A stretch of 64,000 nt of DNA from Enterococcus dispar ATCC 51266 (lineage in GTDB: Bacteria > Bacillota > Bacilli > Lactobacillales > Enterococcaceae): assembly GCF_000406945.1 (NCBI RefSeq), contig NZ_KE136354.1, forward strand, positions 2,468,000 through 2,531,999. The letters run 5' to 3'. The stretch's first letter is position 1. The number at the start of each line of letters is the position of its first letter. The position numbers were made by a program, and so were the translations under genes. Positions 1-64,000 of this stretch are shown here, one piece after another. The notes under the pieces are model-generated. The model worked only from the letters and a program-made list of their open reading frames with translations. It was not told where the DNA came from and made no database searches.

Positions 1-75
1 AAGAAATTTGAAGAGCAATTTATCAAAATCCCATCTTATTGCTTGAGAGTTAATCACGTTCATTTCGCTTTTCTT
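1..75 (+). repeat. Dispersed intergenic hairpin repeat, copy R1 (cut by window edge)
   Basis: This is the right half of a repeat seen in fuller form near 32525, 46080 and 55222. Shared words in the same order are AAGAAATTTGA, TCTTATTGCTTGAGAG, CACGTTCATTT and GCTTTTCTTA. It lies just past the 3' end of the minus-strand RnfA/E-like gene. The left half would be outside the window. Confidence 0.7.
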
Positions 76-99
76 AGTTTGCTGCTACCAAAAATCGGT

Positions 100-675
100 T
101 TAAAATAACTCGTCAAAGAAAACACCTTTGAAAAAGGATAAGCTCAAAAATATTAGCATTAAGACAGTCAATTGGATTGGCAAGCCTTGTAAAAGACGCG
201 GAATAGGGGCTATTTTTAACCGTTCTAAAATACCAGCAGAAAACAAACTGACGACAAAAAGGAAAAGCAAGCTCAAAAGATAGGTGTACCAAAATTCAGC
301 TTTACTGTCTCTGAGAAGTCCAGGTACAAGGGCTAAATTCAGTAATATTGGTAATAGTAGCAAACAAGATTGTAAGGCAGGCTCTAATCTTTTTTTCACT
401 AAGAGAAGTGTCACGCCTGATATTACAAAACTCATCAATCCTACTAAAAAGGGGCGCATTACTACTTCGTTGCCACCGATGGTTCCAAAAATTTGATCAA
501 ATCCCCAAAATAAAGCTGTACCACCTAAAGCGGCGCCGGTAATCAGAAAAGTTAACTGGACTTGGTTTAAAAAAGGTGTCTTCTTTTTTTGCCCAATTTT
601 TACTGGCATGTGCTGGGTAATGTTTTGCAAGACTAAAATAGTGAAAAAACATACTAAACGCATGGTTAAATTCAT
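100..675 (-). CDS. RnfA/RnfE-like integral membrane protein, divergent
   Basis: A 191-residue protein with about six hydrophobic segments, the usual size of RnfA/NqrE. The C-terminal half reads like RnfA: an ILERLKIAPIP stretch matches the RERLAVADVP-type loop, followed by a final long hydrophobic helix. In Rnf and Na+-NQR, RnfA and RnfE pair head to tail in the membrane and hold an iron-sulfur centre through conserved cysteines. Those cysteines are missing here: the usual NC pair is ILLNLALVP, and the N-terminal LCPF-type motif is QHMPV. The only cysteines are C9 and C104, at other places. It follows rnfD by 12 bases and is the last gene of the minus-strand cluster. Family membership is by resemblance; electron transfer through an iron centre is doubtful. 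Confidence 0.7.
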   Translation of the reverse strand: MNLTMRLVCFFTILVLQNITQHMPVKIGQKKKTPFLNQVQLTFLITGAALGGTALFWGFDQIFGTIGGNEVVMRPFLVGLMSFVISGVTLLLVKKRLEPALQSCLLLLPILLNLALVPGLLRDSKAEFWYTYLLSLLFLFVVSLFSAGILERLKIAPIPRLLQGLPIQLTVLMLIFLSLSFFKGVFFDELF

Positions 676-687
676 CTGTTTTTCCTC

Positions 688-1686
688 CTATCTTCTGAAT
701 TTCAAATCAAGCGGCATTGTCTTTTTTTCACCTAAAACGCGCCGACGTAAGATGCGATCAATGAAAGGCGTAGCACAATTCATGGTTAAAATGGCATAAC
801 TGACCCCTTCTTGAGTGGGACCCCAGAAACGGAAAATGATAATTAGACACCCAATGATAAAGGCATAGAGGTATTCCCCAACTTTGGTTGAAGGGCTTGA
901 AGCATAGTCAGTCGCCATGAAAACGGCACCCAATAATAATCCACCACTTAATAAATGTCCGACTACAGTTTGCCATGGTGCAAAAGTTCCATCACCAGCA
1001 AAAAGCCAAGCACCAATTCCTACTGTTGCAAGAATGACTAAGGGAATATGCAGGCTAATGATTTTTTTGCGCCATAAAACGATAAAGGCTATTAAAATTA
1101 AAAAACTGCTTGTTTCCCCAATACGCCCGCCAGTAAAGCCAATAAACGTTTGCCACAATTCAGTATTACTTAATGTGGCTGATTTCATCTGAGCCAATGG
1201 TGTAGCTTTAGTGACAGCATCAGGTGTAATACTGTTAAAAGGGGGAGCTGGCCAACTAATTTTAAACATTTCTTGGAAAAATAAACCGACTAACAATGCT
1301 CGTCCTCCTAATGCCGGATTTAAAAAGTTGTAGCCTAGTCCACCAAAAAATTCTTTTACGACAATAATGGCAAAAATTGCACCAATGACAGGAAAATACC
1401 ACGGAGCAGAAGGCGGTAAGTTCATTGTCATTAACACAGCAGTGACAATTGCACTTAAATCCCACGTTAGTTCTTTTTTTGAGCATTTAAACCAAACGAT
1501 TTCGGCTAATTGAGCAGTTGTAATCGCAATGAAGAATAAAAGATAAACCCGCCAACCAAAAAAGTAGCCTGAAACTAAAATAATAGGAAAAAGAGTAATT
1601 AAGACCCATTTCATAATCCCGCGAGTATTAGTATCACCGAGTAGATGGGGAGAGTCGGCGGTTTTTAATGTCCTCCTATTTAGCAT
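688..1686 (-). CDS. rnfD: RnfD-like electron transport complex subunit (covalent-FMN membrane protein)
   Basis: 332 residues with many transmembrane helices. The NqrB/RnfD signature GYNFLNPALGGRALL lies at residues 118-132. The flavinylation motif DAVTKATPL lies at 156-164; in this family FMN is linked through a phosphoester to the Thr (T162 here) by an ApbE transferase acting in trans. The start overlaps the end of rnfC by 11 bases, with AAAGGAGG nine bases before the ATG, so the two are translationally coupled. Rnf complexes move electrons between NADH and a low-potential carrier with ion translocation. No rnfB, rnfG or apbE is next to it, so the electron acceptor is unknown. Confidence 0.85.
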   Translation of the reverse strand: MLNRRTLKTADSPHLLGDTNTRGIMKWVLITLFPIILVSGYFFGWRVYLLFFIAITTAQLAEIVWFKCSKKELTWDLSAIVTAVLMTMNLPPSAPWYFPVIGAIFAIIVVKEFFGGLGYNFLNPALGGRALLVGLFFQEMFKISWPAPPFNSITPDAVTKATPLAQMKSATLSNTELWQTFIGFTGGRIGETSSFLILIAFIVLWRKKIISLHIPLVILATVGIGAWLFAGDGTFAPWQTVVGHLLSGGLLLGAVFMATDYASSPSTKVGEYLYAFIIGCLIIIFRFWGPTQEGVSYAILTMNCATPFIDRILRRRVLGEKKTMPLDLKFRR

Positions 1687-3001
1687 CTTCTAACGCCTCC
1701 TTTTCTTTTTGAATGGCGGCGCTTGCTTTGGTGATGTTGGCAGCCAAATGACGTCTGGCCGGACAGACATACGTACAACAGCCACAGTTAATACAAGCTG
1801 TTGCCAGTAGCTGGTCACAAGTAAATAAATCATTGCTGCGATAGGCCAGATCAATATTTTGTGGTTCTAAGCGCACCGGACAAACTTCAACACAGCGATT
1901 GCAACGAATACAAGGTGATTCATTTGTCTTTTCGTCGTGTTCTTCATTAAAAACGATAATGGCATTACTCCCTTTGGTTAAGGGTAATTCCAAATTGGTG
2001 ATAGCTTTTCCCATCATGGGCCCCCCATGAATAATCCGTGAAGGACGCCCTTTATACCCCCCACAAAATGCAATTAAATCTTTGACTTGCGTCCCTAAAG
2101 GAAAACAAATAACTTGCGGCTGCTGCACGTCTCCGGTAACTGTCACGTAGCGGTGTGTCAAAGACTTCCGTTCATCCACGCTTTCTGCAATTGCAAAAGC
2201 TGTCGCTACATTAATTGTAAAAGCTCCCGTTTCCACTGAACGCCCATCCAGTGGCGATTCAGCGGCAACTAAAGTTTCTAAAAGCTGGCCTTCGCCCCCT
2301 TGGGGATATTTCACTGGTAAAGGAACAATCCGACAATTTTTAACTTTGCGCGCAGCTTTTTCCATCGCTGCAATGGCTTGAGGTTTATCTCTTTCAATCC
2401 CAACTAAAATTTCTTTTGCTTCTAAAATATCTCGGGCAATTTCACCACCGCGCAAAATTTTGCTGCTTTCTTTTTGCATTAAGAAATCATCTGAGGCAAT
2501 AAAAGGCTCACATTCGGCGCCATTTAGAATAATCGTTTGAACATCAATATGATCGGCGGGATTCAATTTAACATGGGTTGGAAAAGTGGCACCGCCCAAT
2601 CCGACAATTCCAGCAGCTCGGACAGCTTTTTCAGGAGAATAGCGCACATCAATCAAACTTTCAGTGTTACTATTTTTCGACTCGCCTTTGATAACAGCGG
2701 CAGTTTGGGTGTTGCCTTCTAGTGCTGGAACTTCGCAAACATCTACTAGAGTTCCAGTAATCGAAGAATGGACATGCCCACTAATATCAGCGCTGCTTTT
2801 AGCGATGACTTCTCCTTTTTTGACGGTATCTCCTATGGCTACCACCAATTCATTGGCAGCGCCGATATGCTGATCAAAAGGAATTACAACCAAAGCGGGC
2901 TCGAATGTCACAACTTCTTCTTGCTGAATTTTGAACAAGTCTTTTAAGTGATTACTACTAGCATCAAAAAAGAAACCACCGGAAAATCGTTTTATTTTCA
3001 T
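1676..3001 (-). CDS. rnfC: RnfC-like NADH-binding, iron-sulfur subunit
   Basis: 441 residues. The N-terminal part has a biotinyl-like fold region, then the flavin/NADH-binding segments GLGGATFPTHVK and NGAECEPFI, then an SLBB region (VTVTGDVQQP...). Two [4Fe-4S] motifs follow: C364, C367, C370, C374 (CIRCNRC...CP) and C403, C406, C409, C413 (CINCGCC...CP). In Rnf complexes RnfC is the peripheral cytoplasmic entry point for NADH electrons. Start ATG at 3001 has AAAGGAGG upstream. It is the first gene of a three-gene minus-strand operon with rnfD and an RnfA/E-like gene. The two clusters and flavin loop are intact, unlike the third gene. Confidence 0.88.
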   Translation of the reverse strand: MKIKRFSGGFFFDASSNHLKDLFKIQQEEVVTFEPALVVIPFDQHIGAANELVVAIGDTVKKGEVIAKSSADISGHVHSSITGTLVDVCEVPALEGNTQTAAVIKGESKNSNTESLIDVRYSPEKAVRAAGIVGLGGATFPTHVKLNPADHIDVQTIILNGAECEPFIASDDFLMQKESSKILRGGEIARDILEAKEILVGIERDKPQAIAAMEKAARKVKNCRIVPLPVKYPQGGEGQLLETLVAAESPLDGRSVETGAFTINVATAFAIAESVDERKSLTHRYVTVTGDVQQPQVICFPLGTQVKDLIAFCGGYKGRPSRIIHGGPMMGKAITNLELPLTKGSNAIIVFNEEHDEKTNESPCIRCNRCVEVCPVRLEPQNIDLAYRSNDLFTCDQLLATACINCGCCTYVCPARRHLAANITKASAAIQKEKEALEDAK

Positions 3002-3016
3002 TTCTTGTTCCTCCTT

Positions 3017-3030
3017 TGAAAACGCTCTAT
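3017..3030. promoter_or_regulatory. Possible catabolite-responsive element (cre) before rnfC
   Basis: TGAAAACGCTCTAT fits most positions of the CcpA cre consensus (TGWAANCGNTNWCA) but fails in the last two. It sits directly upstream of the rnfC ribosome binding site, so it would act as a roadblock or promoter-overlapping site. Weak by itself. Confidence 0.3.
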
Positions 3031-3211
3031 ATTTTTATCGTAACATAAGGAAAAAAATCACAAAAGAAATATGAGAAATCCGGCAAGACAATTCTTCTTG
3101 TAGCGGCGCTTAATAAAATCTTAATAGTTTAGAAAAATTCCTTTGGTTTCTGTTAGGACGTGGTTTCTCTAAAGGTCTGTAATACTCAAAAAGAAAACGG
3201 ATACATATCAT

Positions 3212-3241
3212 TTGAAGTCTACTTTGTTTCTTCTTTATACT
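3212..3241 (+). promoter_or_regulatory. Candidate sigma-A promoter of the aldehyde dehydrogenase
   Basis: TTGAAG at 3212-3217, an 18-base spacer and TATACT at 3236-3241, about 80 bases before the GTG start. The rest of 3002-3321 holds only AT-rich sequence and the minus-strand rnfC promoter region. Confidence 0.5.
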
Positions 3242-3321
3242 GAGATTAAGCGGCATAAGGAAATTTCAAAATTTTTTTGTGCCAAATTTTTAGATAAACC
3301 CAAAAAATAGGAGGAGATTCG

Positions 3322-4785
3322 GTGAAGAAACCTGCAGAACTGCTAGACGAAAAGTATTTGATGTATATCAATGGTGAGTGGACAAATGGGGTTAAAGGAA
3401 AAACACTAACCTCCAAAAATCCAAGTGATGGTGCTACATTAGCAACTTTTATCAGTGCTGAAGAAGAAGATGTGGATCAGGCAGTAGAAGCGGCAAGTGC
3501 AGCATTTCCTGCGTGGAGCAAGACTGGAGTTGAAGAGCGCAGTCAAATTCTTTTAGACATTGCCGATGTTTTAGAAGAAAATGCCGAAAAATTGGCATGG
3601 ATTGAAACATATGATAATGGCAAGCCGCTACGGGAAACTAAAAATGCAGATATTCCTTTGGTAATCGATCATTTTCGTTACTTTGCAGCATTAGTGCGTT
3701 CAGAAGAAGGTACCATTAAAGAGTTAGATGAACACACTTTGACAATGGTGTTAAAAGAACCAATCGGTGTAGTTGGTCAAATTGTACCGTGGAATTTTCC
3801 TTTGCTGATGGCAGCGTGGAAAATAGCTCCCGCATTAGCAGCGGGTAACACCATCGTGATTCATCCTTCTTCATCCACTCCCCTTAGTTTATTAGAGGCA
3901 ACGAAATTAATCGGCCCATTATTACCAAAGGGGGTCTTAAATGTGGTAACCGGAAAAGGTTCTGAGTCTGGTGATTATATGTTAAGCCATCCGGGTTTTG
4001 CCAAAATTGCCTTTACGGGTTCAACTGAAGTGGGTTATAAAGTAGCCGAAGGTGCAGCAAAAAATCTCATTCCAGCGACATTAGAGTTAGGTGGAAAATC
4101 CGCTCACATTATTTTCAGTGATGCCGACCAAAAACGGGCACTGGAATATGCCAAAGATGGTATTTTAACCAATCAAGGACAAGTTTGTTCAGCAGGAAGT
4201 CGCTTATTAGTACAAGCTGATATTTACGACGATTTTGTTGAAAAATTAGCTGAAAGTTTTAAAGCAGTAAAAGTCGGTCTCCCTTGGGAAGAAGATACGG
4301 TCATGGGCGCTCAAATTAATGAAGGACAAGTTGAAACCATTTTGGACTATATTAAAATTGGTAAAGATGAAGGTGCGAAAGTTATTGTGGGTGGCGAACG
4401 CTATACAGATGGCCCACTATCAGAAGGCGCTTTTGTCAAACCAACTATTTTGGCTGAGGTTAGCAATGATATGCGCGTTGCCCAAGAAGAAATTTTTGGT
4501 CCGGTTATTGTAGTAATTAAATTTGAAGATGAAAAAGAGGCGATTGAAATCGCCAATGATTCAGATTACGGTTTAGCCGGCGGTGTCTTCACGGAAAATA
4601 TTAATAAAGCATTCCGGGTTGCTCGCGCTGTTCGTACAGGGACCATGTGGATCAATACTTATGGCGATTTACCGGCAGGAACACCATTTGGAGGTTACAA
4701 AAAATCTGGTATCGGACGGGAAACTTATAAAACGATTCTAGATGCTTATTCCCAAACAAAAAATATTTACATGCATATCGAATAA
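3322..4785 (+). CDS. NAD(P)-dependent aldehyde dehydrogenase
   Basis: 487 residues, normal for the ALDH superfamily. The coenzyme motif FTGSTEVG, the general-base Glu in LELGGKSA (E255) and the nucleophile Cys in NQGQVCSAG (C289) are all in place, as is the late EEIFGPV motif. It oxidises an aldehyde to the acid with NAD(P)+ in the cytoplasm; closest in style to broad-range AldA/acetaldehyde dehydrogenases, but the substrate cannot be read from sequence. Start is GTG at 3322 with GGAGGAG eight bases before. It is monocistronic, with a promoter at about 3212 and a strong terminator at 4802. Confidence 0.9.
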   Translation: MKKPAELLDEKYLMYINGEWTNGVKGKTLTSKNPSDGATLATFISAEEEDVDQAVEAASAAFPAWSKTGVEERSQILLDIADVLEENAEKLAWIETYDNGKPLRETKNADIPLVIDHFRYFAALVRSEEGTIKELDEHTLTMVLKEPIGVVGQIVPWNFPLLMAAWKIAPALAAGNTIVIHPSSSTPLSLLEATKLIGPLLPKGVLNVVTGKGSESGDYMLSHPGFAKIAFTGSTEVGYKVAEGAAKNLIPATLELGGKSAHIIFSDADQKRALEYAKDGILTNQGQVCSAGSRLLVQADIYDDFVEKLAESFKAVKVGLPWEEDTVMGAQINEGQVETILDYIKIGKDEGAKVIVGGERYTDGPLSEGAFVKPTILAEVSNDMRVAQEEIFGPVIVVIKFEDEKEAIEIANDSDYGLAGGVFTENINKAFRVARAVRTGTMWINTYGDLPAGTPFGGYKKSGIGRETYKTILDAYSQTKNIYMHIE

Positions 4786-4801
4786 CTTAGGCGGTATTTG
4801 T

Positions 4802-4852
4802 AAAAAACACGGCTTGCGCTTCTCTCATAGAAAAGCGTAAGCCGTGTTTTTG
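4802..4852. terminator. Bidirectional intrinsic terminator
   Basis: Stem AAAACACGGCTTGCGCTT / AAGCGTAAGCCGTGTTTT with a short loop, and A- and T-runs on the two flanks. It serves the aldehyde dehydrogenase (plus) and the lipid kinase (minus), which converge here. Confidence 0.92.
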
Positions 4853-4859
4853 CGTCTAA

Positions 4860-5765
4860 TTAATCAGGATTAGATTCCACCGTAGTTTTGGCATATATAG
4901 GCAAAAAGCCATCTAAAAATTCTACAGTTAAAGGTAGAGCTGGTCCTTTATCACCATCAATCCGACTGTAAATTTTCTTTTGTTCCAAAGACTCTAACCT
5001 AATTTTTTTAGGTTTTAAATAGGTAAGTGTATGGGCTTTTTTTTGACGCAAATTCCCAGTTAAAACAAAAAAGAGTAATTGAAATAATTTCCGTAAGCGC
5101 ATGTTATGCAAGATACTGACGTGAAAGGCATGGGGGCTTGAAGGGACGTAATCAATACCTCCTACCAAATGTGTCGTTGTCAATAGGAAAATCCAAACTT
5201 TCATTTTTTCGTTGAAATCTTCTGTCTGAATATGCACCTTATAAGAGGCTTTTTGACTAATTTGTTTAAGACCTTTTAACGGATAAATCAATAAGCCGAA
5301 TTTTCGTTTCTCGCTTTGACGGACTTGATTGGAAATATCTGCCAAAGAACCAAAAGTCAAAGAACTGACAATTGCTTTTTGTCTGTCTTGGCAGGCGCCA
5401 ATGCCGACGTTTATCTTCTGTTGATCTAATATCAAAGCCATTGCAGCATCTAAATCCTGGGGAATTTCCCATCGTTTGGCAAAGTTATTAATGGTTCCTC
5501 CAGGAATGATTCCTAAAGGGAGTGTTTGTTTTGCTTGTAAAAAGGCAGTCGCCACTAGATTTAACGTCCCGTCCCCTCCAATTGAAATCAGGCCATCGTA
5601 ATCTGTTAAAGAAGTACGAATTTTTTCAACCGCTTTTTTAGGATTGGGAGCTGTAAGTGGTTCAGAAGTATGACCGGCTTTCTTTAATTTAGCTGCAACT
5701 TTTTGAGCCGTGTCTTCGTTATCACCACGTCCGGCAGTGGGATTATAAAAAATGGCATAATGCAT
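4860..5765 (-). CDS. Diacylglycerol/lipid kinase family protein (DagK-like)
   Basis: 301 residues from ATG at 5765. The N-terminal NPTAGRG, the GGDGTLN nucleotide loop and GGTINNFAKR are the catalytic-domain signatures of DgkB/YegS/BmrU-type lipid kinases, which phosphorylate diacylglycerol or a related lipid at the inner membrane face. Start choice: an upstream in-frame GTG at 5774 has no room for a ribosome binding site, while AGGTGATC lies properly before ATG 5765. The C-terminal half (about 130-300) is the usual beta-sandwich domain. Whether it is the housekeeping DgkB or a paralogue cannot be decided here. Confidence 0.85.
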   Translation of the reverse strand: MHYAIFYNPTAGRGDNEDTAQKVAAKLKKAGHTSEPLTAPNPKKAVEKIRTSLTDYDGLISIGGDGTLNLVATAFLQAKQTLPLGIIPGGTINNFAKRWEIPQDLDAAMALILDQQKINVGIGACQDRQKAIVSSLTFGSLADISNQVRQSEKRKFGLLIYPLKGLKQISQKASYKVHIQTEDFNEKMKVWIFLLTTTHLVGGIDYVPSSPHAFHVSILHNMRLRKLFQLLFFVLTGNLRQKKAHTLTYLKPKKIRLESLEQKKIYSRIDGDKGPALPLTVEFLDGFLPIYAKTTVESNPD

Positions 5766-5835
5766 TGTGATCACCTCGTAATAAGGGTAACACTTTTAGT
5801 ATCTAGGAACGAACAAAAGCGTTTGGCAATTTTAG

Positions 5836-6021
5836 TTAGTCTTTGTCCTTATCAGAATCATTGATAATTACATCGCAGCGCTTTGCTACTGCTAACTCAT
5901 TAGTATCAAGACATTCTACGATCGCCACATTTTGATATTCTTTTACTAGGATAACTTCGTGCACACCTTCTAAACCGATTATTTTAGCTTGGCAAGTTGG
6001 GGTAGTATTTGTTTTTGTCAT
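5836..6021 (-). CDS. Small hypothetical protein
   Basis: 61 residues, not recognised. Mostly beta-prone and hydrophilic, with three cysteines (near residues 10, 37 and 49) and an acidic tail ending DSDKDKD. No signal peptide or membrane segment. AAAGGA lies ten bases before the ATG. It sits between the lipid kinase (same strand) and tspO (opposite strand). Coding is plausible because start, RBS and composition agree, but function is unknown. Confidence 0.5.
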   Translation of the reverse strand: MTKTNTTPTCQAKIIGLEGVHEVILVKEYQNVAIVECLDTNELAVAKRCDVIINDSDKDKD

Positions 6022-6233
6022 TTCGCAACAATCCTTTATTTTTTAGGTAGAATAGCCTATTTGGGTAAAATAATCGAATATTTCGCCTTATAAAACTCAA
6101 AATTTAAAATTATTTAGCGAGATATTGAGCAGATTTGTTTTTTGTCGCATTTAAGAAGCGTATGCTGGGTTAAGAAGGTAAAAAATGAAATAACGGACTA
6201 GCTGTCTTTAAAATAGAGGAGATGAGATAAAAT

Positions 6234-6701
6234 ATGAAGAAAATGGGCCAATGGTTATTGTGTGTGCTTGGTGTTGAAGCAGTGGGAATTTTGTCGGGAG
6301 TTTTTGCAAGGGATATTGCAGCTACTTATGCAAATTTGAATACGCCGCCTTTTTCACCCCCAGGAAATATTATTGGCATTATATGGACTGTTTTATATGG
6401 ATTAATTGGAACGGCCTTGTATTTTATTTTAAATGCATCGAGTAGCAAGAAAGTAAAAAATCAAGCGTTATTCTTATTTGGTTTACAACTTCTTTTGAAT
6501 TTTATTTGGAGCATTGTTTTCTTTGGCGGTGAGAATTTTTGGTTAGGCGTAGTAATTGTTTTACTACTATTGGCCACAGTTTTTAGTTGTCTGATCCGTT
6601 TTTATTCTATTCAAAAACTGGCAACATTTCTGTTTACTCCTTATTTTATCTGGTGCATATATGCTGCCTACTTAGCCATTGGTTTGGCAATCAAAAATTA
6701 A
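6234..6701 (+). CDS. tspO: TspO/MBR family membrane protein
   Basis: 155 residues with five hydrophobic segments, the family length. The first loop YANLNTPPFSPPG and the following GIIWTVLYGLIG are the TspO signature (P-x-FxPP...W..LY). The C-terminal helix keeps the W-x-x-Y-A-x-Y pattern (IWCIYAAYLA). TspO proteins bind porphyrins and cholesterol-like ligands and are linked to tetrapyrrole handling and stress; the exact role in Firmicutes is unsettled. AGGAGATGAG lies upstream of the ATG. It is a single gene with a terminator right behind it. Confidence 0.9.
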   Translation: MKKMGQWLLCVLGVEAVGILSGVFARDIAATYANLNTPPFSPPGNIIGIIWTVLYGLIGTALYFILNASSSKKVKNQALFLFGLQLLLNFIWSIVFFGGENFWLGVVIVLLLLATVFSCLIRFYSIQKLATFLFTPYFIWCIYAAYLAIGLAIKN

Positions 6702-6716
6702 AGAGCACCTAGACAA

Positions 6717-6751
6717 AGGCTACTGAGAAAATAAAACTCGGTAGTCTTTTT
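6717..6751 (+). terminator. Intrinsic terminator after tspO
   Basis: Stem GGCTACTGAG / CTCGGTAGTC with an A-rich loop, followed by TTTTTAG. Confidence 0.8.
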
Positions 6752-6777
6752 AGTTAAGGATAAATCAGTATTCTAAT

Positions 6778-6794
6778 ATACCCTATGTAGGTAT
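6778..6794. promoter_or_regulatory. CsoR/CstR-type operator, distal copy
   Basis: Inverted repeat ATACC-CTATGTA-GGTAT. It has the same half-sites as the second copy at 6882-6897. CsoR/CstR-family tetramers bind such GC-centred inverted repeats, and a CstR gene ends this operon. Confidence 0.65.
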
Positions 6795-6851
6795 TAACAT
6801 AAAGATAATGGAAAATAGAAATATTTTTTAGAAAAAAATGATGCTTCGTGT

Positions 6852-6897
6852 TTGACAATGGTGGCTTTCTATTGTTCAATAATACCTATCGGGGTAT
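6852..6897 (+). promoter_or_regulatory. Operon promoter region with proximal CstR-type operator
   Basis: A consensus -35 TTGACA at 6852-6857 is followed by a poor -10 near 6875-6881. The inverted repeat ATACC-TATCGG-GGTAT occupies 6882-6897, over the probable transcription start and just before the RBS of the first rhodanese. Bound repressor would block initiation; persulfide would release it. Confidence 0.6.
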
Positions 6898-6912
6898 ATA
6901 AGGAGTGGCATT

Positions 6913-7230
6913 ATGTTTTCATTTTTTTCAAAGACAAAAAGTATTACAACGACAGAACTGGCAGATAAATTGACTAGTTCTATCACATTATTAGATGTAC
7001 GCACACCAGAGGAATACCGGAAGGGGCATATTTCAAGTGCGCAAAATATTCCTTTAAACAAGATTTCAGGTTATCGTGGAAAAAAAGATACTGAAATTTA
7101 TGTCATTTGTCAGTCTGGGATGCGCAGTAAACAAGCAGCAAAACAGTTAAGAGATCAAGGCTACGATGTGGTGAATGTCAAAGGTGGCATGAGTCAGTGG
7201 TCCGGCAAAGTAAGAGGAGGAAAAGCATGA
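6913..7230 (+). CDS. Single-domain rhodanese (sulfurtransferase)
   Basis: 105 residues: a full rhodanese fold with the DVRTPEEYRKGHI segment and the active-site loop CQSGMRS carrying the persulfide Cys (C66). It accepts and passes on sulfane sulfur. The first ~8 residues are hydrophobic but too short for an export signal. First gene of the four-gene operon under the CstR-like operators; its stop overlaps the next start as ATGA. Its loop differs from the CHSG loops of the two other rhodanese domains in the operon, so the three may have different donors or acceptors. Confidence 0.9.
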   Translation: MFSFFSKTKSITTTELADKLTSSITLLDVRTPEEYRKGHISSAQNIPLNKISGYRGKKDTEIYVICQSGMRSKQAAKQLRDQGYDVVNVKGGMSQWSGKVRGGKA

Positions 7231-8894
7231 AAGTCATTATCGTAGGCGGAGTAGCAGGAGGAATGTCAGCAGCTACGCGATTACGCCGCTTAGATGAAAA
7301 AGCAGAAATTGTTATTTTGGAAAAAGGACCATTTGTCTCCTTTGCCAACTGTGGTTTACCTTATTATGTTTCGGGTGAAATTGCAGATAAAGAAACATTA
7401 TTGGTCCAAACACCGGAAAGTTTACACCGGCGCTTCAATTTGGATGTGCGCCCTTTTAATGAAGTTATAGAAATTGAGGCCTCAAAAAAAGTTGTGACGA
7501 TACAAAACCAAACTGAAACGTATCAAGAAAGCTATGACTTCCTTATTTTATCGCCGGGGGCAAAACCATTTGTTCCACCAATTAGTGGTATTGAGGAAGC
7601 GAAAAATACTTTTACGCTACGGAATGTACCCGACTTAGATAAAATTATGCAGGCACTTACACCGAACGTCAAAAAGGCAACTGTCATTGGGGCAGGTTTT
7701 ATCGGTTTGGAAATGGCAGAGAATTTGAAAAAAACAGGTTTAGACGTCACGATTATTGAAAAGGCTCCTCATGTTTTACCGCCATTAGATGAAGAAATGG
7801 CCAGTTTTGTGCAAAAAGAGCTGATTGATAACGGGGTTAACGTCATTACTGGACAATCAGCAGTAGCCTTTAAACAAGCTGGCAGAGAAATTGTATTAGA
7901 AGATGGTACTCAACTGGAAACAGATATCACGATTTTATCTGTTGGTGTGCAACCAGAAACAGCGCTTGCCCAAAAAGCCGGTATTGAATTGGGGTTAAGA
8001 GGTGGTATTGTCGTAGATGAAAAATATGAAACCAATCTTGCTGGAATTTTTGCCGTAGGAGATGCAATTGTCACCAAACAACAAATTTCCAATGAAGATG
8101 CCTTGATTTCCTTAGCTTCACCGGCGAACCGTCAAGGGCGGCAGGTTGCCGATGTAATTTATGGCTTGCCACGTAAAAATCTCGGCAGTATCGGAACGGC
8201 AATTGTACGTGTCTTTCATTTAAGTGCGGCAGCTACGGGACTAAATGAAAAAGCTGTGCAACAAGCGGGCTTACCTTATGCTGTTGTCCATGTGAGTGGT
8301 AAAGATCATGCCGGCTACTATCCGGGTGCTACAGAATTAACCTTAAAATTAATTTTTAATCCCACGACAGGAACGATTTATGGCGCGCAAGGCATAGGAG
8401 CAAAAGGTGTTGATAAACGCATTGATGTCTTAGCTACTGCCATTAAAGGGGAACAGACAATTTTTGACTTACCGGAATTAGAATTCACCTATGCCCCACC
8501 TTTTGGTTCGGCTAAAGATCCAGTGAATATGCTGGGCTATAGCGCCTTAAACATTGCAGAAGATTTTAGCCAAAATATTCAATGGTACGAGCTTTCTGAT
8601 GAAATAAAAAAAGGTAAAGTGCTATTAGATGTACGCAATGAAGCTGAATTAATAAATAACGGTCAATTTTTACAATCTGTTCATATACCGTTAGATACAT
8701 TGCGGAACAATTTAGCGCAGTTAGACAAAGAAAAAGAATACATTGTCACGTGCCACAGTGGGTTACGTAGTTATATCGCAGAACGAATTTTGAAGCAAAA
8801 TGGCTTTGACGTAGTGAATTTAGACGGGGCATTTGCATTGTATCAGATGGTAAGACCAGAGGAGATTAAACATGGAAAAAACAATATCAAATAA
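7227..8894 (+). CDS. CoA-disulfide reductase with C-terminal rhodanese domain (CoADR-Rhd)
   Basis: 555 residues from ATG 7227, which has AGAGGAGG upstream; an upstream in-frame start would lack this site. Residues 1-440 are a FAD/NAD(P)H flavoprotein with GGVAGGMSAATR at the N-terminus, the active-site Cys in FANCGLPYY (C42), a second dinucleotide fold (GAGFIGLEMAEN) and FAVGDA. Residues about 465-550 are a rhodanese with CHSGLRS (C509). Family members reduce CoA disulfide, CoA-persulfide and polysulfide with NAD(P)H. The middle of a persulfide-detoxification operon is the expected context. Confidence 0.93.
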   Translation: MKVIIVGGVAGGMSAATRLRRLDEKAEIVILEKGPFVSFANCGLPYYVSGEIADKETLLVQTPESLHRRFNLDVRPFNEVIEIEASKKVVTIQNQTETYQESYDFLILSPGAKPFVPPISGIEEAKNTFTLRNVPDLDKIMQALTPNVKKATVIGAGFIGLEMAENLKKTGLDVTIIEKAPHVLPPLDEEMASFVQKELIDNGVNVITGQSAVAFKQAGREIVLEDGTQLETDITILSVGVQPETALAQKAGIELGLRGGIVVDEKYETNLAGIFAVGDAIVTKQQISNEDALISLASPANRQGRQVADVIYGLPRKNLGSIGTAIVRVFHLSAAATGLNEKAVQQAGLPYAVVHVSGKDHAGYYPGATELTLKLIFNPTTGTIYGAQGIGAKGVDKRIDVLATAIKGEQTIFDLPELEFTYAPPFGSAKDPVNMLGYSALNIAEDFSQNIQWYELSDEIKKGKVLLDVRNEAELINNGQFLQSVHIPLDTLRNNLAQLDKEKEYIVTCHSGLRSYIAERILKQNGFDVVNLDGAFALYQMVRPEEIKHGKNNIK

Positions 8895-9177
8895 TGATTT
8901 TAATGAACTATTGCAAAAAGAAAATTTAGTCGTAATTGATGTGCGTGAAGCAGATGAATTTGCTGCAGGACATATTCCGAATGCAAAAAACTTGCCATTA
9001 AGCCAATTAGAAAATCGCTTTTTTGAATTAGCTAAAGATACTCACTATTACGTTATCTGTCATTCAGGCCGTCGTTCTGAAATTGCGTGTCAATTTTTAA
9101 CTGCTCAAGGTTATCAGGTGACCAATGTTTTAGGTGGAATGATGGATTGGAAAGGAGCAGTTGTTGATGGCCGCTAG
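8872..9177 (+). CDS. Rhodanese-like sulfurtransferase
   Basis: 101 residues with DVREADEFAAGHI and the active-site loop CHSGRRS (C63). Its start lies 23 bases inside the end of the CoADR-Rhd gene, and its own end overlaps the cstR start by 11 bases, so the operon is tightly coupled. It is likely to take sulfur from low-molecular-weight persulfides. The sequence is more like the fused rhodanese domain than the first gene of the operon. Confidence 0.88.
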   Translation: MEKTISNNDFNELLQKENLVVIDVREADEFAAGHIPNAKNLPLSQLENRFFELAKDTHYYVICHSGRRSEIACQFLTAQGYQVTNVLGGMMDWKGAVVDGR

Positions 9178-9430
9178 CTGTGATAAGAATATTTTAAATC
9201 GTTTAAAACGTACGGAAGGACAAATTCGAGGCATTCAAAAGATGATTGAAGAGGAAAAAGAGTGTGTCGATGTCATTACCCAATTAAGTGCGGTTCGCGC
9301 AAGTATTGATCGAGTAATGGGAATTATCGTAGCGGAGAATTTGAAAAATTGCTTGGAAAATCCCACCGAAGATGCAACAGTCCAACAAGAAAAAATTCAA
9401 CAAGCCATTCGAATGATTATTAAAAAATAG
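9167..9430 (+). CDS. cstR: CsoR/CstR-family persulfide-sensing repressor
   Basis: 87 residues, all-helical (LKRTEGQIRGIQKMI is the family signature). It keeps the two reactive cysteines: C33 in EEKECVDV and C62 in NLKNCLE. The copper-ligand His of true CsoR, four residues before the second Cys, is Asn here, which points to CstR-type sulfur sensing rather than Cu(I) sensing. Start: ATG 9167 with AAGGAG nine bases before; in-frame TTG codons at 9161 and 9164 are too close to that site. It should repress its own operon through the ATACC...GGTAT sites. Confidence 0.88.
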   Translation: MAASCDKNILNRLKRTEGQIRGIQKMIEEEKECVDVITQLSAVRASIDRVMGIIVAENLKNCLENPTEDATVQQEKIQQAIRMIIKK

Positions 9431-9431
9431 C

Positions 9432-9494
9432 AAAAAGCGCCGAAATACAAGTAGAGAGATAAAACTTTTTCTACTTGATTTTCGACGCTTTTTT
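9432..9494 (+). terminator. Intrinsic terminator after cstR
   Basis: Long interrupted stem: AAAAGCG, CGAAA and CAAGTAG pair with CTACTTG, TTTCG and CGCTTTT; a T-run follows. It can also stop the convergent minus-strand monooxygenase gene. Confidence 0.85.
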
Positions 9495-9525
9495 GTGCAT
9501 TCAACTAGCAACTAAGGCTGGTAAC

Positions 9526-10548
9526 TTAACGCCAGCTCAATTCTGGTGCTACATCTTTCATAATTGTTTCTAAAATGTGCATATTATATTCGACACCCAA
9601 AGTATTTGGAATAGTGATTAAAACCGTATCAGCTTCTTTAATTGCTTCATCTTCTGCCAGTTCTTTCACTAATTTATCTGGTTCCCCAGCAAAAGTACGT
9701 CCAAAAATTGTTGGATTACGGTGATAAGCTAAGTAACCCACAGAATCTTGTTGCGGTTCACCATCTTGTCCGAATAATTGGCGGTCCAAGTCGGTTGTAA
9801 TCGGTTGAATCGAACGTGTTACTAATGTACGTGGTTCAAAGTTATGTCCGGCTTCTTTCCAAGCTTGTTTGTATGCTCGTAATTGATTGGCTTGCTGCAC
9901 ATGAAAAGGTTCGTTACTTTCATAATTCACCAAAGTAGAAGATTGCAAATTCATTCCATGTTTTGCTGCCCAAATCGCAGTTTCTTTGGAACCGGCCCCC
10001 CACCAGATGCGTTGACGTAATCCTTCTGCATAAGGTTCAAGACGTAATTTTCCTGGTGCTTGCGGGAACATTGGTTGTGGATTTGGTTCAGCAAAATATT
10101 TACCTTCTAATAAATCCAAAAATTCCAATGTCCGTTCCCGTGTGATTTCTTTAATTTCTTCTTCCGTGTAGTCATAACCAAAATAACGCCAACCATCTAA
10201 AACTTGTTCAGGTGAACCACGACCCACGCCTAATTGCACACGACCTTGTGTAATAACATCCGTTAAGCTAGCATTTTCAGCCATCATATACGGATTTTCA
10301 TAGCGCATATCGATTAAACCTGTCCCAACTTCGATCTTGCTTGTTTTCGCACCAATCGCAGATAAAAGTGGAAATGGGGAACCGATTTGAGGGGCAAAAT
10401 GATGAACGCGGAAATATGCACCGTCCACGCCGATTTTTTCAGCTTCAACTGCTAATTCAATTGATTGCAAATAAGCATCGCTAGCAGTCTTAACCAATGA
10501 CCCACGATCCATCCAATGACCAAAACTCAAAAAACCAATTTTTTTCAT
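9526..10548 (-). CDS. LLM-class flavin-dependent oxidoreductase (luciferase-like)
   Basis: 340 residues forming a luciferase-like TIM barrel: GFLSFGHW at strand 1, then GLIDMRYENPYMMAE, and the GVGRGSPEQVLDG segment that is the usual flavin phosphate-binding region. It would use FMNH2 or F420-like cofactor to oxidise an unknown substrate. AAAGGAGG lies before the ATG at 10548. Single gene; an inverted repeat at 10571-10592 in its leader could be its operator. Substrate is not predictable. Confidence 0.85.
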   Translation of the reverse strand: MKKIGFLSFGHWMDRGSLVKTASDAYLQSIELAVEAEKIGVDGAYFRVHHFAPQIGSPFPLLSAIGAKTSKIEVGTGLIDMRYENPYMMAENASLTDVITQGRVQLGVGRGSPEQVLDGWRYFGYDYTEEEIKEITRERTLEFLDLLEGKYFAEPNPQPMFPQAPGKLRLEPYAEGLRQRIWWGAGSKETAIWAAKHGMNLQSSTLVNYESNEPFHVQQANQLRAYKQAWKEAGHNFEPRTLVTRSIQPITTDLDRQLFGQDGEPQQDSVGYLAYHRNPTIFGRTFAGEPDKLVKELAEDEAIKEADTVLITIPNTLGVEYNMHILETIMKDVAPELSWR

Positions 10549-10570
10549 GCTGGAAAACCTCCTTTTTTAT

Positions 10571-10592
10571 TTATCAGCTCATCCTCTGATAA
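10571..10592. promoter_or_regulatory. Inverted repeat in the leader of the monooxygenase gene
   Basis: TTATCAG-CTCATCCT-CTGATAA: perfect 7-base arms, 8-base spacer, about 20 bases before the start codon. It could be an operator or a small RNA hairpin next to the ribosome binding site. Confidence 0.4.
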
Positions 10593-11074
10593 TTACCACG
10601 ATTTTACTACGATTCTTTTTAAAAGACGAATAATTGTGCCGCAGGAAGCTTTCAGTTGATTATGTATCACATTTCCATTTTTTTATTTAAAAAAATGAGG
10701 TTTTTGAAGGCGTAATTACTATTTATGATAAAAAAAGCGTTTTTAACAATCATTTTTTTTAACTCACAATAAAAATTTGATTGTGAAAATAAAAACAATA
10801 TTAGCTGTTTTTATTTCAAAAAAAGCACAAATGTTGAAAAAACGGGAATGTTGTATTTAAACATTCTCAATTTTTTTGTAATTCTATTGAATTTTTGAGA
10901 AAACTAGGTAAGTTTTTTTCAATTTTATTAAATAACGATAATATTTTTGAGAAAAAAAGTGAATAAGATTTTTATATACTAGGACTGTAACAGAGTACTG
11001 ATGAGTGAAATTAGTTTAGGTCGCTAACTTTACTCCAGAAATTGACGGAATAAAAATAGAGAGGGGAAAAAGAG
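10593..11074. other. 480-base AT-rich intergenic region with three sequence repeats
   Basis: No gene seen. Contents: TCACAAT (10764-10770) facing ATTGTGA (10780-10786); TTCTCAA (10864-10870) facing TTGAGAA (10895-10901); and a second TTTTTGAGAA at 10944-10953. A TATACT at 10975-10980 is a possible -10 for the downstream coiled-coil gene, without a good -35. The many repeats near one start suggest regulator binding, but none is assigned. Confidence 0.4.
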
Positions 11075-11830
11075 ATGTTTGGTAAAAAAAAGAAAGATGA
11101 CTTATTAGCAGAATTAGAAGAACTCGGTTTTCATGATGATAGCGATGAAGATGTCAAAGAATTAGAAGCAAAAAATAGTTCACTGACACAAGAGATTGCG
11201 TCATTGAAGGAAAAAAATACAGGGTTAGAGAAAGAAAAACAAGAGCTGACTACTAAGGTACAAGAGTTACAAGCAACCGTTGAAAAAATGGAAAATGAAT
11301 TGGCTTCTGTTGCTGCAATTCCTGCTGATTATGACGGACGGGTAGCAGAAAGTGAGCAACTGAATCAAAAAATAGAAACCTTAAAAGCTGAAAATAAACA
11401 ATTGACAGCCAATTTGGAATTTGCCAGTAATCGTGCGATGGAGTTAACGCAGCGTCTTGAAAAACAAACGCCAGAAGACAAGGACGATGATGAAATTAGC
11501 CTACCCAGTGATGCCTATAGTGAATTAGAAGAAAAATACCAACAGGTAAAAGCAGAGCTTACAGCATTGAAGTCAAGTCAAGAACGTGACGAATTGGAAT
11601 TGACGAAAAATGAGCTGGCAGATGTCTTATTAGCCGCAAAATCGAAAGCCAAAGAAATTGTGCGCAAAGCTGAATTTGATGCGCATGATCTTAAAATGAA
11701 ATCAGAAGAAGAATTAGAGGAATTAAAACAAGGATGTTTACGTTATCAAAATTATATTGAAAAAATGCGCGATGAGTCGATATCTTTGTTAGATCAACTA
11801 CTACAACAATCCCATCGAGCTACAAAATGA
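11075..11830 (+). CDS. Coiled-coil protein with DivIVA-like C-terminus
   Basis: 251 residues, no signal peptide, very rich in Glu, Lys and Leu. Residues about 28-80, 95-130 and 155-235 have strong heptad patterns (for example LEKEKQELTTKVQEL). The C-terminal AKSKAKEIVRKAEFDAHDLK resembles the tail of DivIVA/SepF-associated coiled-coil proteins, but the N-terminal DivIVA membrane-binding motif is absent. RBS GAGAGGGG before the ATG. It lies 23 bases before the glucosaminidase gene and is probably co-transcribed with it, which would fit a role in placing wall synthesis or hydrolysis. Function is inferred only from this. Confidence 0.7.
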   Translation: MFGKKKKDDLLAELEELGFHDDSDEDVKELEAKNSSLTQEIASLKEKNTGLEKEKQELTTKVQELQATVEKMENELASVAAIPADYDGRVAESEQLNQKIETLKAENKQLTANLEFASNRAMELTQRLEKQTPEDKDDDEISLPSDAYSELEEKYQQVKAELTALKSSQERDELELTKNELADVLLAAKSKAKEIVRKAEFDAHDLKMKSEEELEELKQGCLRYQNYIEKMRDESISLLDQLLQQSHRATK

Positions 11831-11853
11831 TCAAAAGTGAGGGGGGAAAATCC

Positions 11854-13608
11854 ATGAAAAAAATCGTACCGCTATTAACAGGAGCGTTTGTGATTGCTTC
11901 ATCTACTACAACTTTTTTATCCACACCAGTCAATGCAAAAAATCTGGATGAAAAAGAAAATGAAATAAAAGAAACAAACGAAAGCGATAAGCAGGAGATT
12001 CCTCTCTTAGATAGTCACGATAAAGAGGAACCTGATGAGCAAGAAGAAATAGAAGTAGAAAAAAACGTAGAATCAGAAGAACTGGCAGAAAAAGATTCTG
12101 ATTCTTCAACAGAAATAGCTGAAACAACGGATGCCACTGATGAACAGACAGCATCAACAGAAGAAAGTAAAGAAGGTGCTACTCCAACTGACAGTAAAGA
12201 AGATACCACACCAACTTCTGAAAATGTTGAAGCAGAAAAAGAAATCGTTACAGTAGATGCAGCAAATTCTAACCCAACATCAAGTTCAGTTGGGAAAAAC
12301 CAATCCGACAAAATCAATACAAGTTCGAGTCAGAAAAAGACTACTACAGCACCTAAAAAGAAAAACAAAACTGCTAAAACAAAAGTCCATAAAAGCACAC
12401 CATTTGCGCCCGGTAAAAGTCAAAGTTCTAAAAGAACGACAACAAATGGGGATACTACAAGTAGTGTAACCATGGGTGAAAATAGTTATACTTTCTCACC
12501 CAATTTCACCACACAGCGGTTTATTAAAACTATTGGTGAAGATGCCAGAAATTTGGGCCAAAAGCATGGATTATACGCATCTGTGATGATAGCCCAGGCT
12601 ATTTTAGAAAGTGCGTCAGGAAACAGTTCACTGGCAAGCCCGCCCAATTACAATTTATTTGGAATTAAAGGTAGTTATAAAGGCACTAGCGTAAATTTTG
12701 CCACCCAAGAAGATGATGGTAGCGGCAATCACTATACCATTCGGGCTAACTTCAGAAAATATCCTTCATATAAACAATCATTGGAAGATTATGTTCAATT
12801 AATTCGCGGAGGACTTCCTTATAATCACAACTTTTATAGTGGGGTTTGGAAAAGCAATACGAAATCTTATCAAGATGCGACCCGCTTTTTAATGGGAAGA
12901 TATGCCACGGATACCAGCTATGCAGCAAAATTAAATGGTTTAATTCGGACTTATAATTTGACGGCTTATGATATTCCGGCAGTAAAAGTTGAAAATTTGA
13001 CTAATCCCATCTTGGATAAAAAAACAGAAAATTCAAAAAACAACGAGCGCGATATTGTAAAAAATATTACGGTAGCAACAGAAAAATCAGTCCAACCAAA
13101 TAGAAAAGTGAATAAAAAACAAGCGACCGTAGCGCACACAGTTAAAGCCGGAGAATCATTGGTTTCCATTTGCCGATTATATCAAGTCCCTCTTCATCAA
13201 ATCGTTTCACAAAATGGTTTAAATAGCTATCTATTAGCGGTTGGACAAGTATTAGAAGTTGGGAAAACAATTCGTTTAAAAGAAGAAGAAAAGTTAAGCT
13301 ATAGCGTGAAATATTTTGAAAGAGACCTTGAGCATTTTAGTAAGCCAGCAGGAAACGAGCTGTTTTTGAGATTGAACACACCCTTTTTCAAAAATTATTC
13401 CGTCAAGGCCTACAGACAACGCCCTGCTGGTTTTTATAGTGTTCAACGCGGCGATACATTAGCAAAAATAGCGAAACGCTTTAAAATATCGGTGCAATCT
13501 TTACGACGATGGAATAATTTAGAGGGCTATCTGATATATGAAGGACAACAACTACGACTAACGCCGTGGTTAGATGAATTCTTGCCCCAAGTTTTCACCA
13601 CGATTTAG
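11854..13608 (+). CDS. Secreted N-acetylglucosaminidase (GH73) with two LysM domains
   Basis: 584 residues from ATG 11854, with GAGGGGGG upstream; an earlier in-frame ATG at 11827 has no RBS. Signal peptide at 1-28. Residues about 30-210 are a low-complexity Glu/Ser/Thr linker, then a Lys-rich stretch. The GH73 domain spans about 220-370, with catalytic Glu in AILESASGNS (E252) and NLFGIKG. LysM domains lie at about 428-467 and 529-569. It cleaves the glycan strand of peptidoglycan, with LysM holding it on the wall, as in enterococcal AtlA-type autolysins. The next gene is the giant adhesin, 70 bases on. Confidence 0.9.
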   Translation: MKKIVPLLTGAFVIASSTTTFLSTPVNAKNLDEKENEIKETNESDKQEIPLLDSHDKEEPDEQEEIEVEKNVESEELAEKDSDSSTEIAETTDATDEQTASTEESKEGATPTDSKEDTTPTSENVEAEKEIVTVDAANSNPTSSSVGKNQSDKINTSSSQKKTTTAPKKKNKTAKTKVHKSTPFAPGKSQSSKRTTTNGDTTSSVTMGENSYTFSPNFTTQRFIKTIGEDARNLGQKHGLYASVMIAQAILESASGNSSLASPPNYNLFGIKGSYKGTSVNFATQEDDGSGNHYTIRANFRKYPSYKQSLEDYVQLIRGGLPYNHNFYSGVWKSNTKSYQDATRFLMGRYATDTSYAAKLNGLIRTYNLTAYDIPAVKVENLTNPILDKKTENSKNNERDIVKNITVATEKSVQPNRKVNKKQATVAHTVKAGESLVSICRLYQVPLHQIVSQNGLNSYLLAVGQVLEVGKTIRLKEEEKLSYSVKYFERDLEHFSKPAGNELFLRLNTPFFKNYSVKAYRQRPAGFYSVQRGDTLAKIAKRFKISVQSLRRWNNLEGYLIYEGQQLRLTPWLDEFLPQVFTTI

Positions 13609-13621
13609 TGGTTGAAAATAA

Positions 13622-13645
13622 GCTCATTGCTTTTCTCCAATGGGC
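13622..13645 (+). other. Small hairpin between glucosaminidase and adhesin genes
   Basis: GCTCATTG / CAATGGGC around a TTTTCTC loop, one mismatch, followed by an A-run rather than a T-run. It may tune read-through or RNA stability; not a convincing terminator. Confidence 0.3.
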
Positions 13646-13678
13646 AAAAAAACACAATAGAAAGGAGTTGAGAATTGA

Positions 13679-16600
13679 ATGAAGAAAGAGAAAAAAGGGT
13701 TGATTGTTTTAGTAACAATTGCGGGTTTATTGCTAGTTGGAAATGTTATTGGCTATTTACAGCCGATTTTTGCAGGTGAAGATCAGACCGTAATAACAAC
13801 TGATGGTACAGATATAAAAGCTACTGCTAGTTCAGCTATTTTAGAAAAAATTGACGACTCAGACAACCGTGATTACTCAACACAAGTCTCGTCATCTGAA
13901 ACAGCTGAAGAAGCTGAGGATACTGATGAGTCAGATGAATCAGATGAAAAAGTATCAAAAGCACGATTGATAAAAGCAGCAGCAGATGAAACAGCGGTTT
14001 GGGGTACAGAAGCAGCTGCGACGAAAATTATTGAAGTAGATAACTGGTCAGATTTTGACAAGGCGGTCACGAATGGCTTTTCAGGAGATGAAGCAGAAAA
14101 AAATGATGCGGATTATATTAAAGTAACCGCAAGTTTTTCGAATCCTCGTACAGGAACGGCGGCTTATGCCGCTAACGTTACTATTCCGGTTAATCGAGTA
14201 GATTTTGTCGTAGATGGGCTAGAAAATACGATTCATTTTCATGGGACGTCATACAGTTGGCGTTCTAATCGTAGTGATGTCAGAAAAGTTTATGTCAAAG
14301 ATTTAGCGATGTATGGAACGAATTATTATGGTCCTTTTCGAATAGGTGATGCAACTTCAATTGAATCAGAATTAGCAATTGAAAATGTCTATTATGAAGG
14401 TGGCCAGCTAACTGCTTCATATCAAGCTACCATGCGTTTTATTGGCAAAAATACTATTAAGTCTGTTAATAGTTACGAAGACCCCTTTACCCCTGAGAGA
14501 ATTATTAGTACACAAGGAAACCAATCTGGTTTAGAAGCTTTTCGCACCGTCTTTGAAGAAAATAGTGAAACCGAGGTGGACGTTGAAAATGGTAATGGTT
14601 TTATTTTAGCAAGTTATCTTGGAAACATAGGCTCTACTTCAGGAGAAGACGCTTATGCGCTATTGAAAAGTAAAGCTAAAGTAAATATTACTACTCTTGG
14701 AAGTACCGGAGAAAACTATGGTGTTGGCTACTATGTTTTAGCGCTTAATAAAGGCGATGTCATTGTAGAAGACGAAGCGGAATTAACTTTGAATACAGCA
14801 AAGGATACGACTAAAGGTGGAATAGAACTTGCAAATGGAACCAATATTGATATCTCCAATAAAGCTAAGGTGAATATCAATATCAACGGACCTATGGGAG
14901 GTACTCGAAATGCAGTTTCTATCGGGAATAGCTCTAAGTTCAATGTTTGGGATGAAGGAGAATTACACATCAATCTGAAAAATCAGGGAACCGATAGTAG
15001 AGATGTCATCACCGCTGGTAGCGATAGTACTTTTGAAATTGGGCGAAAATCAGTTTTCAATATTAAGTTAGAAGATGGAACAGGTTCGCGAAATTTGATT
15101 GATATTGGAGCCAGGGGGGCTTTTCGCTTCGCTGATGCCTATTCTATTGATTTAGATGCTCGAGCTAATACGAATGCTCATTTGATTAATATGTCAAATC
15201 CAGGTCATTTTATTGCAGATGTCCAAAAAGTTTCAACATGGTTGAAATCAGATCCGACTGTATTATATAAATCTTGGGCTCCAATTTATGGAGTAGATGT
15301 TACGTATAATGGTCGAAATCAAACAGGTTTAGTCGGACAAAGTGTAACGAGCACTATCACTGACGACTTCTTGGAAAACTATTATACGAGTGGACGCTCT
15401 GGCAGCAGTGTTCCGTCAGCTAGTCATACCGGTTTTTCACGGGTTTTGTTTGAATTTATTGAGGATGTCAATATTGGCATAAACGATATTACGGATAATC
15501 CAAACGAAGATGCTCATAAAGAATTCAGTGGGGCGGTAAATCCCGATCCAGAGTATGGTAATGGAACAGCTATTACCTTTTACTATGTTGATCGTGATGA
15601 TTATACAGAAGATGATCCGCTACCATTAGATCGACCAGTTGGAACCCCAGCAGTTGCATCTCCTTTAGAAGGGGATGAGCGGGTTTTTCATACGATTGCG
15701 GATTCTTTTACTGGTAGCTATCAATTTACAGTTCCTGAAGATGAGCGTGAAAATTTAGTTGCCGGTCAGAAAATAATGGCTGTAGGTTGGCTAAATGGGA
15801 AAGAAAACTATGCGATTACGACAGTAAAAGATACAACTGCACCAACTGCAGATGGACGGTCTTACATTGTTGAAAAAGGAGTAATGCCTCCTAGTGCTGA
15901 TGTCTTTTTAGAAAATATTCAGGATACAAATCCAATGGAAAATCAAACATTTGCTATTTCTTACAAGACAGATATTTCTGAGTTAGTTCATCAGCCGACT
16001 AAAGAAGGCCATGTTATTGAAATTAATGTAACAGATGAAGCTGGCAATACAGCTACAGTTGAAGCCAAATTGATTGTTTACGACGAAGGAACCGGCATTG
16101 ATGCTAAAGATATTGAAATTGACGCAACAGACATAAAAGATAAAACTGAAGCAGAAATTAAAGATTTTATTTTGGCCGAAAGTAGCGCAAGTGCATTTTA
16201 TTTAAAAGATGGTGCTGAAGTTGATGTGACAGAAAAGATTGAAGTAGCGGATTTAGGTGGTTTATCCACAGCATCTGGAGAATATACCGTTAAATTAATT
16301 GTACCGACAGATGTCGAAAATGGGTTACAAGAAAGTATCACAAAGGAAATAGTGGTGACAGTAAAAGATGTAGAACCTCCGACTGGTACCGGGAAACATA
16401 CCTTGGTACCGCTAAATAAAGCAGACTACCTCATTGGATCAGATGTCGATTTATTTAAGTTTTTAAGTACGTATCAAGATAATGTAACCGAAGCTGAGGA
16501 ACTTCAAATTCGCTTGGTAGAAAATGCAAATGAAATTGAAACCTTAGTAAGTTCTGTCGGTAGTAAAGTTATTCATGTGATTTTAACGGATAAAGCCAAA

Positions 16601-17878
16601 AATGATAGTGAACCAATCGAAATCCCAATTACTGTAGTAGAAGGTGAGGTAAGCGGCAACGTTGCAATTACCGGAGAAGATTTTCGCTTAGATCGAAGTG
16701 AATGGGAAAACGCAGTTACAGAAAATCAATTAAAAGAATTTATTTTAATAAATGGGCAAGTAGAAGCTGTGGAAATGATCGAAGGTGTTGTTACTTCTGT
16801 TACCGATACAGATAAAGTCAGTATTAATGTTGAAGAAGTCATCGTCGATAGCGCTCATGAAGAACAACCAATGACGATTACATTAATTGTCGACAATGGA
16901 ACGGATAAAGTTTCTAAAACTATTCAAGTAACTTTTAATGATAAAACAGCGCCAACAGCCGAGCCGAAACCGACAGAGATTAATATTGGGAATGTTAATG
17001 CCATTCAAAATGCAGATCCAAAAATATTTTTAGAAAACTTGACCGATAATGTAAGTGAAGTAGACAAGATAAGCGTGAAATTTGCTGAAAATCAAGATTT
17101 TGATGAAATGGTACAAACCCCAGGTCCAAAAGATTTACTGATTGAACTAGTAGATGAAGCCGGCAACAAAGCGACTATTACGGTAGAAATCACGATTTTT
17201 GATAATAGTTTAACGATTCGATTTGTCGATAGTAAAGATCAAGATATTGTGACACCAGTCGTAATTAGCGACAAGATTCCAGGCGATAAAGTTGATTTAA
17301 CGGCAGAGCAAGCCGTTTTAAAAGGATTACAAGATGCTGAGGATTTACATTACTTACTTCTAACTAGACCGGGAAATGAGGAGCAAGTAGAAGTTACTTC
17401 CACCGGTAAAATTGTGAAATATGAATTTGACGGTACTTTATTTATCTCATCTTATCCTGAAACATTGGATTTTGAAACGCATCAAGTTTGGTTTTCTGAC
17501 ATTCGCGTGGAAAAACCACAATATCAAGAGCCATTAGTGATTTGGGATAATCGTGGAATAAAAGCTAATTGGACATTAACGGCAACCTTGACAAAGGACT
17601 TCACCTTGCAAGCAGGAGATGTCGATGATCCAAACTTTATTTTGACGGATGTTTTAAGTTATCAAAAAACTACTGAAGAAAATTCAGCAGTGGTACTACA
17701 CGATGAAGCCGAAGCAGTTTACTCAGCGCAACATGCTGAAGATCAATCAGAGTACAACATTAGTGATACCTGGGATGAAAATGGACCAGGTTTGAAATTT
17801 GAAACGACAGCTGCCAATGTCAAAAAACTTGGCGATTATCAAGCGGAAATTCTTTGGACATTAGGGGATGCAAGATAG
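13679..17878 (+). CDS. Giant surface adhesin: beta-helix, Ig-like repeats, C-terminal WxL domain
   Basis: 1399 residues. N-terminal signal/membrane segment at about 7-32, an acidic Ser/Asp/Glu spacer to about 100, then a pectate-lyase-like right-handed beta-helix region (about 110-560) of the kind called adhesive in lactic acid bacteria. From about 715 to 1180 come Ig-like modules marked by TTAPTADG, EPPTGTG and KTAPTAEP. A MucBP-like strand set (IRFVDSKDQDIV) follows. The last 150 residues are a WxL domain: WTL at 1298 and a terminal WTLGDAR at 1393. WxL domains bind peptidoglycan non-covalently and pair with DUF916 proteins, one of which is encoded 6 kb downstream. Start ATG with AAAGGAG. 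Confidence 0.85.
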   Translation: MKKEKKGLIVLVTIAGLLLVGNVIGYLQPIFAGEDQTVITTDGTDIKATASSAILEKIDDSDNRDYSTQVSSSETAEEAEDTDESDESDEKVSKARLIKAAADETAVWGTEAAATKIIEVDNWSDFDKAVTNGFSGDEAEKNDADYIKVTASFSNPRTGTAAYAANVTIPVNRVDFVVDGLENTIHFHGTSYSWRSNRSDVRKVYVKDLAMYGTNYYGPFRIGDATSIESELAIENVYYEGGQLTASYQATMRFIGKNTIKSVNSYEDPFTPERIISTQGNQSGLEAFRTVFEENSETEVDVENGNGFILASYLGNIGSTSGEDAYALLKSKAKVNITTLGSTGENYGVGYYVLALNKGDVIVEDEAELTLNTAKDTTKGGIELANGTNIDISNKAKVNININGPMGGTRNAVSIGNSSKFNVWDEGELHINLKNQGTDSRDVITAGSDSTFEIGRKSVFNIKLEDGTGSRNLIDIGARGAFRFADAYSIDLDARANTNAHLINMSNPGHFIADVQKVSTWLKSDPTVLYKSWAPIYGVDVTYNGRNQTGLVGQSVTSTITDDFLENYYTSGRSGSSVPSASHTGFSRVLFEFIEDVNIGINDITDNPNEDAHKEFSGAVNPDPEYGNGTAITFYYVDRDDYTEDDPLPLDRPVGTPAVASPLEGDERVFHTIADSFTGSYQFTVPEDERENLVAGQKIMAVGWLNGKENYAITTVKDTTAPTADGRSYIVEKGVMPPSADVFLENIQDTNPMENQTFAISYKTDISELVHQPTKEGHVIEINVTDEAGNTATVEAKLIVYDEGTGIDAKDIEIDATDIKDKTEAEIKDFILAESSASAFYLKDGAEVDVTEKIEVADLGGLSTASGEYTVKLIVPTDVENGLQESITKEIVVTVKDVEPPTGTGKHTLVPLNKADYLIGSDVDLFKFLSTYQDNVTEAEELQIRLVENANEIETLVSSVGSKVIHVILTDKAKNDSEPIEIPITVVEGEVSGNVAITGEDFRLDRSEWENAVTENQLKEFILINGQVEAVEMIEGVVTSVTDTDKVSINVEEVIVDSAHEEQPMTITLIVDNGTDKVSKTIQVTFNDKTAPTAEPKPTEINIGNVNAIQNADPKIFLENLTDNVSEVDKISVKFAENQDFDEMVQTPGPKDLLIELVDEAGNKATITVEITIFDNSLTIRFVDSKDQDIVTPVVISDKIPGDKVDLTAEQAVLKGLQDAEDLHYLLLTRPGNEEQVEVTSTGKIVKYEFDGTLFISSYPETLDFETHQVWFSDIRVEKPQYQEPLVIWDNRGIKANWTLTATLTKDFTLQAGDVDDPNFILTDVLSYQKTTEENSAVVLHDEAEAVYSAQHAEDQSEYNISDTWDENGPGLKFETTAANVKKLGDYQAEILWTLGDAR

Positions 17879-17895
17879 AAAGGGCGTGAGAAAAA

Positions 17896-18255
17896 ATGAA
17901 GCGCAGAATTTTTAGTCTTAAACGAATTGTAACAACCGCCGTTATTTTTCTTGCGTTGTTTACATCTTTTGGTGAATTTTACGCCGAAGAACAAGGTCAG
18001 AAATCGCAAAGTGTAACGACAGAAGGCGTGATTGTATTTGAAGAAGGAGAACAAGGAAGTGTTGAATCCACGCAACAGTCACAAAGTATTACACCAGTTG
18101 CAAAACCTAGTGGCACGTCAAAACTTTATGGTAAAAGTTACCCTGCTACAGGGGAAATGATAAAGAAAAGTTTGATGTACACAGGTGTTGGCCTCATCTT
18201 ACTATTCTTCTTGTTACTTTTTTGGAAGAAACGCAAAAAGGAGGAGAAGGGATGA
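17896..18255 (+). CDS. Small sortase-anchored surface protein (YPATG motif)
   Basis: 119 residues: signal peptide at 1-32, a Gln/Ser-rich ectodomain of about 45 residues, the sorting signal YPATGE at 82-87, a hydrophobic helix and a KKRKKEEKG tail. The first position of the usual LPxTG is Tyr. Short wall-anchored proteins of this kind are a normal member of enterococcal WxL loci, where they sit between the large adhesin and the WxL genes as here. The stop overlaps the next start as ATGA. No sortase gene is in the window. Confidence 0.85.
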   Translation: MKRRIFSLKRIVTTAVIFLALFTSFGEFYAEEQGQKSQSVTTEGVIVFEEGEQGSVESTQQSQSITPVAKPSGTSKLYGKSYPATGEMIKKSLMYTGVGLILLFFLLLFWKKRKKEEKG

Positions 18256-19016
18256 AAAAATTCTTTTTACTATCTTCTTTCCTCTTCTTGATGATGCCGC
18301 AGATGGTATTGGCACAAAGCGATACTGTTGGAACTGGGAAAATTGAATTTAATGATCATCAACAAGTAGCTGATCCAGAAAATCCAGTAAATCCAATTGA
18401 ACCAGAAGATTTAATCCCCCCTAGTTCAGATTTATTGCGGTTGGATTACGTTCCAAGTTTGAAATTCTCAACGCAAAAAAGTGATGCAAATGATCAAAAA
18501 TACGCAGCAAATGCCATGATGTTTGCAGATGACACAATGCCACGAGCTCAGTTTATTCAAGTAACCGATCGCAGAGGAACAAAGGCAGGGTGGAACGTTA
18601 GTGTCAGACAAGAAAAACAATTTGCCACAGCAGAGAATATAGAGTTAGACGGTGCGATGTTGTCTTTTGATTACTCCTGGACAAATGGTTCGGATAAAGC
18701 CAAAGCGCCCGTTGTAAAAAAAGACATTATTGAAATGAAAATTGGCGAAACACAAGAAATCGCCAATGCCAAAAAAGGTACAGGTGATGGTACTTGGTTT
18801 ATCTCATTTGGCGCATCACAAAATAATTCGCAGGGTGTAAAAAATACTTTAGAACCCAGACTTGATCGTGACGATCAAGTAATTATGCACGATACGTTTA
18901 ATAAACCACTATTTTTAAATTCTGCTATCCAACTGGCAGTCCCAGGACGAACAGAAAAAGTTATCGGTAAACCTTATAAAACGGAGCTAACTTGGATTTT
19001 ATCTGAGTTACCATAA
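18252..19016 (+). CDS. WxL domain surface protein 1
   Basis: 254 residues from ATG 18252 (GGAGAAGG upstream; the longer frame from 18222 has no RBS). Signal peptide at 1-21, then the GxGKIEF start typical of WxL proteins, a Pro-rich spacer (NPVNPIEPED) and the WxL domain. The two Trp motifs read WNV (first, altered in its third position) and WIL near the end (TWILSELP). It is exported and held on the wall by the WxL domain. Confidence 0.9.
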   Translation: MKKFFLLSSFLFLMMPQMVLAQSDTVGTGKIEFNDHQQVADPENPVNPIEPEDLIPPSSDLLRLDYVPSLKFSTQKSDANDQKYAANAMMFADDTMPRAQFIQVTDRRGTKAGWNVSVRQEKQFATAENIELDGAMLSFDYSWTNGSDKAKAPVVKKDIIEMKIGETQEIANAKKGTGDGTWFISFGASQNNSQGVKNTLEPRLDRDDQVIMHDTFNKPLFLNSAIQLAVPGRTEKVIGKPYKTELTWILSELP

Positions 19017-19035
19017 AAAATTGGAGGAAAAGAAG

Positions 19036-19797
19036 ATGAAAAACATTACAAAATTAACTACCACAGCATTACTAGGAGCATTGGCGTTAGGCGTGGTTGC
19101 CCCAGCAGCAAATGCGGCCACAGATGTTATAGGAGAAGGTAAAATTGAGTTCAAGCAAGAAACACCAGAAAATCCTACTCCAACACCAGGGGGGGAAGAT
19201 GGCCCAGAAATTAAAGAACCAGAACCAAATCCAGATCCAAATCCTTTGAAAATTCTTTCTGTTACGGATATGGATTTTGCTATTCATGAAGTACCAGTGG
19301 GTAATGCGGATCGTTCTTATGATGCCCTACCATTTAATGCAACACCAGTAGATCCTGACGCAGACCCATTTGATACAGCCCACTTTGTTCGCTATATGGA
19401 TGTTCGGGCAGATGGGGCAGAAAACCACCATACTATTAAAGCACAGTTGACCAAACAATTTACTCATTCAAATAATACAAATACATTAGCGGCTTCATCG
19501 TTGCTGTATAAAAATATTACCCTAGAAGCAAGTAATGGTACCGCAGATACGAATACACCATCTGCCGCTGCAGTTACCAATGCTGCGAGTGCGGAAGTCA
19601 CTGAAGATGAACAAGAAACGATTGTTGAAAATACAGAAACAGGTAAAGGACGTGGTGTATTCGATATTATCTTTGATAAAAAAGATGATTATACCACTTA
19701 TGATGGGGTTTCATTAGAAGTACCAGCTGCAGTGAATATGATTACTGGTACTTACACGGGTGAAGTAACTTGGACAATTGAGGATGCACGCAATTAA
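19036..19797 (+). CDS. WxL domain surface protein 2
   Basis: 253 residues from ATG 19036 with GGAGG upstream. Signal peptide ends AANA-A at about 28. GEGKIEF follows, then a Pro-rich spacer (PTPTPGGEDGPEIKEPEP...). The last motif is TWTIEDARN, a WxL variant with Ile. The first Trp motif is absent: the matching segment reads NHHTIKAQLTKQF, where the giant adhesin has NWTLTATLTKDF. It is followed by a hairpin and then the WxL-interacting protein gene. Wall binding may be weaker than for its neighbour; this is inference. Confidence 0.88.
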   Translation: MKNITKLTTTALLGALALGVVAPAANAATDVIGEGKIEFKQETPENPTPTPGGEDGPEIKEPEPNPDPNPLKILSVTDMDFAIHEVPVGNADRSYDALPFNATPVDPDADPFDTAHFVRYMDVRADGAENHHTIKAQLTKQFTHSNNTNTLAASSLLYKNITLEASNGTADTNTPSAAAVTNAASAEVTEDEQETIVENTETGKGRGVFDIIFDKKDDYTTYDGVSLEVPAAVNMITGTYTGEVTWTIEDARN

Positions 19798-19816
19798 GCA
19801 AACATAGTTTTACCAT

Positions 19817-19863
19817 TCAGACGGCTGCGGTGTGTGGTCATTTTCAAGTAGCCGTCTGATTTA
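19817..19863 (+). terminator. Terminator-like hairpin inside the WxL operon
   Basis: Stem TCAGACGGCT / AGCCGTCTGA with a 23-base loop, followed by only TTT. It probably lowers rather than stops transcription into the downstream genes, giving more WxL protein than partner protein. Confidence 0.6.
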
Positions 19864-19884
19864 ATGACTAAAGGGGTGTGTACC

Positions 19885-20976
19885 ATGAATAAAAAGGCCT
19901 GGTTGGGAATAATCTTAGTCTACATAACAGGATTATTTCTCGGAAATACAACTATCAGTTATGCTGATGAGAGCGGTGAGGTGGAAGGTGGCTTCTCTTA
20001 TGAAGTCATCCGACCGGAAAATCAAATAGATAAGGGTGTCGGCTATTTTGATTTGTTAATGAAACCGAAACAAAAACAGACAGTCAAAATAAAGTTGAAC
20101 AATACAGGTGACAAAGAAATCACCATTTTGGTGGGAGCCTATGGTGGAAAAACCAACAGTGGTGGTGTGATTGAGTATAGTAATAATGCGATTGAAAATG
20201 ACAAATCATTAAAATATCCTTTTGAATCGGTTGTAAAAGTACCAAAAGAAGTCAAACTGGCGGCTAATTCATCAGAAGATTTAAATATTGAAATTGCAAT
20301 GCCTAAATCAGAATTTGAAGGCTATATTGCTGGTGGTATTTTATTACAGGAAAAAGATGCGGAAGGGGCAAAATCCCAAAGCCAACAAGGGATGGTGGTC
20401 AATAAGTTTGCCTATCTAACCGGCATGTTACTAAGTGAGAAGAAAACAGATAACATAAAACAAGAAATGAAATTAAATCGGGTTTATGCAACATCTAAGA
20501 ATCATCGCAATGTGATCAACGTGAATTATTCCAATATCCAACCAGATTTTGTTGATGGCATGACGACAGATGTTCAGATTATGAAAGCAGATGCCGATGA
20601 AGTAGTATATGATGCGAAAAAATCGCAAATGCGAATGGCCCCAAACTCGATGATTGATTTTCCGGTTAGTTTAGAAGGTTCGGAAATGGTACCAGGAAAC
20701 TATCGGGCTAAAATTTTAGTAACAACTGAAAAAGGCGGTCGTTGGGAATGGGAGCAAAAATTCACTATTACCGATGAAGAAGCAGATAAATACAATGCAC
20801 GCGATTTAACATTGGTACAAGAGCCAGGACTTAACTGGCGTTTGATTTTACTAATTGTCGGCGGGCTATTAATTGTTCTGCTGCTTATTTATCTGATTGT
20901 CCGCAAAATGAACAAAGAGCGCCGCAAAAAAGAATTAATTGCCAAAAAATTAGCAGCGAAAAAGAAAAAAGAATAG
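19885..20976 (+). CDS. WxL-interacting protein (DUF916 and DUF3324)
   Basis: 363 residues from ATG 19885, with AAAGGGGTG upstream. Signal peptide at 1-29, then a DUF916 domain opening with GFSYEVIRPENQ and YFDLLMKPKQKQTVKI, then a DUF3324 region, one transmembrane helix at about 310-335 and a very basic tail (KKELIAKKLAAKKKKE). Such proteins sit in the membrane and bind WxL proteins at the cell surface. This is the diagnostic partner that makes the cluster a WxL locus. Confidence 0.92.
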   Translation: MNKKAWLGIILVYITGLFLGNTTISYADESGEVEGGFSYEVIRPENQIDKGVGYFDLLMKPKQKQTVKIKLNNTGDKEITILVGAYGGKTNSGGVIEYSNNAIENDKSLKYPFESVVKVPKEVKLAANSSEDLNIEIAMPKSEFEGYIAGGILLQEKDAEGAKSQSQQGMVVNKFAYLTGMLLSEKKTDNIKQEMKLNRVYATSKNHRNVINVNYSNIQPDFVDGMTTDVQIMKADADEVVYDAKKSQMRMAPNSMIDFPVSLEGSEMVPGNYRAKILVTTEKGGRWEWEQKFTITDEEADKYNARDLTLVQEPGLNWRLILLIVGGLLIVLLLIYLIVRKMNKERRKKELIAKKLAAKKKKE

Positions 20977-20988
20977 GGGGAGGTAGTG

Positions 20989-21648
20989 ATGGAACTACTT
21001 GATTGGCTTTTTGTCATCCTCTTATCACTGGCTATTTTTGCAGCAATCTTCTTAGTTATTTCACTAGTTGGCTGGATTGCGGATAGTCAGAAGTTAAATA
21101 GTGTTACTGCAATAAATCCCAACAAAAAACAACGGCGGGCTTGGTTACAGTATCGACTAGAATTGACGAATCAAATTAGTAAAAAAAGAAACCACGCACT
21201 TTTTGCGGTGATCTTTGCAGCAGTTTTTGCTGGTGGGAGTTTTTATATTCAGTATCACCAATCAACCAGTTTGACCGCCAAAGACTCAGAAAATGTAGTG
21301 CAAGGCTATTTTATCTTGCAAGAATTGGAAAAACAATTAACCGAACTCCCCACTAGTGGCAATGAAAAAAAGGCGCAAGCGACCATTTATGAATTGTCTT
21401 CACGTTTGGTTAGTTATGGTTCAAATGTTCCCGAACCAAGATTGGGAAAAGAAGAAAAATTGGTCTTAAAACAACTCTACACCCGCATGAAACAATTAGG
21501 AATTAATTTAGCTGGACTTTCCATTACCCAGCTAAAAACAGAAGATGTCAATACGGGCTATTTAAATGATATAAAACGAACGCAATTAGCCCAGGAAAAA
21601 GTTTTTGAGCACTTCAAGGTCGATAAAGCTGCCCTCGAGCAAGAATAG
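20989..21648 (+). CDS. Unknown two-helix membrane protein of the WxL locus
   Basis: 219 residues, not recognised. Hydrophobic segments at about 4-30 and 66-85, separated by a basic loop (NPNKKQRRAWLQYRL), then a soluble, mostly helical C-terminal half with no cysteines. The topology would put the C-terminal half outside the cell if both segments span. RBS GGGGGAGG; ATG 20989 is preferred to GTG 20986 on spacing. It lies between the WxL-interacting protein and the signal peptidase pair, so a role in assembling or processing the surface proteins is likely but unproven. Confidence 0.7.
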   Translation: MELLDWLFVILLSLAIFAAIFLVISLVGWIADSQKLNSVTAINPNKKQRRAWLQYRLELTNQISKKRNHALFAVIFAAVFAGGSFYIQYHQSTSLTAKDSENVVQGYFILQELEKQLTELPTSGNEKKAQATIYELSSRLVSYGSNVPEPRLGKEEKLVLKQLYTRMKQLGINLAGLSITQLKTEDVNTGYLNDIKRTQLAQEKVFEHFKVDKAALEQE

Positions 21649-21659
21649 GAGGGCTAAGG

Positions 21660-22277
21660 ATGAAAAAGAGATTAACACCATATCAAATTGACTTATTGGC
21701 GCGTAGTATTGAGCAAAAAAGACGCCGACAAATTTGGCGTGACAGTCTGATTACAATCCTGATTTTTAGTCTATTGGTAACCGGTACTTTCTTAGCATTC
21801 TTTCGCCTTTGGCAAGTTGAAGATTTTAGCATGTTGCCTAATTTGCAAGCAGGTGATCATTTACTTTTAGCCAAACATAAAGATATTACGCGCTTTGATT
21901 TGATCGCGTTTGACATCCCTGGGCAAAACAAACAAGCAATTCGACGGGTAGTTGGTTTACCGGGAGAAGATATTCGTTATTACGACGATATTTTATACGT
22001 GGGAAGTCGTGAAATACCCGAACGCTTCTTAAGTGAGGAGTTATTAGCAGCCAAAGAACAAGATTATCAATTGACGCAAAATTTTACGTTGCAGGATATT
22101 CCAGGGACAAAAAAGCAACGAATTCCAGAAAATCATTATTTGGTTTTAGCAGATAACCGTAGTTTTGGCGTTGACAGTCGTGATTATGGACTGATTGCCA
22201 AAGACAATATTTTAGGCGTTGCCAGTGGAATAACTTTCCCTATTTCCACATATAGTATGTTGCAGTTTAGGAGTTGA
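21660..22277 (+). CDS. Type I signal peptidase homologue with Arg in place of the catalytic Lys
   Basis: 205 residues. A basic cytoplasmic N-terminus (RRRQIWRD), one transmembrane helix at about 32-50, then the peptidase domain. The nucleophile region is FSMLPNLQAGD with Ser57 present. The catalytic-Lys box, normally YxKRVIGLPGD, reads AIRRVVGLPGE, with Arg95 at the Lys position. Box E is LADNRSFGVDSR (Gly to Ala and one Ser lost). In type I signal peptidases the Lys is the general base and Arg does not replace it in tested cases, so this is probably inactive or altered. It is followed at once by a second, intact copy. Confidence 0.88.
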   Translation: MKKRLTPYQIDLLARSIEQKRRRQIWRDSLITILIFSLLVTGTFLAFFRLWQVEDFSMLPNLQAGDHLLLAKHKDITRFDLIAFDIPGQNKQAIRRVVGLPGEDIRYYDDILYVGSREIPERFLSEELLAAKEQDYQLTQNFTLQDIPGTKKQRIPENHYLVLADNRSFGVDSRDYGLIAKDNILGVASGITFPISTYSMLQFRS

Positions 22278-22282
22278 AGGTG

Positions 22283-22957
22283 ATGGCAGAAATAAAGAAA
22301 AAGCAGCAAAAATCACAAATTGCGTCGCCTACAATGCATACAAAAAGAAAACGTAAAAAATTGTCTCAAGCACAAATTGCCCTTATTTTACGCCACCGTC
22401 GGCAACAACGTGTTCAAAGATATTGGGATTTCTTTTTATTATTTGTAACGATTGTATTTTGTCTTTTCTTTTTGACCAACTACAAAGCGCATCAGATTGT
22501 TGGTAACTCTATGACTTCAACACTTCAAAATGGCGATCGTATTTTAGTCAAAAAAACACAAAATATTCAACGCTTTGATATCGTTACCTTTCGTCCGGAT
22601 GAAAAGAATACAGAAGAAACTTATATTAAACGGGTCATCGCAATGCCAGGTGATAAATTTGTAATTCAAGGAACGAATATGTATTTATTTTTCCAAAAAA
22701 GTATTGTAGAAGATTTTGAAGCTATGCGCTATACCAGTAATTTACCGGACAGTACGGAAGTTTTGCAGTTGGATAAAAAAGTGGCAGATAACTTACGCAA
22801 TAAAACCCAAATTCCGAAAGACTATTATTTTGTCTTAGGGGATAATCGCAAAAATTCCGCTGATAGTCGTATCTTAGGTTTAGTACCGAAAAATAGTCTT
22901 GAAGGAGTGATGAAATTTCGCTTTTATCCTTTCAATAAGACGGGGATGGTCCATTAA
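22283..22957 (+). CDS. Type I signal peptidase, catalytically intact
   Basis: 224 residues from ATG 22283; GGAG lies before it, while TTG 22274 and GTG 22280 fit less well. Long Lys/Arg/Gln-rich cytoplasmic tail, a transmembrane helix at about 48-68, Ser76 in VGNSMTSTLQ, Lys116 in YIKRVIAMPGD, and box E LGDNRKNSADSR. The usual Pro after SMx is Ser. Its N-terminal tail (LSQAQIALILRHRRQQRVQRYWD) matches that of the preceding gene (LTPYQIDLLARSIEQKRRRQIWRD), so the two came from one duplication. Likely processes exported proteins of this island. Confidence 0.92.
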   Translation: MAEIKKKQQKSQIASPTMHTKRKRKKLSQAQIALILRHRRQQRVQRYWDFFLLFVTIVFCLFFLTNYKAHQIVGNSMTSTLQNGDRILVKKTQNIQRFDIVTFRPDEKNTEETYIKRVIAMPGDKFVIQGTNMYLFFQKSIVEDFEAMRYTSNLPDSTEVLQLDKKVADNLRNKTQIPKDYYFVLGDNRKNSADSRILGLVPKNSLEGVMKFRFYPFNKTGMVH

Positions 22958-22965
22958 AATTAATA

Positions 22966-23062
22966 ACCAAACGAAATAAGACGCACTAGTCCTAGTACGC
23001 CCGCTAAAAAGTAGAAAAATTTGGCAGGACACATATCGGACTATTTCGTCTTTTTTGGTTAC
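22966..23062. terminator. Long interrupted hairpin ending the WxL operon
   Basis: AACCAAACGAAATA on the left pairs with TATTTCGTCTTTTTTGGTT on the right (five-base bulge). A small palindrome ACTAGTCCTAGT sits inside the loop. The right arm contains T-runs. It may act as terminator for the peptidase gene; the size is more like a repeat element. Confidence 0.5.
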
Positions 23063-23130
23063 AAAAATTTCTAAAATGTATCTATTTTAAACAGGGTCAA
23101 TGATCACGTTAGTGTAAGGTTTCAAAATAA

Positions 23131-24108
23131 TTAATTTTGGCTTTGATAAAACGTTTGGGTCGCCATTTTGTAATTTTTCATCAGGTTATGATGGGCTTTT
23201 TGTGAAATTTTGGCTTTAGGTACTACCAAATCAAAGGCGTGAAATACCCCGGGATAGATATCTAGCTGCGACTTTATGCCGGCTTTTTGCAACTGTTCAA
23301 TATAATTTTTTGTCTCATCATAAAAAGGTTCTTCACGGCCTACAAAAGAATAAGTTGGCGGTAATCCTTCATAGGTATTAAGACGCGCCGGTGCAGCGTA
23401 AATAGAAACAGAATCTGTTTTAAAAGCTGCTCCTAGATAGAGTTTCCATGCAGTCTTATTCGATGTAATATTCCATAACGGACCGTTATTATCTTTCATC
23501 GATGGTGTTTGCATCCGGTCATCTAACATCGGATAAAGTGGTATCTGATAGGCAATTTTTACGTCTCCTTTGTCTTTTGCATACGCAGAAAGACAGCACG
23601 TTAGACCACCGCCTGCACTTTCGCCACCAATAAATAATTGGTTTTCATTGATACCAAGAGTTTTTGCATTATTTTTCATCCATAAAAGACTAGCGTAAGC
23701 ATCCTCTAAAGCAGCTGGAAAGGGAGTTTCAATAGATAGACGATAGTCTGGCGCAATTACGATTGTCTCACTTGTATGAATAAACTCTTCGATTGTTCCT
23801 GTTTCTTGTTCTGGCAGTCCATTCGCATACCCGCCGCCATGGAGCCAAAGTAGCCCGGTGACTGGTTTTGTCGCAGTGAGGTTTTTAGGACCGTAAATAC
23901 AAAGGCGAATCATATTGTCATCGTTTCCTTTTATCCATTCTTCCTGATAAAAAATATCGGAACTTTTTGGCCTTTTTTTGGCATAAAGTTTTTTATAAAG
24001 CCATTGGACTTTTTTGAAAGTTTTTGGTGATTTTACTTGTGTGATGGGTTGCAAAAGGCCACCTACCACACGAAGTTGTTTATTTAGTTGGCTTAATTTA
24101 AATTTCAT
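23131..24108 (-). CDS. Alpha/beta hydrolase, hormone-sensitive-lipase type
   Basis: 325 residues. Oxyanion motif LHGGGYANG and nucleophile elbow GGESAGGGL (GDxG family), with the catalytic His in VFHAFD. The acidic residue, normally Asp in a DPLxD context, is Glu in REEPFYDE. No signal peptide, so it is cytoplasmic; it should hydrolyse short-chain esters or lactones. AAGGAGCGAG precedes the ATG. It interrupts the surface-protein region on the opposite strand and has no evident link with it. Confidence 0.85.
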   Translation of the reverse strand: MKFKLSQLNKQLRVVGGLLQPITQVKSPKTFKKVQWLYKKLYAKKRPKSSDIFYQEEWIKGNDDNMIRLCIYGPKNLTATKPVTGLLWLHGGGYANGLPEQETGTIEEFIHTSETIVIAPDYRLSIETPFPAALEDAYASLLWMKNNAKTLGINENQLFIGGESAGGGLTCCLSAYAKDKGDVKIAYQIPLYPMLDDRMQTPSMKDNNGPLWNITSNKTAWKLYLGAAFKTDSVSIYAAPARLNTYEGLPPTYSFVGREEPFYDETKNYIEQLQKAGIKSQLDIYPGVFHAFDLVVPKAKISQKAHHNLMKNYKMATQTFYQSQN

Positions 24109-24162
24109 CTCACTCGCTCCTTTTCAATATTTTATCATTAATAAAAAAACTGAGAAAATTGT

Positions 24163-24191
24163 TTGACTTGTAGTGTAAGTAAAGATACATT
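24163..24191 (+). promoter_or_regulatory. Promoter of the SpaA-repeat surface protein
   Basis: TTGACT at 24163-24168, a 17-base spacer and TACATT at 24186-24191. This would give an untranslated leader of about 245 bases before the start codon. Confidence 0.6.
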
Positions 24192-24416
24192 AAGAAAAAA
24201 TTGACGAGATTTCATCCATTACCGTTGTGTATTTTTTTAACAAATTAAAAACATGTTGTTATTTAATGGCGTTTATAGTCTCAATATATGAAAAGATTAT
24301 GCTAAAGCAACGAAATTTCAACTGCTGAAAATAGCCAATAAACTGCAAATATAACGGTTATTATGCTTATTTTACAGCTGTAATAGCAATTACTTGAAAG
24401 ATTAATTTGAGCGCTA

Positions 24417-24440
24417 TATACTCCCAAAAAAGGGGGTATA
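24417..24440 (+). promoter_or_regulatory. Hairpin that buries the ribosome binding site
   Basis: TATACTCCC-AAAAAA-GGGGGTATA: a nine-base-pair stem (one G-U pair) in which the GGGGG is the Shine-Dalgarno of the ATG at 24444. Folding would block translation. As DNA it also resembles the ATACC...GGTAT CsoR/CstR sites at 6778 and 6882. Confidence 0.55.
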
Positions 24441-24443
24441 GTG

Positions 24444-27400
24444 ATGAAAAGAAAACTGCAAAGGTTGGGGAAATTTCTTTTTGCAGGGATGCTTATTTTA
24501 CCAATTATCTTACCTGTTATTTTTTCTAGTTCAGCACTAGCTGCGGAGCAAAAATTAACGTTGGCTTTTAAGCCACAACCGACCAAAGTTGCCGATCAAG
24601 GGGAGTTAGTAATTACAACTATCAATCCTAGCGAAGTAATAGTTACGGTGACGCCAGATCAAGGGTTGCGTTTAACAAAGACAAAAACACAAGCTGGAAA
24701 GACCACGTATCAATACAAAGTAGAAGACGTGGGGAAATACGCCATTACAGCGACACAAATTGGAACCAATCAAAAGGAAACTACAGTGGTGACAATTAAT
24801 CAAACTGGCACAACGAACACAGCAATGACAGCGGATTCAAAATCAGCAGCTGCTATTGATTCCAATGCAACAAATGATGAAAGTTCATCAATGCAAAACC
24901 AAACGACTGTAAGTTCTGCTACTGAAACAACCAATCAAAGTAAAGCAACATTACAAGCAAAAGCGACACAAGCAAATGCTGATAATAAAGCAGTAAAAGG
25001 TGCCGTAGTACGAGAATTGCCAACAGCAGATGAAGACAAGTTGGGCAACCTTTGGGACTACAATGCCTATTTGACTGGGCAACATTCAGCCAATATGGCC
25101 GATACTGAAGGTGCAATAGCGGTAAAAGGCGACAGCGTTTTTCCCAATGATTTACAAACCTTTACGTATGGTGCTTCATTTCGCGAAGTGAATACTACAA
25201 TTGGCGATCCCATTCGAGAAGATCAATATGTCAATGTCTTAATTGGCGGTAAAATTGCTAATCGGGCTCAAAATGATTGGGTGAAACCTGTAGTAGAAAA
25301 TCGAACCAGTAATGGTAAAACACAAGGCTGGTTAGTAGGCCGAATGAATATGAACGATTGGATTTATAAGAATTTGGGCGAATGGTTTTCAGCCATTGCT
25401 TATAAAACAAGAGACAGTGTTATTGACGGTGCTTTTGATAGCTTACAAACGCAAGAAAATCAATTAACCGGAAAATTAGATCAGGTAACAACCAATTTGG
25501 GCGAAACGGTGTATGAAGGGGATAATTTCAAATTAATCGCCTCAAAAAGCGATGCTGAAGTGCTAATTTTGAAGCCCATAAGTATTCAAGATCCATTAGA
25601 ACTTAAAACACTTTCGATTCCAGCAGAATATCTGCAAGGAAATCGTTACAAACAAATTATTGTAAATTCTCCCGCAACAAAAGTTGTAATGAATGGAACC
25701 AGCATTGCCGGAGCAGTACAACAAGATGTGGGAACCTATAGCCAATTAGCTAGCAAAGTTACGTTTTATTTGCCCCATGCCCAAAGTATTACAAACTATG
25801 TGGAAGATGATGGCGCTTATCCAGATACTGCCCAACTTGGGATTGCAGAAGACGGATCGGATAACTACGGAAAGGACAATGGTAAAAACTATTATCATAG
25901 TTTTACCATCGGCAGTATTGTCGCTCCTAACGCGACCGTGGTTTATCATTCTGGCAGTATTAATGGGTATGTTTTTGTCAAAAACTTGCATCAACGCGAT
26001 GGGATGGAAATTCATAACTTTTATAATCCTTGGATGCCAGAAATTGAACAAGAAAAAGAAGGAGAAGTTCAGTTGCACAAAGAAGATGCCACTGATAAAT
26101 CTGCTTTGGCCGGAGCTGAATTTGGTATTCGCAAAAAAGGGGATTCCGATTTTATTGCGGTTAAAACAACGGATGAAACTGGTAATTTGACCTTTAGTGG
26201 TTTGGCATATGGCGAATATGAAATTTTGGAAACAAAAGCACCGAATGGTTATCAATTATCTCCGATGGTTCATGAAGTGACAATTAATGAAGATAAGCCA
26301 ACGCTTAGCCTTACGTTAGAAAATCAAAAAGAACCAGTTGCCCACGTGGGAATTGAAATTCATAAAGAAGATGCTGAAAACCAAGAAGAATTAGCCGGAG
26401 CTGTTTTTGGTCTAAGAGGTTTACGGGAGCATGAATTCACAAAAGAAGAAACAAATGCTGCCGGTAATGCTGAATTTGAAGACTTAGTTCCAGGTTATTA
26501 TGAATTAGTTGAACTGACTTCACCTGAAGGTTATGAAATTGATCCTCATCCACAAATTATTTATGTGGACGGACAAAATAAAAAAGAAGTTATAGAAATT
26601 GAAAACACAGCTAAGGAAGAAAAAACTGGTAGTATTCAACTTAAGAAAATTGACGCTGCGACAGGAGATGCATTAGCAGGTGTAGAATTTGGTGTCAGAG
26701 AATTCGGATACCGAGATTTTGTCACCAAAAAAACCGATAGTAACGGTGTCGTACAATTTAGTGATTTAAAAGCAGGCGCATTTTACACGGTGGCAGAACT
26801 AAAAACTTTGACAGGCTATGAATTAACGCCACGACCATTAGTCGTTAAAGTTAGTGAAAAAGGTCAAGATGTCAATATTGGTAATTGGACCAATCACAAA
26901 GAAGTTCTCAAAAAAGGTTCTTTACAAATTGAAAAAAGCGATCAAGAAACTGGTTCTCCTTTAAAGGGCGCTATCTTTGGTGTACGAGCGTTGGGTCAAA
27001 AAGACTACATTGAAAAAGAAACTGATAAGAGTGGTATTGTACGTTTTGATGATTTGGCTCAGGGCGTTTATGAAGTACGTGAATTAAAAGCACCCCTTGG
27101 CTACAGTACTACCAATCTCGTTAAAAAAGTTAACGTCGGTTATGATGAAGAAAATAAACTTACGATTGAAAAATGGACCAATGTGAAGACAGCGGTACAA
27201 CTTGGTAGTGGAAAAATTATTAAAGTTGACGAAAATGGCTCACCGCTATCAGGCGCAGAGTTTGCTATTCGTAATGACCATGAACGAGAATTTAGTCACC
27301 ATGCTGTCACGAATGAACAAGGGGAAGCTTATTTTGACAATCTACCTTTTGGCAAATACGACGTCATGGAAACAAAAGCCCCAGATGGCTATCAACCTGA

Positions 27401-27995
27401 TGGGAAAATTTATCATCTGTATGTTGGGAACAAAGAAACAGATGAAGAAACAATTACGGTTACCAATCAAAAGAAAGTTACGAATACAGGACAAGTTGCA
27501 CTTGAAAAAAGAGAGCAGGATAGTGGAAAGGTCATGACCGGAGTCGTCTTCAATTTAGAAAAATCTGATGGAACAATTTTAGACATGTATACAACTGATA
27601 AAAATGGACGTATCTTTGTTAAAGATTTGCCATTGGGGAACTATCAATTTGTCGAACAAAAAACATTACCTGGCTATGAACTCGATCCAACCCCATTAAC
27701 CTTTACCATTACGCATGACAATGAAACACAAGTACTTTTATTAAATATGGTCAATGTTAAGGAAAATCCGACCGAATCCACGACAGAATCTACGACGGGT
27801 ACGACAGATACAGTTACAACGTCAGAATCTACAGCAGTTGGAGTGGGCACTACAACGAATTCTACCAAAACAGCAAATGCAACAAAGGATAATCATTATC
27901 CTAAAACTGGGGATCGTCCTAACTGGTATTTGATGATTGGCGGAACAGGTCTAATAGCTGGAGTTATTTATCTCTTTTATCGAAAAAATAAATAA
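24444..27995 (+). CDS. Choice-of-anchor-A surface protein with six SpaA/Cna-B repeats and YPKTG anchor
   Basis: 1183 residues. Signal peptide at about 1-34, a Thr/Ser/Ala-rich region to 190, then a choice-of-anchor A domain (LGNLWDYNAYLTGQ, MADTEGAIAVKG) to about 510. Six SpaA-type prealbumin-like domains follow from about 541 to 1110, each with an early Lys (HKEDA, KKIDA, EKSDQ...), FGIR/FGVR and a late Glu in an ETKAPxGY-type motif; these residues form internal Lys-Asn isopeptide bonds in the family. A Thr/Ser wall-spanning stretch and the sorting signal YPKTGD (1152-1157), helix and KNK tail end it. ATG 24444 is preferred over GTG 24441. Confidence 0.88.
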   Translation: MKRKLQRLGKFLFAGMLILPIILPVIFSSSALAAEQKLTLAFKPQPTKVADQGELVITTINPSEVIVTVTPDQGLRLTKTKTQAGKTTYQYKVEDVGKYAITATQIGTNQKETTVVTINQTGTTNTAMTADSKSAAAIDSNATNDESSSMQNQTTVSSATETTNQSKATLQAKATQANADNKAVKGAVVRELPTADEDKLGNLWDYNAYLTGQHSANMADTEGAIAVKGDSVFPNDLQTFTYGASFREVNTTIGDPIREDQYVNVLIGGKIANRAQNDWVKPVVENRTSNGKTQGWLVGRMNMNDWIYKNLGEWFSAIAYKTRDSVIDGAFDSLQTQENQLTGKLDQVTTNLGETVYEGDNFKLIASKSDAEVLILKPISIQDPLELKTLSIPAEYLQGNRYKQIIVNSPATKVVMNGTSIAGAVQQDVGTYSQLASKVTFYLPHAQSITNYVEDDGAYPDTAQLGIAEDGSDNYGKDNGKNYYHSFTIGSIVAPNATVVYHSGSINGYVFVKNLHQRDGMEIHNFYNPWMPEIEQEKEGEVQLHKEDATDKSALAGAEFGIRKKGDSDFIAVKTTDETGNLTFSGLAYGEYEILETKAPNGYQLSPMVHEVTINEDKPTLSLTLENQKEPVAHVGIEIHKEDAENQEELAGAVFGLRGLREHEFTKEETNAAGNAEFEDLVPGYYELVELTSPEGYEIDPHPQIIYVDGQNKKEVIEIENTAKEEKTGSIQLKKIDAATGDALAGVEFGVREFGYRDFVTKKTDSNGVVQFSDLKAGAFYTVAELKTLTGYELTPRPLVVKVSEKGQDVNIGNWTNHKEVLKKGSLQIEKSDQETGSPLKGAIFGVRALGQKDYIEKETDKSGIVRFDDLAQGVYEVRELKAPLGYSTTNLVKKVNVGYDEENKLTIEKWTNVKTAVQLGSGKIIKVDENGSPLSGAEFAIRNDHEREFSHHAVTNEQGEAYFDNLPFGKYDVMETKAPDGYQPDGKIYHLYVGNKETDEETITVTNQKKVTNTGQVALEKREQDSGKVMTGVVFNLEKSDGTILDMYTTDKNGRIFVKDLPLGNYQFVEQKTLPGYELDPTPLTFTITHDNETQVLLLNMVNVKENPTESTTESTTGTTDTVTTSESTAVGVGTTTNSTKTANATKDNHYPKTGDRPNWYLMIGGTGLIAGVIYLFYRKNK

Positions 27996-28005
27996 GCTAT
28001 AAAGG

Positions 28006-28037
28006 AAAGCTGGCTTTAAAAAAGTCAGCTTTTTTTA
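28006..28037 (+). terminator. Intrinsic terminator after the SpaA-repeat protein
   Basis: AAAGCTGGCTTT / AAAGTCAGCTTT stem with an A-rich loop and a following T-run. From here to 28332 (about 295 bases) I see no gene or clear signal. Confidence 0.88.
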
Positions 28038-28332
28038 TTTTTTTGAAACTTTCCTTGATCAACGAAAGTATTTTGGGAGTTGATTTGCTTAGTCTACTAA
28101 GAGGTATTCTTTCAAGGATCCGTTATAAACAATTTGAAAAGTAAATAGGAATTATTTATGCGTTATTAAAAGCAGACAAAAAGATAGCGTGACAAAAAAA
28201 ACAGATGCGCTTTAAGATGAATTTGAGAAGATAGTTTTCCAATATTGTTTTTTTATTAACTTGTAGAAATCTTCTATTTTAAAAAGATAGCACTAAATAA
28301 TTGTTGGTTACCAGAAAGGGTACCAAAATAAA

Positions 28333-28382
28333 AAAAGAAGCTTAGAAATACTGAAATAACAGTATCTAAGCTTCTTTTTTAT
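28333..28382. terminator. Terminator of guaA (bidirectional)
   Basis: AGAAGCTTAGAAATACTG / CAGTATCTAAGCTTCT with an AAATAA loop; A-run on the left and T-run on the right, so it works on both strands. Confidence 0.9.
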
Positions 28383-28383
28383 A

Positions 28384-29949
28384 CTATTCCCATTCTACAG
28401 TTGCAGGTGGCTTAGAGGTAATGTCGTACACGATACGGTTAACGTGATCTACTTCGTTAACGATACGGACAGAAATTTTTTGCAATACATCCCAAGGGAT
28501 ACGGGCAAAATCGGCTGTCATCCCGTCAATTGATGTTACTGCACGGATGCCGACTGTGTAGTCATAAGTTCTGCCATCACCCATCACCCCAACAGAACGG
28601 ATGCCAGGTAATACGGTGAAGTATTGCCAGATATCTCGATCAAGACCGGCTGCAGCGATTTCTTCACGTAAAATAGCGTCTGATTCACGGACGATTTCTA
28701 ATTTTTCTTCGGTTAATTCACCTAAGACACGAATGCCAAGACCTGGGCCTGGGAATGGTTGGCGCCAAACGATAGCATCTGGCATGCCAAGTTGTGTTCC
28801 TAATTCCCGCACTTCATCTTTAAATAAAGTGTTTAATGGTTCAATTAATTTGAACTGCATATCTTCTGGTAGACCACCAACATTATGGTGAGACTTAATG
28901 GTTTGGGCAGTTTCAGTACCAGATTCGATTACGTCAGTGTAAAGTGTCCCTTGAGCTAAGAAAGAAATGCCTTCTTCACCAGCAAGTTTGGTCGCTTCAT
29001 CGTCAAAGACGTAGACGAATTCGTTGCCGATGATTTTACGTTTTTGTTCGGGGTCAGAAATGCCTTTTAGTTTGTTTAAGAAGCGGTCTTTGGCATCTAC
29101 TTTAATAATGTTTAAACCAAATTTGCCGCCAAGACTTTCCATTACTTGTTTGCCTTCGTCTTTACGCAACAAACCGTGATCAACAAAGATACAAGTTAAT
29201 TGGTCGCCAATGGCTTTTTGCAATAAAACACCAACAACAGAAGAGTCTACTCCGCCAGAAAGGCCAAGTAAAACTTTTTTATCGCCAACGGTATTGCGGA
29301 TTTCGGCAATTTGCATGTCAATAAAGTTATCCATTGACCAATCGCCTTTACATTGACAAACGTCCATAGCAAAGTGTTTTAATAATTCATTGCCATGTTC
29401 AGAATGACGAACCTCAGCGTGAAATTGAATGCCATAAATTTTGTCTGCTTTATTTTGGATGGAAGCAATTGGACAATCTTTACTTGTTGCGACCACTTCA
29501 AAACCAGCTGGTGTTTGGGTTACCAAGTCACCGTGGCTCATCCAAACGGTTTGTTTTTTCGGTGTACCAGCAAAAAGTTCCGCATCGTCTGCAGTTACTT
29601 CTAATTCGGCTTTACCATATTCTTTGTTTAATGCGGGCTCAACTTTACCACCTAATTTATAAGTGATTAGCTGCATGCCGTAACAAATACCCAGAACTGG
29701 GATTCCTAACTTCAAAATCTCTTCATCAATGCCAAAGGCGCCTTCATCATAAACGCTATTGGGTCCGCCAGAAAGAATGATTCCTTTTGGATTAATGGCC
29801 TTGACTTCTTCTGCAGTGATTTTGTGGCTCATCAATTCAGAAAAGACACCAAATTCACGGATGCGGCGTGTAATCAATTGGTTGTACTGGCTACCATAGT
29901 CTAAAACGATGATCTTTTCGACTGTGGGCAGGTGGTCAACATTTGTCAC
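28384..29949 (-). CDS. guaA: GMP synthase (glutamine-hydrolysing)
   Basis: 521 residues. N-terminal class I amidotransferase with the nucleophile Cys in GICYGMQ and the HAEV segment of the catalytic triad; central ATP-pyrophosphatase with LSGGVDSS; C-terminal dimerisation domain ending in PPATVEWE. It turns XMP into GMP using glutamine and ATP. Start is GTG at 29949 with GAGGG upstream. It is full length and typical. It follows coaA on the same strand after 82 bases, with no purine riboswitch visible in that gap. Confidence 0.97.
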
Positions 29950-30031
29950 AGTTAAATCCCTCGATTCTTCAGATTATTTATTGTAAAGAAGTAAGCTTCT
30001 TACAAGCAGTTTAACAGGCATGAAAATAAAA

Positions 30032-30943
30032 TCAATATTTTCGCAAATAGATTTCATCAATTAAATGATGATTTGTTTTATGGAGAATTATATCTGCTCT
30101 GCTTCTAGTAGGCAAGATGTACTCTTCTAAATTTTTCAAATTCACATTTTGCCAGACGCTTTCAGCCATAGCTAACGCTTTTTTGCGATTCCCAATGGCA
30201 AATTGATAGTAATAATTAGTTGGGTCCAAAAATGCAGTATCTAGTAATTGCTCAAAGCGTTCCAAATACCAATGTTCAATTAATTCTGGTTCAGCATCCA
30301 CAAAAAGAGAAAAGTCAAAAAAGTCACTGACGTAAATTTGTTGATTTTGTGGCAGTTGTAAGGTATTAATTCCTTCGACAATTAAAATATCCGGTTGCTC
30401 TATTAGTTCAAATTCATCCGGTACAATATCATAAACACTATGAGAGTAAACGGGCACTTTAATCTCTTTTTTACCTGACTTGACTTCATTCAAAAATTGA
30501 ATTAGCCGCTCCATGTCATAGCTTTCAGGAAAACCTTTACGATCCATAATCCCTTTTTCTTGGAGTGTGGCATTGGGATATAAAAAACCATCTGTGGTAA
30601 TTAATTGGACGTTGCGTCTTGGAAATAGACGGGAAAGCAAGGTTTGAACTAAACGGGCAGTAGTGGATTTTCCCACGGCCACTGAGCCGGCAATACCAAT
30701 AATAAAAGGCGGTGTTTTGACATAGCGATGTAAAAAAAGACCTTTACTCAAATTTAAAGATTCTGCTTCTTTCATATAAAGGTGAATCAAATGGCACAAA
30801 GGTATATAAACATCTTCTACATCTTGCATGGACAAGCGGTCATTTAAACTTTTGATGCCATCTAATTCTTCTTGGGTCAATGGCATATTGTTACTATTGT
30901 AAAATCCCTGCCATTCTTGGCGTGAGATTTTGTAGTAATTCAT
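30032..30943 (-). CDS. coaA: Pantothenate kinase, type I
   Basis: 303 residues from ATG 30943; GGAGG sits directly before it, while the earlier in-frame ATG at 30955 overlaps that site. P-loop GSVAVGKST, then the type I-specific TTDGFLYPN and GFPESYD motifs. It makes 4'-phosphopantothenate, the first step of CoA synthesis. CoA is also the substrate pool of the CoA-disulfide reductase at 7227. Confidence 0.95.
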
Positions 30944-31189
30944 TTTTTCCTCCATAAGCGACTCCTTTAGGCTGCTTTGCTACCATTAATGCGCAACAAA
31001 AGATACTTGTCAAAATAATGGCGGACTACCTGATTGGCAGACTTCGCGAACATTTTAACACAAAACCGTGCGCTTTATTAGTGAAAACACAAATAAATGC
31101 AGTTTATTAGCCTTTCTGCTAGTATTAAGATGGACAGTCGAATAAAGAAATGACGAAATACGTGTAGAGATTAAAAAGGAGCGATGAAG

Positions 31190-31762
31190 ATGAAAAAAAT
31201 TGTAATCATGGGCGATAGTATCGCTGCCGGTTTTTTTGAAGGCGAAGTAACGAATTTGTTAAATGAATATGTCTTGGAAACTTTAACTGGCATGGGCTTT
31301 CCTGATTATACAGTCGTCAATTTGGGTCAAAGAGGTGCCTCAACGACAACGGCATTGGAACAACTGCCAAGTGCTGTCGCAGAAAATCCTGATTTTGTGG
31401 CTCTTAACGTGGGGATTAATGATGCCTTAAATGATGGCCAAAATATTCAAGCTTATGGCGAAAATCTAAAGAAAATGATAACCGCTTTTCCAGTAGAAAA
31501 AGTTATTCTGGTTGGACCAAGTTGGGTTGATTTTGCGATTCGGACCACTGGCGATGAAGCGACATTACTAAAATACATTGCAATGGCAAAAGATATTGCC
31601 CAAGAAACAGGAGTCAACTATATTGACATGTATCATCATATGGCGGTTTACCCAGAACCAGCGGAATTTTTACAAAGTGATGGTTTACATCCTTCCAAAT
31701 TTGGGTATCATTTATTAGGAGCTTTAATTGCTCGTGACATTAAAAATAAACTATTAGGATGA
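31190..31762 (+). CDS. SGNH/GDSL hydrolase
   Basis: 190 residues from ATG 31190, eight bases after AAGGAG (ATG 31184 is too close). Block I MGDSIAAG with the nucleophile Ser, block III GINDA with the oxyanion Asn, and block V DGLHPS with the Asp/His pair. No signal peptide, so likely a cytoplasmic esterase or lysophospholipase-like enzyme. Four bases before an RsmC-like methyltransferase gene, so the two form an operon. Confidence 0.88.
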   Translation: MKKIVIMGDSIAAGFFEGEVTNLLNEYVLETLTGMGFPDYTVVNLGQRGASTTTALEQLPSAVAENPDFVALNVGINDALNDGQNIQAYGENLKKMITAFPVEKVILVGPSWVDFAIRTTGDEATLLKYIAMAKDIAQETGVNYIDMYHHMAVYPEPAEFLQSDGLHPSKFGYHLLGALIARDIKNKLLG

Positions 31763-31766
31763 AATT

Positions 31767-32372
31767 ATGAGTGATCATTATTATACCAATCAACCCCATG
31801 CAGCCCACGATTTTACAGAATTTGATTTTGAATTAAAAGGGCACAGACTGCATTTTATTACCGATAGTGGCGTTTTTTCCCGCAATACGATTGACTATGG
31901 TTCACGCGTTTTAATTGAAAGCTTTTCGCCTACGGATTTGCCGGAAGGCCCACTTTTAGATGTTGGTTGTGGTTATGGACCAATCGGTTTAACCTTGGCT
32001 GCGACAACTGAGCGCTTTGTAGAAATGATCGATGTCAATCAACGTGCCGTCGACTTAGCCCAACGCAATGCCGGGCGCAACCACATTGAAAATGTTGCAA
32101 TTCATGAAAGCAACATTTACGAGGATGTAAATGAGACAGCCTATGCGGCAATTTTAAGCAATCCGCCGATTCGTGCAGGTAAAAAAGTCGTCCACACGAT
32201 TTTAAGTGACGCCTATCCGTTACTAAAAGTAGGTGGAACTTTGACCGTGGTCATCCAGAAAAAACAAGGAGCACCTAGCGCCGAGAAAAAAATGAAAGAA
32301 GTCTTTGGTAATTGCGAAATTTTAACCAAAGATAAGGGCTACTATATTTTGCAAAGTGTCAAAGAAGATTAA
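31767..32372 (+). CDS. RsmC-like class I methyltransferase
   Basis: 201 residues. SAM-binding motif I LLDVGCGYGPIG, and the NPP(I/F) motif as SNPPIRAGK, which marks N-methyltransferases acting on exocyclic amino groups. Size and the N-terminal HYYTNQPHAAHD fit the single-domain Gram-positive homologues of 16S rRNA guanine-N2 methyltransferase RsmC. Substrate is by family only. AGGA lies before the ATG; it is directly behind the GDSL hydrolase. Confidence 0.9.
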   Translation: MSDHYYTNQPHAAHDFTEFDFELKGHRLHFITDSGVFSRNTIDYGSRVLIESFSPTDLPEGPLLDVGCGYGPIGLTLAATTERFVEMIDVNQRAVDLAQRNAGRNHIENVAIHESNIYEDVNETAYAAILSNPPIRAGKKVVHTILSDAYPLLKVGGTLTVVIQKKQGAPSAEKKMKEVFGNCEILTKDKGYYILQSVKED

Positions 32373-32375
32373 TAT

Positions 32376-32424
32376 AAAAAACGGCAACTTCTCGCAAACT
32401 TAATGAGGAGCTGTCGTTTTTTTT
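32376..32424 (+). terminator. Intrinsic terminator after the methyltransferase
   Basis: AAAACGGCAACTTCTC / GAGGAGCTGTCGTTTT, imperfect stem, then eight T. Confidence 0.85.
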
Positions 32425-32445
32425 GTAAGGTGGGATATGTACTGA

Positions 32446-32507
32446 TCCAGCTTCTCAAACGAACTCTTAACGATAAAGACCTAAACGCGTTTATTTAGCT
32501 TTTCTAC
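32446..32507 (+). repeat. Short, internally deleted copy of the hairpin repeat
   Basis: Has the repeat's left end (CCAGCTTCTCAAACGAACTCT) and its right end (TTTATTTAGCTTTTCT) but lacks most of the middle. Directly followed by the full copy R2. Confidence 0.55.
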
Positions 32508-32524
32508 TTATCTCGCTTTTCTAT

Positions 32525-32647
32525 TGATCCAGCATCATGAACGAACTCTCTGCGGTAATAAGTCAAAATCTTGCGAAATTTGCCAAACAATTTATCAAGA
32601 TTTCGTCTTATTACTTGAGAGCTAACGACGTTCATTTAGCTTTTCTG
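32525..32647 (+). repeat. Dispersed intergenic hairpin repeat, copy R2
   Basis: About 120 bases. Left arm holds ATGAACG, CTCTC, AATAAG and CAAAATCTT in order; right arm holds AAGATTTCG, CTTATTAC, GAGAG and CGTTCAT in the mirrored order. The single-strand form would fold into one long hairpin. Same orientation as R1, R3 and R4. Confidence 0.8.
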
Positions 32648-32763
32648 ATAAAAAAGTGAGTTTTTTTCCTTGCTCTGAAACGAGTTTCATAGATTATGCT
32701 CTAAATGTAGTTAAAAAAGCGCTTTTTAACCGGCAATCTGAAACGCAAATAGGAGGAAGGATT

Positions 32764-33042
32764 ATGTTTACTTATGTGAAATTAACTCAAAATGGCGTTA
32801 CGCAACTTTATTACGTTCAAGTGGAGATTGTAGCAGGAAAGCTTATTTTAAATGATGTCAGTGGCCTACAAACAAGAAAGCTTTTAGTAGAAGATATTCG
32901 TCAACTAGATTGGCAGGTTTTCGATGAATATTATGGTGGTCGTCGTTTTTCCTTTGGTAAAGGAGAAATGAGTTGCCAAGTTTATGAAGCAGGCCTGGCT
33001 GTGATAGACTATCTTTATCATCAATTACAAGTAGCCGTGTAA
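32764..33042 (+). CDS. Hypothetical protein, 92 residues
   Basis: Not recognised. Starts at ATG 32764 behind AGGAGGAAGG; the longer frame from 32656 runs into the repeat and has no RBS. Soluble, mixed alpha/beta, with a Gly-Gly-Arg-Arg loop (YYGGRRFSFGKGEM) and one Cys. It lies 25 bases before a LacI-type regulator gene on the same strand, so the two are probably co-transcribed; a ligand-related or accessory role for that regulator is only a guess. Confidence 0.65.
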   Translation: MFTYVKLTQNGVTQLYYVQVEIVAGKLILNDVSGLQTRKLLVEDIRQLDWQVFDEYYGGRRFSFGKGEMSCQVYEAGLAVIDYLYHQLQVAV

Positions 33043-33067
33043 TTTGGCCAAATTAGAGGTGGAAAAA

Positions 33068-33991
33068 GTGGCAAACATTCGAGATATTGCAAAAATGACG
33101 GGGTATTCGGTGACGACTATTTCGCGGGTGATTAACAATCATCCTTATGTCGCAGAAGAAAAAAGACAAAAAGTTTTGGCAGTCATGAAAGCCCTCGATT
33201 ATAAGCCTAACCGGACTGCGCAAAATTTGAGCAAAGGGGTTACGCGAAACGTGGGGGTTATCGTTCCTTTTGTCGATCATCCTTTTTATAATCAATTGTT
33301 AAAAGGAATTATGAAGGCCGCTTTTGCTCACCAATATAAAATTACGTTATTGCCCACTAATTATGATGAAAAGCTGGAGAAAAGTTATCTGGAAGAGCTA
33401 GCCGCAAAGAGTTTTGAGGGACTAATTGTCACCACCAGAGCAAATCATATGGATGTTTTTTTACCTTATTTGGCGAAAAATAATATTGTTTTTTGTGAAG
33501 CTTCTGATTTAAAAGAAGCCCGTTTTGTGGCGATTGACCTGGCTGCCTCGTTAAAAGCTAGTATTCTTTATTTGAAAGAGCGCGGGGTGAAGCGTTTGGG
33601 CTTAACTTTAGGTCGGAGTAAACGCTTAAGTGGGAACTCTCTGCTGACGATTGAACAAAGCAAAAAATATTTTCCTGATTTTGATCTATCGAACATTTTT
33701 TGGGATTGTATTCATGCCGAAGATGGTCTTCAAGCCGCTGAATTTTTTCAAAAGCGCCAAGTAGATGGGATTATCACCAACGGCGATGAAGTGGCAGCAA
33801 TGATTTTAGCGCAATACCCACCAGATGAACAACCTTTTGTAATCGGTCGTGAGAATCTTTTAGTCAGCCAACTGTTACGATTTTCAACTGTCGATCATCA
33901 ACTAAAACAGTGTGGTAAAGTGGCTTTTCAACTTTTTTATGAAGAAGCAAAAGCGCAAATAACTATTCCTCACCGATTAATTATTCGCTAG
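33068..33991 (+). CDS. LacI/GalR-family transcriptional regulator
   Basis: 307 residues from GTG 33068, with AGAGGTGG upstream. Helix-turn-helix at 2-22 (IRDIAKMTGYSVTTISRVIN), hinge region KPNRTAQNLSKG, then a periplasmic-binding-protein-like effector domain from about 58. The effector domain is a little shorter than usual. It is transcribed after a small unknown gene; there is no sugar operon directly next to it, so the target is unclear. Confidence 0.88.
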   Translation: MANIRDIAKMTGYSVTTISRVINNHPYVAEEKRQKVLAVMKALDYKPNRTAQNLSKGVTRNVGVIVPFVDHPFYNQLLKGIMKAAFAHQYKITLLPTNYDEKLEKSYLEELAAKSFEGLIVTTRANHMDVFLPYLAKNNIVFCEASDLKEARFVAIDLAASLKASILYLKERGVKRLGLTLGRSKRLSGNSLLTIEQSKKYFPDFDLSNIFWDCIHAEDGLQAAEFFQKRQVDGIITNGDEVAAMILAQYPPDEQPFVIGRENLLVSQLLRFSTVDHQLKQCGKVAFQLFYEEAKAQITIPHRLIIR

Positions 33992-33993
33992 GA

Positions 33994-34030
33994 GAAACCT
34001 CTTTGCCATTTTGGTTAAAGAGGTTTTTTT
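33994..34030 (+). terminator. Intrinsic terminator
   Basis: AAACCTCTTT / AAAGAGGTTT stem, loop GCCATTTTGGTT, then T-run. Confidence 0.9.
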
Positions 34031-34179
34031 CTAATTTATTAAAAGTAGGTCTGCTTTACAAACTTATTTGGTTAATCTTTTAGTGCAGATAACTACTGGG
34101 ATTTTTTCTGAACAGAATTGTTAACGCGCTATTTTTTTAAAGCGGATTTTGGTACACTATGGCGTGTGGGGGGATGTAA

Positions 34180-35199
34180 ATGAAGCTAACGATTAAGCAA
34201 ATAGCGGAAATGGCAGGAGTTTCTGTTACGACTGTATCGCAAATTTTAAATAATAAAGGAATGCGTTTTAGTAGTGAAACACGGCAACGTGTTTGGGATA
34301 TTGTAAATAAATACCATTATAAGCCAGACTTTTTTGCTTCTAATTTAATTAATCGCCGCTCCAAAACCATCGGAATGATTATTCCGGATGTAACAGACTT
34401 TTTCTTTTCAAAAGTGGTGGAAGGCGCCGAACGTTATGTTAATCCATTGGGTTATATGATTATTCTTTGCAACTCCCAGCAAAGTCAGGAAAAAGAAATT
34501 ACCTATCTAGAAGAATTGAGCCATCGCTCTGTCGATGGAGTTTTACTGGCAACGCCGCATTTATTAGCAAATGGCTACGAAATGGGTAGCTCAATTTACC
34601 ATAAAATGCCCACAATTTTAATTGATCGAGGAATTAATCAGCGTAATAATGGCCGTTTAATTGTGAAAGATTATGAAGGCGCCTATCAAGCCGTAAAATA
34701 CCTCATTGCACAAGGACATAAAAATATTGGCATGTTAAAAGAAAGTACCGGCTATTATCAGTTGCAAGAACGTTTCAACGGCTATCGCCATTGCCTAAAA
34801 GATCATAATCTCCCTTATAAAGGTCGTTATGTCGTGGAAAACGAATTGACGGTGGCCGGTGGCTATCAAGCAGCTAAAGAATTATTGCGGCAAAAAGAGT
34901 TAACGGCTATTTTTTGCAGTAACGATTCCATGGCAATTGGCTGCTACCAAGCTATTTACGAGTTGGGTAAAAAAGTGCCGGAAGATATTTCTGTGATTGG
35001 TTTTGATGGCTTGAATTTAACAGAATACGTCACACCTCCGCTCACTACTGTTTTACAGCCGGCTTTTGATATTGGTTTTTACGCCGCCAAGTTCTTAGTT
35101 GACGCGATTGAGTTTCCAGAACGGCGAATTCCGAATAAAGTATTTGATACTAAATTAATTATTCGTGAGAGTGTGAGGACCTTGACAAGCGAGAATTAA
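34180..35199 (+). CDS. LacI/GalR-family regulator, RbsR/CytR-like
   Basis: 339 residues, full length. Helix-turn-helix IKQIAEMAGVSVTTVSQIL at 4-22, hinge YKPDFFASNLINRRS, effector domain with SVDGVLLATP and the conserved ISVIGFDG. GGGGGGATG lies before the ATG. It is the gene directly upstream of the pdp-deoC-cdd-transporter set; in proteobacteria the LacI-family CytR controls nucleoside catabolism, so it is a fair candidate for local control, perhaps through the inverted repeat at 35247-35275. An extended -10 (TGGTACACT) is at 34150-34158. Confidence 0.88.
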   Translation: MKLTIKQIAEMAGVSVTTVSQILNNKGMRFSSETRQRVWDIVNKYHYKPDFFASNLINRRSKTIGMIIPDVTDFFFSKVVEGAERYVNPLGYMIILCNSQQSQEKEITYLEELSHRSVDGVLLATPHLLANGYEMGSSIYHKMPTILIDRGINQRNNGRLIVKDYEGAYQAVKYLIAQGHKNIGMLKESTGYYQLQERFNGYRHCLKDHNLPYKGRYVVENELTVAGGYQAAKELLRQKELTAIFCSNDSMAIGCYQAIYELGKKVPEDISVIGFDGLNLTEYVTPPLTTVLQPAFDIGFYAAKFLVDAIEFPERRIPNKVFDTKLIIRESVRTLTSEN

Positions 35200-35215
35200 T
35201 ACAGTATATTGCTCC

Positions 35216-35229
35216 TGTAAGCGCTTTAG
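35216..35229. promoter_or_regulatory. cre-like site upstream of pdp
   Basis: TGTAAGCGCTTTAG matches the CcpA consensus in its core AAGCGCTT and first half; only the last two bases differ. About 60 bases upstream of the pdp promoter, it would place nucleoside use under glucose repression. Confidence 0.55.
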
Positions 35230-35246
35230 CGTTCGGGAGTTTGTCA

Positions 35247-35297
35247 GGTAAACTGTTTTACTAAAGTGGTTTACCAATTAGAAATTTGTTGTATAAT
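35247..35297 (+). promoter_or_regulatory. pdp promoter with overlapping inverted repeat
   Basis: TATAAT at 35292-35297 and a weak -35 TTTACC at 35270-35275. The -35 is the right arm of the inverted repeat GGTAAAC (35247-35253) / GTTTACC (35269-35275). A regulator bound here would cover the -35. Confidence 0.6.
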
Positions 35298-35323
35298 GAC
35301 ACTGAACTTGAGGAGGAAAAAGC

Positions 35324-36625
35324 ATGCGAATGGTCGATTTGATCGAAAAAAAGCGTGATGGTCAATTGTTATCTAAAGAAGAAATTGACTTTATTATTAC
35401 AGAATATACAAAAGGTGAAATTCCAGATTATCAAATGAGTGCCTTATTAATGGCAATTTATTTTACCGATATGACCGATACGGAGATTACGAACTTAACG
35501 TTAGCCATGGCACATTCTGGTGAAGTCATTGATTTGTCTTCGATTGAAGGGATAAAAGTAGATAAACATTCCACTGGGGGTGTGGGGGATACCACGACCT
35601 TAGTGTTAGCGCCATTAGTTGCCAGTGTTGGGGTCCCTGTAGCTAAAATGTCTGGTCGTGGACTAGGTTTTACAGGTGGAACGCTGGATAAATTAGAGGC
35701 AATTCCTGGTTTTAAAATTGAACTCACCGATGAAGAATTTATTCGAGTTGTTAATGAAAGTAAAGTGGCTGTAATCGGACAGTCAGGTGATTTAGCGCCA
35801 GCGGATAAAAAACTTTATGCTCTGCGGGATGTGACTGCGACAGTGAGCTCGATTCCATTGATCGCCAGCTCCATCATGAGCAAAAAAATCGCAGCCGGTG
35901 CAGACGCCATTGTATTAGATGTAACCACAGGAGATGGCGCCTTTATGAAAGACATTAAAGATGCCCGTCGCCTAGCTCACACGATGGTACGAATAGGGAA
36001 ATTAGCTAACCGTCAAGTAATGGCTGTGGTTTCTGATATGTCGCAACCATTAGGGGAAGCCATTGGCAATAGTCTGGAAGTGGTGGAAGCGATTGAAACA
36101 CTGCAAGGTAATGGACCTAAAGATTTAGTCGAAATGTGTTATGCCTTAGGTAGCCAAATGGTAGTGTTGGCAAAACAAGCGCAAACATTAGAAGAAGCCC
36201 GTGAGATGTTAGAAGAAGCACTGTCTTCTGGTAAAGCATTAGAAAAATTCAAAGAGATGATTAAAAATCAAGGTGGCGACGAAACAGTAGTCGATGCGCC
36301 GCAACGTTTACTAACAGCCCAATATGAAATTGCTTTACCTGCTAAAGAAAGTGGTGTAGTGACAAAACTTGTGGCAAATGAAATTGGTATTGCTGCGATG
36401 CTTTTAGGTGCGGGCAGGAAAACCAAAGAAGATGAGATTGACTATGCAGTAGGGATAAAATTGCATAAAAAAGTTGGCGATAAAGTGACTGCAGGTGAGG
36501 CTTTATTGACTATTTATAGCAACACAGAAGATATCACGAATGTTAAAGAATTGCTTTATAACAATATTGCAATTGGTGAAAACGGCAGTGAACCACCACT
36601 TATTCATGACATTATTACAGAATAA
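35324..36625 (+). CDS. pdp: Pyrimidine-nucleoside phosphorylase
   Basis: 433 residues. The family signature is clear: [13 protein letters not shown] for the phosphate loop, [17 protein letters not shown], and the C-terminal alpha/beta domain ([15 protein letters not shown]). It splits uridine, deoxyuridine and thymidine with phosphate into base plus (deoxy)ribose-1-phosphate. AGGAGG precedes the ATG. First enzyme of the nucleoside-salvage block, whose later genes handle the sugar phosphate. Confidence 0.95.
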
Positions 36626-36665
36626 GCATATTTACAGGAAACGTTTTTTGAATGGCTAGATAAAT

Positions 36666-36698
36666 GGTAAAATAGTTTTAATGAAAGTTTTTCATTAA
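36666..36698 (+). promoter_or_regulatory. Extended -10 and adjacent 21-base palindrome before deoC
   Basis: TGGTAAAAT (extended -10) at 36665-36673 is followed by TTAATGAAA-GTT-TTTCATTAA at 36678-36698: perfect nine-base arms, three-base centre. The position at the probable transcription start fits an operator for a repressor that controls the deoC segment separately from pdp. Confidence 0.55.
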
Positions 36699-36763
36699 GA
36701 ATTTGGTTTTTTGGAGATTGGAAAATAATTTTACAGACTAAAATATTTAGGGAGTTGTACAAA

Positions 36764-37426
36764 ATGGAACTAAATCGCATGATTGACCATACAATTTTAA
36801 AAGCGGATGCGACACAAGAAGATGTATTACGAATTATTGAGGAAGCAAAAAAATATCATTTTTATTCTGTCTGCATTAATCCAACTTGGGTAAGCTTTGC
36901 AGCAGAGCAATTAAAAGGGGAACCAACCGCAGTCTGTACTGTAATCGGCTTTCCTTTAGGAGCAAATACATCAGAAGTTAAAGCCTATGAAACGACAGAT
37001 GCGATTCATAATGGTGCAGATGAAGTAGATATGGTCATTAACATCGGTGCGTTAAAATCTGCCCAATACAAAAAAGTACAACAAGATATTGAAGCGGTAG
37101 TCAATGCAGCTAAAGATAAAGCATTAGTTAAAGTCATTATTGAAACAGCATTATTAACGAACGAAGAAATTGTAAAAGCTTGTGAGCTAGCCAAAACTGC
37201 AGGAGCAGATTTTGTTAAGACATCAACTGGTTTTTCAACAGGTGGGGCAACAGTGGAAGATGTTCGCTTAATGCGTCAAACAGTTGGTCCTGAAATGGGT
37301 GTGAAAGCATCAGGAGGCATCCACAATGAACAAGAAGCAATGGCGATGGTGGAAGCTGGAGCAAACCGCTTAGGCACATCAGCTAGTATTGCGATTGTAA
37401 CTGGTGCCCAAGGCGGCGGCTACTAA
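36764..37426 (+). CDS. deoC: Deoxyribose-phosphate aldolase
   Basis: 220 residues from ATG 36764 with AGGGAG upstream. Class I aldolase TIM barrel; the Schiff-base Lys is in [15 protein letters not shown], and KVIIETALL carries the second active-site strand. It splits 2-deoxyribose-5-phosphate into acetaldehyde and glyceraldehyde-3-phosphate. The acetaldehyde could feed the aldehyde or alcohol dehydrogenases in this window. Full length, typical. Confidence 0.96.
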
Positions 37427-37480
37427 AAAAGACGCCGACTGTCTTCAGCTAACAATTGCAAAATAAGGTCAGGTGTAAAG

Positions 37481-37879
37481 ATGAAAGCAAAAGAAGAATG
37501 GATTAATGTGGCCACAGAGGCACTAACAAAAGCCTATGTGCCCTATTCACATTTTCCCGTGGGGGCGTGTTTAGTCACCAAAGCTGGGAAAATTTATCAG
37601 GGTTTAAATATTGAAAATGCTTCTTACGGATTAGCCAATTGTGCGGAACGAACAGCTTTTTTTAAAGCTGTTTCCGAAGGTGAACGCGAATTTAGTCATT
37701 TAGTGGTAGCAGGGCATACCCCAGAACCAATTTCACCTTGTGGCGCGTGTCGCCAAGTAATGGCAGAATTTTGTCCACCAGATATGCCAGTCACATTGGT
37801 GGGAGAAAATGGTGTGACAAAAGAAACAACAGTCGGAGAATTATTACCATATTCTTTTACTGACAAAGATTTTGACTAG
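37481..37879 (+). CDS. cdd: Cytidine deaminase
   Basis: 132 residues, the short homotetrameric form. Zinc motif CAERTAF with the catalytic Glu, and PCGACRQ with the other two Cys ligands. It deaminates cytidine and deoxycytidine to (deoxy)uridine, which pdp then cleaves. AGGTG before the ATG; 54 bases after deoC. Confidence 0.96.
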   Translation: MKAKEEWINVATEALTKAYVPYSHFPVGACLVTKAGKIYQGLNIENASYGLANCAERTAFFKAVSEGEREFSHLVVAGHTPEPISPCGACRQVMAEFCPPDMPVTLVGENGVTKETTVGELLPYSFTDKDFD

Positions 37880-37959
37880 TAACTTATTAGTCGCTCAATT
37901 ATGTTCATTCAGTCATTTGGGCTGTTGAAAAAAACTTACTTTTAGGGGGCTTTACAGAA

Positions 37960-39081
37960 ATGAAAAAAGCAAAATTATTTGGCTTGGCAACAGTTGCATT
38001 AGCATCAATCATGTTGTTGGGTGCCTGCGGTAGCGGCGGTAGCAACAGCACAGACAGCACTGGCGGCGGTTCAGATGAAGGCAAAGATCCAAAACACAGT
38101 GCCGCAATTGTAACAGATATTGGCGGGATCGATGATCGTTCTTTCAACCAATCTGCTTGGGAAGGTTTGCAAGCTTGGGGTAAAGAACACAAGTTGGAAA
38201 AAGGCGTAGGTGGTTTTAACTACTTCCAATCAAATGATGCGTCACAATACACAACAAATATTGACAATGCAGTTTCAAATGGCTTCAAAACAGTCTTTGG
38301 GGTAGGTTACTTATTAACAGATGCCATTAGTCAAGCAGCTGATCAAAATGCAGATAACAATTTCGTTATTATCGATAGTGTCATTGATGGTAAAAATAAT
38401 GTCGCTTCTGCAACATTTAAAGATAATGAAGCTTCTTATTTAGCAGGTTATGCTGCAGCTTATACTACCAAAACAAATAAAGTTGGTTTTATCGGTGGTG
38501 AAGAAGGTGTCGTAATCGACCGTTTTGACGCTGGTTTCACACAAGGTGTGAAAGATGCAGCGAAAAAATTAAACAAAGATATTACAATTGAAAACGAATA
38601 TGCTGCTTCATTTAATGATGCCGCTAAAGGTAAAGCTTTGGCAGCTGCAATGTACCGTGATGGCGTAGACGTAATTTTCCATGCTTCTGGTGGTACTGGT
38701 GCGGGTGTCTTCTCTGAAGCAAAAGAATTAAACAAAAAATCAACAGAAGCTGAACTAAAAGACAAAAAAGTTTGGGTTTTAGGTGTGGATAGCGATCAAG
38801 AAGCAGAAGGTAAATTCCAAACTGCTGATGGTAAAGATGATAACTGTACGTTAGCTTCAACACTTAAAGGTGTGGGTGCTGCAGTACAAGATATTTCTAA
38901 CCGTGCTTTAGAAGACAAATTCCCTGGTGGCGAACACCTGGTATATGGTCTTAAAGACGGCGGTGTTGATTTAACAGAAGGTTTCTTATCAGACGATGCC
39001 AAAAAAGCAATTAACGAAGTGAAAACTGAAGTTGCTGACGGCAAAGTTGAAGTTCCTGAAACACCAAAAGATGTTAAATAA
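37960..39081 (+). CDS. BmpA-family nucleoside-binding lipoprotein
   Basis: 373 residues. Lipoprotein signal with lipobox LLGAC (C23), a Gly/Ser/Asp spacer, then the BMP fold starting AAIVTDIGGIDDRSFNQSAW. Family members such as the PnrA/BmpA proteins bind purine and pyrimidine nucleosides for an ABC importer. It is followed by the ATPase and two permeases. A hairpin behind it probably gives an excess of this gene's mRNA over the transporter genes. Confidence 0.93.
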   Translation: MKKAKLFGLATVALASIMLLGACGSGGSNSTDSTGGGSDEGKDPKHSAAIVTDIGGIDDRSFNQSAWEGLQAWGKEHKLEKGVGGFNYFQSNDASQYTTNIDNAVSNGFKTVFGVGYLLTDAISQAADQNADNNFVIIDSVIDGKNNVASATFKDNEASYLAGYAAAYTTKTNKVGFIGGEEGVVIDRFDAGFTQGVKDAAKKLNKDITIENEYAASFNDAAKGKALAAAMYRDGVDVIFHASGGTGAGVFSEAKELNKKSTEAELKDKKVWVLGVDSDQEAEGKFQTADGKDDNCTLASTLKGVGAAVQDISNRALEDKFPGGEHLVYGLKDGGVDLTEGFLSDDAKKAINEVKTEVADGKVEVPETPKDVK

Positions 39082-39088
39082 TTAATTT

Positions 39089-39127
39089 TTCAGGTCTTGT
39101 CTGTTTGACGGACAAGACCTGATTTTT
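39089..39127 (+). terminator. Strong hairpin between the binding protein and ATPase genes
   Basis: CAGGTCTTGTC / GACAAGACCTG, perfect 11-base-pair stem, then ATTTTTC. It would end many transcripts after the lipoprotein gene, a common arrangement in ABC operons. The gap 39128-39298 also holds a small GGCG-GCAA-CGCC hairpin. Confidence 0.8.
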
Positions 39128-39298
39128 CAATTGATTTCTTTAAAAGTGAGTTTGCTTAGATTGACTTGATTAAAAAGTCCAAACTTAGTTTTAAGGAAAG
39201 CAATTTCCTGGCGGCAACGCCGCAAAAATTTTTGCATTTATAGATAACGTATTCAATTTTACAAGTTGCGCAAGACGAAAAGTAAGGATGTGAAAAAT

Positions 39299-40891
39299 TT
39301 GGCACAAGAAGAGAAATATGTCATTGAAATGCGGCATATCACCAAAGCTTTTGGCGATTTTAAAGCCAATGACGATATCAATCTACGGGTCAAACCAGGA
39401 GAAATTCACGCTCTCTTAGGAGAAAATGGTGCCGGTAAGTCAACTTTGATGAATGTTTTGTCCGGATTATTAGAACCTACTTCCGGCGATATTTTTATGA
39501 AGGGGCAAAAAGTCAATATTACCAGCCCAACTGCTGCCAATAAGTTAGGTATCGGCATGGTGCATCAGCACTTCATGTTAGTGGACGCTTTTACAGTAAC
39601 TGAAAACATCGTATTGGGAAGTGAACCGACAAAAGGCGGTGTCATTGATCGGAAAAAAGCGCGAGAAGAAATCATGCGCGTTTCAGAACAATACGGTTTG
39701 GCCGTTGATCCAGATGCATATGTCCGGGATATTTCAGTCGGGATGCAACAACGGGTAGAAATTTTAAAAACTTTATATCGTGGTGCCGAAGTTTTGATTT
39801 TTGATGAACCAACGGCTGTTTTAACACCACAAGAAATTGATGAATTAATCGATATCATGCATGGTTTGGTAAAAGAAGGCAAATCAATTATTTTAATTAC
39901 CCACAAATTGGATGAAATTAAAAAAGTTGCTGATCAATGTACAGTTATTAGACGGGGTAAAGGAATTGGCACAGTAACAGTCAAAGACGTTACGAGTCAA
40001 GAGTTAGCCGACATGATGGTTGGTCGCGCAGTATCCTTTAAAACACCGAAAAAAGATGCCAACCCACAAGAAGTTATTTTATCTGTTGAAAACCTAGTGG
40101 TGAAAGAAAGCCGCGGATTGGATGCGGTGAAAAACTTAAGCTTACAAGTCCGGGCTGGTGAAGTTTTGGGGATTGCCGGAATTGACGGCAACGGCCAGTC
40201 TGAATTGATTCAAGCATTAACTGGATTACGCAAAGTTGAAAGTGGCAAAGTCTTTTTAGACGGTGATGATATTACCAATAAAAAACCTCGACAAATCGTT
40301 GAAAAAGGAGTCGGACACGTACCGGAAGACCGTCATAAATATGGTTTAGTCTTAGAGATGACATTAGCGGAAAATATGGCATTACAAACTTACTACCAAG
40401 AACCGCTCAGCAAAAATGGCTTCTTAAACTATGGCGAAATCAATGAAAAAGCACGAGACTTAATTAAAGAATACGATGTACGGACAACAAATGAATTGGT
40501 TCCAGCCAAAGCGTTATCTGGTGGGAATCAACAAAAAGCGATTATTGCTCGGGAAGTCGATCGCGATCCAGATTTACTCATCGTTGCCAATCCGACTCGT
40601 GGTTTAGATGTAGGAGCGATTGAATTTATCCACAAACGTTTAATTGAACAACGGGATAAGTTTAAAGCGGTCTTGCTAGTTAGTTTTGAACTAGAAGAAA
40701 TTTTGAATGTTTCAGACCGGATTGTTGTGTTACATGCTGGTGAAATCGTAGGGGAAGTTGATCCTAAAGAAACCAGTGAAAAAGAACTTGGTTTATTAAT
40801 GGCTGGTTATTCCCTAGAGGAAGCCCGGGCCGAATTAGTCAAGGAAAACAAACAAGCACATGCTGAGGAAGTAGGTGGGACAGTTGAATAA
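39299..40891 (+). CDS. Nucleoside ABC transporter ATPase, two nucleotide-binding domains
   Basis: 530 residues if it starts at TTG 39299, which has AAGGA ten bases before; upstream in-frame starts at 39266 and 39290 lack a usable RBS. First domain has Walker A GENGAGKST and Walker B LIFDEPTAV. The second has the reduced Walker A GIDGNGQSE and a signature ALSGGNQQK. This tandem pattern is standard for CUT2/BMP-type importers. It powers uptake with the two permeases that follow; the permease gene overlaps its end by 17 bases. Confidence 0.92.
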   Translation: MAQEEKYVIEMRHITKAFGDFKANDDINLRVKPGEIHALLGENGAGKSTLMNVLSGLLEPTSGDIFMKGQKVNITSPTAANKLGIGMVHQHFMLVDAFTVTENIVLGSEPTKGGVIDRKKAREEIMRVSEQYGLAVDPDAYVRDISVGMQQRVEILKTLYRGAEVLIFDEPTAVLTPQEIDELIDIMHGLVKEGKSIILITHKLDEIKKVADQCTVIRRGKGIGTVTVKDVTSQELADMMVGRAVSFKTPKKDANPQEVILSVENLVVKESRGLDAVKNLSLQVRAGEVLGIAGIDGNGQSELIQALTGLRKVESGKVFLDGDDITNKKPRQIVEKGVGHVPEDRHKYGLVLEMTLAENMALQTYYQEPLSKNGFLNYGEINEKARDLIKEYDVRTTNELVPAKALSGGNQQKAIIAREVDRDPDLLIVANPTRGLDVGAIEFIHKRLIEQRDKFKAVLLVSFELEEILNVSDRIVVLHAGEIVGEVDPKETSEKELGLLMAGYSLEEARAELVKENKQAHAEEVGGTVE

Positions 40892-42035
40892 TCGTTCCGA
40901 AAAAATTAGAAATATGTTGGTCCCGGTTATCGCTGTATTGCTTGGTTTTGTTATTGGTGGAATCATTATGGCAGCCTTTGGTTTTAGTCCTTTAGCAGGT
41001 TACAGTCAAATGATCAAAACAGCCTTTTTAAACCCGCAAACCGGTGCGATTAATCCCCGGAATATCGGTGAAATTTTTGTAACGGCAGGTCCATTAATTT
41101 TTACTGCTCTAGGTTTCTCGGTAGCAAATTCTGCTGGGTTTTTCAATATCGGTCTTTCTGGGCAAGCCCTTTGCGGTTGGGTCGCAAGTATATGGGTCGC
41201 CTTAGCCATGCCTGATGCACCAAAAATTGTTGTTTTGCCTTTAGCAATCCTTGCCGGCGCGTTATCTGGTGCTGTGGCAGCTGCAATTCCTGGGGTATTG
41301 CGCGCTTTATTTGGTACAAGTGAAGTTATCGTAACAATTATGATGAATTACATTTTACTTTATACCAGTACCCATATCGTCAATAACGTCATGGACGAAA
41401 GGTTGATGAGTAACAAAGGTGTTACCAAAATGATTGGAGAAAATGGTTCATTGCGCACAAACTTTTTGACAGAAATTTCCAATCATTCGCGTTTAAATAT
41501 GGGGATTTTTCTTGCCTTGATTTTCTTAGTTCTCGTTTACTTCTTAATGAAGAAAACAACGTTGGGCTATGAAATTCGTTCAGTCGGTTTAAACCCATAT
41601 GCTTCAGAATATGCTGGAATGAGCAGCAAACGGACCATCATTATTTCCATGGTAATCTCAGGCTTTTTAGCGGGTCTTGGTGGTGTGGTACAAGGATTGG
41701 GAACCTTCCAAAACTTCTTTATTCAAGGAACATCACTGTCTATCGGGTTTGATGGAATGGCCGTTTCGTTATTAGGTAGTGGTAGTTCAGTGGGGATTTT
41801 ATTGTCGGCCCTTTTATTTAGTGTTTTAAAATTAGGTGGGCAAGGTATGCAGGTAGCAGGTATTCCTTCTGAATTAGTGGATGTGGATATTGCAATTATT
41901 ATTTTCTTTGTCGGTATAAGTTTTGTAATTCGTTTTGCATTGGCGAAATTCTTTGGTCCTAAAAAAGAAGTTGCAGTGGTGGAAGAAGTAGAAGCCAATC
42001 CAAGCGATCAAGATGAAGAAGGAGGAAAAATCTAA
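40875..42035 (+). CDS. Nucleoside ABC transporter permease 1
   Basis: 386 residues with about nine or ten membrane helices, BPD_transp_2 family (FFNIGLSGQALCGW...; LNPYASEYAGMS EAA-like loop). GTG 40875 has GAGGA before it; TTG 40884 is a possible alternative start. The C-terminal tail is acidic. Its stop overlaps the next start in TAATG, so the two permeases are coupled and likely form a heterodimer. Confidence 0.92.
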   Translation: MGQLNNRSEKIRNMLVPVIAVLLGFVIGGIIMAAFGFSPLAGYSQMIKTAFLNPQTGAINPRNIGEIFVTAGPLIFTALGFSVANSAGFFNIGLSGQALCGWVASIWVALAMPDAPKIVVLPLAILAGALSGAVAAAIPGVLRALFGTSEVIVTIMMNYILLYTSTHIVNNVMDERLMSNKGVTKMIGENGSLRTNFLTEISNHSRLNMGIFLALIFLVLVYFLMKKTTLGYEIRSVGLNPYASEYAGMSSKRTIIISMVISGFLAGLGGVVQGLGTFQNFFIQGTSLSIGFDGMAVSLLGSGSSVGILLSALLFSVLKLGGQGMQVAGIPSELVDVDIAIIIFFVGISFVIRFALAKFFGPKKEVAVVEEVEANPSDQDEEGGKI

Positions 42036-42988
42036 TGAGTATTGATTTGATTGCCTCAATTTTAACCCAAACCCTGATTTATTCAGCTCCTTTAATCTTG
42101 ACAGCTCTAGGTGGTGTTTTCTCAGAACGCAGCGGGATTGTTAACGTGGGGTTAGAAGGAATCATGGTAATGGGGGCCTTTACTTCAATTGTCTTCAACT
42201 TGGAGATGTACGACCAACTAGGAGCGATAACGCCATGGTTGGGGATTTTAGTTGGTGGTCTAGCAGGAGTTGCTTTTGCGCTATTACATGCAGTAGCCAC
42301 GATTAACTTTCGAGCGGATCATATTATTTCAGGTACAGTAATGAATTTAATGGCTCCGGCACTAGCAGTCTTTTTAGTTAAAGCCATTTATGGAAAAGGA
42401 CAAACAGATAATATTAATGGTACATTAGGTTATTTTAGTTTTCCTGTCTTAAAAGATATTCCGGTGATTGGACCAATTTTCTTTAAAGATACCTTTTTAC
42501 CAGCGTATGTTGCCATTTTGATTGCAGTTTTGGCTTGGTTTATTATCTTTAAAACTAAATTTGGACTGCGTCTACGTTCAGTCGGGGAGCATCCGCAAGC
42601 AGCGGATACCTTAGGAATTAATGTTTATCTCATGCGCTATTCCGGCGTATTGATTTCAGGTTTTCTTGGGGGGATGGGTGGTGCTGTCTTTGCACAATCT
42701 ATTTCCGGACGTTTTGCGATTACGACAATTGCGGGGCAAGGGTTCATTTCAATGGCAGCAATGATTTTTGGTAAATGGAATCCACTTGGTGCGATGGGAG
42801 CAGCCTTATTCTTTGGCTTTGCGCAAAATATTAGTATCGCTGGTTCTAAATTACCAATTATTTCATCGATTCCAGATGTGTACTTGCAATCGGCACCATA
42901 TGTGTTAACAATTTTAGTCTTGGTTATCTTCTTAGGAAAAGCTTCTGGTCCTAAAGCCAACGGTACCAATTATATTAAATCAAAATAG
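42035..42988 (+). CDS. Nucleoside ABC transporter permease 2
   Basis: 317 residues, same family as the preceding permease but shorter, as usual for the pair. Motifs NVGLEGIMVMGAF near the start and GEHPQAADTLGINVYLMRY in the cytoplasmic coupling loop. GGAGG lies before the ATG inside the end of the first permease gene. Last gene of the transporter segment; about 130 bases precede deoB. Confidence 0.92.
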   Translation: MSIDLIASILTQTLIYSAPLILTALGGVFSERSGIVNVGLEGIMVMGAFTSIVFNLEMYDQLGAITPWLGILVGGLAGVAFALLHAVATINFRADHIISGTVMNLMAPALAVFLVKAIYGKGQTDNINGTLGYFSFPVLKDIPVIGPIFFKDTFLPAYVAILIAVLAWFIIFKTKFGLRLRSVGEHPQAADTLGINVYLMRYSGVLISGFLGGMGGAVFAQSISGRFAITTIAGQGFISMAAMIFGKWNPLGAMGAALFFGFAQNISIAGSKLPIISSIPDVYLQSAPYVLTILVLVIFLGKASGPKANGTNYIKSK

Positions 42989-43117
42989 TTTATTTAAGGG
43001 TGGGACTAAGGGACATTGTTGCTTTGTTCTGCTCTTTTTTAGTAGTTTACAACTGTCAAATAAGGCGACTTCTAGTAAGATAGAGGTAGCTTAAAAATAT
43101 AGAAAGTAGGGAATAAA

Positions 43118-44284
43118 ATGTTTAAACGTGTACATTTAATCGTCATGGATTCAGTTGGGATTGGTCAAGCACCGGATGCCGAAAAATTTGGTGATGTCGG
43201 TTCCGATACATTAGGACACATTGCACAAGAAGCCGGCTTAACAATTCCTCATTTAGAACAATTAGGCTTAGGGAGTATTCGCCCATTACCAGGTGTCAAA
43301 GATGAAAAAGATCATAAAGGTTATGCGACAAAATTAGAAGAAATTTCTGTCGGTAAAGACACTATGACAGGGCACTGGGAAATCATGGGACTAAATATTA
43401 AAAAGCCTTTCCGTGTTTTTCCAAATGGCTTTCCTGATGAATTATTAAAACAAATTGAAGATTTTTCCGGCCGTAAAGTTGTTTGTAACAAACCTTACTC
43501 TGGTACAGAAGTAATTAACGATTACGGTGAGCACCAAATGAAAACAGGGGACTTGATTGTCTATACGTCAGCTGACCCAGTATTACAAATCGCAGCTCAT
43601 GAAGAAATCATTCCGTTAGAAGAATTGTATCGTATCTGCCAATTCACTCGTGATATTACAAAAGATGAACCTTATATGATTGGCCGCATTATTGCCCGAC
43701 CTTATGTTGGCGAACCAGGCAACTTCACCCGCACAAGCAATCGTCATGACTACGCCTTAGATCCTTTTGGAAAAACGGTGTTGGATTCACTAAAAGATAA
43801 CGGTAAAGATGTAATTGCCGTTGGTAAAATCAACGATATCTTTAACGGTCAAGGTGTCACTGAAGCGATTCGGACTAAGAGTAATATGGATGGCGTCGAT
43901 AAATTATTAGACGTGATGAAAAAAGACTTCACCGGCTTAAGCTTTACGAACTTAGTTGACTTTGATGCTTTGTATGGCCACCGCCGCGACGTGGTCGGTT
44001 ATGCCCATGCGATTGAAGATTTTGATTTGCGGATTCCAGAAATTTTAGACAATCTAGCTGAAGATGATTTGTTATTGATTACAGCTGACCACGGTAATGA
44101 TCCGACTTTCCCAGGAACTGACCATACACGAGAATATGTGCCATTGTTAGCTTATAGTAAAAAAATGAAAGACCAAGGCGCATTGCCACAAGGATTTTAT
44201 TCTGATATCGCAGCTACTATTGCAGAAAACTTTGCTGTACCTGCAACCGAAAATGGTGAAAGCTTCTTAGCTGCTTTGAAATAG
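43118..44284 (+). CDS. deoB: Phosphopentomutase
   Basis: 388 residues, alkaline-phosphatase superfamily. The metal-binding [12 protein letters not shown] at the start carries the first Asp, and TADHGNDPT and HTREYVPLL carry the later ligands. It isomerises (deoxy)ribose-1-phosphate to the 5-phosphate, linking the phosphorylases to deoC and the pentose phosphate pathway (rpiA at 49576). GTAGGG before the ATG. Confidence 0.96.
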
Positions 44285-44392
44285 TTTTTTAGCTGTTAGC
44301 GATAGTTAAAAAATGTATTTTTAGCAGATAGTTCATTTTAAGCGTGTAAGAAAACAAACCGCTTATTTAAATTTTATTCAGTGGAGGTCTTT

Positions 44393-45211
44393 ATGACAGC
44401 GATTTTAGCACAATTAAAAGAAACGACAGAATTCATTAAAGAACAAGGCGTAAAAGACGTTGAATTTGGCTTGATTTTAGGTTCTGGTTTGGGAGAATTG
44501 GCCGAAGAAATCGAAAATCCGGTAGTCATTCCGTATAATGAAATCCCGCACTTTCCTGTTTCAACAGTAGTAGGCCACGCAGGACAATTAGTTTATGGTC
44601 AGTTGGCAGGTAAAAAAGTTTTAGCCATGCAAGGACGTTTTCACTATTATGAAGGGAATAGTATGCAGGCGGTGACTTATCCAGTACGAGTAATGAAGGA
44701 GCTAAAAGCGCATTCTGTCATTGTGACAAATGCTTGCGGCGGGGTAAATGAAACCTTTGCACCAGGCGATTTAATGTTAATTACTGACCACATTAACTTT
44801 ATGAGTGCCAATCCTTTAATTGGTCCTAATGAAGAATCAATGGGACCGCGGTTTCCGGATATGAGCCAAGCTTATACGCCGGAATATATGGCAGTAGCTA
44901 AAGAAGTTGCCAAAGCTTCTGGCCTGCATTTAAAAGAAGGGGTGTACATGGGCTTTTCTGGTCCAACTTATGAAACACCGGCTGAAATACGTTTTGCTCG
45001 TACGATTGGAGCTGACGCAGTTGGAATGTCAACAGTGCCAGAAGTAATCGTTGCATCTCACAGTGGGTTGAAAGTTTTAGGTATCTCATGTATCACCAAT
45101 CTGGCTGCTGGAATGCAAAAAAATCTCAATCACGCTGAAGTGGTAGAAACTACAGAACGCGTAAAAGCAGAATTCAAAGCTTTAGTAAAAGAAACATTAG
45201 CCCAGTTATAA
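44393..45211 (+). CDS. punA: Purine-nucleoside phosphorylase, trimeric type
   Basis: 272 residues from ATG 44393 with GGAGG upstream; the longer frame begins inside that [13 protein letters not shown] for the phosphate loop, HYYEGN, and [14 protein letters not shown] are PNP-I class signatures. It cleaves inosine and guanosine. The region also encodes the hexameric DeoD type, giving two purine phosphorylases of different structural families side by side. Confidence 0.95.
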
Positions 45212-45263
45212 AAGTAGGGGCAAAAGAAATTACAATGAAATTTACCTAGAAAGGAAGTTGTTC

Positions 45264-45971
45264 ATGAGCGTCCATATTGAAGCACAAGCCGGTGAAATTG
45301 CCGATAAAATTTTGTTACCAGGAGACCCATTGCGGGCAAAATATATTGCCGAAACATTTTTAGAAGATCCGATTTGCTATAATAATGTGCGGGGGATGTT
45401 AGGTTACACCGGAATTTATAAAGGAGAACGCGTTTCCGTTCAAGGAACGGGGATGGGGATGCCTTCTGCTAGTATTTATGCCCATGAGTTAATCAACTCT
45501 TATGGCGTTAAAAAATTAATTCGGGTGGGAACGTGTGGTGCTTTATCAGAAGATGTGCACGTCAGAGATTTAATTATTGCGCAAGCTGCAACAACTAGTT
45601 CTTCCATCGTACAAAAGAATTTTCAATCGTTTCATTATGCGCCAATTGCCGATTTTGAACTATTGAAGAATTCTTATGAAATCGCCCAAGCCAAAGGGTT
45701 CACTACTCATGTCGGGAATATTTTATCAGAAGATACTTTTTATAAAGATGATTTAAGCGAAACATTTGAATTAGCAAATATGGGGATTTTAGGAGTGGAA
45801 ATGGAAGCTGCTGCACTTTATTATTTAGCCGCTAAATTCCATGTCCAAGCACTAGCTATTTGTACGGTAAGCGACCATATGATTACTGGTGAAGAAACAA
45901 CCGCCGAAGAACGACAAGTGACCTTCAACGACATGATTGAAGTTGGCTTAGAAACTGCAATTAAAGATTAA
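45264..45971 (+). CDS. deoD: Purine-nucleoside phosphorylase, hexameric DeoD type
   Basis: 235 residues from ATG 45264, behind [20 protein letters not shown] near the start, RVGTCGAL, and VEMEAAALY with the ribose-binding Glu are DeoD signatures; the catalytic Asp is in TVSDH. It takes adenosine as well as inosine and guanosine. Last gene of the salvage block, followed by a strong terminator. Confidence 0.96.
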
Positions 45972-45974
45972 TAC

Positions 45975-46016
45975 AAAAGAGCCATTAAAGAAGAGAATTC
46001 TTTAATGGCTCTTTTG
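45975..46016. terminator. Intrinsic terminator of the nucleoside block
   Basis: AAAAGAGCCATTAAAG / CTTTAATGGCTCTTTT, perfect 16-base-pair stem with T-run. Confidence 0.93.
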
Positions 46017-46079
46017 TTGCGTAATAAAGAAAGTATCTGATTTTCATAAGGAAAAAAGCGATATACCAGTTTTTTTGGG

Positions 46080-46200
46080 TGTCTAGGAAATGAACGAACT
46101 CTCTGCGGCAATAAGCCAAAATCTTAAGAAATTTGAGGAACAATTCACCAAGATTTTGTCTTATTGCTAGAGAGCCGAACACGTTCATTACGCTTTTCTT
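46080..46200 (+). repeat. Dispersed intergenic hairpin repeat, copy R3
   Basis: About 120 bases, the best-preserved palindrome: GAACGAACTCTC, GCAATAAG and CAAAATCTT on the left face AAGATTTTG, CTTATTGC, GAGAG and CGTTC on the right. Same orientation as the other copies. A short open frame across it on the minus strand is not a gene. Confidence 0.8.
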
Positions 46201-46286
46201 GGTGTCTAGCGATTTAAGAAATTTGAAGCGCGATTTATCAAGTTTTTGAGTATTGCTTGAGAAGCGAGCTCCTTCAGCTTTTCTTA
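46201..46286 (+). repeat. Partial second repeat copy in tandem with R3
   Basis: TTGGTGTCTAGCGATTTAAG starts it like the R3 left edge; then AAGAAATTTGAAGCG, TTTATCAAG, TATTGCTTGAGA and CAGCTTTTCTTA as in R1. The left arm is mostly deleted. The remaining 46287-46370 holds the upstream region of the next gene. Confidence 0.6.
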
Positions 46287-46370
46287 CATAAGCGAGGGTG
46301 CAACGCTTTCTTTTATTTTAACTTCGCGTTAAAGTAAAAGTGTAAATTGATTTTTGAAGGAGTGGCAAAA

Positions 46371-47555
46371 GTGAATAACTTTACGTTTAATGTGGGAACG
46401 GATATCCGTTTTGGGAAAGATCGTTTAGGTGAATTGGCACCTGTTTTGACTGATTTTGGTAAAACAATTTTACTTGTCTATGGCGGTGGCAGCATTAAGA
46501 AAAATGGCTTATATGACCGCGTCTTAAAAGAGTTAAGTGATTTTCATATCATTGAGCTTGCCGGTGTGGAACCAAATCCCCGGATTGAAACGGTAGCAAA
46601 AGGTGCTAAACTTTGTGCTGAAAATAAAGTGGATGCTATTTTGGCAGTGGGGGGCGGCTCTACAATTGACTGTGCTAAAGCTGTTGCTGCGGTTTATGGT
46701 AGCCCCAAGGAAGAACCATGGGCTGTGATTGAAAAAAGAAATTACGATGGCCCCGCCTTGCCAATTGTTACGATTTTAACTTTAGCTGCCACAGGTAGTG
46801 AAATGAATCGCGGTGCGGTTATTACCAACTGGCAAACCAATCAAAAACTTGGCATGGGTGGCAAAAATCTACTGCCAAAAGTATCCTTTTTAGATCCACA
46901 AAATACGTATAGTGTCGGTAAATATCAAACAGCTGCTGGTTCAGCCGATATTATGAGCCATTTGTTTGAAAATTATTTCAACAACACACCTGCTACGGAT
47001 GTTCAAGATGGTATCAGCGAAGGCTTGATGCGGACAGTTACCAAAAATTGTCCCATTGCATTAAAGACACCAACTGATTACGATGCAAGAGCAAATTTGA
47101 TGTGGGCAAGTACACTCGCTTTAAATGGATTAACCGGTAATGGTAAAGGTGGAGCATGGTCTTGTCATGCAATGGAGCATGAATTGAGTGCCTTTTATGA
47201 TATTACCCACGGGATTGGTTTAGCAATTTTAACCCCTCGTTGGATGCATCACGTCTTAAATGAAGAAAATGCGCCAAAATTTGCCCAATATGGTCGCAAT
47301 GTGTGGGGAATTACCGAAACTGTACCGATGATGGCTGCACGCATGGCGATTCAAAAAACTTATGATTACTTTAAAGCTTGTGGGATACCCATGACGTTAC
47401 CAGAAGTTGGTATTGAAGATGATAGCAAATTTGAAGAAATGGCCAAACAAGCTGTAGCTTATAGTGCAATTGCTACTGATGCTTTTGTACCATTACAAGT
47501 AGAAGATGTTGTCAAAATTTATCAAGCTAGCATGACTGAACAAAGCTATTTATAA
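46371..47555 (+). CDS. Iron-containing alcohol dehydrogenase (butanol-dehydrogenase type)
   Basis: 394 residues from GTG 46371, eight bases after GGAG; the longer frame from 46347 starts with no site. NAD(P) motif AVGGGSTIDCAKAV, metal-binding region SADIMSHLFENYF and the family signature HAMEHELSAFYDITHGIGLAIL. It interconverts alcohol and aldehyde, NAD(P)H-dependent, in the cytoplasm. Substrate unknown. It is followed after 16 bases by a small gene in the same operon. Confidence 0.92.
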   Translation: MNNFTFNVGTDIRFGKDRLGELAPVLTDFGKTILLVYGGGSIKKNGLYDRVLKELSDFHIIELAGVEPNPRIETVAKGAKLCAENKVDAILAVGGGSTIDCAKAVAAVYGSPKEEPWAVIEKRNYDGPALPIVTILTLAATGSEMNRGAVITNWQTNQKLGMGGKNLLPKVSFLDPQNTYSVGKYQTAAGSADIMSHLFENYFNNTPATDVQDGISEGLMRTVTKNCPIALKTPTDYDARANLMWASTLALNGLTGNGKGGAWSCHAMEHELSAFYDITHGIGLAILTPRWMHHVLNEENAPKFAQYGRNVWGITETVPMMAARMAIQKTYDYFKACGIPMTLPEVGIEDDSKFEEMAKQAVAYSAIATDAFVPLQVEDVVKIYQASMTEQSYL

Positions 47556-47571
47556 AAAGGGAGGAAGTAGG

Positions 47572-47802
47572 ATGTTAAAAGAACAAGAAATGTTTTTAAA
47601 CTTTATGAAAGAACGGACAGTTAAAGGTCAAGAAGAGCAAACAGAAGCTATTTTAGTCGATGCCTTTGCCAAGTTAGCCACTGATGAATTTACAACGGAC
47701 GAATTTACGGCAGTGAGAGAAAAACTTCTGCCTTTAATTGCGCCGGAGTATCAAACAGAAGTAAAAGAAGCAATGGCTCATTTTGCCAGTATGTTGAAAT
47801 AA
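47572..47802 (+). CDS. Small hypothetical protein behind the alcohol dehydrogenase
   Basis: 76 residues, acidic, probably all helical, no cysteines, no signal. Not recognised. GGGAGG before the ATG. The 16-base gap to the dehydrogenase gene and the shared strand make it the second gene of a two-gene operon. A link to the enzyme is inferred from position only. Confidence 0.7.
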   Translation: MLKEQEMFLNFMKERTVKGQEEQTEAILVDAFAKLATDEFTTDEFTAVREKLLPLIAPEYQTEVKEAMAHFASMLK

Positions 47803-47805
47803 AAA

Positions 47806-47930
47806 GAGGTTGTGACAGAAGTGTTCAGCTTCAAGCAATAAGAAGGAATTTTAAGGAAATTGCTACTTGAATTTTTGCGAAATTTCGGCTTACTTCAAAA
47901 AAAGTTGCTTTTGGGTCACTGTCTATTCGT
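47806..47930. repeat. Degenerate hairpin element, family-B-like
   Basis: AAGCAATAAGAAGGAATTTTAAGG on the left faces AAATTTCGGCTTACTTC on the right, an imperfect long stem. It resembles the stem at 60743-60833 (ATAAGnCGAAATTTTAA). Confidence 0.4.
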
Positions 47931-47931
47931 A

Positions 47932-47970
47932 AAAAAAAGAGGTGTGACATTTGTCACACCTCTTTTTTAT
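47932..47970. terminator. Bidirectional intrinsic terminator
   Basis: AAAAAGAGGTGTGACA / TGTCACACCTCTTTTT, near-perfect stem, between the small ADH-operon gene and convergent gpmA. Confidence 0.93.
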
Positions 47971-47976
47971 TGATAA

Positions 47977-48663
47977 TTATAAGTAGTATTTTTTCGCTAC
48001 TGTTAAATCGTCATTTAATTCATAAACAAGTGGTTGGCCTGTTGGAATTTCAAGATCCATGATGTCATCATCAGAGATTCCTTCAATGTGTTTTGCCAAA
48101 GCGCGTAATGAATTACCATGAGCTGCAACTAAAACGGTTTTGTCGTCTTTTAATGCAGGGGCAATTTCATCTTGCCAGAATGGTAAAGCACGTTCTAAAG
48201 TAACTTTTAAGTTTTCGCCACCAGGTACGTCACGAGGGTCTAACATTGCATAACGACGATCGTTTGCAGCAGAACCAGGATCAGTTGCATCCAATAATGG
48301 AGGTAATGTGTCGTATGAACGACGCCAGATGTGAACTTGTTCGTCACCGTATTTTTCAGCGGTTTCTTTTTTGTTCAAACCTTGTAAAGCACCGTAATGA
48401 CGTTCGTTTAAGCGCCATGATTTAATTTGTGGTACCCATAATTGATCAGATTCTTCTAAGATATAGTTACAAGTTTTGATAGCGCGTTTTAATACAGAGG
48501 TATAAGCGATATCGAATTCGATGCCGGCTTCTTTAATTTTGCGGCCGCCTTCTTTTGCTTCTTCAACACCTTCTGGAGCTAGGTCTACGTCAACCCAACC
48601 AGTAAATTGGTTTAATGCATTCCATTCGCTCAAACCGTGACGAGAAAATACTAATTTTGGCAT
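47977..48663 (-). CDS. gpmA: 2,3-bisphosphoglycerate-dependent phosphoglycerate mutase
   Basis: 228 residues. Active-site [10 protein letters not shown] at the start (the phospho-His is in RHG) and the second His in [22 protein letters not shown] is the dPGM signature. Interconverts 3- and 2-phosphoglycerate in glycolysis. AAAGGAG before the ATG. Codon choice is that of a highly expressed gene. The Ser after the first Phe replaces the more common Thr/Ile-rich strand but nothing catalytic is changed. Confidence 0.96.
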
Positions 48664-48743
48664 GAATAACTCTCCTTTGTCATTTGGTTTCTGAAATTTT
48701 CAATTCCTTCCATATTGTACACTGTTTTGGTGCATTTTGCTAC

Positions 48744-48793
48744 TAAAAAAAGGCACAGCAACTTGTTTCTCAGGTGAGAAAAAGCTGTTGTGC
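48744..48793 (-). terminator. Terminator of the recombinase-like gene
   Basis: On the minus strand GCACAACAGC...CTC / GAG...GTTGCTGTGC is followed by CCTTTTTTT. The stem has several mismatches. Confidence 0.65.
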
Positions 48794-48799
48794 GTCATT

Positions 48800-49384
48800 T
48801 TAATTTGTAATTTTTGCCAATTCATCGGGGGCTAAATTAATGTATTTGTAGCAAGTTCCCACCGATACACCACACTTAGAAGAAATGAATTGAATTGTTT
48901 CTTTTTTATCGTAATAAAGTTGGCGGATTTTTTTCACTGTTTTCATATCGATTTTAGGACGGCCGCCAATTTTTCCATTTTGACGTGCTTTGTTTAAGCC
49001 AACTAAAGTACGTTCTTTAATTAAAGCACATTCCATTTGAGCTAAACCTTCCATTAAATTAAAATAGATGTCGCCCATTTCACTACGAGTATCAATACCT
49101 TCAGTTAAACTAATTAAATGAAGGCTTCGGTTTTTAAACAAGCTGGTTAATTCCGTCAATTGACGGGTAGAACGTCCCAGACGATGTAAGTCACACACCA
49201 CTAAAGCGTCTCCTTGTTGCATTTGTGCAATCACGGTGTCTAAATCCGCGTGATTTTCTTCGTGATATTTTTGTTCAAAAGTATCTTGAAAAATCGGTGT
49301 ACAACCATATTCCGTCAAAGACTTCAATTGGGAATCTAAATCATTGTCGTTGATTGTTGTCCGGGCATAGCCAAAAATTGTCAT
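48800..49384 (-). CDS. Serine-recombinase-family protein with a degenerate active site
   Basis: 194 residues, the length of resolvase/invertase proteins, aligning without gaps to gamma-delta resolvase at the key places. The catalytic Ser10 is Thr (YARTTINDND), the Arg45 position is His, and Asp67 is His (DLHRLGRS). Arg8, Arg68, Arg71 and the E124-R125 pair (KERT) remain. The C-terminal helix-turn-helix (about 148-190, GGRPKIDMKT...SVGTCYKYI) looks intact. It probably binds DNA but may not recombine it; a regulator role is inferred. RBS GAGAGGA. No transposon genes or terminal repeats flank it; gpmA and rpiA are its neighbours. Confidence 0.88.
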   Translation of the reverse strand: MTIFGYARTTINDNDLDSQLKSLTEYGCTPIFQDTFEQKYHEENHADLDTVIAQMQQGDALVVCDLHRLGRSTRQLTELTSLFKNRSLHLISLTEGIDTRSEMGDIYFNLMEGLAQMECALIKERTLVGLNKARQNGKIGGRPKIDMKTVKKIRQLYYDKKETIQFISSKCGVSVGTCYKYINLAPDELAKITN

Positions 49385-49425
49385 GATAAATCCTCTCAGT
49401 CTCCATTTTCATTAAGAAAAATGTA

Positions 49426-49480
49426 GCATAAACTCCGTTAAAATGGTACCGTTTCTTGCAAAAAAAGCAAAAAAACTCCG
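49426..49480. promoter_or_regulatory. Palindrome flanked by direct repeats upstream of the recombinase-like gene
   Basis: AAATGGTACCGTTT (49441-49454, palindromic but for one pair) lies between GCATAAACTCCG (49426-49437) and GCAAAAAAACTCCG (49467-49480), two copies of one word in the same direction. It sits 40-100 bases before the start codon. It could be the protein's own binding site. Confidence 0.5.
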
Positions 49481-49530
49481 AAAATAGAAAATAAATCGCA
49501 GTTCGTTTTTTTAGTGAGAATCATTTGGAT

Positions 49531-49567
49531 AAAAAAACCGCTTCTTTTTTAGAAGCGGTTTGGTTTT
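49531..49567. terminator. Terminator of rpiA
   Basis: AACCGCTTCT-TTTTT-AGAAGCGGTT, perfect stem, with A-run on the left (T-run for the minus strand). Confidence 0.9.
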
Positions 49568-49575
49568 GTTCACCA

Positions 49576-50259
49576 TTAGACCAAGGTGGGGTTGTAGATT
49601 GTTTTGGGGCCATTTTTTTCACCAACAATGACGATATTGGTCATATCCAAAAACAGACCATGCTCTACTACGCCGGTCATATGAATCAGTTCTTCTGCTA
49701 AGGCATGAGGATCAGGAATTTCAGCTAAATGTAAATCGATAATATAGTTGCCGCTATCTGTGTGTAAAAATTCGCCATCACTGGTTTTACGGAAACTTGG
49801 ATGATAACCGCGCTTTTCCAAAATATTGAAGATTTGTTGACTGCCATAGGGAATAACCTCTACTGGCAATGGAAATTCGCCCAATTGCGGAACCATTTTA
49901 GATTCATCAACAATCCAAATGACTTTATCGGAATAAGTAGCGACAATTTTTTCATATAAAAGGGCCGCACCGCCACCTTTAATTCCTAAAAAGTTGGGAT
50001 CAACTTCATCGGCACCATCGATCGTAACATCGATATGATCGACTTCATCGATAGAAGCTAAAGGAATTCCTAATTCCCGCGCTTGAATTAAAGTTTGTGT
50101 AGAGGTGGTTACACCGGTTATGGTCAAATTTTCTTCTTTAATCATGCGGCCGACTTCAGCTACCATATGATATGCTGTTGAACCGGTCCCAAGCCCCACT
50201 GTCATACCGCTTTTAATATGTTTGCAAGCTTCTTTACCAACCATTTCTTTTAAATCCAT
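49576..50259 (-). CDS. rpiA: Ribose-5-phosphate isomerase A
   Basis: 227 residues. [12 protein letters not shown] phosphate loop, DGADEVD with the active-site acids, and [15 protein letters not shown] with the catalytic Glu. Interconverts ribose-5-phosphate and ribulose-5-phosphate, so it passes pentose from the nucleoside block into central metabolism. AAGGAG eleven bases before the ATG, a little long. Single gene with its own terminator. Confidence 0.96.
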
Positions 50260-50474
50260 TGTAATTCTTGCTCCTTTGCTTACTGATTTTGAGTTTATTT
50301 TAAAGCTTTTTTTAAAGAAATGATAGCTTTCTGGCGTTTCTTTTACAGTTAAAAAAACTATAAAGCGATTTGTGAGTTCAGTTATGCAAGAAACGTTTTT
50401 TTGGGGAAAATCAAGAGATTATAAGTAGATATTAAAAAAAACACAAGAACTTGAGAAAAGCTTTACGGTTTTTA

Positions 50475-50503
50475 TTGACACGTATTTTCAATCATGCTAT
50501 TCT
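50475..50503 (+). promoter_or_regulatory. Promoter of the str operon
   Basis: Consensus -35 TTGACA (50475-50480), 17-base spacer, -10 TATTCT (50498-50503) with a TG extended element. Strong, as expected for ribosomal protein genes. Confidence 0.85.
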
Positions 50504-50666
50504 AACAAAGGTGCTTTGTCTACAGGTCTCTTAAAACAGACGTGCTGACTGTAAGAAAAGTACAACTGACGATTATGCACAAGGCTGCATTATTTTTTAT
50601 CGCTGAAAAAGAACCACCTGGATGTGTGGAGCTAGAAAGCGAATCAAGGAAGGAGGAAAACAAGGG
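50504..50666 (+). other. Long 5' leader of the str operon
   Basis: About 155 transcribed bases before rpsL. It contains GTGCTTTGTC..GACGTGCTGAC and CCACCTGGATGTGTGG, which can form small hairpins. A leader for ribosomal-protein feedback is possible but no known motif is recognised. Confidence 0.4.
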
Positions 50667-51080
50667 ATGCCTACAATTAACCAATTAGTACGTAAACCTC
50701 GTAAATCCAAGGTTGAAAAATCAAATTCACCAGCATTGAACAAAGGATATAATAGTTTCAAAAAAGCTCAAACGAATGTGAACTCTCCGCAAAAACGTGG
50801 GGTTGCCACTCGTGTGGGAACAATGACACCGAAAAAACCGAACTCAGCTTTGCGTAAATATGCCCGTGTTCGTTTGTCTAACTTGATTGAAGTAACAGCT
50901 TATATCCCAGGTATCGGCCACAACTTACAAGAACACAGTGTTGTTTTATTACGTGGTGGACGTGTAAAAGACTTACCAGGGGTACGTTACCATGTCGTTC
51001 GTGGTGCATTAGATACAGCTGGCGTTAACGACCGTAAACAATCTCGTTCTAAATACGGTACAAAACGTCCTAAAGCTTAA
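50667..51080 (+). CDS. rpsL: Ribosomal protein S12
   Basis: 137 residues from ATG 50667 (AAGGAGG upstream), starting [12 protein letters not shown]. The Gram-positive insert around 14-30 is present. The streptomycin-determining [11 protein letters not shown] loop has Lys at both usual positions, the susceptible form. The C-terminal KYGTKRPK is normal. A longer frame from 50622 is not the start. First gene of the str operon. Confidence 0.98.
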
Positions 51081-51146
51081 TCTATTACAGACTATTAGAC
51101 TATTAAGAACACAATATAAAATGACTACGTAAAGGAGGAGTTACGG

Positions 51147-51617
51147 ATGCCTCGTAAAGGTCCAGTTGCAAAACGCGATGTTTTACCAGATCCTATGTAT
51201 AACTCAAAATTAGTAACCCGTTTAATCAACCGTGTTATGGTTGATGGCAAACGCGGGATTGCTGCAAATATTATCTATAATGCTTTTGACATTATTAAAC
51301 AATCTACTGGTAATGATCCATTAGAAGTTTTTGAACAAGCAATGAAGAATATCATGCCTGTCTTAGAAGTTAAAGCTCGCCGTGTCGGTGGTTCTAACTA
51401 CCAAGTCCCAGTTGAAGTTCGTCCTGAACGTCGTACAACTTTAGGCTTACGTTGGGTTGTAAACTACGCACGTTTGCGTGGGGAACACACAATGGAAGAA
51501 CGTCTTGCAAAAGAAATCATGGATGCAGCTAACAACACTGGTGCTTCTGTGAAAAAACGCGAAGACACTCATAAAATGGCTGAAGCCAACCGTGCTTTTG
51601 CCCACTATCGTTGGTAA
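51147..51617 (+). CDS. rpsG: Ribosomal protein S7
   Basis: 156 residues, [16 protein letters not shown] start and full length. Binds the 3' major domain of 16S rRNA and starts 30S head assembly. AAAGGAGG before the ATG; 66 bases after rpsL. Confidence 0.98.
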
Positions 51618-51663
51618 GATCTTTTTTGTTCTGTCAAAAAAGACAATTCGATTGTTACAAGTA

Positions 51664-51695
51664 AGCGGGCAAAAGATTTCTTTTGCCGCTTTTTA
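51664..51695 (+). terminator. Terminator-like hairpin between rpsG and fusA
   Basis: AGCGGGCAAAAGA / TCTTTTGCCGCT (one bulged G), then TTTTT, 22 bases before the fusA start. It has the shape of an intrinsic terminator and may lower read-through into fusA and tuf. Confidence 0.6.
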
Positions 51696-51717
51696 AAGAG
51701 AGGAGCACAAGCAAGAA

Positions 51718-53802
51718 ATGGCTAGAGAATTTTCGTTAGAAAAAACTCGTAATATTGGTATCATGGCTCACGTCGATGCAGGTAAAACTACAACGACTGA
51801 ACGTATCCTTTATTATACAGGTAAAATCCATAAAATTGGTGAAACCCACGAAGGTGCTTCACAAATGGACTGGATGGAACAAGAACAAGAACGTGGTATC
51901 ACTATCACTTCTGCTGCGACAACTGCTCAGTGGAAAGGTTACCGTGTCAACATCATCGACACACCAGGACACGTGGACTTCACAATCGAAGTACAACGTT
52001 CATTGCGTGTATTAGATGGTGCTGTTACCGTCCTTGACTCTCAATCTGGGGTTGAACCACAAACTGAAACAGTTTGGCGCCAAGCAACAGAATACCGCGT
52101 ACCACGTGTTGTATTCTGTAACAAAATGGATAAAATTGGGGCAGACTTCTTGTACTCAGTTTCTACATTACACGATCGTTTGGGTGCAAATGCACATCCA
52201 ATCCAATTACCAATTGGTGCAGAAGAAGATTTCACAGGTATCATTGACCTTGTGACAATGAAAGCTGAAATCTACACAAATGATTTAGGTACTGAAATTC
52301 AAGAAACTGAAATTCCTGAAGAATACCAAGAACAAGCGCAAGAATGGCGCGAAAAATTAGTCGAATCAGTTGCTGAAACTGATGAAGACTTAATGATGAA
52401 ATATTTAGACGGCGAAGAAATTACCGAAGCTGAATTAAAAGCTGGTATCCGTCAAGCAACAATCAATGTTGATTTCTTCCCTGTTATGGCTGGTTCAGCC
52501 TTCAAAAATAAAGGGGTTCAATTAATGTTGGATGCTGTTCTTGACTACTTGCCTTCACCATTAGATGTTGAAGCAATTAAAGGGATCAATCCGAAGAATG
52601 ACGAAGAAACAACTCGTCCTGCTGACGACGAAGCACCTTTTGCTTCATTAGCATTTAAAGTTATGACTGACCCATTCGTAGGTCGTTTAACTTTCTTCCG
52701 TGTATATTCTGGTATCTTGGAAAGTGGTTCATACGTATTGAACGCTTCAAAAGATAAAAAAGAACGTATCGGACGTATCTTGCAAATGCATGCTAACACA
52801 CGTAACGAAATCGACCGCGTTTATTCCGGTGATATCGCTGCCGCTGTTGGTTTGAAAGATACAACAACAGGGGATACTCTTTGTGCTTTAGATGCACCTG
52901 TAATCTTAGAATCAATCGAATTCCCTGACCCAGTTATCCAAGTTGCTGTTGAACCAAAATCAAAAGCTGACCAAGATAAAATGGGTATTGCATTACAAAA
53001 ACTTGCAGAAGAAGATCCATCATTCCGCGTTGAAACAAACGTTGAAACTGGTGAAACAGTTATCTCTGGGATGGGTGAATTGCACTTAGACGTCTTAGTT
53101 GACCGTATGCGTCGTGAATTTAAAGTTGAAGCGAACGTTGGTGCTCCTCAAGTTTCTTATCGTGAAACTTTCCGTGCTGCTACTGATGCAGAAGGTAAGT
53201 TTGTACGTCAGTCTGGTGGTAAAGGTCAATACGGTCACGTATGGATTGAATTTACACCAAACGAAGAAGGTGCCGGTTTCGAATTCGAAAACGCCATCGT
53301 TGGTGGTGTGGTTCCTCGTGAATACATCCCAGCTGTTGAAAAAGGTTTAGTAGATGCAATGGAAAATGGTGTCTTAGCTGGTTATCCATTAGTAGATATT
53401 AAAGCAAGACTTCATGATGGTTCATACCATGATGTCGATTCAAGTGAAACAGCCTTCCGTGTTGCTGCTTCAATGGCATTGCGCGCTGCTGCTAAAAAAG
53501 CAAAACCTGCAATTTTAGAACCAATGATGAAAGTTACAATTACTGTTCCAGAAGATTACTTAGGTGATATTATGGGTCACGTAACTGCTCGTCGTGGTCG
53601 CGTTGAAGGTATGGAAGCACATGGTAATTCCCAAATCGTTAATGCTATCGTTCCGTTAGCAGAAATGTTTGGTTACGCAACAACATTGCGTTCAGCTACA
53701 CAAGGTCGCGGTACTTTCATGATGGTATTTGACCACTATGAAGATGTACCAAAATCTATTCAAGAAGAAATTATCAAGAAAAACGGCGGCAAAGCTGAAT
53801 AA
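51718..53802 (+). CDS. fusA: Elongation factor G
   Basis: 694 residues. G1 [16 protein letters not shown]3 DTPGHVDF, G4 NKMDKIGAD; then domains II-V with [12 protein letters not shown] near the end. GTPase that drives ribosome translocation. GAGAGGAG upstream. Codon use is strongly biased, as for a highly expressed gene. Nothing unusual in length or motifs. Confidence 0.98.
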
Positions 53803-53880
53803 TTTTTGATAATTAGGATTTTTTTAAAAGAGCTATATTTTTTAAAAAAATTCGTGTACAATATTAACGATGATAAGGGC

Positions 53881-53902
53881 AAACTGTCGCTTGCGGCAGT
53901 TT
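53881..53902 (+). other. Hairpin in the tuf leader
   Basis: AAACTGTCGC-TT-GCGGCAGTTT: ten pairs including a wobble, no T-run after it. A TACAAT at 53857-53862 could be the -10 of a tuf promoter, but no good -35 accompanies it. Confidence 0.45.
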
Positions 53903-53954
53903 ACCTATCAAAAAATAAAAAACTATTACGTATTTTTAGGAGGAACATTTTAAA

Positions 53955-55142
53955 ATGGCAAAAGAAAAATTTGACCGTTCTAAACCCCATGTAAACATCG
54001 GTACTATCGGACACGTTGACCATGGTAAAACTACTCTTACAGCTGCAATTACAACTGTATTATCTAAAAAAGGTCTAGCACAAGCTTCTGCTTACGATCA
54101 AATTGATGGTGCACCTGAAGAACGCGAACGCGGTATCACAATTTCAACTGCTCACGTTGAGTATGAAACTGAAAACCGTCACTACGCTCACGTTGACTGC
54201 CCAGGACACGCGGACTACGTTAAAAACATGATCACTGGTGCTGCTCAAATGGACGGCGCGATCTTGGTAGTATCTGCTGCTGATGGTCCTATGCCTCAAA
54301 CTCGTGAACACATCCTATTGTCACGTAACGTTGGTGTTCCTTACATCGTCGTTTTCTTGAACAAAATGGACATGGTTGATGACGAAGAATTATTAGAATT
54401 AGTTGAAATGGAAGTTCGTGACTTATTGTCAGAATACGACTTCCCAGGCGACGACACTCCAGTTATCGCAGGTTCAGCTTTGAAAGCCTTAGAAGGCGAC
54501 GCTTCATATGAAGAAAAAATCTTAGAATTAATGGCTGCAGTTGACGAATATATCCCAACTCCAGTTCGTGATACTGACAAACCATTCATGATGCCAGTCG
54601 AAGATGTATTCTCAATCACTGGTCGTGGTACTGTTGCAACTGGTCGTGTTGAACGTGGACAAGTTCGCGTTGGTGACGAAGTTGAAATCGTAGGTATCGC
54701 TGAAGAAACTGCTAAAACTACTGTAACAGGTGTTGAAATGTTCCGTAAATTGTTGGATTACGCTGAAGCTGGCGACAACATTGGTGCATTATTACGTGGT
54801 GTGGCTCGTGAAGATATCCAACGTGGTCAAGTATTATCAAAACCAGGTTCAATCACTCCACATACAAAATTTGCGGCAGAAGTTTACGTTTTAACTAAAG
54901 AAGAAGGTGGACGTCATACTCCATTCTTCACTAACTACCGCCCACAATTCTACTTCCGTACAACTGACGTAACAGGTGTTGTTGAATTACCAGAAGGTAC
55001 TGAAATGGTTATGCCTGGCGATAACGTTACTATGGACGTTGAATTAATCCACCCAATCGCGATCGAAGACGGTACTCGTTTCTCAATCCGTGAAGGCGGA
55101 CGTACTGTTGGTTCAGGTGTTGTTACAACAATCGAAAAATAA
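53955..55142 (+). CDS. tuf: Elongation factor Tu
   Basis: 395 residues. G1 [15 protein letters not shown]3 [10 protein letters not shown]4 NKMDMVDD, and domain III ending SGVVTTIEK. Brings aminoacyl-tRNA to the ribosome. TAGGAGGAAC upstream. 152 bases separate it from fusA, with a possible own promoter and a hairpin. Codon use highly biased. Confidence 0.98.
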
Positions 55143-55151
55143 TTCTTGAAC

Positions 55152-55187
55152 TTGAAGCAAAATCTTCGGATTTTGCTTCTTTTTTTT
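55152..55187 (+). terminator. Intrinsic terminator of tuf
   Basis: GAAGCAAAATC-TTCG-GATTTTGCTTC with a TTCG tetraloop, then eight T. Confidence 0.95.
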
Positions 55188-55221
55188 ATGAGTAAAAAAG
55201 GATGATATACGAAGATTTTTA

Positions 55222-55345
55222 GGTTCCAGCTTCTTGAAGGAACCCTTAGCAACATGAAGTCAAAATCATAAGAAATCTGAGAAACAATTTCGTATGCTTC
55301 TTTCTTAATGCAAAAGAGTTGACCGCGTTCGTTAAGCTTTTCATA
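55222..55345 (+). repeat. Dispersed intergenic hairpin repeat, copy R4 (diverged)
   Basis: TTCCAGCTTCTTGAAGGAAC at the left, then GTCAAAATCATAAGAAAT, AACAATTT, TTCTTAATGC, AGAGTTGACCGCGTTCGTT and AAGCTTTTC, in the same order as R2 and R3. The palindrome is partly eroded. Confidence 0.65.
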
Positions 55346-55353
55346 GTTATGTA

Positions 55354-55425
55354 TAAAAAAACTCCTACAGTTCGTACTAAAAGGTTGCTGGCAACTAAAG
55401 TAAGAACGGTAAGAGTTTTTTTATT
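55354..55425. terminator. Terminator of the nitroreductase gene
   Basis: AAAAACTC, TAC, GTTC and TACT on the left pair with AGTA, GAAC, GTA and GAGTTTTT on the right. Useful on both strands. Confidence 0.75.
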
Positions 55426-55470
55426 TAATGTCGTGTAACAGCAGCGAGAAAGAGGATTCATGGTAATTTA

Positions 55471-56193
55471 TTAAAGAAGTTTTTGTTTTTTTAAGTAGCC
55501 ATTTAAACTCGTATGGCCTGAAGCCTGATAATAGTCAGCAAATTTTTTAGTCCAAAGTTTCGTTTCTCTGGCTTCCCCAAATTTTTTCATAGTTTGGTCG
55601 TAGTCAGTGATTAGTTGGTAATTATATTCGTGATAAGTATCATAATGAACTACTGCTTGTTCTGGTAAACGGGGTTTAATCTGCATTTCAACAGCGGGTT
55701 TGCCGATGCTAAGTCCTGCCAATGGAAAAACATAATCCGGTAAATTAAAAAGTTCGCTAACCGCTGTAATCTGATTGCGTACACTCCCTACGATCACGCT
55801 ACCTAATCCCAAAGCTTCAACTGCGATCACAGCATTTTGTAAAGCTAAACTAGCATCAGTAGTAGCAATAATTAATGGATTCAAACTGTCGTTGATATGA
55901 TAGTCAACTTGTTCTTTGGTTGCGACAATTTGGGTTCGCTTTAAATCAGCGACAAAAAGTAAAAAGACAGAGCTGTGAAGCATATGCGGATTATTTGGGT
56001 TTATTGCGACTAGCTTTTCACGCAATGTTTTGTCTTTGACAACGATAATGGAATAGGCTTGACCGTTCATCCAAGAAGGCGCTTGTCTGCTGGCATCTAA
56101 AATTGTTTGCAATTCTTCTTTTGTAAGTTCGTAACTTTCATCAAAATCCCGATAAGTACGGTGATTCTGCAATAGCGCAATTACTTCGTTCAT
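55471..56193 (-). CDS. Nitroreductase-family NADPH-dependent flavin oxidoreductase
   Basis: 240 residues. HRTYRDFDES gives the FMN-phosphate Arg cluster, and APSWMNGQAYSIIVV is the group A (NfsA/FRP-like) pattern. The C-terminal YDQTMKKFGEARETKLWTKK extension is normal for this group. It reduces quinones, nitro compounds or flavins using NADPH and bound FMN. AGGAGG before the ATG. Next to a MocR regulator on the same strand (37 bases), so possibly read from the same transcript. Confidence 0.9.
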   Translation of the reverse strand: MNEVIALLQNHRTYRDFDESYELTKEELQTILDASRQAPSWMNGQAYSIIVVKDKTLREKLVAINPNNPHMLHSSVFLLFVADLKRTQIVATKEQVDYHINDSLNPLIIATTDASLALQNAVIAVEALGLGSVIVGSVRNQITAVSELFNLPDYVFPLAGLSIGKPAVEMQIKPRLPEQAVVHYDTYHEYNYQLITDYDQTMKKFGEARETKLWTKKFADYYQASGHTSLNGYLKKQKLL

Positions 56194-56230
56194 TTTCTTC
56201 CTCCTGAAATTTATTGGTGGTATATCACAT

Positions 56231-57658
56231 TCACGCTTCTGCTCGCTTTAAAAGCAAAAGCGTAATTTCCTCGATTTTTTTGGCTAAGGCTGTTGCGCTT
56301 GTAGGTGTCAAACTGGTGTAATTGATTCTCATAGACATTGTATCATTGCTAAAGAGAAAGGAGGGGGCTACCAATAAATTTTCTGGGAAAAAAAGTTGCC
56401 AATCTTTCCGACTTAAATTTTGGTGTTGCCAAGTAAACCAGTAGTAAAGCCCGCCTTTAATTTCAGTAAAATACCAATCTTTTTGAAAAGGTGCAAAAGT
56501 TTCACACAATAAATGACTGCGTTTTTTGAGTGTATTCAGTAATTGCGTATGTTCCAGATCATAGTTGGCGTTGTTTAAAGCAAAATTCGCTAATATTTGC
56601 GTAAATAAATTTGTTTCGCTATCCAATAGTTTTTTTGTATTTGCTAAGGAACGAATCAGATTTGTTGGTGCTAACAACCAGCCGATTTTAATGTTTGAAC
56701 CAAAAATTTTAGATAAAGAGCCCAAATAAAGCACTTGTTCTGGAGCTATTTCTTTAAGTTTAGGGATAGGAGCGGTGAAAGCTAACTCTCCAAAGACGTC
56801 GTCTTCGATAATGGGAACGTAATATTTGCGACAGATTTCAATAATTTTTAAGCGCCGCTCATAAGATAGACAGCGACTCGTCGGATTTTGGAAAGTGGGA
56901 TTTAAATACAAAATTTTAACTTTTTTAGTCAAAATTTGTTTTTCTAATTCGCTCGGCATTATTCCTTCTTGATCAGTCGGGATCCCTTCTAGTCTCAAAC
57001 CTAAAGATTGGAATAAGGGCAGTGCAAATAAAAAAGAAGGATCTTCAGTGGCAATAACATCTCCAGGCTGTAAGAGTGTTTGCAAAATTAATGAAATCCC
57101 TTGGGTCGAGCCGGCAGTAATTAACAAGTCTTGATTTGCTAAAGGAAGCTGAAAGTTTTGTTCTAATTTTTTGATAATCGTATTTTTTAAAGGAATATAG
57201 CCAGTATCTGTCAGGTTTTTTTCTTCCTTTATAATAGTATCCCAAGATAAAGCAGGAAATTGAAAATCGGGAATTAAGTCCGGGGGTAAATCACCGCTAG
57301 CAAGGTCAATTGTATCAAAACTTTTTCGCAGTCTATTTTGTTCTTTGAGATAAGGATCTTGTTGCTGGCTGCGAGTAGCCAGCAAATGTTGCCATTGGAA
57401 TTGTGGCGCTTGGCGAGATCCCCAGCGCCCTTTTGCAACCTCGGTTCCGCTTCCTTGTTTACGAATCAACCAGCCCAAACTCGTAAGCTCTTCTAATGCG
57501 TGATTAACAGTCGAACGATTCACCTGATAAAATTCAGCCATTTTGCGTTCAGGCATTAGGCGATCTCCAGGAGCGAGCTTGCCAGATTCGATATCTGCAA
57601 TAATGACTTCCATCAATTGCTGAAATAAGGGTGTTTTGCTTTTACGATTTAAAGCCAT
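56231..57658 (-). CDS. MocR-type regulator (GntR HTH plus aminotransferase domain), PdxR-like
   Basis: 475 residues from ATG 57658, with AAAGGAG upstream; the longer frame from 57787 crosses the intergenic operator. Winged helix at about 10-75 (PLFQQLMEVIIADIESGKLAPGDRLMPERKMAE), then a fold-type I aminotransferase domain with TAGSTQGISLI, YLNPTFQNPT, EDDVFGEL and the PLP-binding Lys in YLGSLSKIF. Such proteins sense PLP and often control vitamin B6 genes. It diverges from a pyridoxine-kinase-like gene and an ECF transporter subunit, which supports a PdxR role. Confidence 0.88.
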   Translation of the reverse strand: MALNRKSKTPLFQQLMEVIIADIESGKLAPGDRLMPERKMAEFYQVNRSTVNHALEELTSLGWLIRKQGSGTEVAKGRWGSRQAPQFQWQHLLATRSQQQDPYLKEQNRLRKSFDTIDLASGDLPPDLIPDFQFPALSWDTIIKEEKNLTDTGYIPLKNTIIKKLEQNFQLPLANQDLLITAGSTQGISLILQTLLQPGDVIATEDPSFLFALPLFQSLGLRLEGIPTDQEGIMPSELEKQILTKKVKILYLNPTFQNPTSRCLSYERRLKIIEICRKYYVPIIEDDVFGELAFTAPIPKLKEIAPEQVLYLGSLSKIFGSNIKIGWLLAPTNLIRSLANTKKLLDSETNLFTQILANFALNNANYDLEHTQLLNTLKKRSHLLCETFAPFQKDWYFTEIKGGLYYWFTWQHQNLSRKDWQLFFPENLLVAPSFLFSNDTMSMRINYTSLTPTSATALAKKIEEITLLLLKRAEA

Positions 57659-57744
57659 AGCTTCTCCTTTTACTTGGGTAGGATTTTTGTGACAATTCCT
57701 CACTAAAAATGTAGATTTAGAGGGTATAGTATCAAACAGAAAGT

Positions 57745-57772
57745 AATTGGTTGGTTTCAAAATAAACCAATT
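57745..57772. promoter_or_regulatory. Inverted repeat in the MocR/kinase divergent promoter
   Basis: AATTGGTT (57745-57752) faces AACCAATT (57765-57772); GGTTGGTTT is also a short direct repeat. TATACT at 57801-57806 is a likely -10 for the kinase gene with no good -35, which suits an activator-dependent promoter. Confidence 0.6.
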
Positions 57773-57858
57773 GGTCGTTTTCGTCAAGATAGGGAAGTTT
57801 TATACTTGAAACTAGTTTACAGCATTTATTGTTTTAGAAGTTAAAAAGGAGTGTTTAA

Positions 57859-58683
57859 ATGAAAAAAGTGTTAACTATTGCGGGGTCTGATTCTACCGGT
57901 GGTGCCGGACTTGAAGCGGATTTAAAAACTTTTGAAGAATACGGCGTTTTTGGTTTTGCGAGTATCACGTCGATTGTGACGATGGATCCAACTACAGGCT
58001 GGTCCCACGAAGTTACCGAACTGCCCACGGAGCTACTAGTCAAACAGTTGGTTTCAGCTTTTGCGGGACAATCAATGGCGGCGTTAAAGACCGGAATGAT
58101 GGGCAATGAAGCAAATATTTTAGCCGTAGTTGATTTCTTAGCAGATAAAAAGCTGGAGAACATCATTGTTGATCCAGTAATTGCCTGTAAAGGAACAGCA
58201 CAAATTTTACAACCCAAAGTCGTAGCTGCGCTGAAAAAATATTTATTACCCCTTGCTACTATCACTACCCCCAATTTAGTAGAAGCGGGAATTTTATCTG
58301 AACTCGGAGATTTAACGAGTGTGGCGGATATGCAAAAAGCTGCTCGCGCGATTTATAATCAAGGGGCAAAAAATGTAATTGTCAAAGGCGGTCATCGTTT
58401 GCAGATGAACAAAGCAATTGATGTATTTTATGACGGGACGGAATTTATTACATTGGAAAATGAATTATACCCCACAGATTTTAACCATGGTGCCGGATGT
58501 ACTTTTGCTGCTGCTGTAACAGCAGGCGTTGCCAAAGGCGCCCCGGTTAAACGCGCAGTAGTGATGGCCAAACAATTTGTGGCCGCAGCCATCAAAGAAG
58601 GGGTAGAAATTAATCCTTATGTCGGGCACGTTTGGCATGGTGCGTATAATCAAGCGGAAAAAAGAATGGCGGTGACACAATGA
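57859..58683 (+). CDS. pdxK: ThiD/PdxK-family kinase, probable pyridoxine kinase
   Basis: 274 residues. IAGSDSTGGAGLEADLKTF at the start, ALKTGMMGN, IVDPV, and the anion-hole motif NHGAGCTFAAA. The Cys in the last motif is the residue seen in ThiD-like enzymes that act as pyridoxal kinases in Bacilli; hydroxymethylpyrimidine phosphate kinase is the alternative. The setting (MocR regulator, no TPP riboswitch, no other thi gene) favours B6 salvage. AAAGGAG before the ATG; its end overlaps the next start as ATGA. Confidence 0.85.
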   Translation: MKKVLTIAGSDSTGGAGLEADLKTFEEYGVFGFASITSIVTMDPTTGWSHEVTELPTELLVKQLVSAFAGQSMAALKTGMMGNEANILAVVDFLADKKLENIIVDPVIACKGTAQILQPKVVAALKKYLLPLATITTPNLVEAGILSELGDLTSVADMQKAARAIYNQGAKNVIVKGGHRLQMNKAIDVFYDGTEFITLENELYPTDFNHGAGCTFAAAVTAGVAKGAPVKRAVVMAKQFVAAAIKEGVEINPYVGHVWHGAYNQAEKRMAVTQ

Positions 58684-59228
58684 AAAAAGATTCTTCTATT
58701 CAAGCAATAGTATTGGTGGCGCTTTTTACTGCGTTGACAGTTATTGGTACGATGATTAAAATTCCGTTACCCACAGGTGCGTTCGTTCACCTGGGCAATG
58801 CGGTTTTGTTGTTGGCTGTTTTGCTATTAGGTTATTTTAAAGGCTCTCTTGCTGGAGGCATGGGCTTTTTTATCTTCGATATGTTAAACGGCTATGCGAC
58901 AGAAGCACCTTATTTTATTTTAGAGAGTTTTATTGTCGGTGCTGCGGCCTATGGTGCCCTGTTGCTCTTTAAGAAAAAACCAACTGCGATTTGGCAGGTA
59001 ATTGTAATTGGGTTTGTAACGGGAATTGCCAAAATTGTGATGACACAAATAAAAAATATGGTCATGTTACGAATTGCAGGAGCGGATTTTCAAGCGGCAT
59101 TTGGTGGTGCGCTTGCAAAATTACCTGCCACTGTCATTAATATTACATTGACGATTTTTATTGTGGCGTTGGTATACTTTCCCTTGAAAAAAGCACTCGA
59201 TACCACCATGAGGCGTTCTTTTGTTTAG
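58680..59228 (+). CDS. ECF transporter substrate-binding membrane protein, probable vitamin B6 type
   Basis: 182 residues, five or six hydrophobic helices, starting IQAIVLVALFTALTVIGTMIKIPLPTG and with HLGNAVLLLAVLLLG: the S-component fold of energy-coupling-factor importers. The shared ECF ATPases and T subunit would be elsewhere. Coupling to the kinase gene by ATGA overlap suggests import of pyridoxine or a related precursor followed by trapping through phosphorylation. Substrate is inferred from context only. Confidence 0.85.
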   Translation: MKKDSSIQAIVLVALFTALTVIGTMIKIPLPTGAFVHLGNAVLLLAVLLLGYFKGSLAGGMGFFIFDMLNGYATEAPYFILESFIVGAAAYGALLLFKKKPTAIWQVIVIGFVTGIAKIVMTQIKNMVMLRIAGADFQAAFGGALAKLPATVINITLTIFIVALVYFPLKKALDTTMRRSFV

Positions 59229-59281
59229 AAATAGTAAAAGCTGGATAGTAAAATAATTTAGTTTTAGTTGTGAAATGTTTG

Positions 59282-59310
59282 AAAACCAACTTTGCTGTTT
59301 GGTTTTTTTG
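59282..59310 (+). terminator. Intrinsic terminator after the B6 pair
   Basis: AAAACCAA / TTGGTTTT stem with loop CTTTGCTGT, then T-run. Confidence 0.8.
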
Positions 59311-59593
59311 CTGGAGGAAGGAATGTTCGGTTTTAGCTGAACTTTTTTTGACTATCTAACAAAATTCTTTTGGGAAAAAGAAGAAAAAAGTGTTTTTTCG
59401 TCAATTCAGTAGAAGGTTCTGATTGTTAGTGAAGAATAAAAGCTAACCACAGCTTTTCAAGTATTATTTACCTAAAAACTAGATAAATTCCCTGCCTTTT
59501 TTAGAAATATTCGTCTTTTCAAGGGGTACAAATTATGTTATTATTTGTTCGCAGTGAAATCTGTGCTGTAGTTATTCATTATGGGAGGATATT
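59311..59593. other. Intergenic region before the PhnD-type gene
   Basis: About 280 AT-rich bases. No gene. It ends with a GGGAGG ribosome binding site. A TATGTT/TATTAT cluster near 59535 could be a -10, but I cannot name a promoter with confidence. Confidence 0.3.
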
Positions 59594-60652
59594 ATGTTTA
59601 AAAAAGTTTTGAAAGTGGGTTTGGCAAGTGCGGCCGCAATGCTTTTACTAGCTGGCTGTGGTAGTTCTTCATCAAATGATAGCAAAGGTGAAAAAGATGC
59701 CGACGGTAACATTAAGTTGGAAAAATTAACGATTGGTTTTGTGCCATCACGGGATGCAGACGAAATCGTAACAGCTACTGAACCTTTGAAAAATCTTTTG
59801 AAAGACCAAATGAAAAAAGAAGGCTATAACATCGAAAACGTGGATATCTCTGTTGGTACGAGTTATGAAGCTGTTGGTGAATCTTTGTCTTCTGGTACTC
59901 TTGATGTTGGTTTCATTCCTGGTGGGACATATGTCTTATATGAAGATGGAACGGATGTATTATTAACTGCAACACGGAAAGGTTTATCAATTGATTCAGA
60001 CGATGCCAAAGTTTGGAACGATGAAAAACCTACGAAAAACACAGATGAACAAGTGGCTTATTATCGTGCTTTAATTATTGCTGGACCTTCAGCAAAAGGC
60101 CAAGCTTTAGCTAAAAAAGTGAATGCTGGCGAAAAATTAACATGGAATGACTTAAACAGCGCTTCTTGGGCAATGGCAAACTCTTCATCTTCAGCAGGTT
60201 ACATTTACCCAACCTTGTGGATGAACAAAAACTATGATAAAACATTGTTAGATTTAAAAGATGCTGTCCAATCTGATTCATACGCAAGTTCATTTGCCCG
60301 TTTAGCGGCAGGTCAAATTGATGTGGTGATGGCATACGCAGATGCACGCTTAGACTACGTAGATACTTGGACAAAAGAATTTGGTCGTAAAAATGATATC
60401 TGGTCTGAAACAAACGTTATCGGCGTAACAGATCCAATTTACAACGACACAATCAGCGTCAGCAAAAATGCACCAAACATGGATGCAGACTTGAAAAAAG
60501 CTTTAAGCAAAGCCTTTATTGAAATTGGTAAAACTGAAGAAGGTAAAAAAGTAATCAGCATTTACAATCACGAAGGTTACAAAGAAGCCAAAGCTTCTGA
60601 TTATGACGATGAGAAAAAAGCACAAGAACTAATCAAAAAAATCAGCGAATAA
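59594..60652 (+). CDS. phnD: PhnD-type phosphonate/phosphate ABC substrate-binding lipoprotein
   Basis: 352 residues. Lipobox LLAGC (C22), Ser-rich linker, then the PhnD fold: TIGFVPSRDADEIV at the start, SSGTLDVGFIPGGTYVLY, SSSSAGYIYPTLW (ligand-contacting Ser run) and YADARLDY. It delivers a phosphonate, phosphite or similar oxyanion to the PhnCE system that follows. There are no C-P lyase genes here, so the natural ligand is open. Confidence 0.9.
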   Translation: MFKKVLKVGLASAAAMLLLAGCGSSSSNDSKGEKDADGNIKLEKLTIGFVPSRDADEIVTATEPLKNLLKDQMKKEGYNIENVDISVGTSYEAVGESLSSGTLDVGFIPGGTYVLYEDGTDVLLTATRKGLSIDSDDAKVWNDEKPTKNTDEQVAYYRALIIAGPSAKGQALAKKVNAGEKLTWNDLNSASWAMANSSSSAGYIYPTLWMNKNYDKTLLDLKDAVQSDSYASSFARLAAGQIDVVMAYADARLDYVDTWTKEFGRKNDIWSETNVIGVTDPIYNDTISVSKNAPNMDADLKKALSKAFIEIGKTEEGKKVISIYNHEGYKEAKASDYDDEKKAQELIKKISE

Positions 60653-60675
60653 TCGCAACTAGCATTTAAAATAGA

Positions 60676-60718
60676 AAAGCAGGGGTTGTGTTTACCAACA
60701 CAATCCCTTGCTTTCTGT
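60676..60718 (+). terminator. Hairpin between phnD and phnC
   Basis: GCAGGGGTTGTGTT / AACACAATCCCTTGC with a four-base loop and TTTCT behind it. Probably a partial terminator that leaves more binding protein than transporter. Confidence 0.7.
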
Positions 60719-60742
60719 ATGAATGCCCTGGTTCTTTACAGG

Positions 60743-60833
60743 ATAAGCCGAAATTTTAAAAAATTTGTGAGGTAAAAGCTTTTACCTACCGCATCTTTAA
60801 CGATTGGAATTAAGCTTAAAATTTCGCCTTATT
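60743..60833. repeat. Hairpin element with central palindrome in the phnD-phnC gap
   Basis: Outer arms ATAAGCCGAAATTTTAA and TTAAAATTTCGCCTTAT (17 bases, one mismatch) enclose the perfect palindrome GGTAAAAGCTTTTACC at 60771-60786. The outer word recurs in weaker form near 6080 and 47830-47897. Confidence 0.6.
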
Positions 60834-60892
60834 GTGGGAAGGAATATTTTTCGGCAATAGTAATTAAAACTTCAGTGTGAAAGGATACAGTA

Positions 60893-61645
60893 ATGATTAA
60901 ATTTGAAGATGTGCAAAAAGTTTATCCTAACGGTACAGTTGCACTAAAAGACATTAATTTGGAAATCCAACAAGGTGAATTTGTTGCGATCATCGGCCTT
61001 TCCGGTGCGGGGAAATCAACACTTATTCGCTGTATTAACCGGATGCATGATATTAACTCAGGGACTTTGTTAGTCAATGATGTGAATGTGAGCCAATTAA
61101 AAGGCAAAGAAATTCGGGAATTTCGGAAAAATATTGGGATGATTTTCCAATCTTTTAACTTAGTTACGCGTTCTACTGTTTTAAAAAATGTTTTGGTTTC
61201 TTCTGTACCGGATCTGCCTCTATGGCGTCGTACGCTTGGGATTTTTCCGCAAGAAGATAAAATTCGCGCTTTAGAAGCATTAGATAATGTGGGGATTTTA
61301 GATAAAGCTTACACTCGGGTAGATCAACTTTCTGGCGGGCAACAACAGCGGGTAGCTTTAGCACGGACGCTAGCGCGCAAACCAGGAATTATTTTAGCCG
61401 ATGAGCCGGTGGCTTCTCTTGATCCGGTAACAGCAAAATCTGTTATGGAAGACTTACGTCGAATTAATCGTGAAATGAATGTGTCGATCTTGTTAAATAT
61501 ACACCATGTAGAACTAGCATTGGAATACTGTGATCGCGTTATCGGGATTCGTCAAGGAGAAATCGTTTATGACGGTCCAACGGATGTCGTTGACCAAAGT
61601 ATTTTGGATGAAATTTACGGCAAAAATCAACCTGTGGAAGCGTAG
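60893..61645 (+). CDS. phnC: Phosphonate-type ABC transporter ATPase
   Basis: 250 residues. Walker A GLSGAGKST, signature LSGGQQQR, Walker B IILADEPVASLDP. The length and VYPNGTVALKDINLEI start match PhnC. GAAAGGAT before the ATG. It is directly followed by the two permeases. Confidence 0.92.
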   Translation: MIKFEDVQKVYPNGTVALKDINLEIQQGEFVAIIGLSGAGKSTLIRCINRMHDINSGTLLVNDVNVSQLKGKEIREFRKNIGMIFQSFNLVTRSTVLKNVLVSSVPDLPLWRRTLGIFPQEDKIRALEALDNVGILDKAYTRVDQLSGGQQQRVALARTLARKPGIILADEPVASLDPVTAKSVMEDLRRINREMNVSILLNIHHVELALEYCDRVIGIRQGEIVYDGPTDVVDQSILDEIYGKNQPVEA

Positions 61646-62455
61646 GTGGTCAGCTTGTTTAAAAAGACATTAACTTTAAGTAACGGCAAGCAAGTGACGA
61701 GTAAACGGTCATTTTTGCCTATTTATATTTTCATTACTGTTGTCTTTATGTTTGTGGCAGCAGATGTAACGAACTTTTCTTTTAGCACTTTAATTTTAAG
61801 AAGTAAACAATTCTTTGTCATTATCGGCGATATGATTCCGCCCAACTGGAAATACATGGATCGTGTTTGGGGACCGTTGTTAGAAACGATTAAAATGTCT
61901 TTATTAGGTTCTATCATTGGCTCGCTTTTAGCGATACCTTTTGCAGTTTTATCTTCTATTAATATTGTCAAAAATCGTTTTGTCGCGGGTATATTCAAAT
62001 TTATTTTGAGTGTCTTGCGAACGTTGCCGACATTAGTGGTAGCTTTGATTGCGACTTTCATTTTAGGGTTAGGTGCATTTGCTGGGACGATTGCCATCTT
62101 TATGTTTACGATTTCGTATGTAGGCAAAATCATGTACGAACAAATTGAAACGATTGATATGCGCACTTTTGAAGCGATGGAATCTTTTGGGTTAACCAAA
62201 ATCCAAGCTTTTCGTTTTAGTGTTTTACCAGAAATTTTACCAAACTACCTCTCAACCTCCATTTTCTGTTTTGAAGGAAATGTACGCTACGCCTCTATTT
62301 TAGGGTATGTAGGGGCCGGTGGGTTAGGTTTGTTGTTAAATGAGCGTCTAGGTTGGCGCGATTACGCCAGTGTAGGTTCTATTTTATTGATGTTAATTGT
62401 AACAGTTGCAATTATTGAGATGCTAAGTGAATACTTGCGTCAGAAATTGAAGTAG
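61646..62455 (+). CDS. phnE: PhnE-type ABC permease 1
   Basis: 269 residues, about six helices, with the EAA-type coupling loop (FEAMESFGLTKIQAFRFSVLPEI). GTG 61646 abuts the phnC stop; TTG 61655, with AGGTGG before it, is a possible alternative start. Two different PhnE genes usually form a heterodimer in Gram-positive systems. Confidence 0.9.
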   Translation: MVSLFKKTLTLSNGKQVTSKRSFLPIYIFITVVFMFVAADVTNFSFSTLILRSKQFFVIIGDMIPPNWKYMDRVWGPLLETIKMSLLGSIIGSLLAIPFAVLSSINIVKNRFVAGIFKFILSVLRTLPTLVVALIATFILGLGAFAGTIAIFMFTISYVGKIMYEQIETIDMRTFEAMESFGLTKIQAFRFSVLPEILPNYLSTSIFCFEGNVRYASILGYVGAGGLGLLLNERLGWRDYASVGSILLMLIVTVAIIEMLSEYLRQKLK

Positions 62456-62464
62456 GGGGACGCC

Positions 62465-63274
62465 ATGAATACAATAGTAGAAAAACAATTGGCAAAAGAG
62501 CCCAATAAAAAAGTACAATATGCCACTATCGCTTTAATTGTAGTGGGGATGTTTATCTGGTCACTAACAGCAATTAAGATTAATAAAACCAGTACTGATG
62601 GCTCTCAAGTCGCTTTAAATATTCTAAAAGGTATTGTGACACCAGATTTAAATTTCCTATTTGATTTTTCGAATACTGGGGTTGCTTATTTACTCTTTGA
62701 AACGATTTGTATTGGCTTTTTAGGGACGATTTTAGGCTCAATCTTTTCGATTCCGATTGCCTTTTTAATGTCGCCAAGTATTATGCCAAAACCAGTTTAT
62801 GTGATTACGCGCTTTTTAGTCGTAATCATTCGGACAGTGCCCGCATTAGTATATGGGTTAATGTTTGTTCGGGTAACCGGAACAGGTCCTTTTGCTGGTG
62901 TGATGACAATGTCAGTAACCTCAATTGGAATGGTTTCGCGTTTATATGTGGATGCAATTGAAACAATTGATACTGGTGTCTTAGAATCCATGTCCTCCAT
63001 TGGGGCGACAACATTTGATAAAATCCGTTTTGGAATTTTACCACAATTAATCAGTAACTTTGTTTCTATTACGATTTATCGTTTTGATATGAATTTACGG
63101 GATGCAACAATTTTAGGTTTGGTGGGTGCCGGTGGTATCGGGTCACCATTAATGTTTGCAATCAATGGTTACAAGTGGAATCAAGTTGGTTCTATATTGA
63201 TTGGTCTAATTGTTCTAATTTTAATTGTCGAAGTTGTTTCAAATAAAATTCGGGCAAAATTAATTAACGGCTAA
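62465..63274 (+). CDS. phnE: PhnE-type ABC permease 2
   Basis: 269 residues, same family, EAA-like loop LESMSSIGATTFDKIRFGIL. GGGGGA lies four bases before the ATG. Nine bases after permease 1. Last gene of the transporter; terminator at 63320. Confidence 0.9.
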   Translation: MNTIVEKQLAKEPNKKVQYATIALIVVGMFIWSLTAIKINKTSTDGSQVALNILKGIVTPDLNFLFDFSNTGVAYLLFETICIGFLGTILGSIFSIPIAFLMSPSIMPKPVYVITRFLVVIIRTVPALVYGLMFVRVTGTGPFAGVMTMSVTSIGMVSRLYVDAIETIDTGVLESMSSIGATTFDKIRFGILPQLISNFVSITIYRFDMNLRDATILGLVGAGGIGSPLMFAINGYKWNQVGSILIGLIVLILIVEVVSNKIRAKLING

Positions 63275-63319
63275 AAATTAGGCAGTAACAAAAGTTTTTA
63301 GAAAAAATAGTACAATCCT

Positions 63320-63354
63320 AAAAGCAGTGGCAAATTTTGTCGCTGCTTTTTTAG
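63320..63354 (+). terminator. Intrinsic terminator of the phn operon
   Basis: AAAGCAG-TGG-CAAA / TTTG-TCG-CTGCTTTTTT. Confidence 0.8.
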
Positions 63355-63420
63355 CTACAAAAAATGAAACCCTTTACAAAGAAAAATAGACAAAAAGTGC
63401 GTGAAATCAATAAAAAATGC

Positions 63421-63449
63421 TTGCTATCACAGGTGAGATATACTATAAT
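63421..63449 (+). promoter_or_regulatory. Promoter of the S10 ribosomal operon
   Basis: TTGCTA (63421-63426), 17-base spacer, perfect TATAAT (63444-63449). Confidence 0.85.
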
Positions 63450-63455
63450 CATTAA

Positions 63456-63932
<477 letters not shown>

Positions 63933-63960
63933 TTAATCAAATTAAGATGGAGGTGTAATC

Positions 63961-64000
63961 ATGACCAAAGGAATCTTAGGGAAAAAAGTGGGAATGACTC
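63961..64000 (+). CDS. rplC: Ribosomal protein L3, first 13 codons (cut by window end)
   Basis: ATG behind TGGAGGTG; the translation MTKGILGKKVGMT is the conserved start of L3. Expected after rpsJ. Confidence 0.93.
   Translation, partial: MTKGILGKKVGMT

What the first reader, a model, noticed from the sequence alone, without database searches (positions are those of the whole stretch)
21660..22957. Tandem signal peptidases in a WxL island, one with Arg for the catalytic Lys
Seen: two adjacent type I signal peptidase genes share the same N-terminal cytoplasmic tail pattern, so they are a local duplication. The first keeps Ser57 but has AIRRVVGLPGE where the Lys box should be, and its box E is altered; the second has Ser76 and Lys116. 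Known: the Lys is the general base of this family, and in some Gram-positive pilus and Sps systems a non-catalytic paralogue assists an active one or the assembly machinery. Inferred: the first may be a non-cleaving chaperone or substrate selector for the WxL proteins or the adhesin.
Basis: partly seen in the sequence, partly recalled or inferred. Interest (0 to 1): 0.75.

Follow-up and report, generated by a model that had tools for sequence, protein, structure and literature searches.

The report
Dead signal peptidase in WxL operons
Next to genes for a bacterial surface-protein complex sits a relative of the signal-cutting enzyme whose cutting residues have been replaced across its family, which suggests that it holds or guides exported proteins instead of cutting them.

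Summary
Gene 1 (21660-22277, SP1) keeps Ser57 but has Arg95 where signal peptidases have Lys; gene 2 (SP2) keeps Ser and Lys.

The Arg is no strain oddity. Among 100 readable SP1-type proteins from WxL loci of two Lactobacillales families, 94 have Arg and none Lys; the Ser is kept in only 50. All 55 SP2-type proteins keep both. SP1 and SP2 are separate clades spanning several genera. SP1 evolves under constraint and has its own active-site signature.

SP1 follows an unnamed 220-aa membrane protein (orf220) in WxL operons. Of 20 WxL loci without orf220, none has a signal peptidase nearby and 9 have a sortase; none of 102 locus entries with orf220 has a sortase. But 13 of 60 loci chosen by orf220 lack a readable SP1.

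Best reading: a non-catalytic signal-peptidase homologue that serves assembly of one WxL operon type, working like streptococcal SipA with different residues and neighbours. Peptide binding and client are inferred. 'Local duplication' is at best ancient. New variant of a known kind.

The parts
13679..17878 (+). large WxL protein (pectate-lyase-like adhesive domain, C-terminal WxL)
   Evidence: Pfam PF20585, PF13731
17896..18255 (+). small LPXTG surface protein (EF2685/EF0750 family)
   Evidence: NCBIfam NF053819, 64.3 bits against cut-off 47
18252..19016 (+). small WxL protein A (from the ATG)
   Evidence: PF13731, 156 bits
19036..19797 (+). small WxL protein B (from the ATG)
   Evidence: PF13731, 70.9 bits
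19864..20976 (+). WxL-interacting protein, DUF916 + DUF3324
   Evidence: PF06030, PF11797
20986..21648 (+). orf220: membrane protein of an unnamed family, constant neighbour of SP1
   Evidence: no Pfam or NCBIfam match; found in 30 of 103 family genomes
21660..22277 (+). SP1: signal-peptidase homologue without the catalytic Lys
   Evidence: PF10502 106.3 bits, TIGR02227 116 bits; Arg95
21828..21830 (+). codon of Ser57 (nucleophile position)
   Evidence: AGC
21942..21944 (+). codon of Arg95 (position of the catalytic Lys)
   Evidence: CGA
22283..22957 (+). SP2: signal peptidase with Ser76 (22508-22510) and Lys116 (22628-22630), from the ATG
   Evidence: PF10502 128.3 bits

Best explanation
SP1 is a catalytically dead signal peptidase that became a dedicated part of one type of WxL operon. 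It has a basic cytoplasmic tail, one membrane helix and an outside peptidase-fold domain. The Ser-Lys machinery is lost, while the S1 part of the peptide cleft and the box D/E scaffold are kept. Most likely it works with orf220 and the WxL-interacting protein at the outer membrane face: it binds a peptide of the operon's exported WxL or LPXTG proteins in a cleft that holds but does not cut, so that the surface complex is put together before or while SP2 or the housekeeping enzymes remove signal peptides. Shown: loss of Lys across the family, repeated loss of Ser, kept S1 residues, constraint, operon linkage, absence of sortase. Inferred: peptide binding, the client, the partnership with orf220 and WxLIP.
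For: Lys in 0 of 100 readable SP1-type proteins, Arg in 94. Inside the clade of 77, Ser/non-Ser needs at least 12 changes, Arg/other 1. The Ser278 equivalent is Ser in 20 of 77 SP1, 51 of 51 SP2, 15 of 15 housekeeping rows. Aromatic residue just before the Ser position: 76 of 77 SP1, 0 of 66 others; aromatic two before the Lys position: 0 of 77 SP1, 66 of 66 others. S1-pocket Met kept in 77 of 77, bridge position 94 hydrophobic in 72 of 77, position 53 in 64 of 77 (pocket residues from passages of PMC4704075). dN/dS 0.20 against E. canintestini. Operon order kept in 41 distinct loci. SP1 after orf220 in 36 of 40 loci chosen by orf220. No signal peptidase in 0 of 20 WxL loci without orf220 read as: 0 of 20 have one. 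Precedent: SipA lacks the pair and is needed for S. pyogenes pili (PMC4049620).
Against: No binding, cleavage or deletion data. Half of the family, the window's protein included, keeps Ser. The S3 side of the cleft is changed: position 51 is hydrophobic in 15 of 77 SP1 against 15 of 15 housekeeping rows (also only 2 of 51 SP2), so the ligand need not be a signal peptide. orf220 stands without a readable SP1 in 4 of 40 and 9 of 20 loci (one of the 9 is cut by a contig end, one is a 63-aa fragment). Six SP1-type proteins lack Arg too. The pre-Ser aromatic is weaker outside the 77: 9 of 12 and 9 of 11 (read). One closely related pair gave dN/dS 0.88 on almost no divergence. For SipA itself pull-downs found no bound peptide, and changing its residues at the dead site had no effect. 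The structure model was too poor to use (mean pLDDT 51.9).
Confidence: 0.62

Rival explanations
1. SP1 is a partner or decoy of an active signal peptidase: it pairs with SP2 or a housekeeping enzyme, or competes for precursors, to tune cleavage of the WxL precursors.
For: SP2, intact in 55 of 55, directly follows in 49 of 77 SP1 loci; both carry long basic tails, unlike housekeeping enzymes.
Against: 28 of 77 SP1 loci lack SP2, and Ser retention does not depend on the presence of SP2 (Fisher p = 1.0).
Confidence: 0.15
2. SP1 is a pure scaffold: the outside domain is a binding surface for orf220 or WxLIP, and the former cleft is idle.
For: The invariant DNR/DSR box and fold residues could be kept for structure alone; S3-side positions changed; orf220 is the constant neighbour.
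Against: Met58 is invariant in 77 of 77 next to the variable Ser, and the clade-specific changes cluster around the former active site.
Confidence: 0.12
3. SP1 is still a slow or specialised peptidase, with Arg or another residue as base.
For: The window's protein and 49 of 99 other readable relatives keep Ser.
Against: 36 relatives have Gly, 9 Ala, 3 Met at that place in the same operon setting; the Lys-supporting positions are relaxed. The high pKa of Arg argues against it as a general base (recalled chemistry).
Confidence: 0.08
4. SP1 is a decaying copy carried along in the operon.
For: It is missing, broken or altered at some loci.
Against: dN/dS 0.19-0.25 in three of four pairs; 20 columns invariant over 27 diverse members; one clade across families.
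Confidence: 0.03

Closest known systems
SipA/LepA of streptococcal sortase pili (S. pyogenes FCT-2, -3, -4; homologues in S. pneumoniae and S. agalactiae)
   Same: Signal-peptidase fold without the Ser-Lys pair, encoded in a surface-structure operon, peptide cleft kept (PMC4049620, abstract, sections 8, 9 and 12 part 1; PMC7900414, passages)
   Different: SipA has Asp and Gly at the two sites and works with a class B sortase on covalent pili. SP1 has Arg at the Lys site, lies in WxL operons with orf220 and no sortase, and its profile matches the SipA chain 4n31 only over box E (E 1.5e-8)
[quoted passage not shown] S. aureus SpsB 4wvg)
   Same: Homology over the whole domain, E 1.5e-46 to 1.6e-41 with the SP1 profile
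   Different: Catalytic Lys replaced in 100 of 100 SP1-type proteins, Ser in 50
Csc/WxL gene clusters
   Same: Large WxL, small WxL, WxLIP (DUF916/DUF3324) and small LPXTG protein (PMC1534035, PMC9772566, PMC10599100, PMC5341603, passages)
   Different: The passages seen name no orf220-like protein or signal peptidase as a cluster member. The word peptidase does not occur in the main text of PMC9772566 and PMC10599100; of two uses of signal peptidase in PMC1534035 one was shown

Membership tests
Type I signal peptidase, active enzyme | Homology over the catalytic domain | tested here: met
   PF10502 106.3 bits (cut-off 22.9), TIGR02227 116 bits (cut-off 47); solved chains
Type I signal peptidase, active enzyme | Ser nucleophile and Lys general base | tested here: not met
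   Ser57 present, Arg95 for Lys; Lys in 0 of 100 SP1-type proteins
Type I signal peptidase, active enzyme | Cleaves signal peptides | not testable with these tools
   needs a cleavage assay
SipA/LepA pilus assembly factor | Signal-peptidase homologue lacking the Ser-Lys pair | tested here: met
   Pair broken in 100 of 100; fold inferred from homology, no usable model
SipA/LepA pilus assembly factor | Encoded with pilins and a sortase | tested here: not met
   No sortase among the nine proteins scanned; sortase in 0 of 102 locus entries of sets 1, 2 and 5. The LPXTG adhesin at 24441 has SpaA repeats, as pilins do, but lies beyond a gene on the other strand
SipA/LepA pilus assembly factor | Needed for assembly of the surface structure | not testable with these tools
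   needs a deletion
WxL (Csc) cluster | Large WxL, small WxL and WxLIP genes together | tested here: met
   window island, 41 distinct loci

The most novel reading that the evidence does not exclude
WxL systems come in at least two machineries that use the same operon place after WxLIP: one with a sortase, one with orf220 and a dead signal peptidase. In the second, a signal-peptide-cutting site was turned into a clamp: Arg for Lys, with the moved aromatic residue, grips the carbonyl or carboxylate of an exported peptide and gates assembly. This would be a sortase-free assembly pathway run by a pseudo-protease, present in 5 to 13 copies per genome in one unnamed genus of the family (orf220 counts).
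Probability: 0.25. Interest if true: 0.85.

Novelty: new variant of a known kind. Interest (0 to 1): 0.62.

Why it matters
It adds a large, conserved family of apparently dead signal peptidases to the single well-studied case, SipA, whose role is still open. Because the family is natural, old and present in many copies, it offers sequence covariation and easy deletions to learn what a non-cutting signal peptidase does. It splits WxL loci, a little-understood surface system, into types with different accessory machinery. In practice, these proteins pass the NCBIfam cut-off for 'signal peptidase I' and so are likely to be named as active enzymes.

Tried and rejected

Recent duplication: rejected, since SP1 and SP2 are separate clades. 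Decay: rejected. A link between Ser retention and SP2: none. Naming the genomes: not possible beyond E. canintestini and one E. wangshanyuanii plasmid, whose orf220 locus has no listed signal peptidase. An expression lead, a paper on E. caccae (PMC6152273, passages), lists 'signal peptidase I' genes without telling which kind. Promoter scan: 27 sites against 32.6 expected, no help. A search for LexA K156R papers found none.

Prior description: (open-access papers only) listed no paper that, by its title and abstract start, describes an Arg-bearing or dead signal peptidase in WxL clusters; subscription papers were not searched.

Limits of the counts: they are loci, not independent events; near relatives are included (99 distinct sequences among 100). 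Loci were picked by hand from hit lists: set 1 by SP1 similarity, sets 2 and 5 by orf220 at places not yet fetched, f8 by SP1-profile score, the 20 controls from the best WxLIP hits away from orf220. Dropped before the count of 100: L006 (same locus as L075) and the fragment in L267. The SP1/SP2 label was first set by the residue at 95; the tree then gave the same two groups.

Full report
What is there. The window is part of a 2.82-Mb genome in three contigs. The nearest named relative is Enterococcus canintestini DSM 21207, 92% identical over SP1. The + strand island 13679-22957 encodes a large WxL protein, a small LPXTG protein, two small WxL proteins, the WxL-interacting protein WxLIP (DUF916 + DUF3324), a 220-aa membrane protein without Pfam or NCBIfam match (orf220), and two signal-peptidase homologues, SP1 and SP2. 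The genome holds five peptidase S26 genes, these two and three elsewhere.

The residues. SP1 keeps Ser57; the place of the Lys is Arg95, as the printed alignments to five solved chains show. SP2 has both. Two box E residues that touch the Lys in E. coli (Gly272 and Ser278; PMC4049620) are Ala164 and Gly170 in SP1.

Conservation. In the genus, 5 of 10 genomes have an orthologue of 60-100% identity, all with Arg. I then read 41 distinct loci chosen by SP1 similarity, 40 chosen by orf220, 11 loci of a second family, f8, in 15 stretches chosen by profile score (12 SP1-type proteins), and 20 more chosen by orf220. Of 100 readable SP1-type proteins, 94 have Arg, 2 Leu and one each Gln, Val, Ser and Phe; none has Lys. 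At the Ser position stand 50 Ser, 36 Gly, 9 Ala, 3 Met, 1 Glu and 1 Arg. All 55 SP2-type proteins have Ser and Lys.

History. In a tree of 143 proteins, SP1 (77), SP2 (51) and housekeeping enzymes (15) are three groups; SP1 is set off with support 97 and SP2 with 98 (quick IQ-TREE, SH-aLRT). With the second family added, its 12 proteins and SP1 lie together on one side of one branch. So Lys was probably lost once, while Ser/non-Ser needs at least 12 changes within SP1. dN/dS for SP1 is 0.20, 0.19 and 0.25 in three pairs, close to SP2 (0.16, 0.11, 0.11); a fourth pair, almost identical, gave 0.88.

A remodelled site. An aromatic residue just before the Ser position is found in 76 of 77 SP1 and 0 of 66 others, and the aromatic residue two before the Lys is missing in 77 of 77 SP1 and present in 66 of 66 others. 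In the added sets the first sign holds in 9 of 12 and 9 of 11, the second in 12 of 12 and 11 of 11 (read). The Met of the S1 pocket is invariant, and the bridge positions are mostly hydrophobic, but the S3 side has changed (pocket residues from PMC4704075). In SpsB the Lys hydrogen-bonds the carboxyl end of the cut peptide and a carbonyl of an uncut one; an Arg there could do the same without acting as a base. That is inference.

The operon type. orf220 was found in 30 of 103 family genomes, and WxLIP in 82 of 103. A profile of orf220 rings in 34 of 390 genomes of the order and 6 of 398 of the class, in two families only. Twenty WxLIP loci picked away from orf220 have no signal peptidase within about 6 kb, and 9 of them have a sortase close after WxLIP, one of them the second WxL locus of this genome. 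Sortase was found in 0 of 42, 0 of 40 and 0 of 20 entries of sets 1, 2 and 5, and in 0 of 15 stretches of f8 (seven sortases of this genome as queries). The small WxL proteins of orf220 loci also group apart from those of the control loci (fast tree with warnings about long branches, and the search profiles were trained on set 1). Against a strict bond: SP1 is not readable in 4 of 40 and 9 of 20 loci with orf220. SP2 is absent in 28 of 77 SP1 loci.

Mechanism. The facts fit a non-cutting peptidase homologue that serves the assembly of the WxL complex, as SipA serves pili. SipA lacks the pair, keeps the cleft and is essential for polymerisation, yet no peptide binding could be shown for it, and its residues at the dead site can be changed without effect. 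SP1 differs in keeping a strongly preferred residue, Arg, at the site. Which peptide is bound, if any, and whether orf220 and WxLIP are partners, is not known.

Standing. SP1 is a homologue of type I signal peptidases but fails their defining dyad. It works, I think, like SipA, but it is not a member by operon or by close sequence similarity. Seven literature searches listed no description of it, within open-access papers and judged by titles and abstract starts.

Noticed in passing
20986-21648: orf220: an unnamed membrane-protein family (two predicted hydrophobic stretches by eye, helical-looking outer part) that marks this WxL operon type; also on an E. wangshanyuanii plasmid (NZ_CP021876.1) in a rearranged WxL locus without listed signal peptidase.
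   Followed up: partly
L175 (own genome C1:2327700-2340100): The genome's second WxL locus has a sortase close after WxLIP and neither orf220 nor a signal peptidase.
   Followed up: partly
21660-21740 and 22283-22430: SP1 and SP2 types carry long basic cytoplasmic tails: medians 68 aa (net +25) and 49 aa (net +14) against 12 aa (+1) in 15 housekeeping enzymes (start codons not verified). The window's SP1 tail is short.
   Followed up: partly
22508-22516: SP2 of the window has Ser instead of Pro two places after the catalytic Ser (GNSMTSTL); 49 of 51 SP2 have Pro there.
   Followed up: no
24441-27995: Large LPXTG adhesin with six SpaA-type repeats and an ice-binding-like/choice-of-anchor A domain just beyond the island.
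   Followed up: no
22958-23075: Stable hairpin followed by a T run after SP2 (z -3.0), a likely operon end.
   Followed up: partly
L236-L239: A third family (f2) has two adjacent signal peptidases, both with Ser and Lys, without WxL genes in the stretch read.
   Followed up: no
17896-18255, 18252-19016, 19036-19797: The mature N-terminal ends of the small LPXTG and both small WxL proteins share a G-x-I-x-F pattern (by eye); NF053819 also touches WxL protein B below its cut-off.
   Followed up: no
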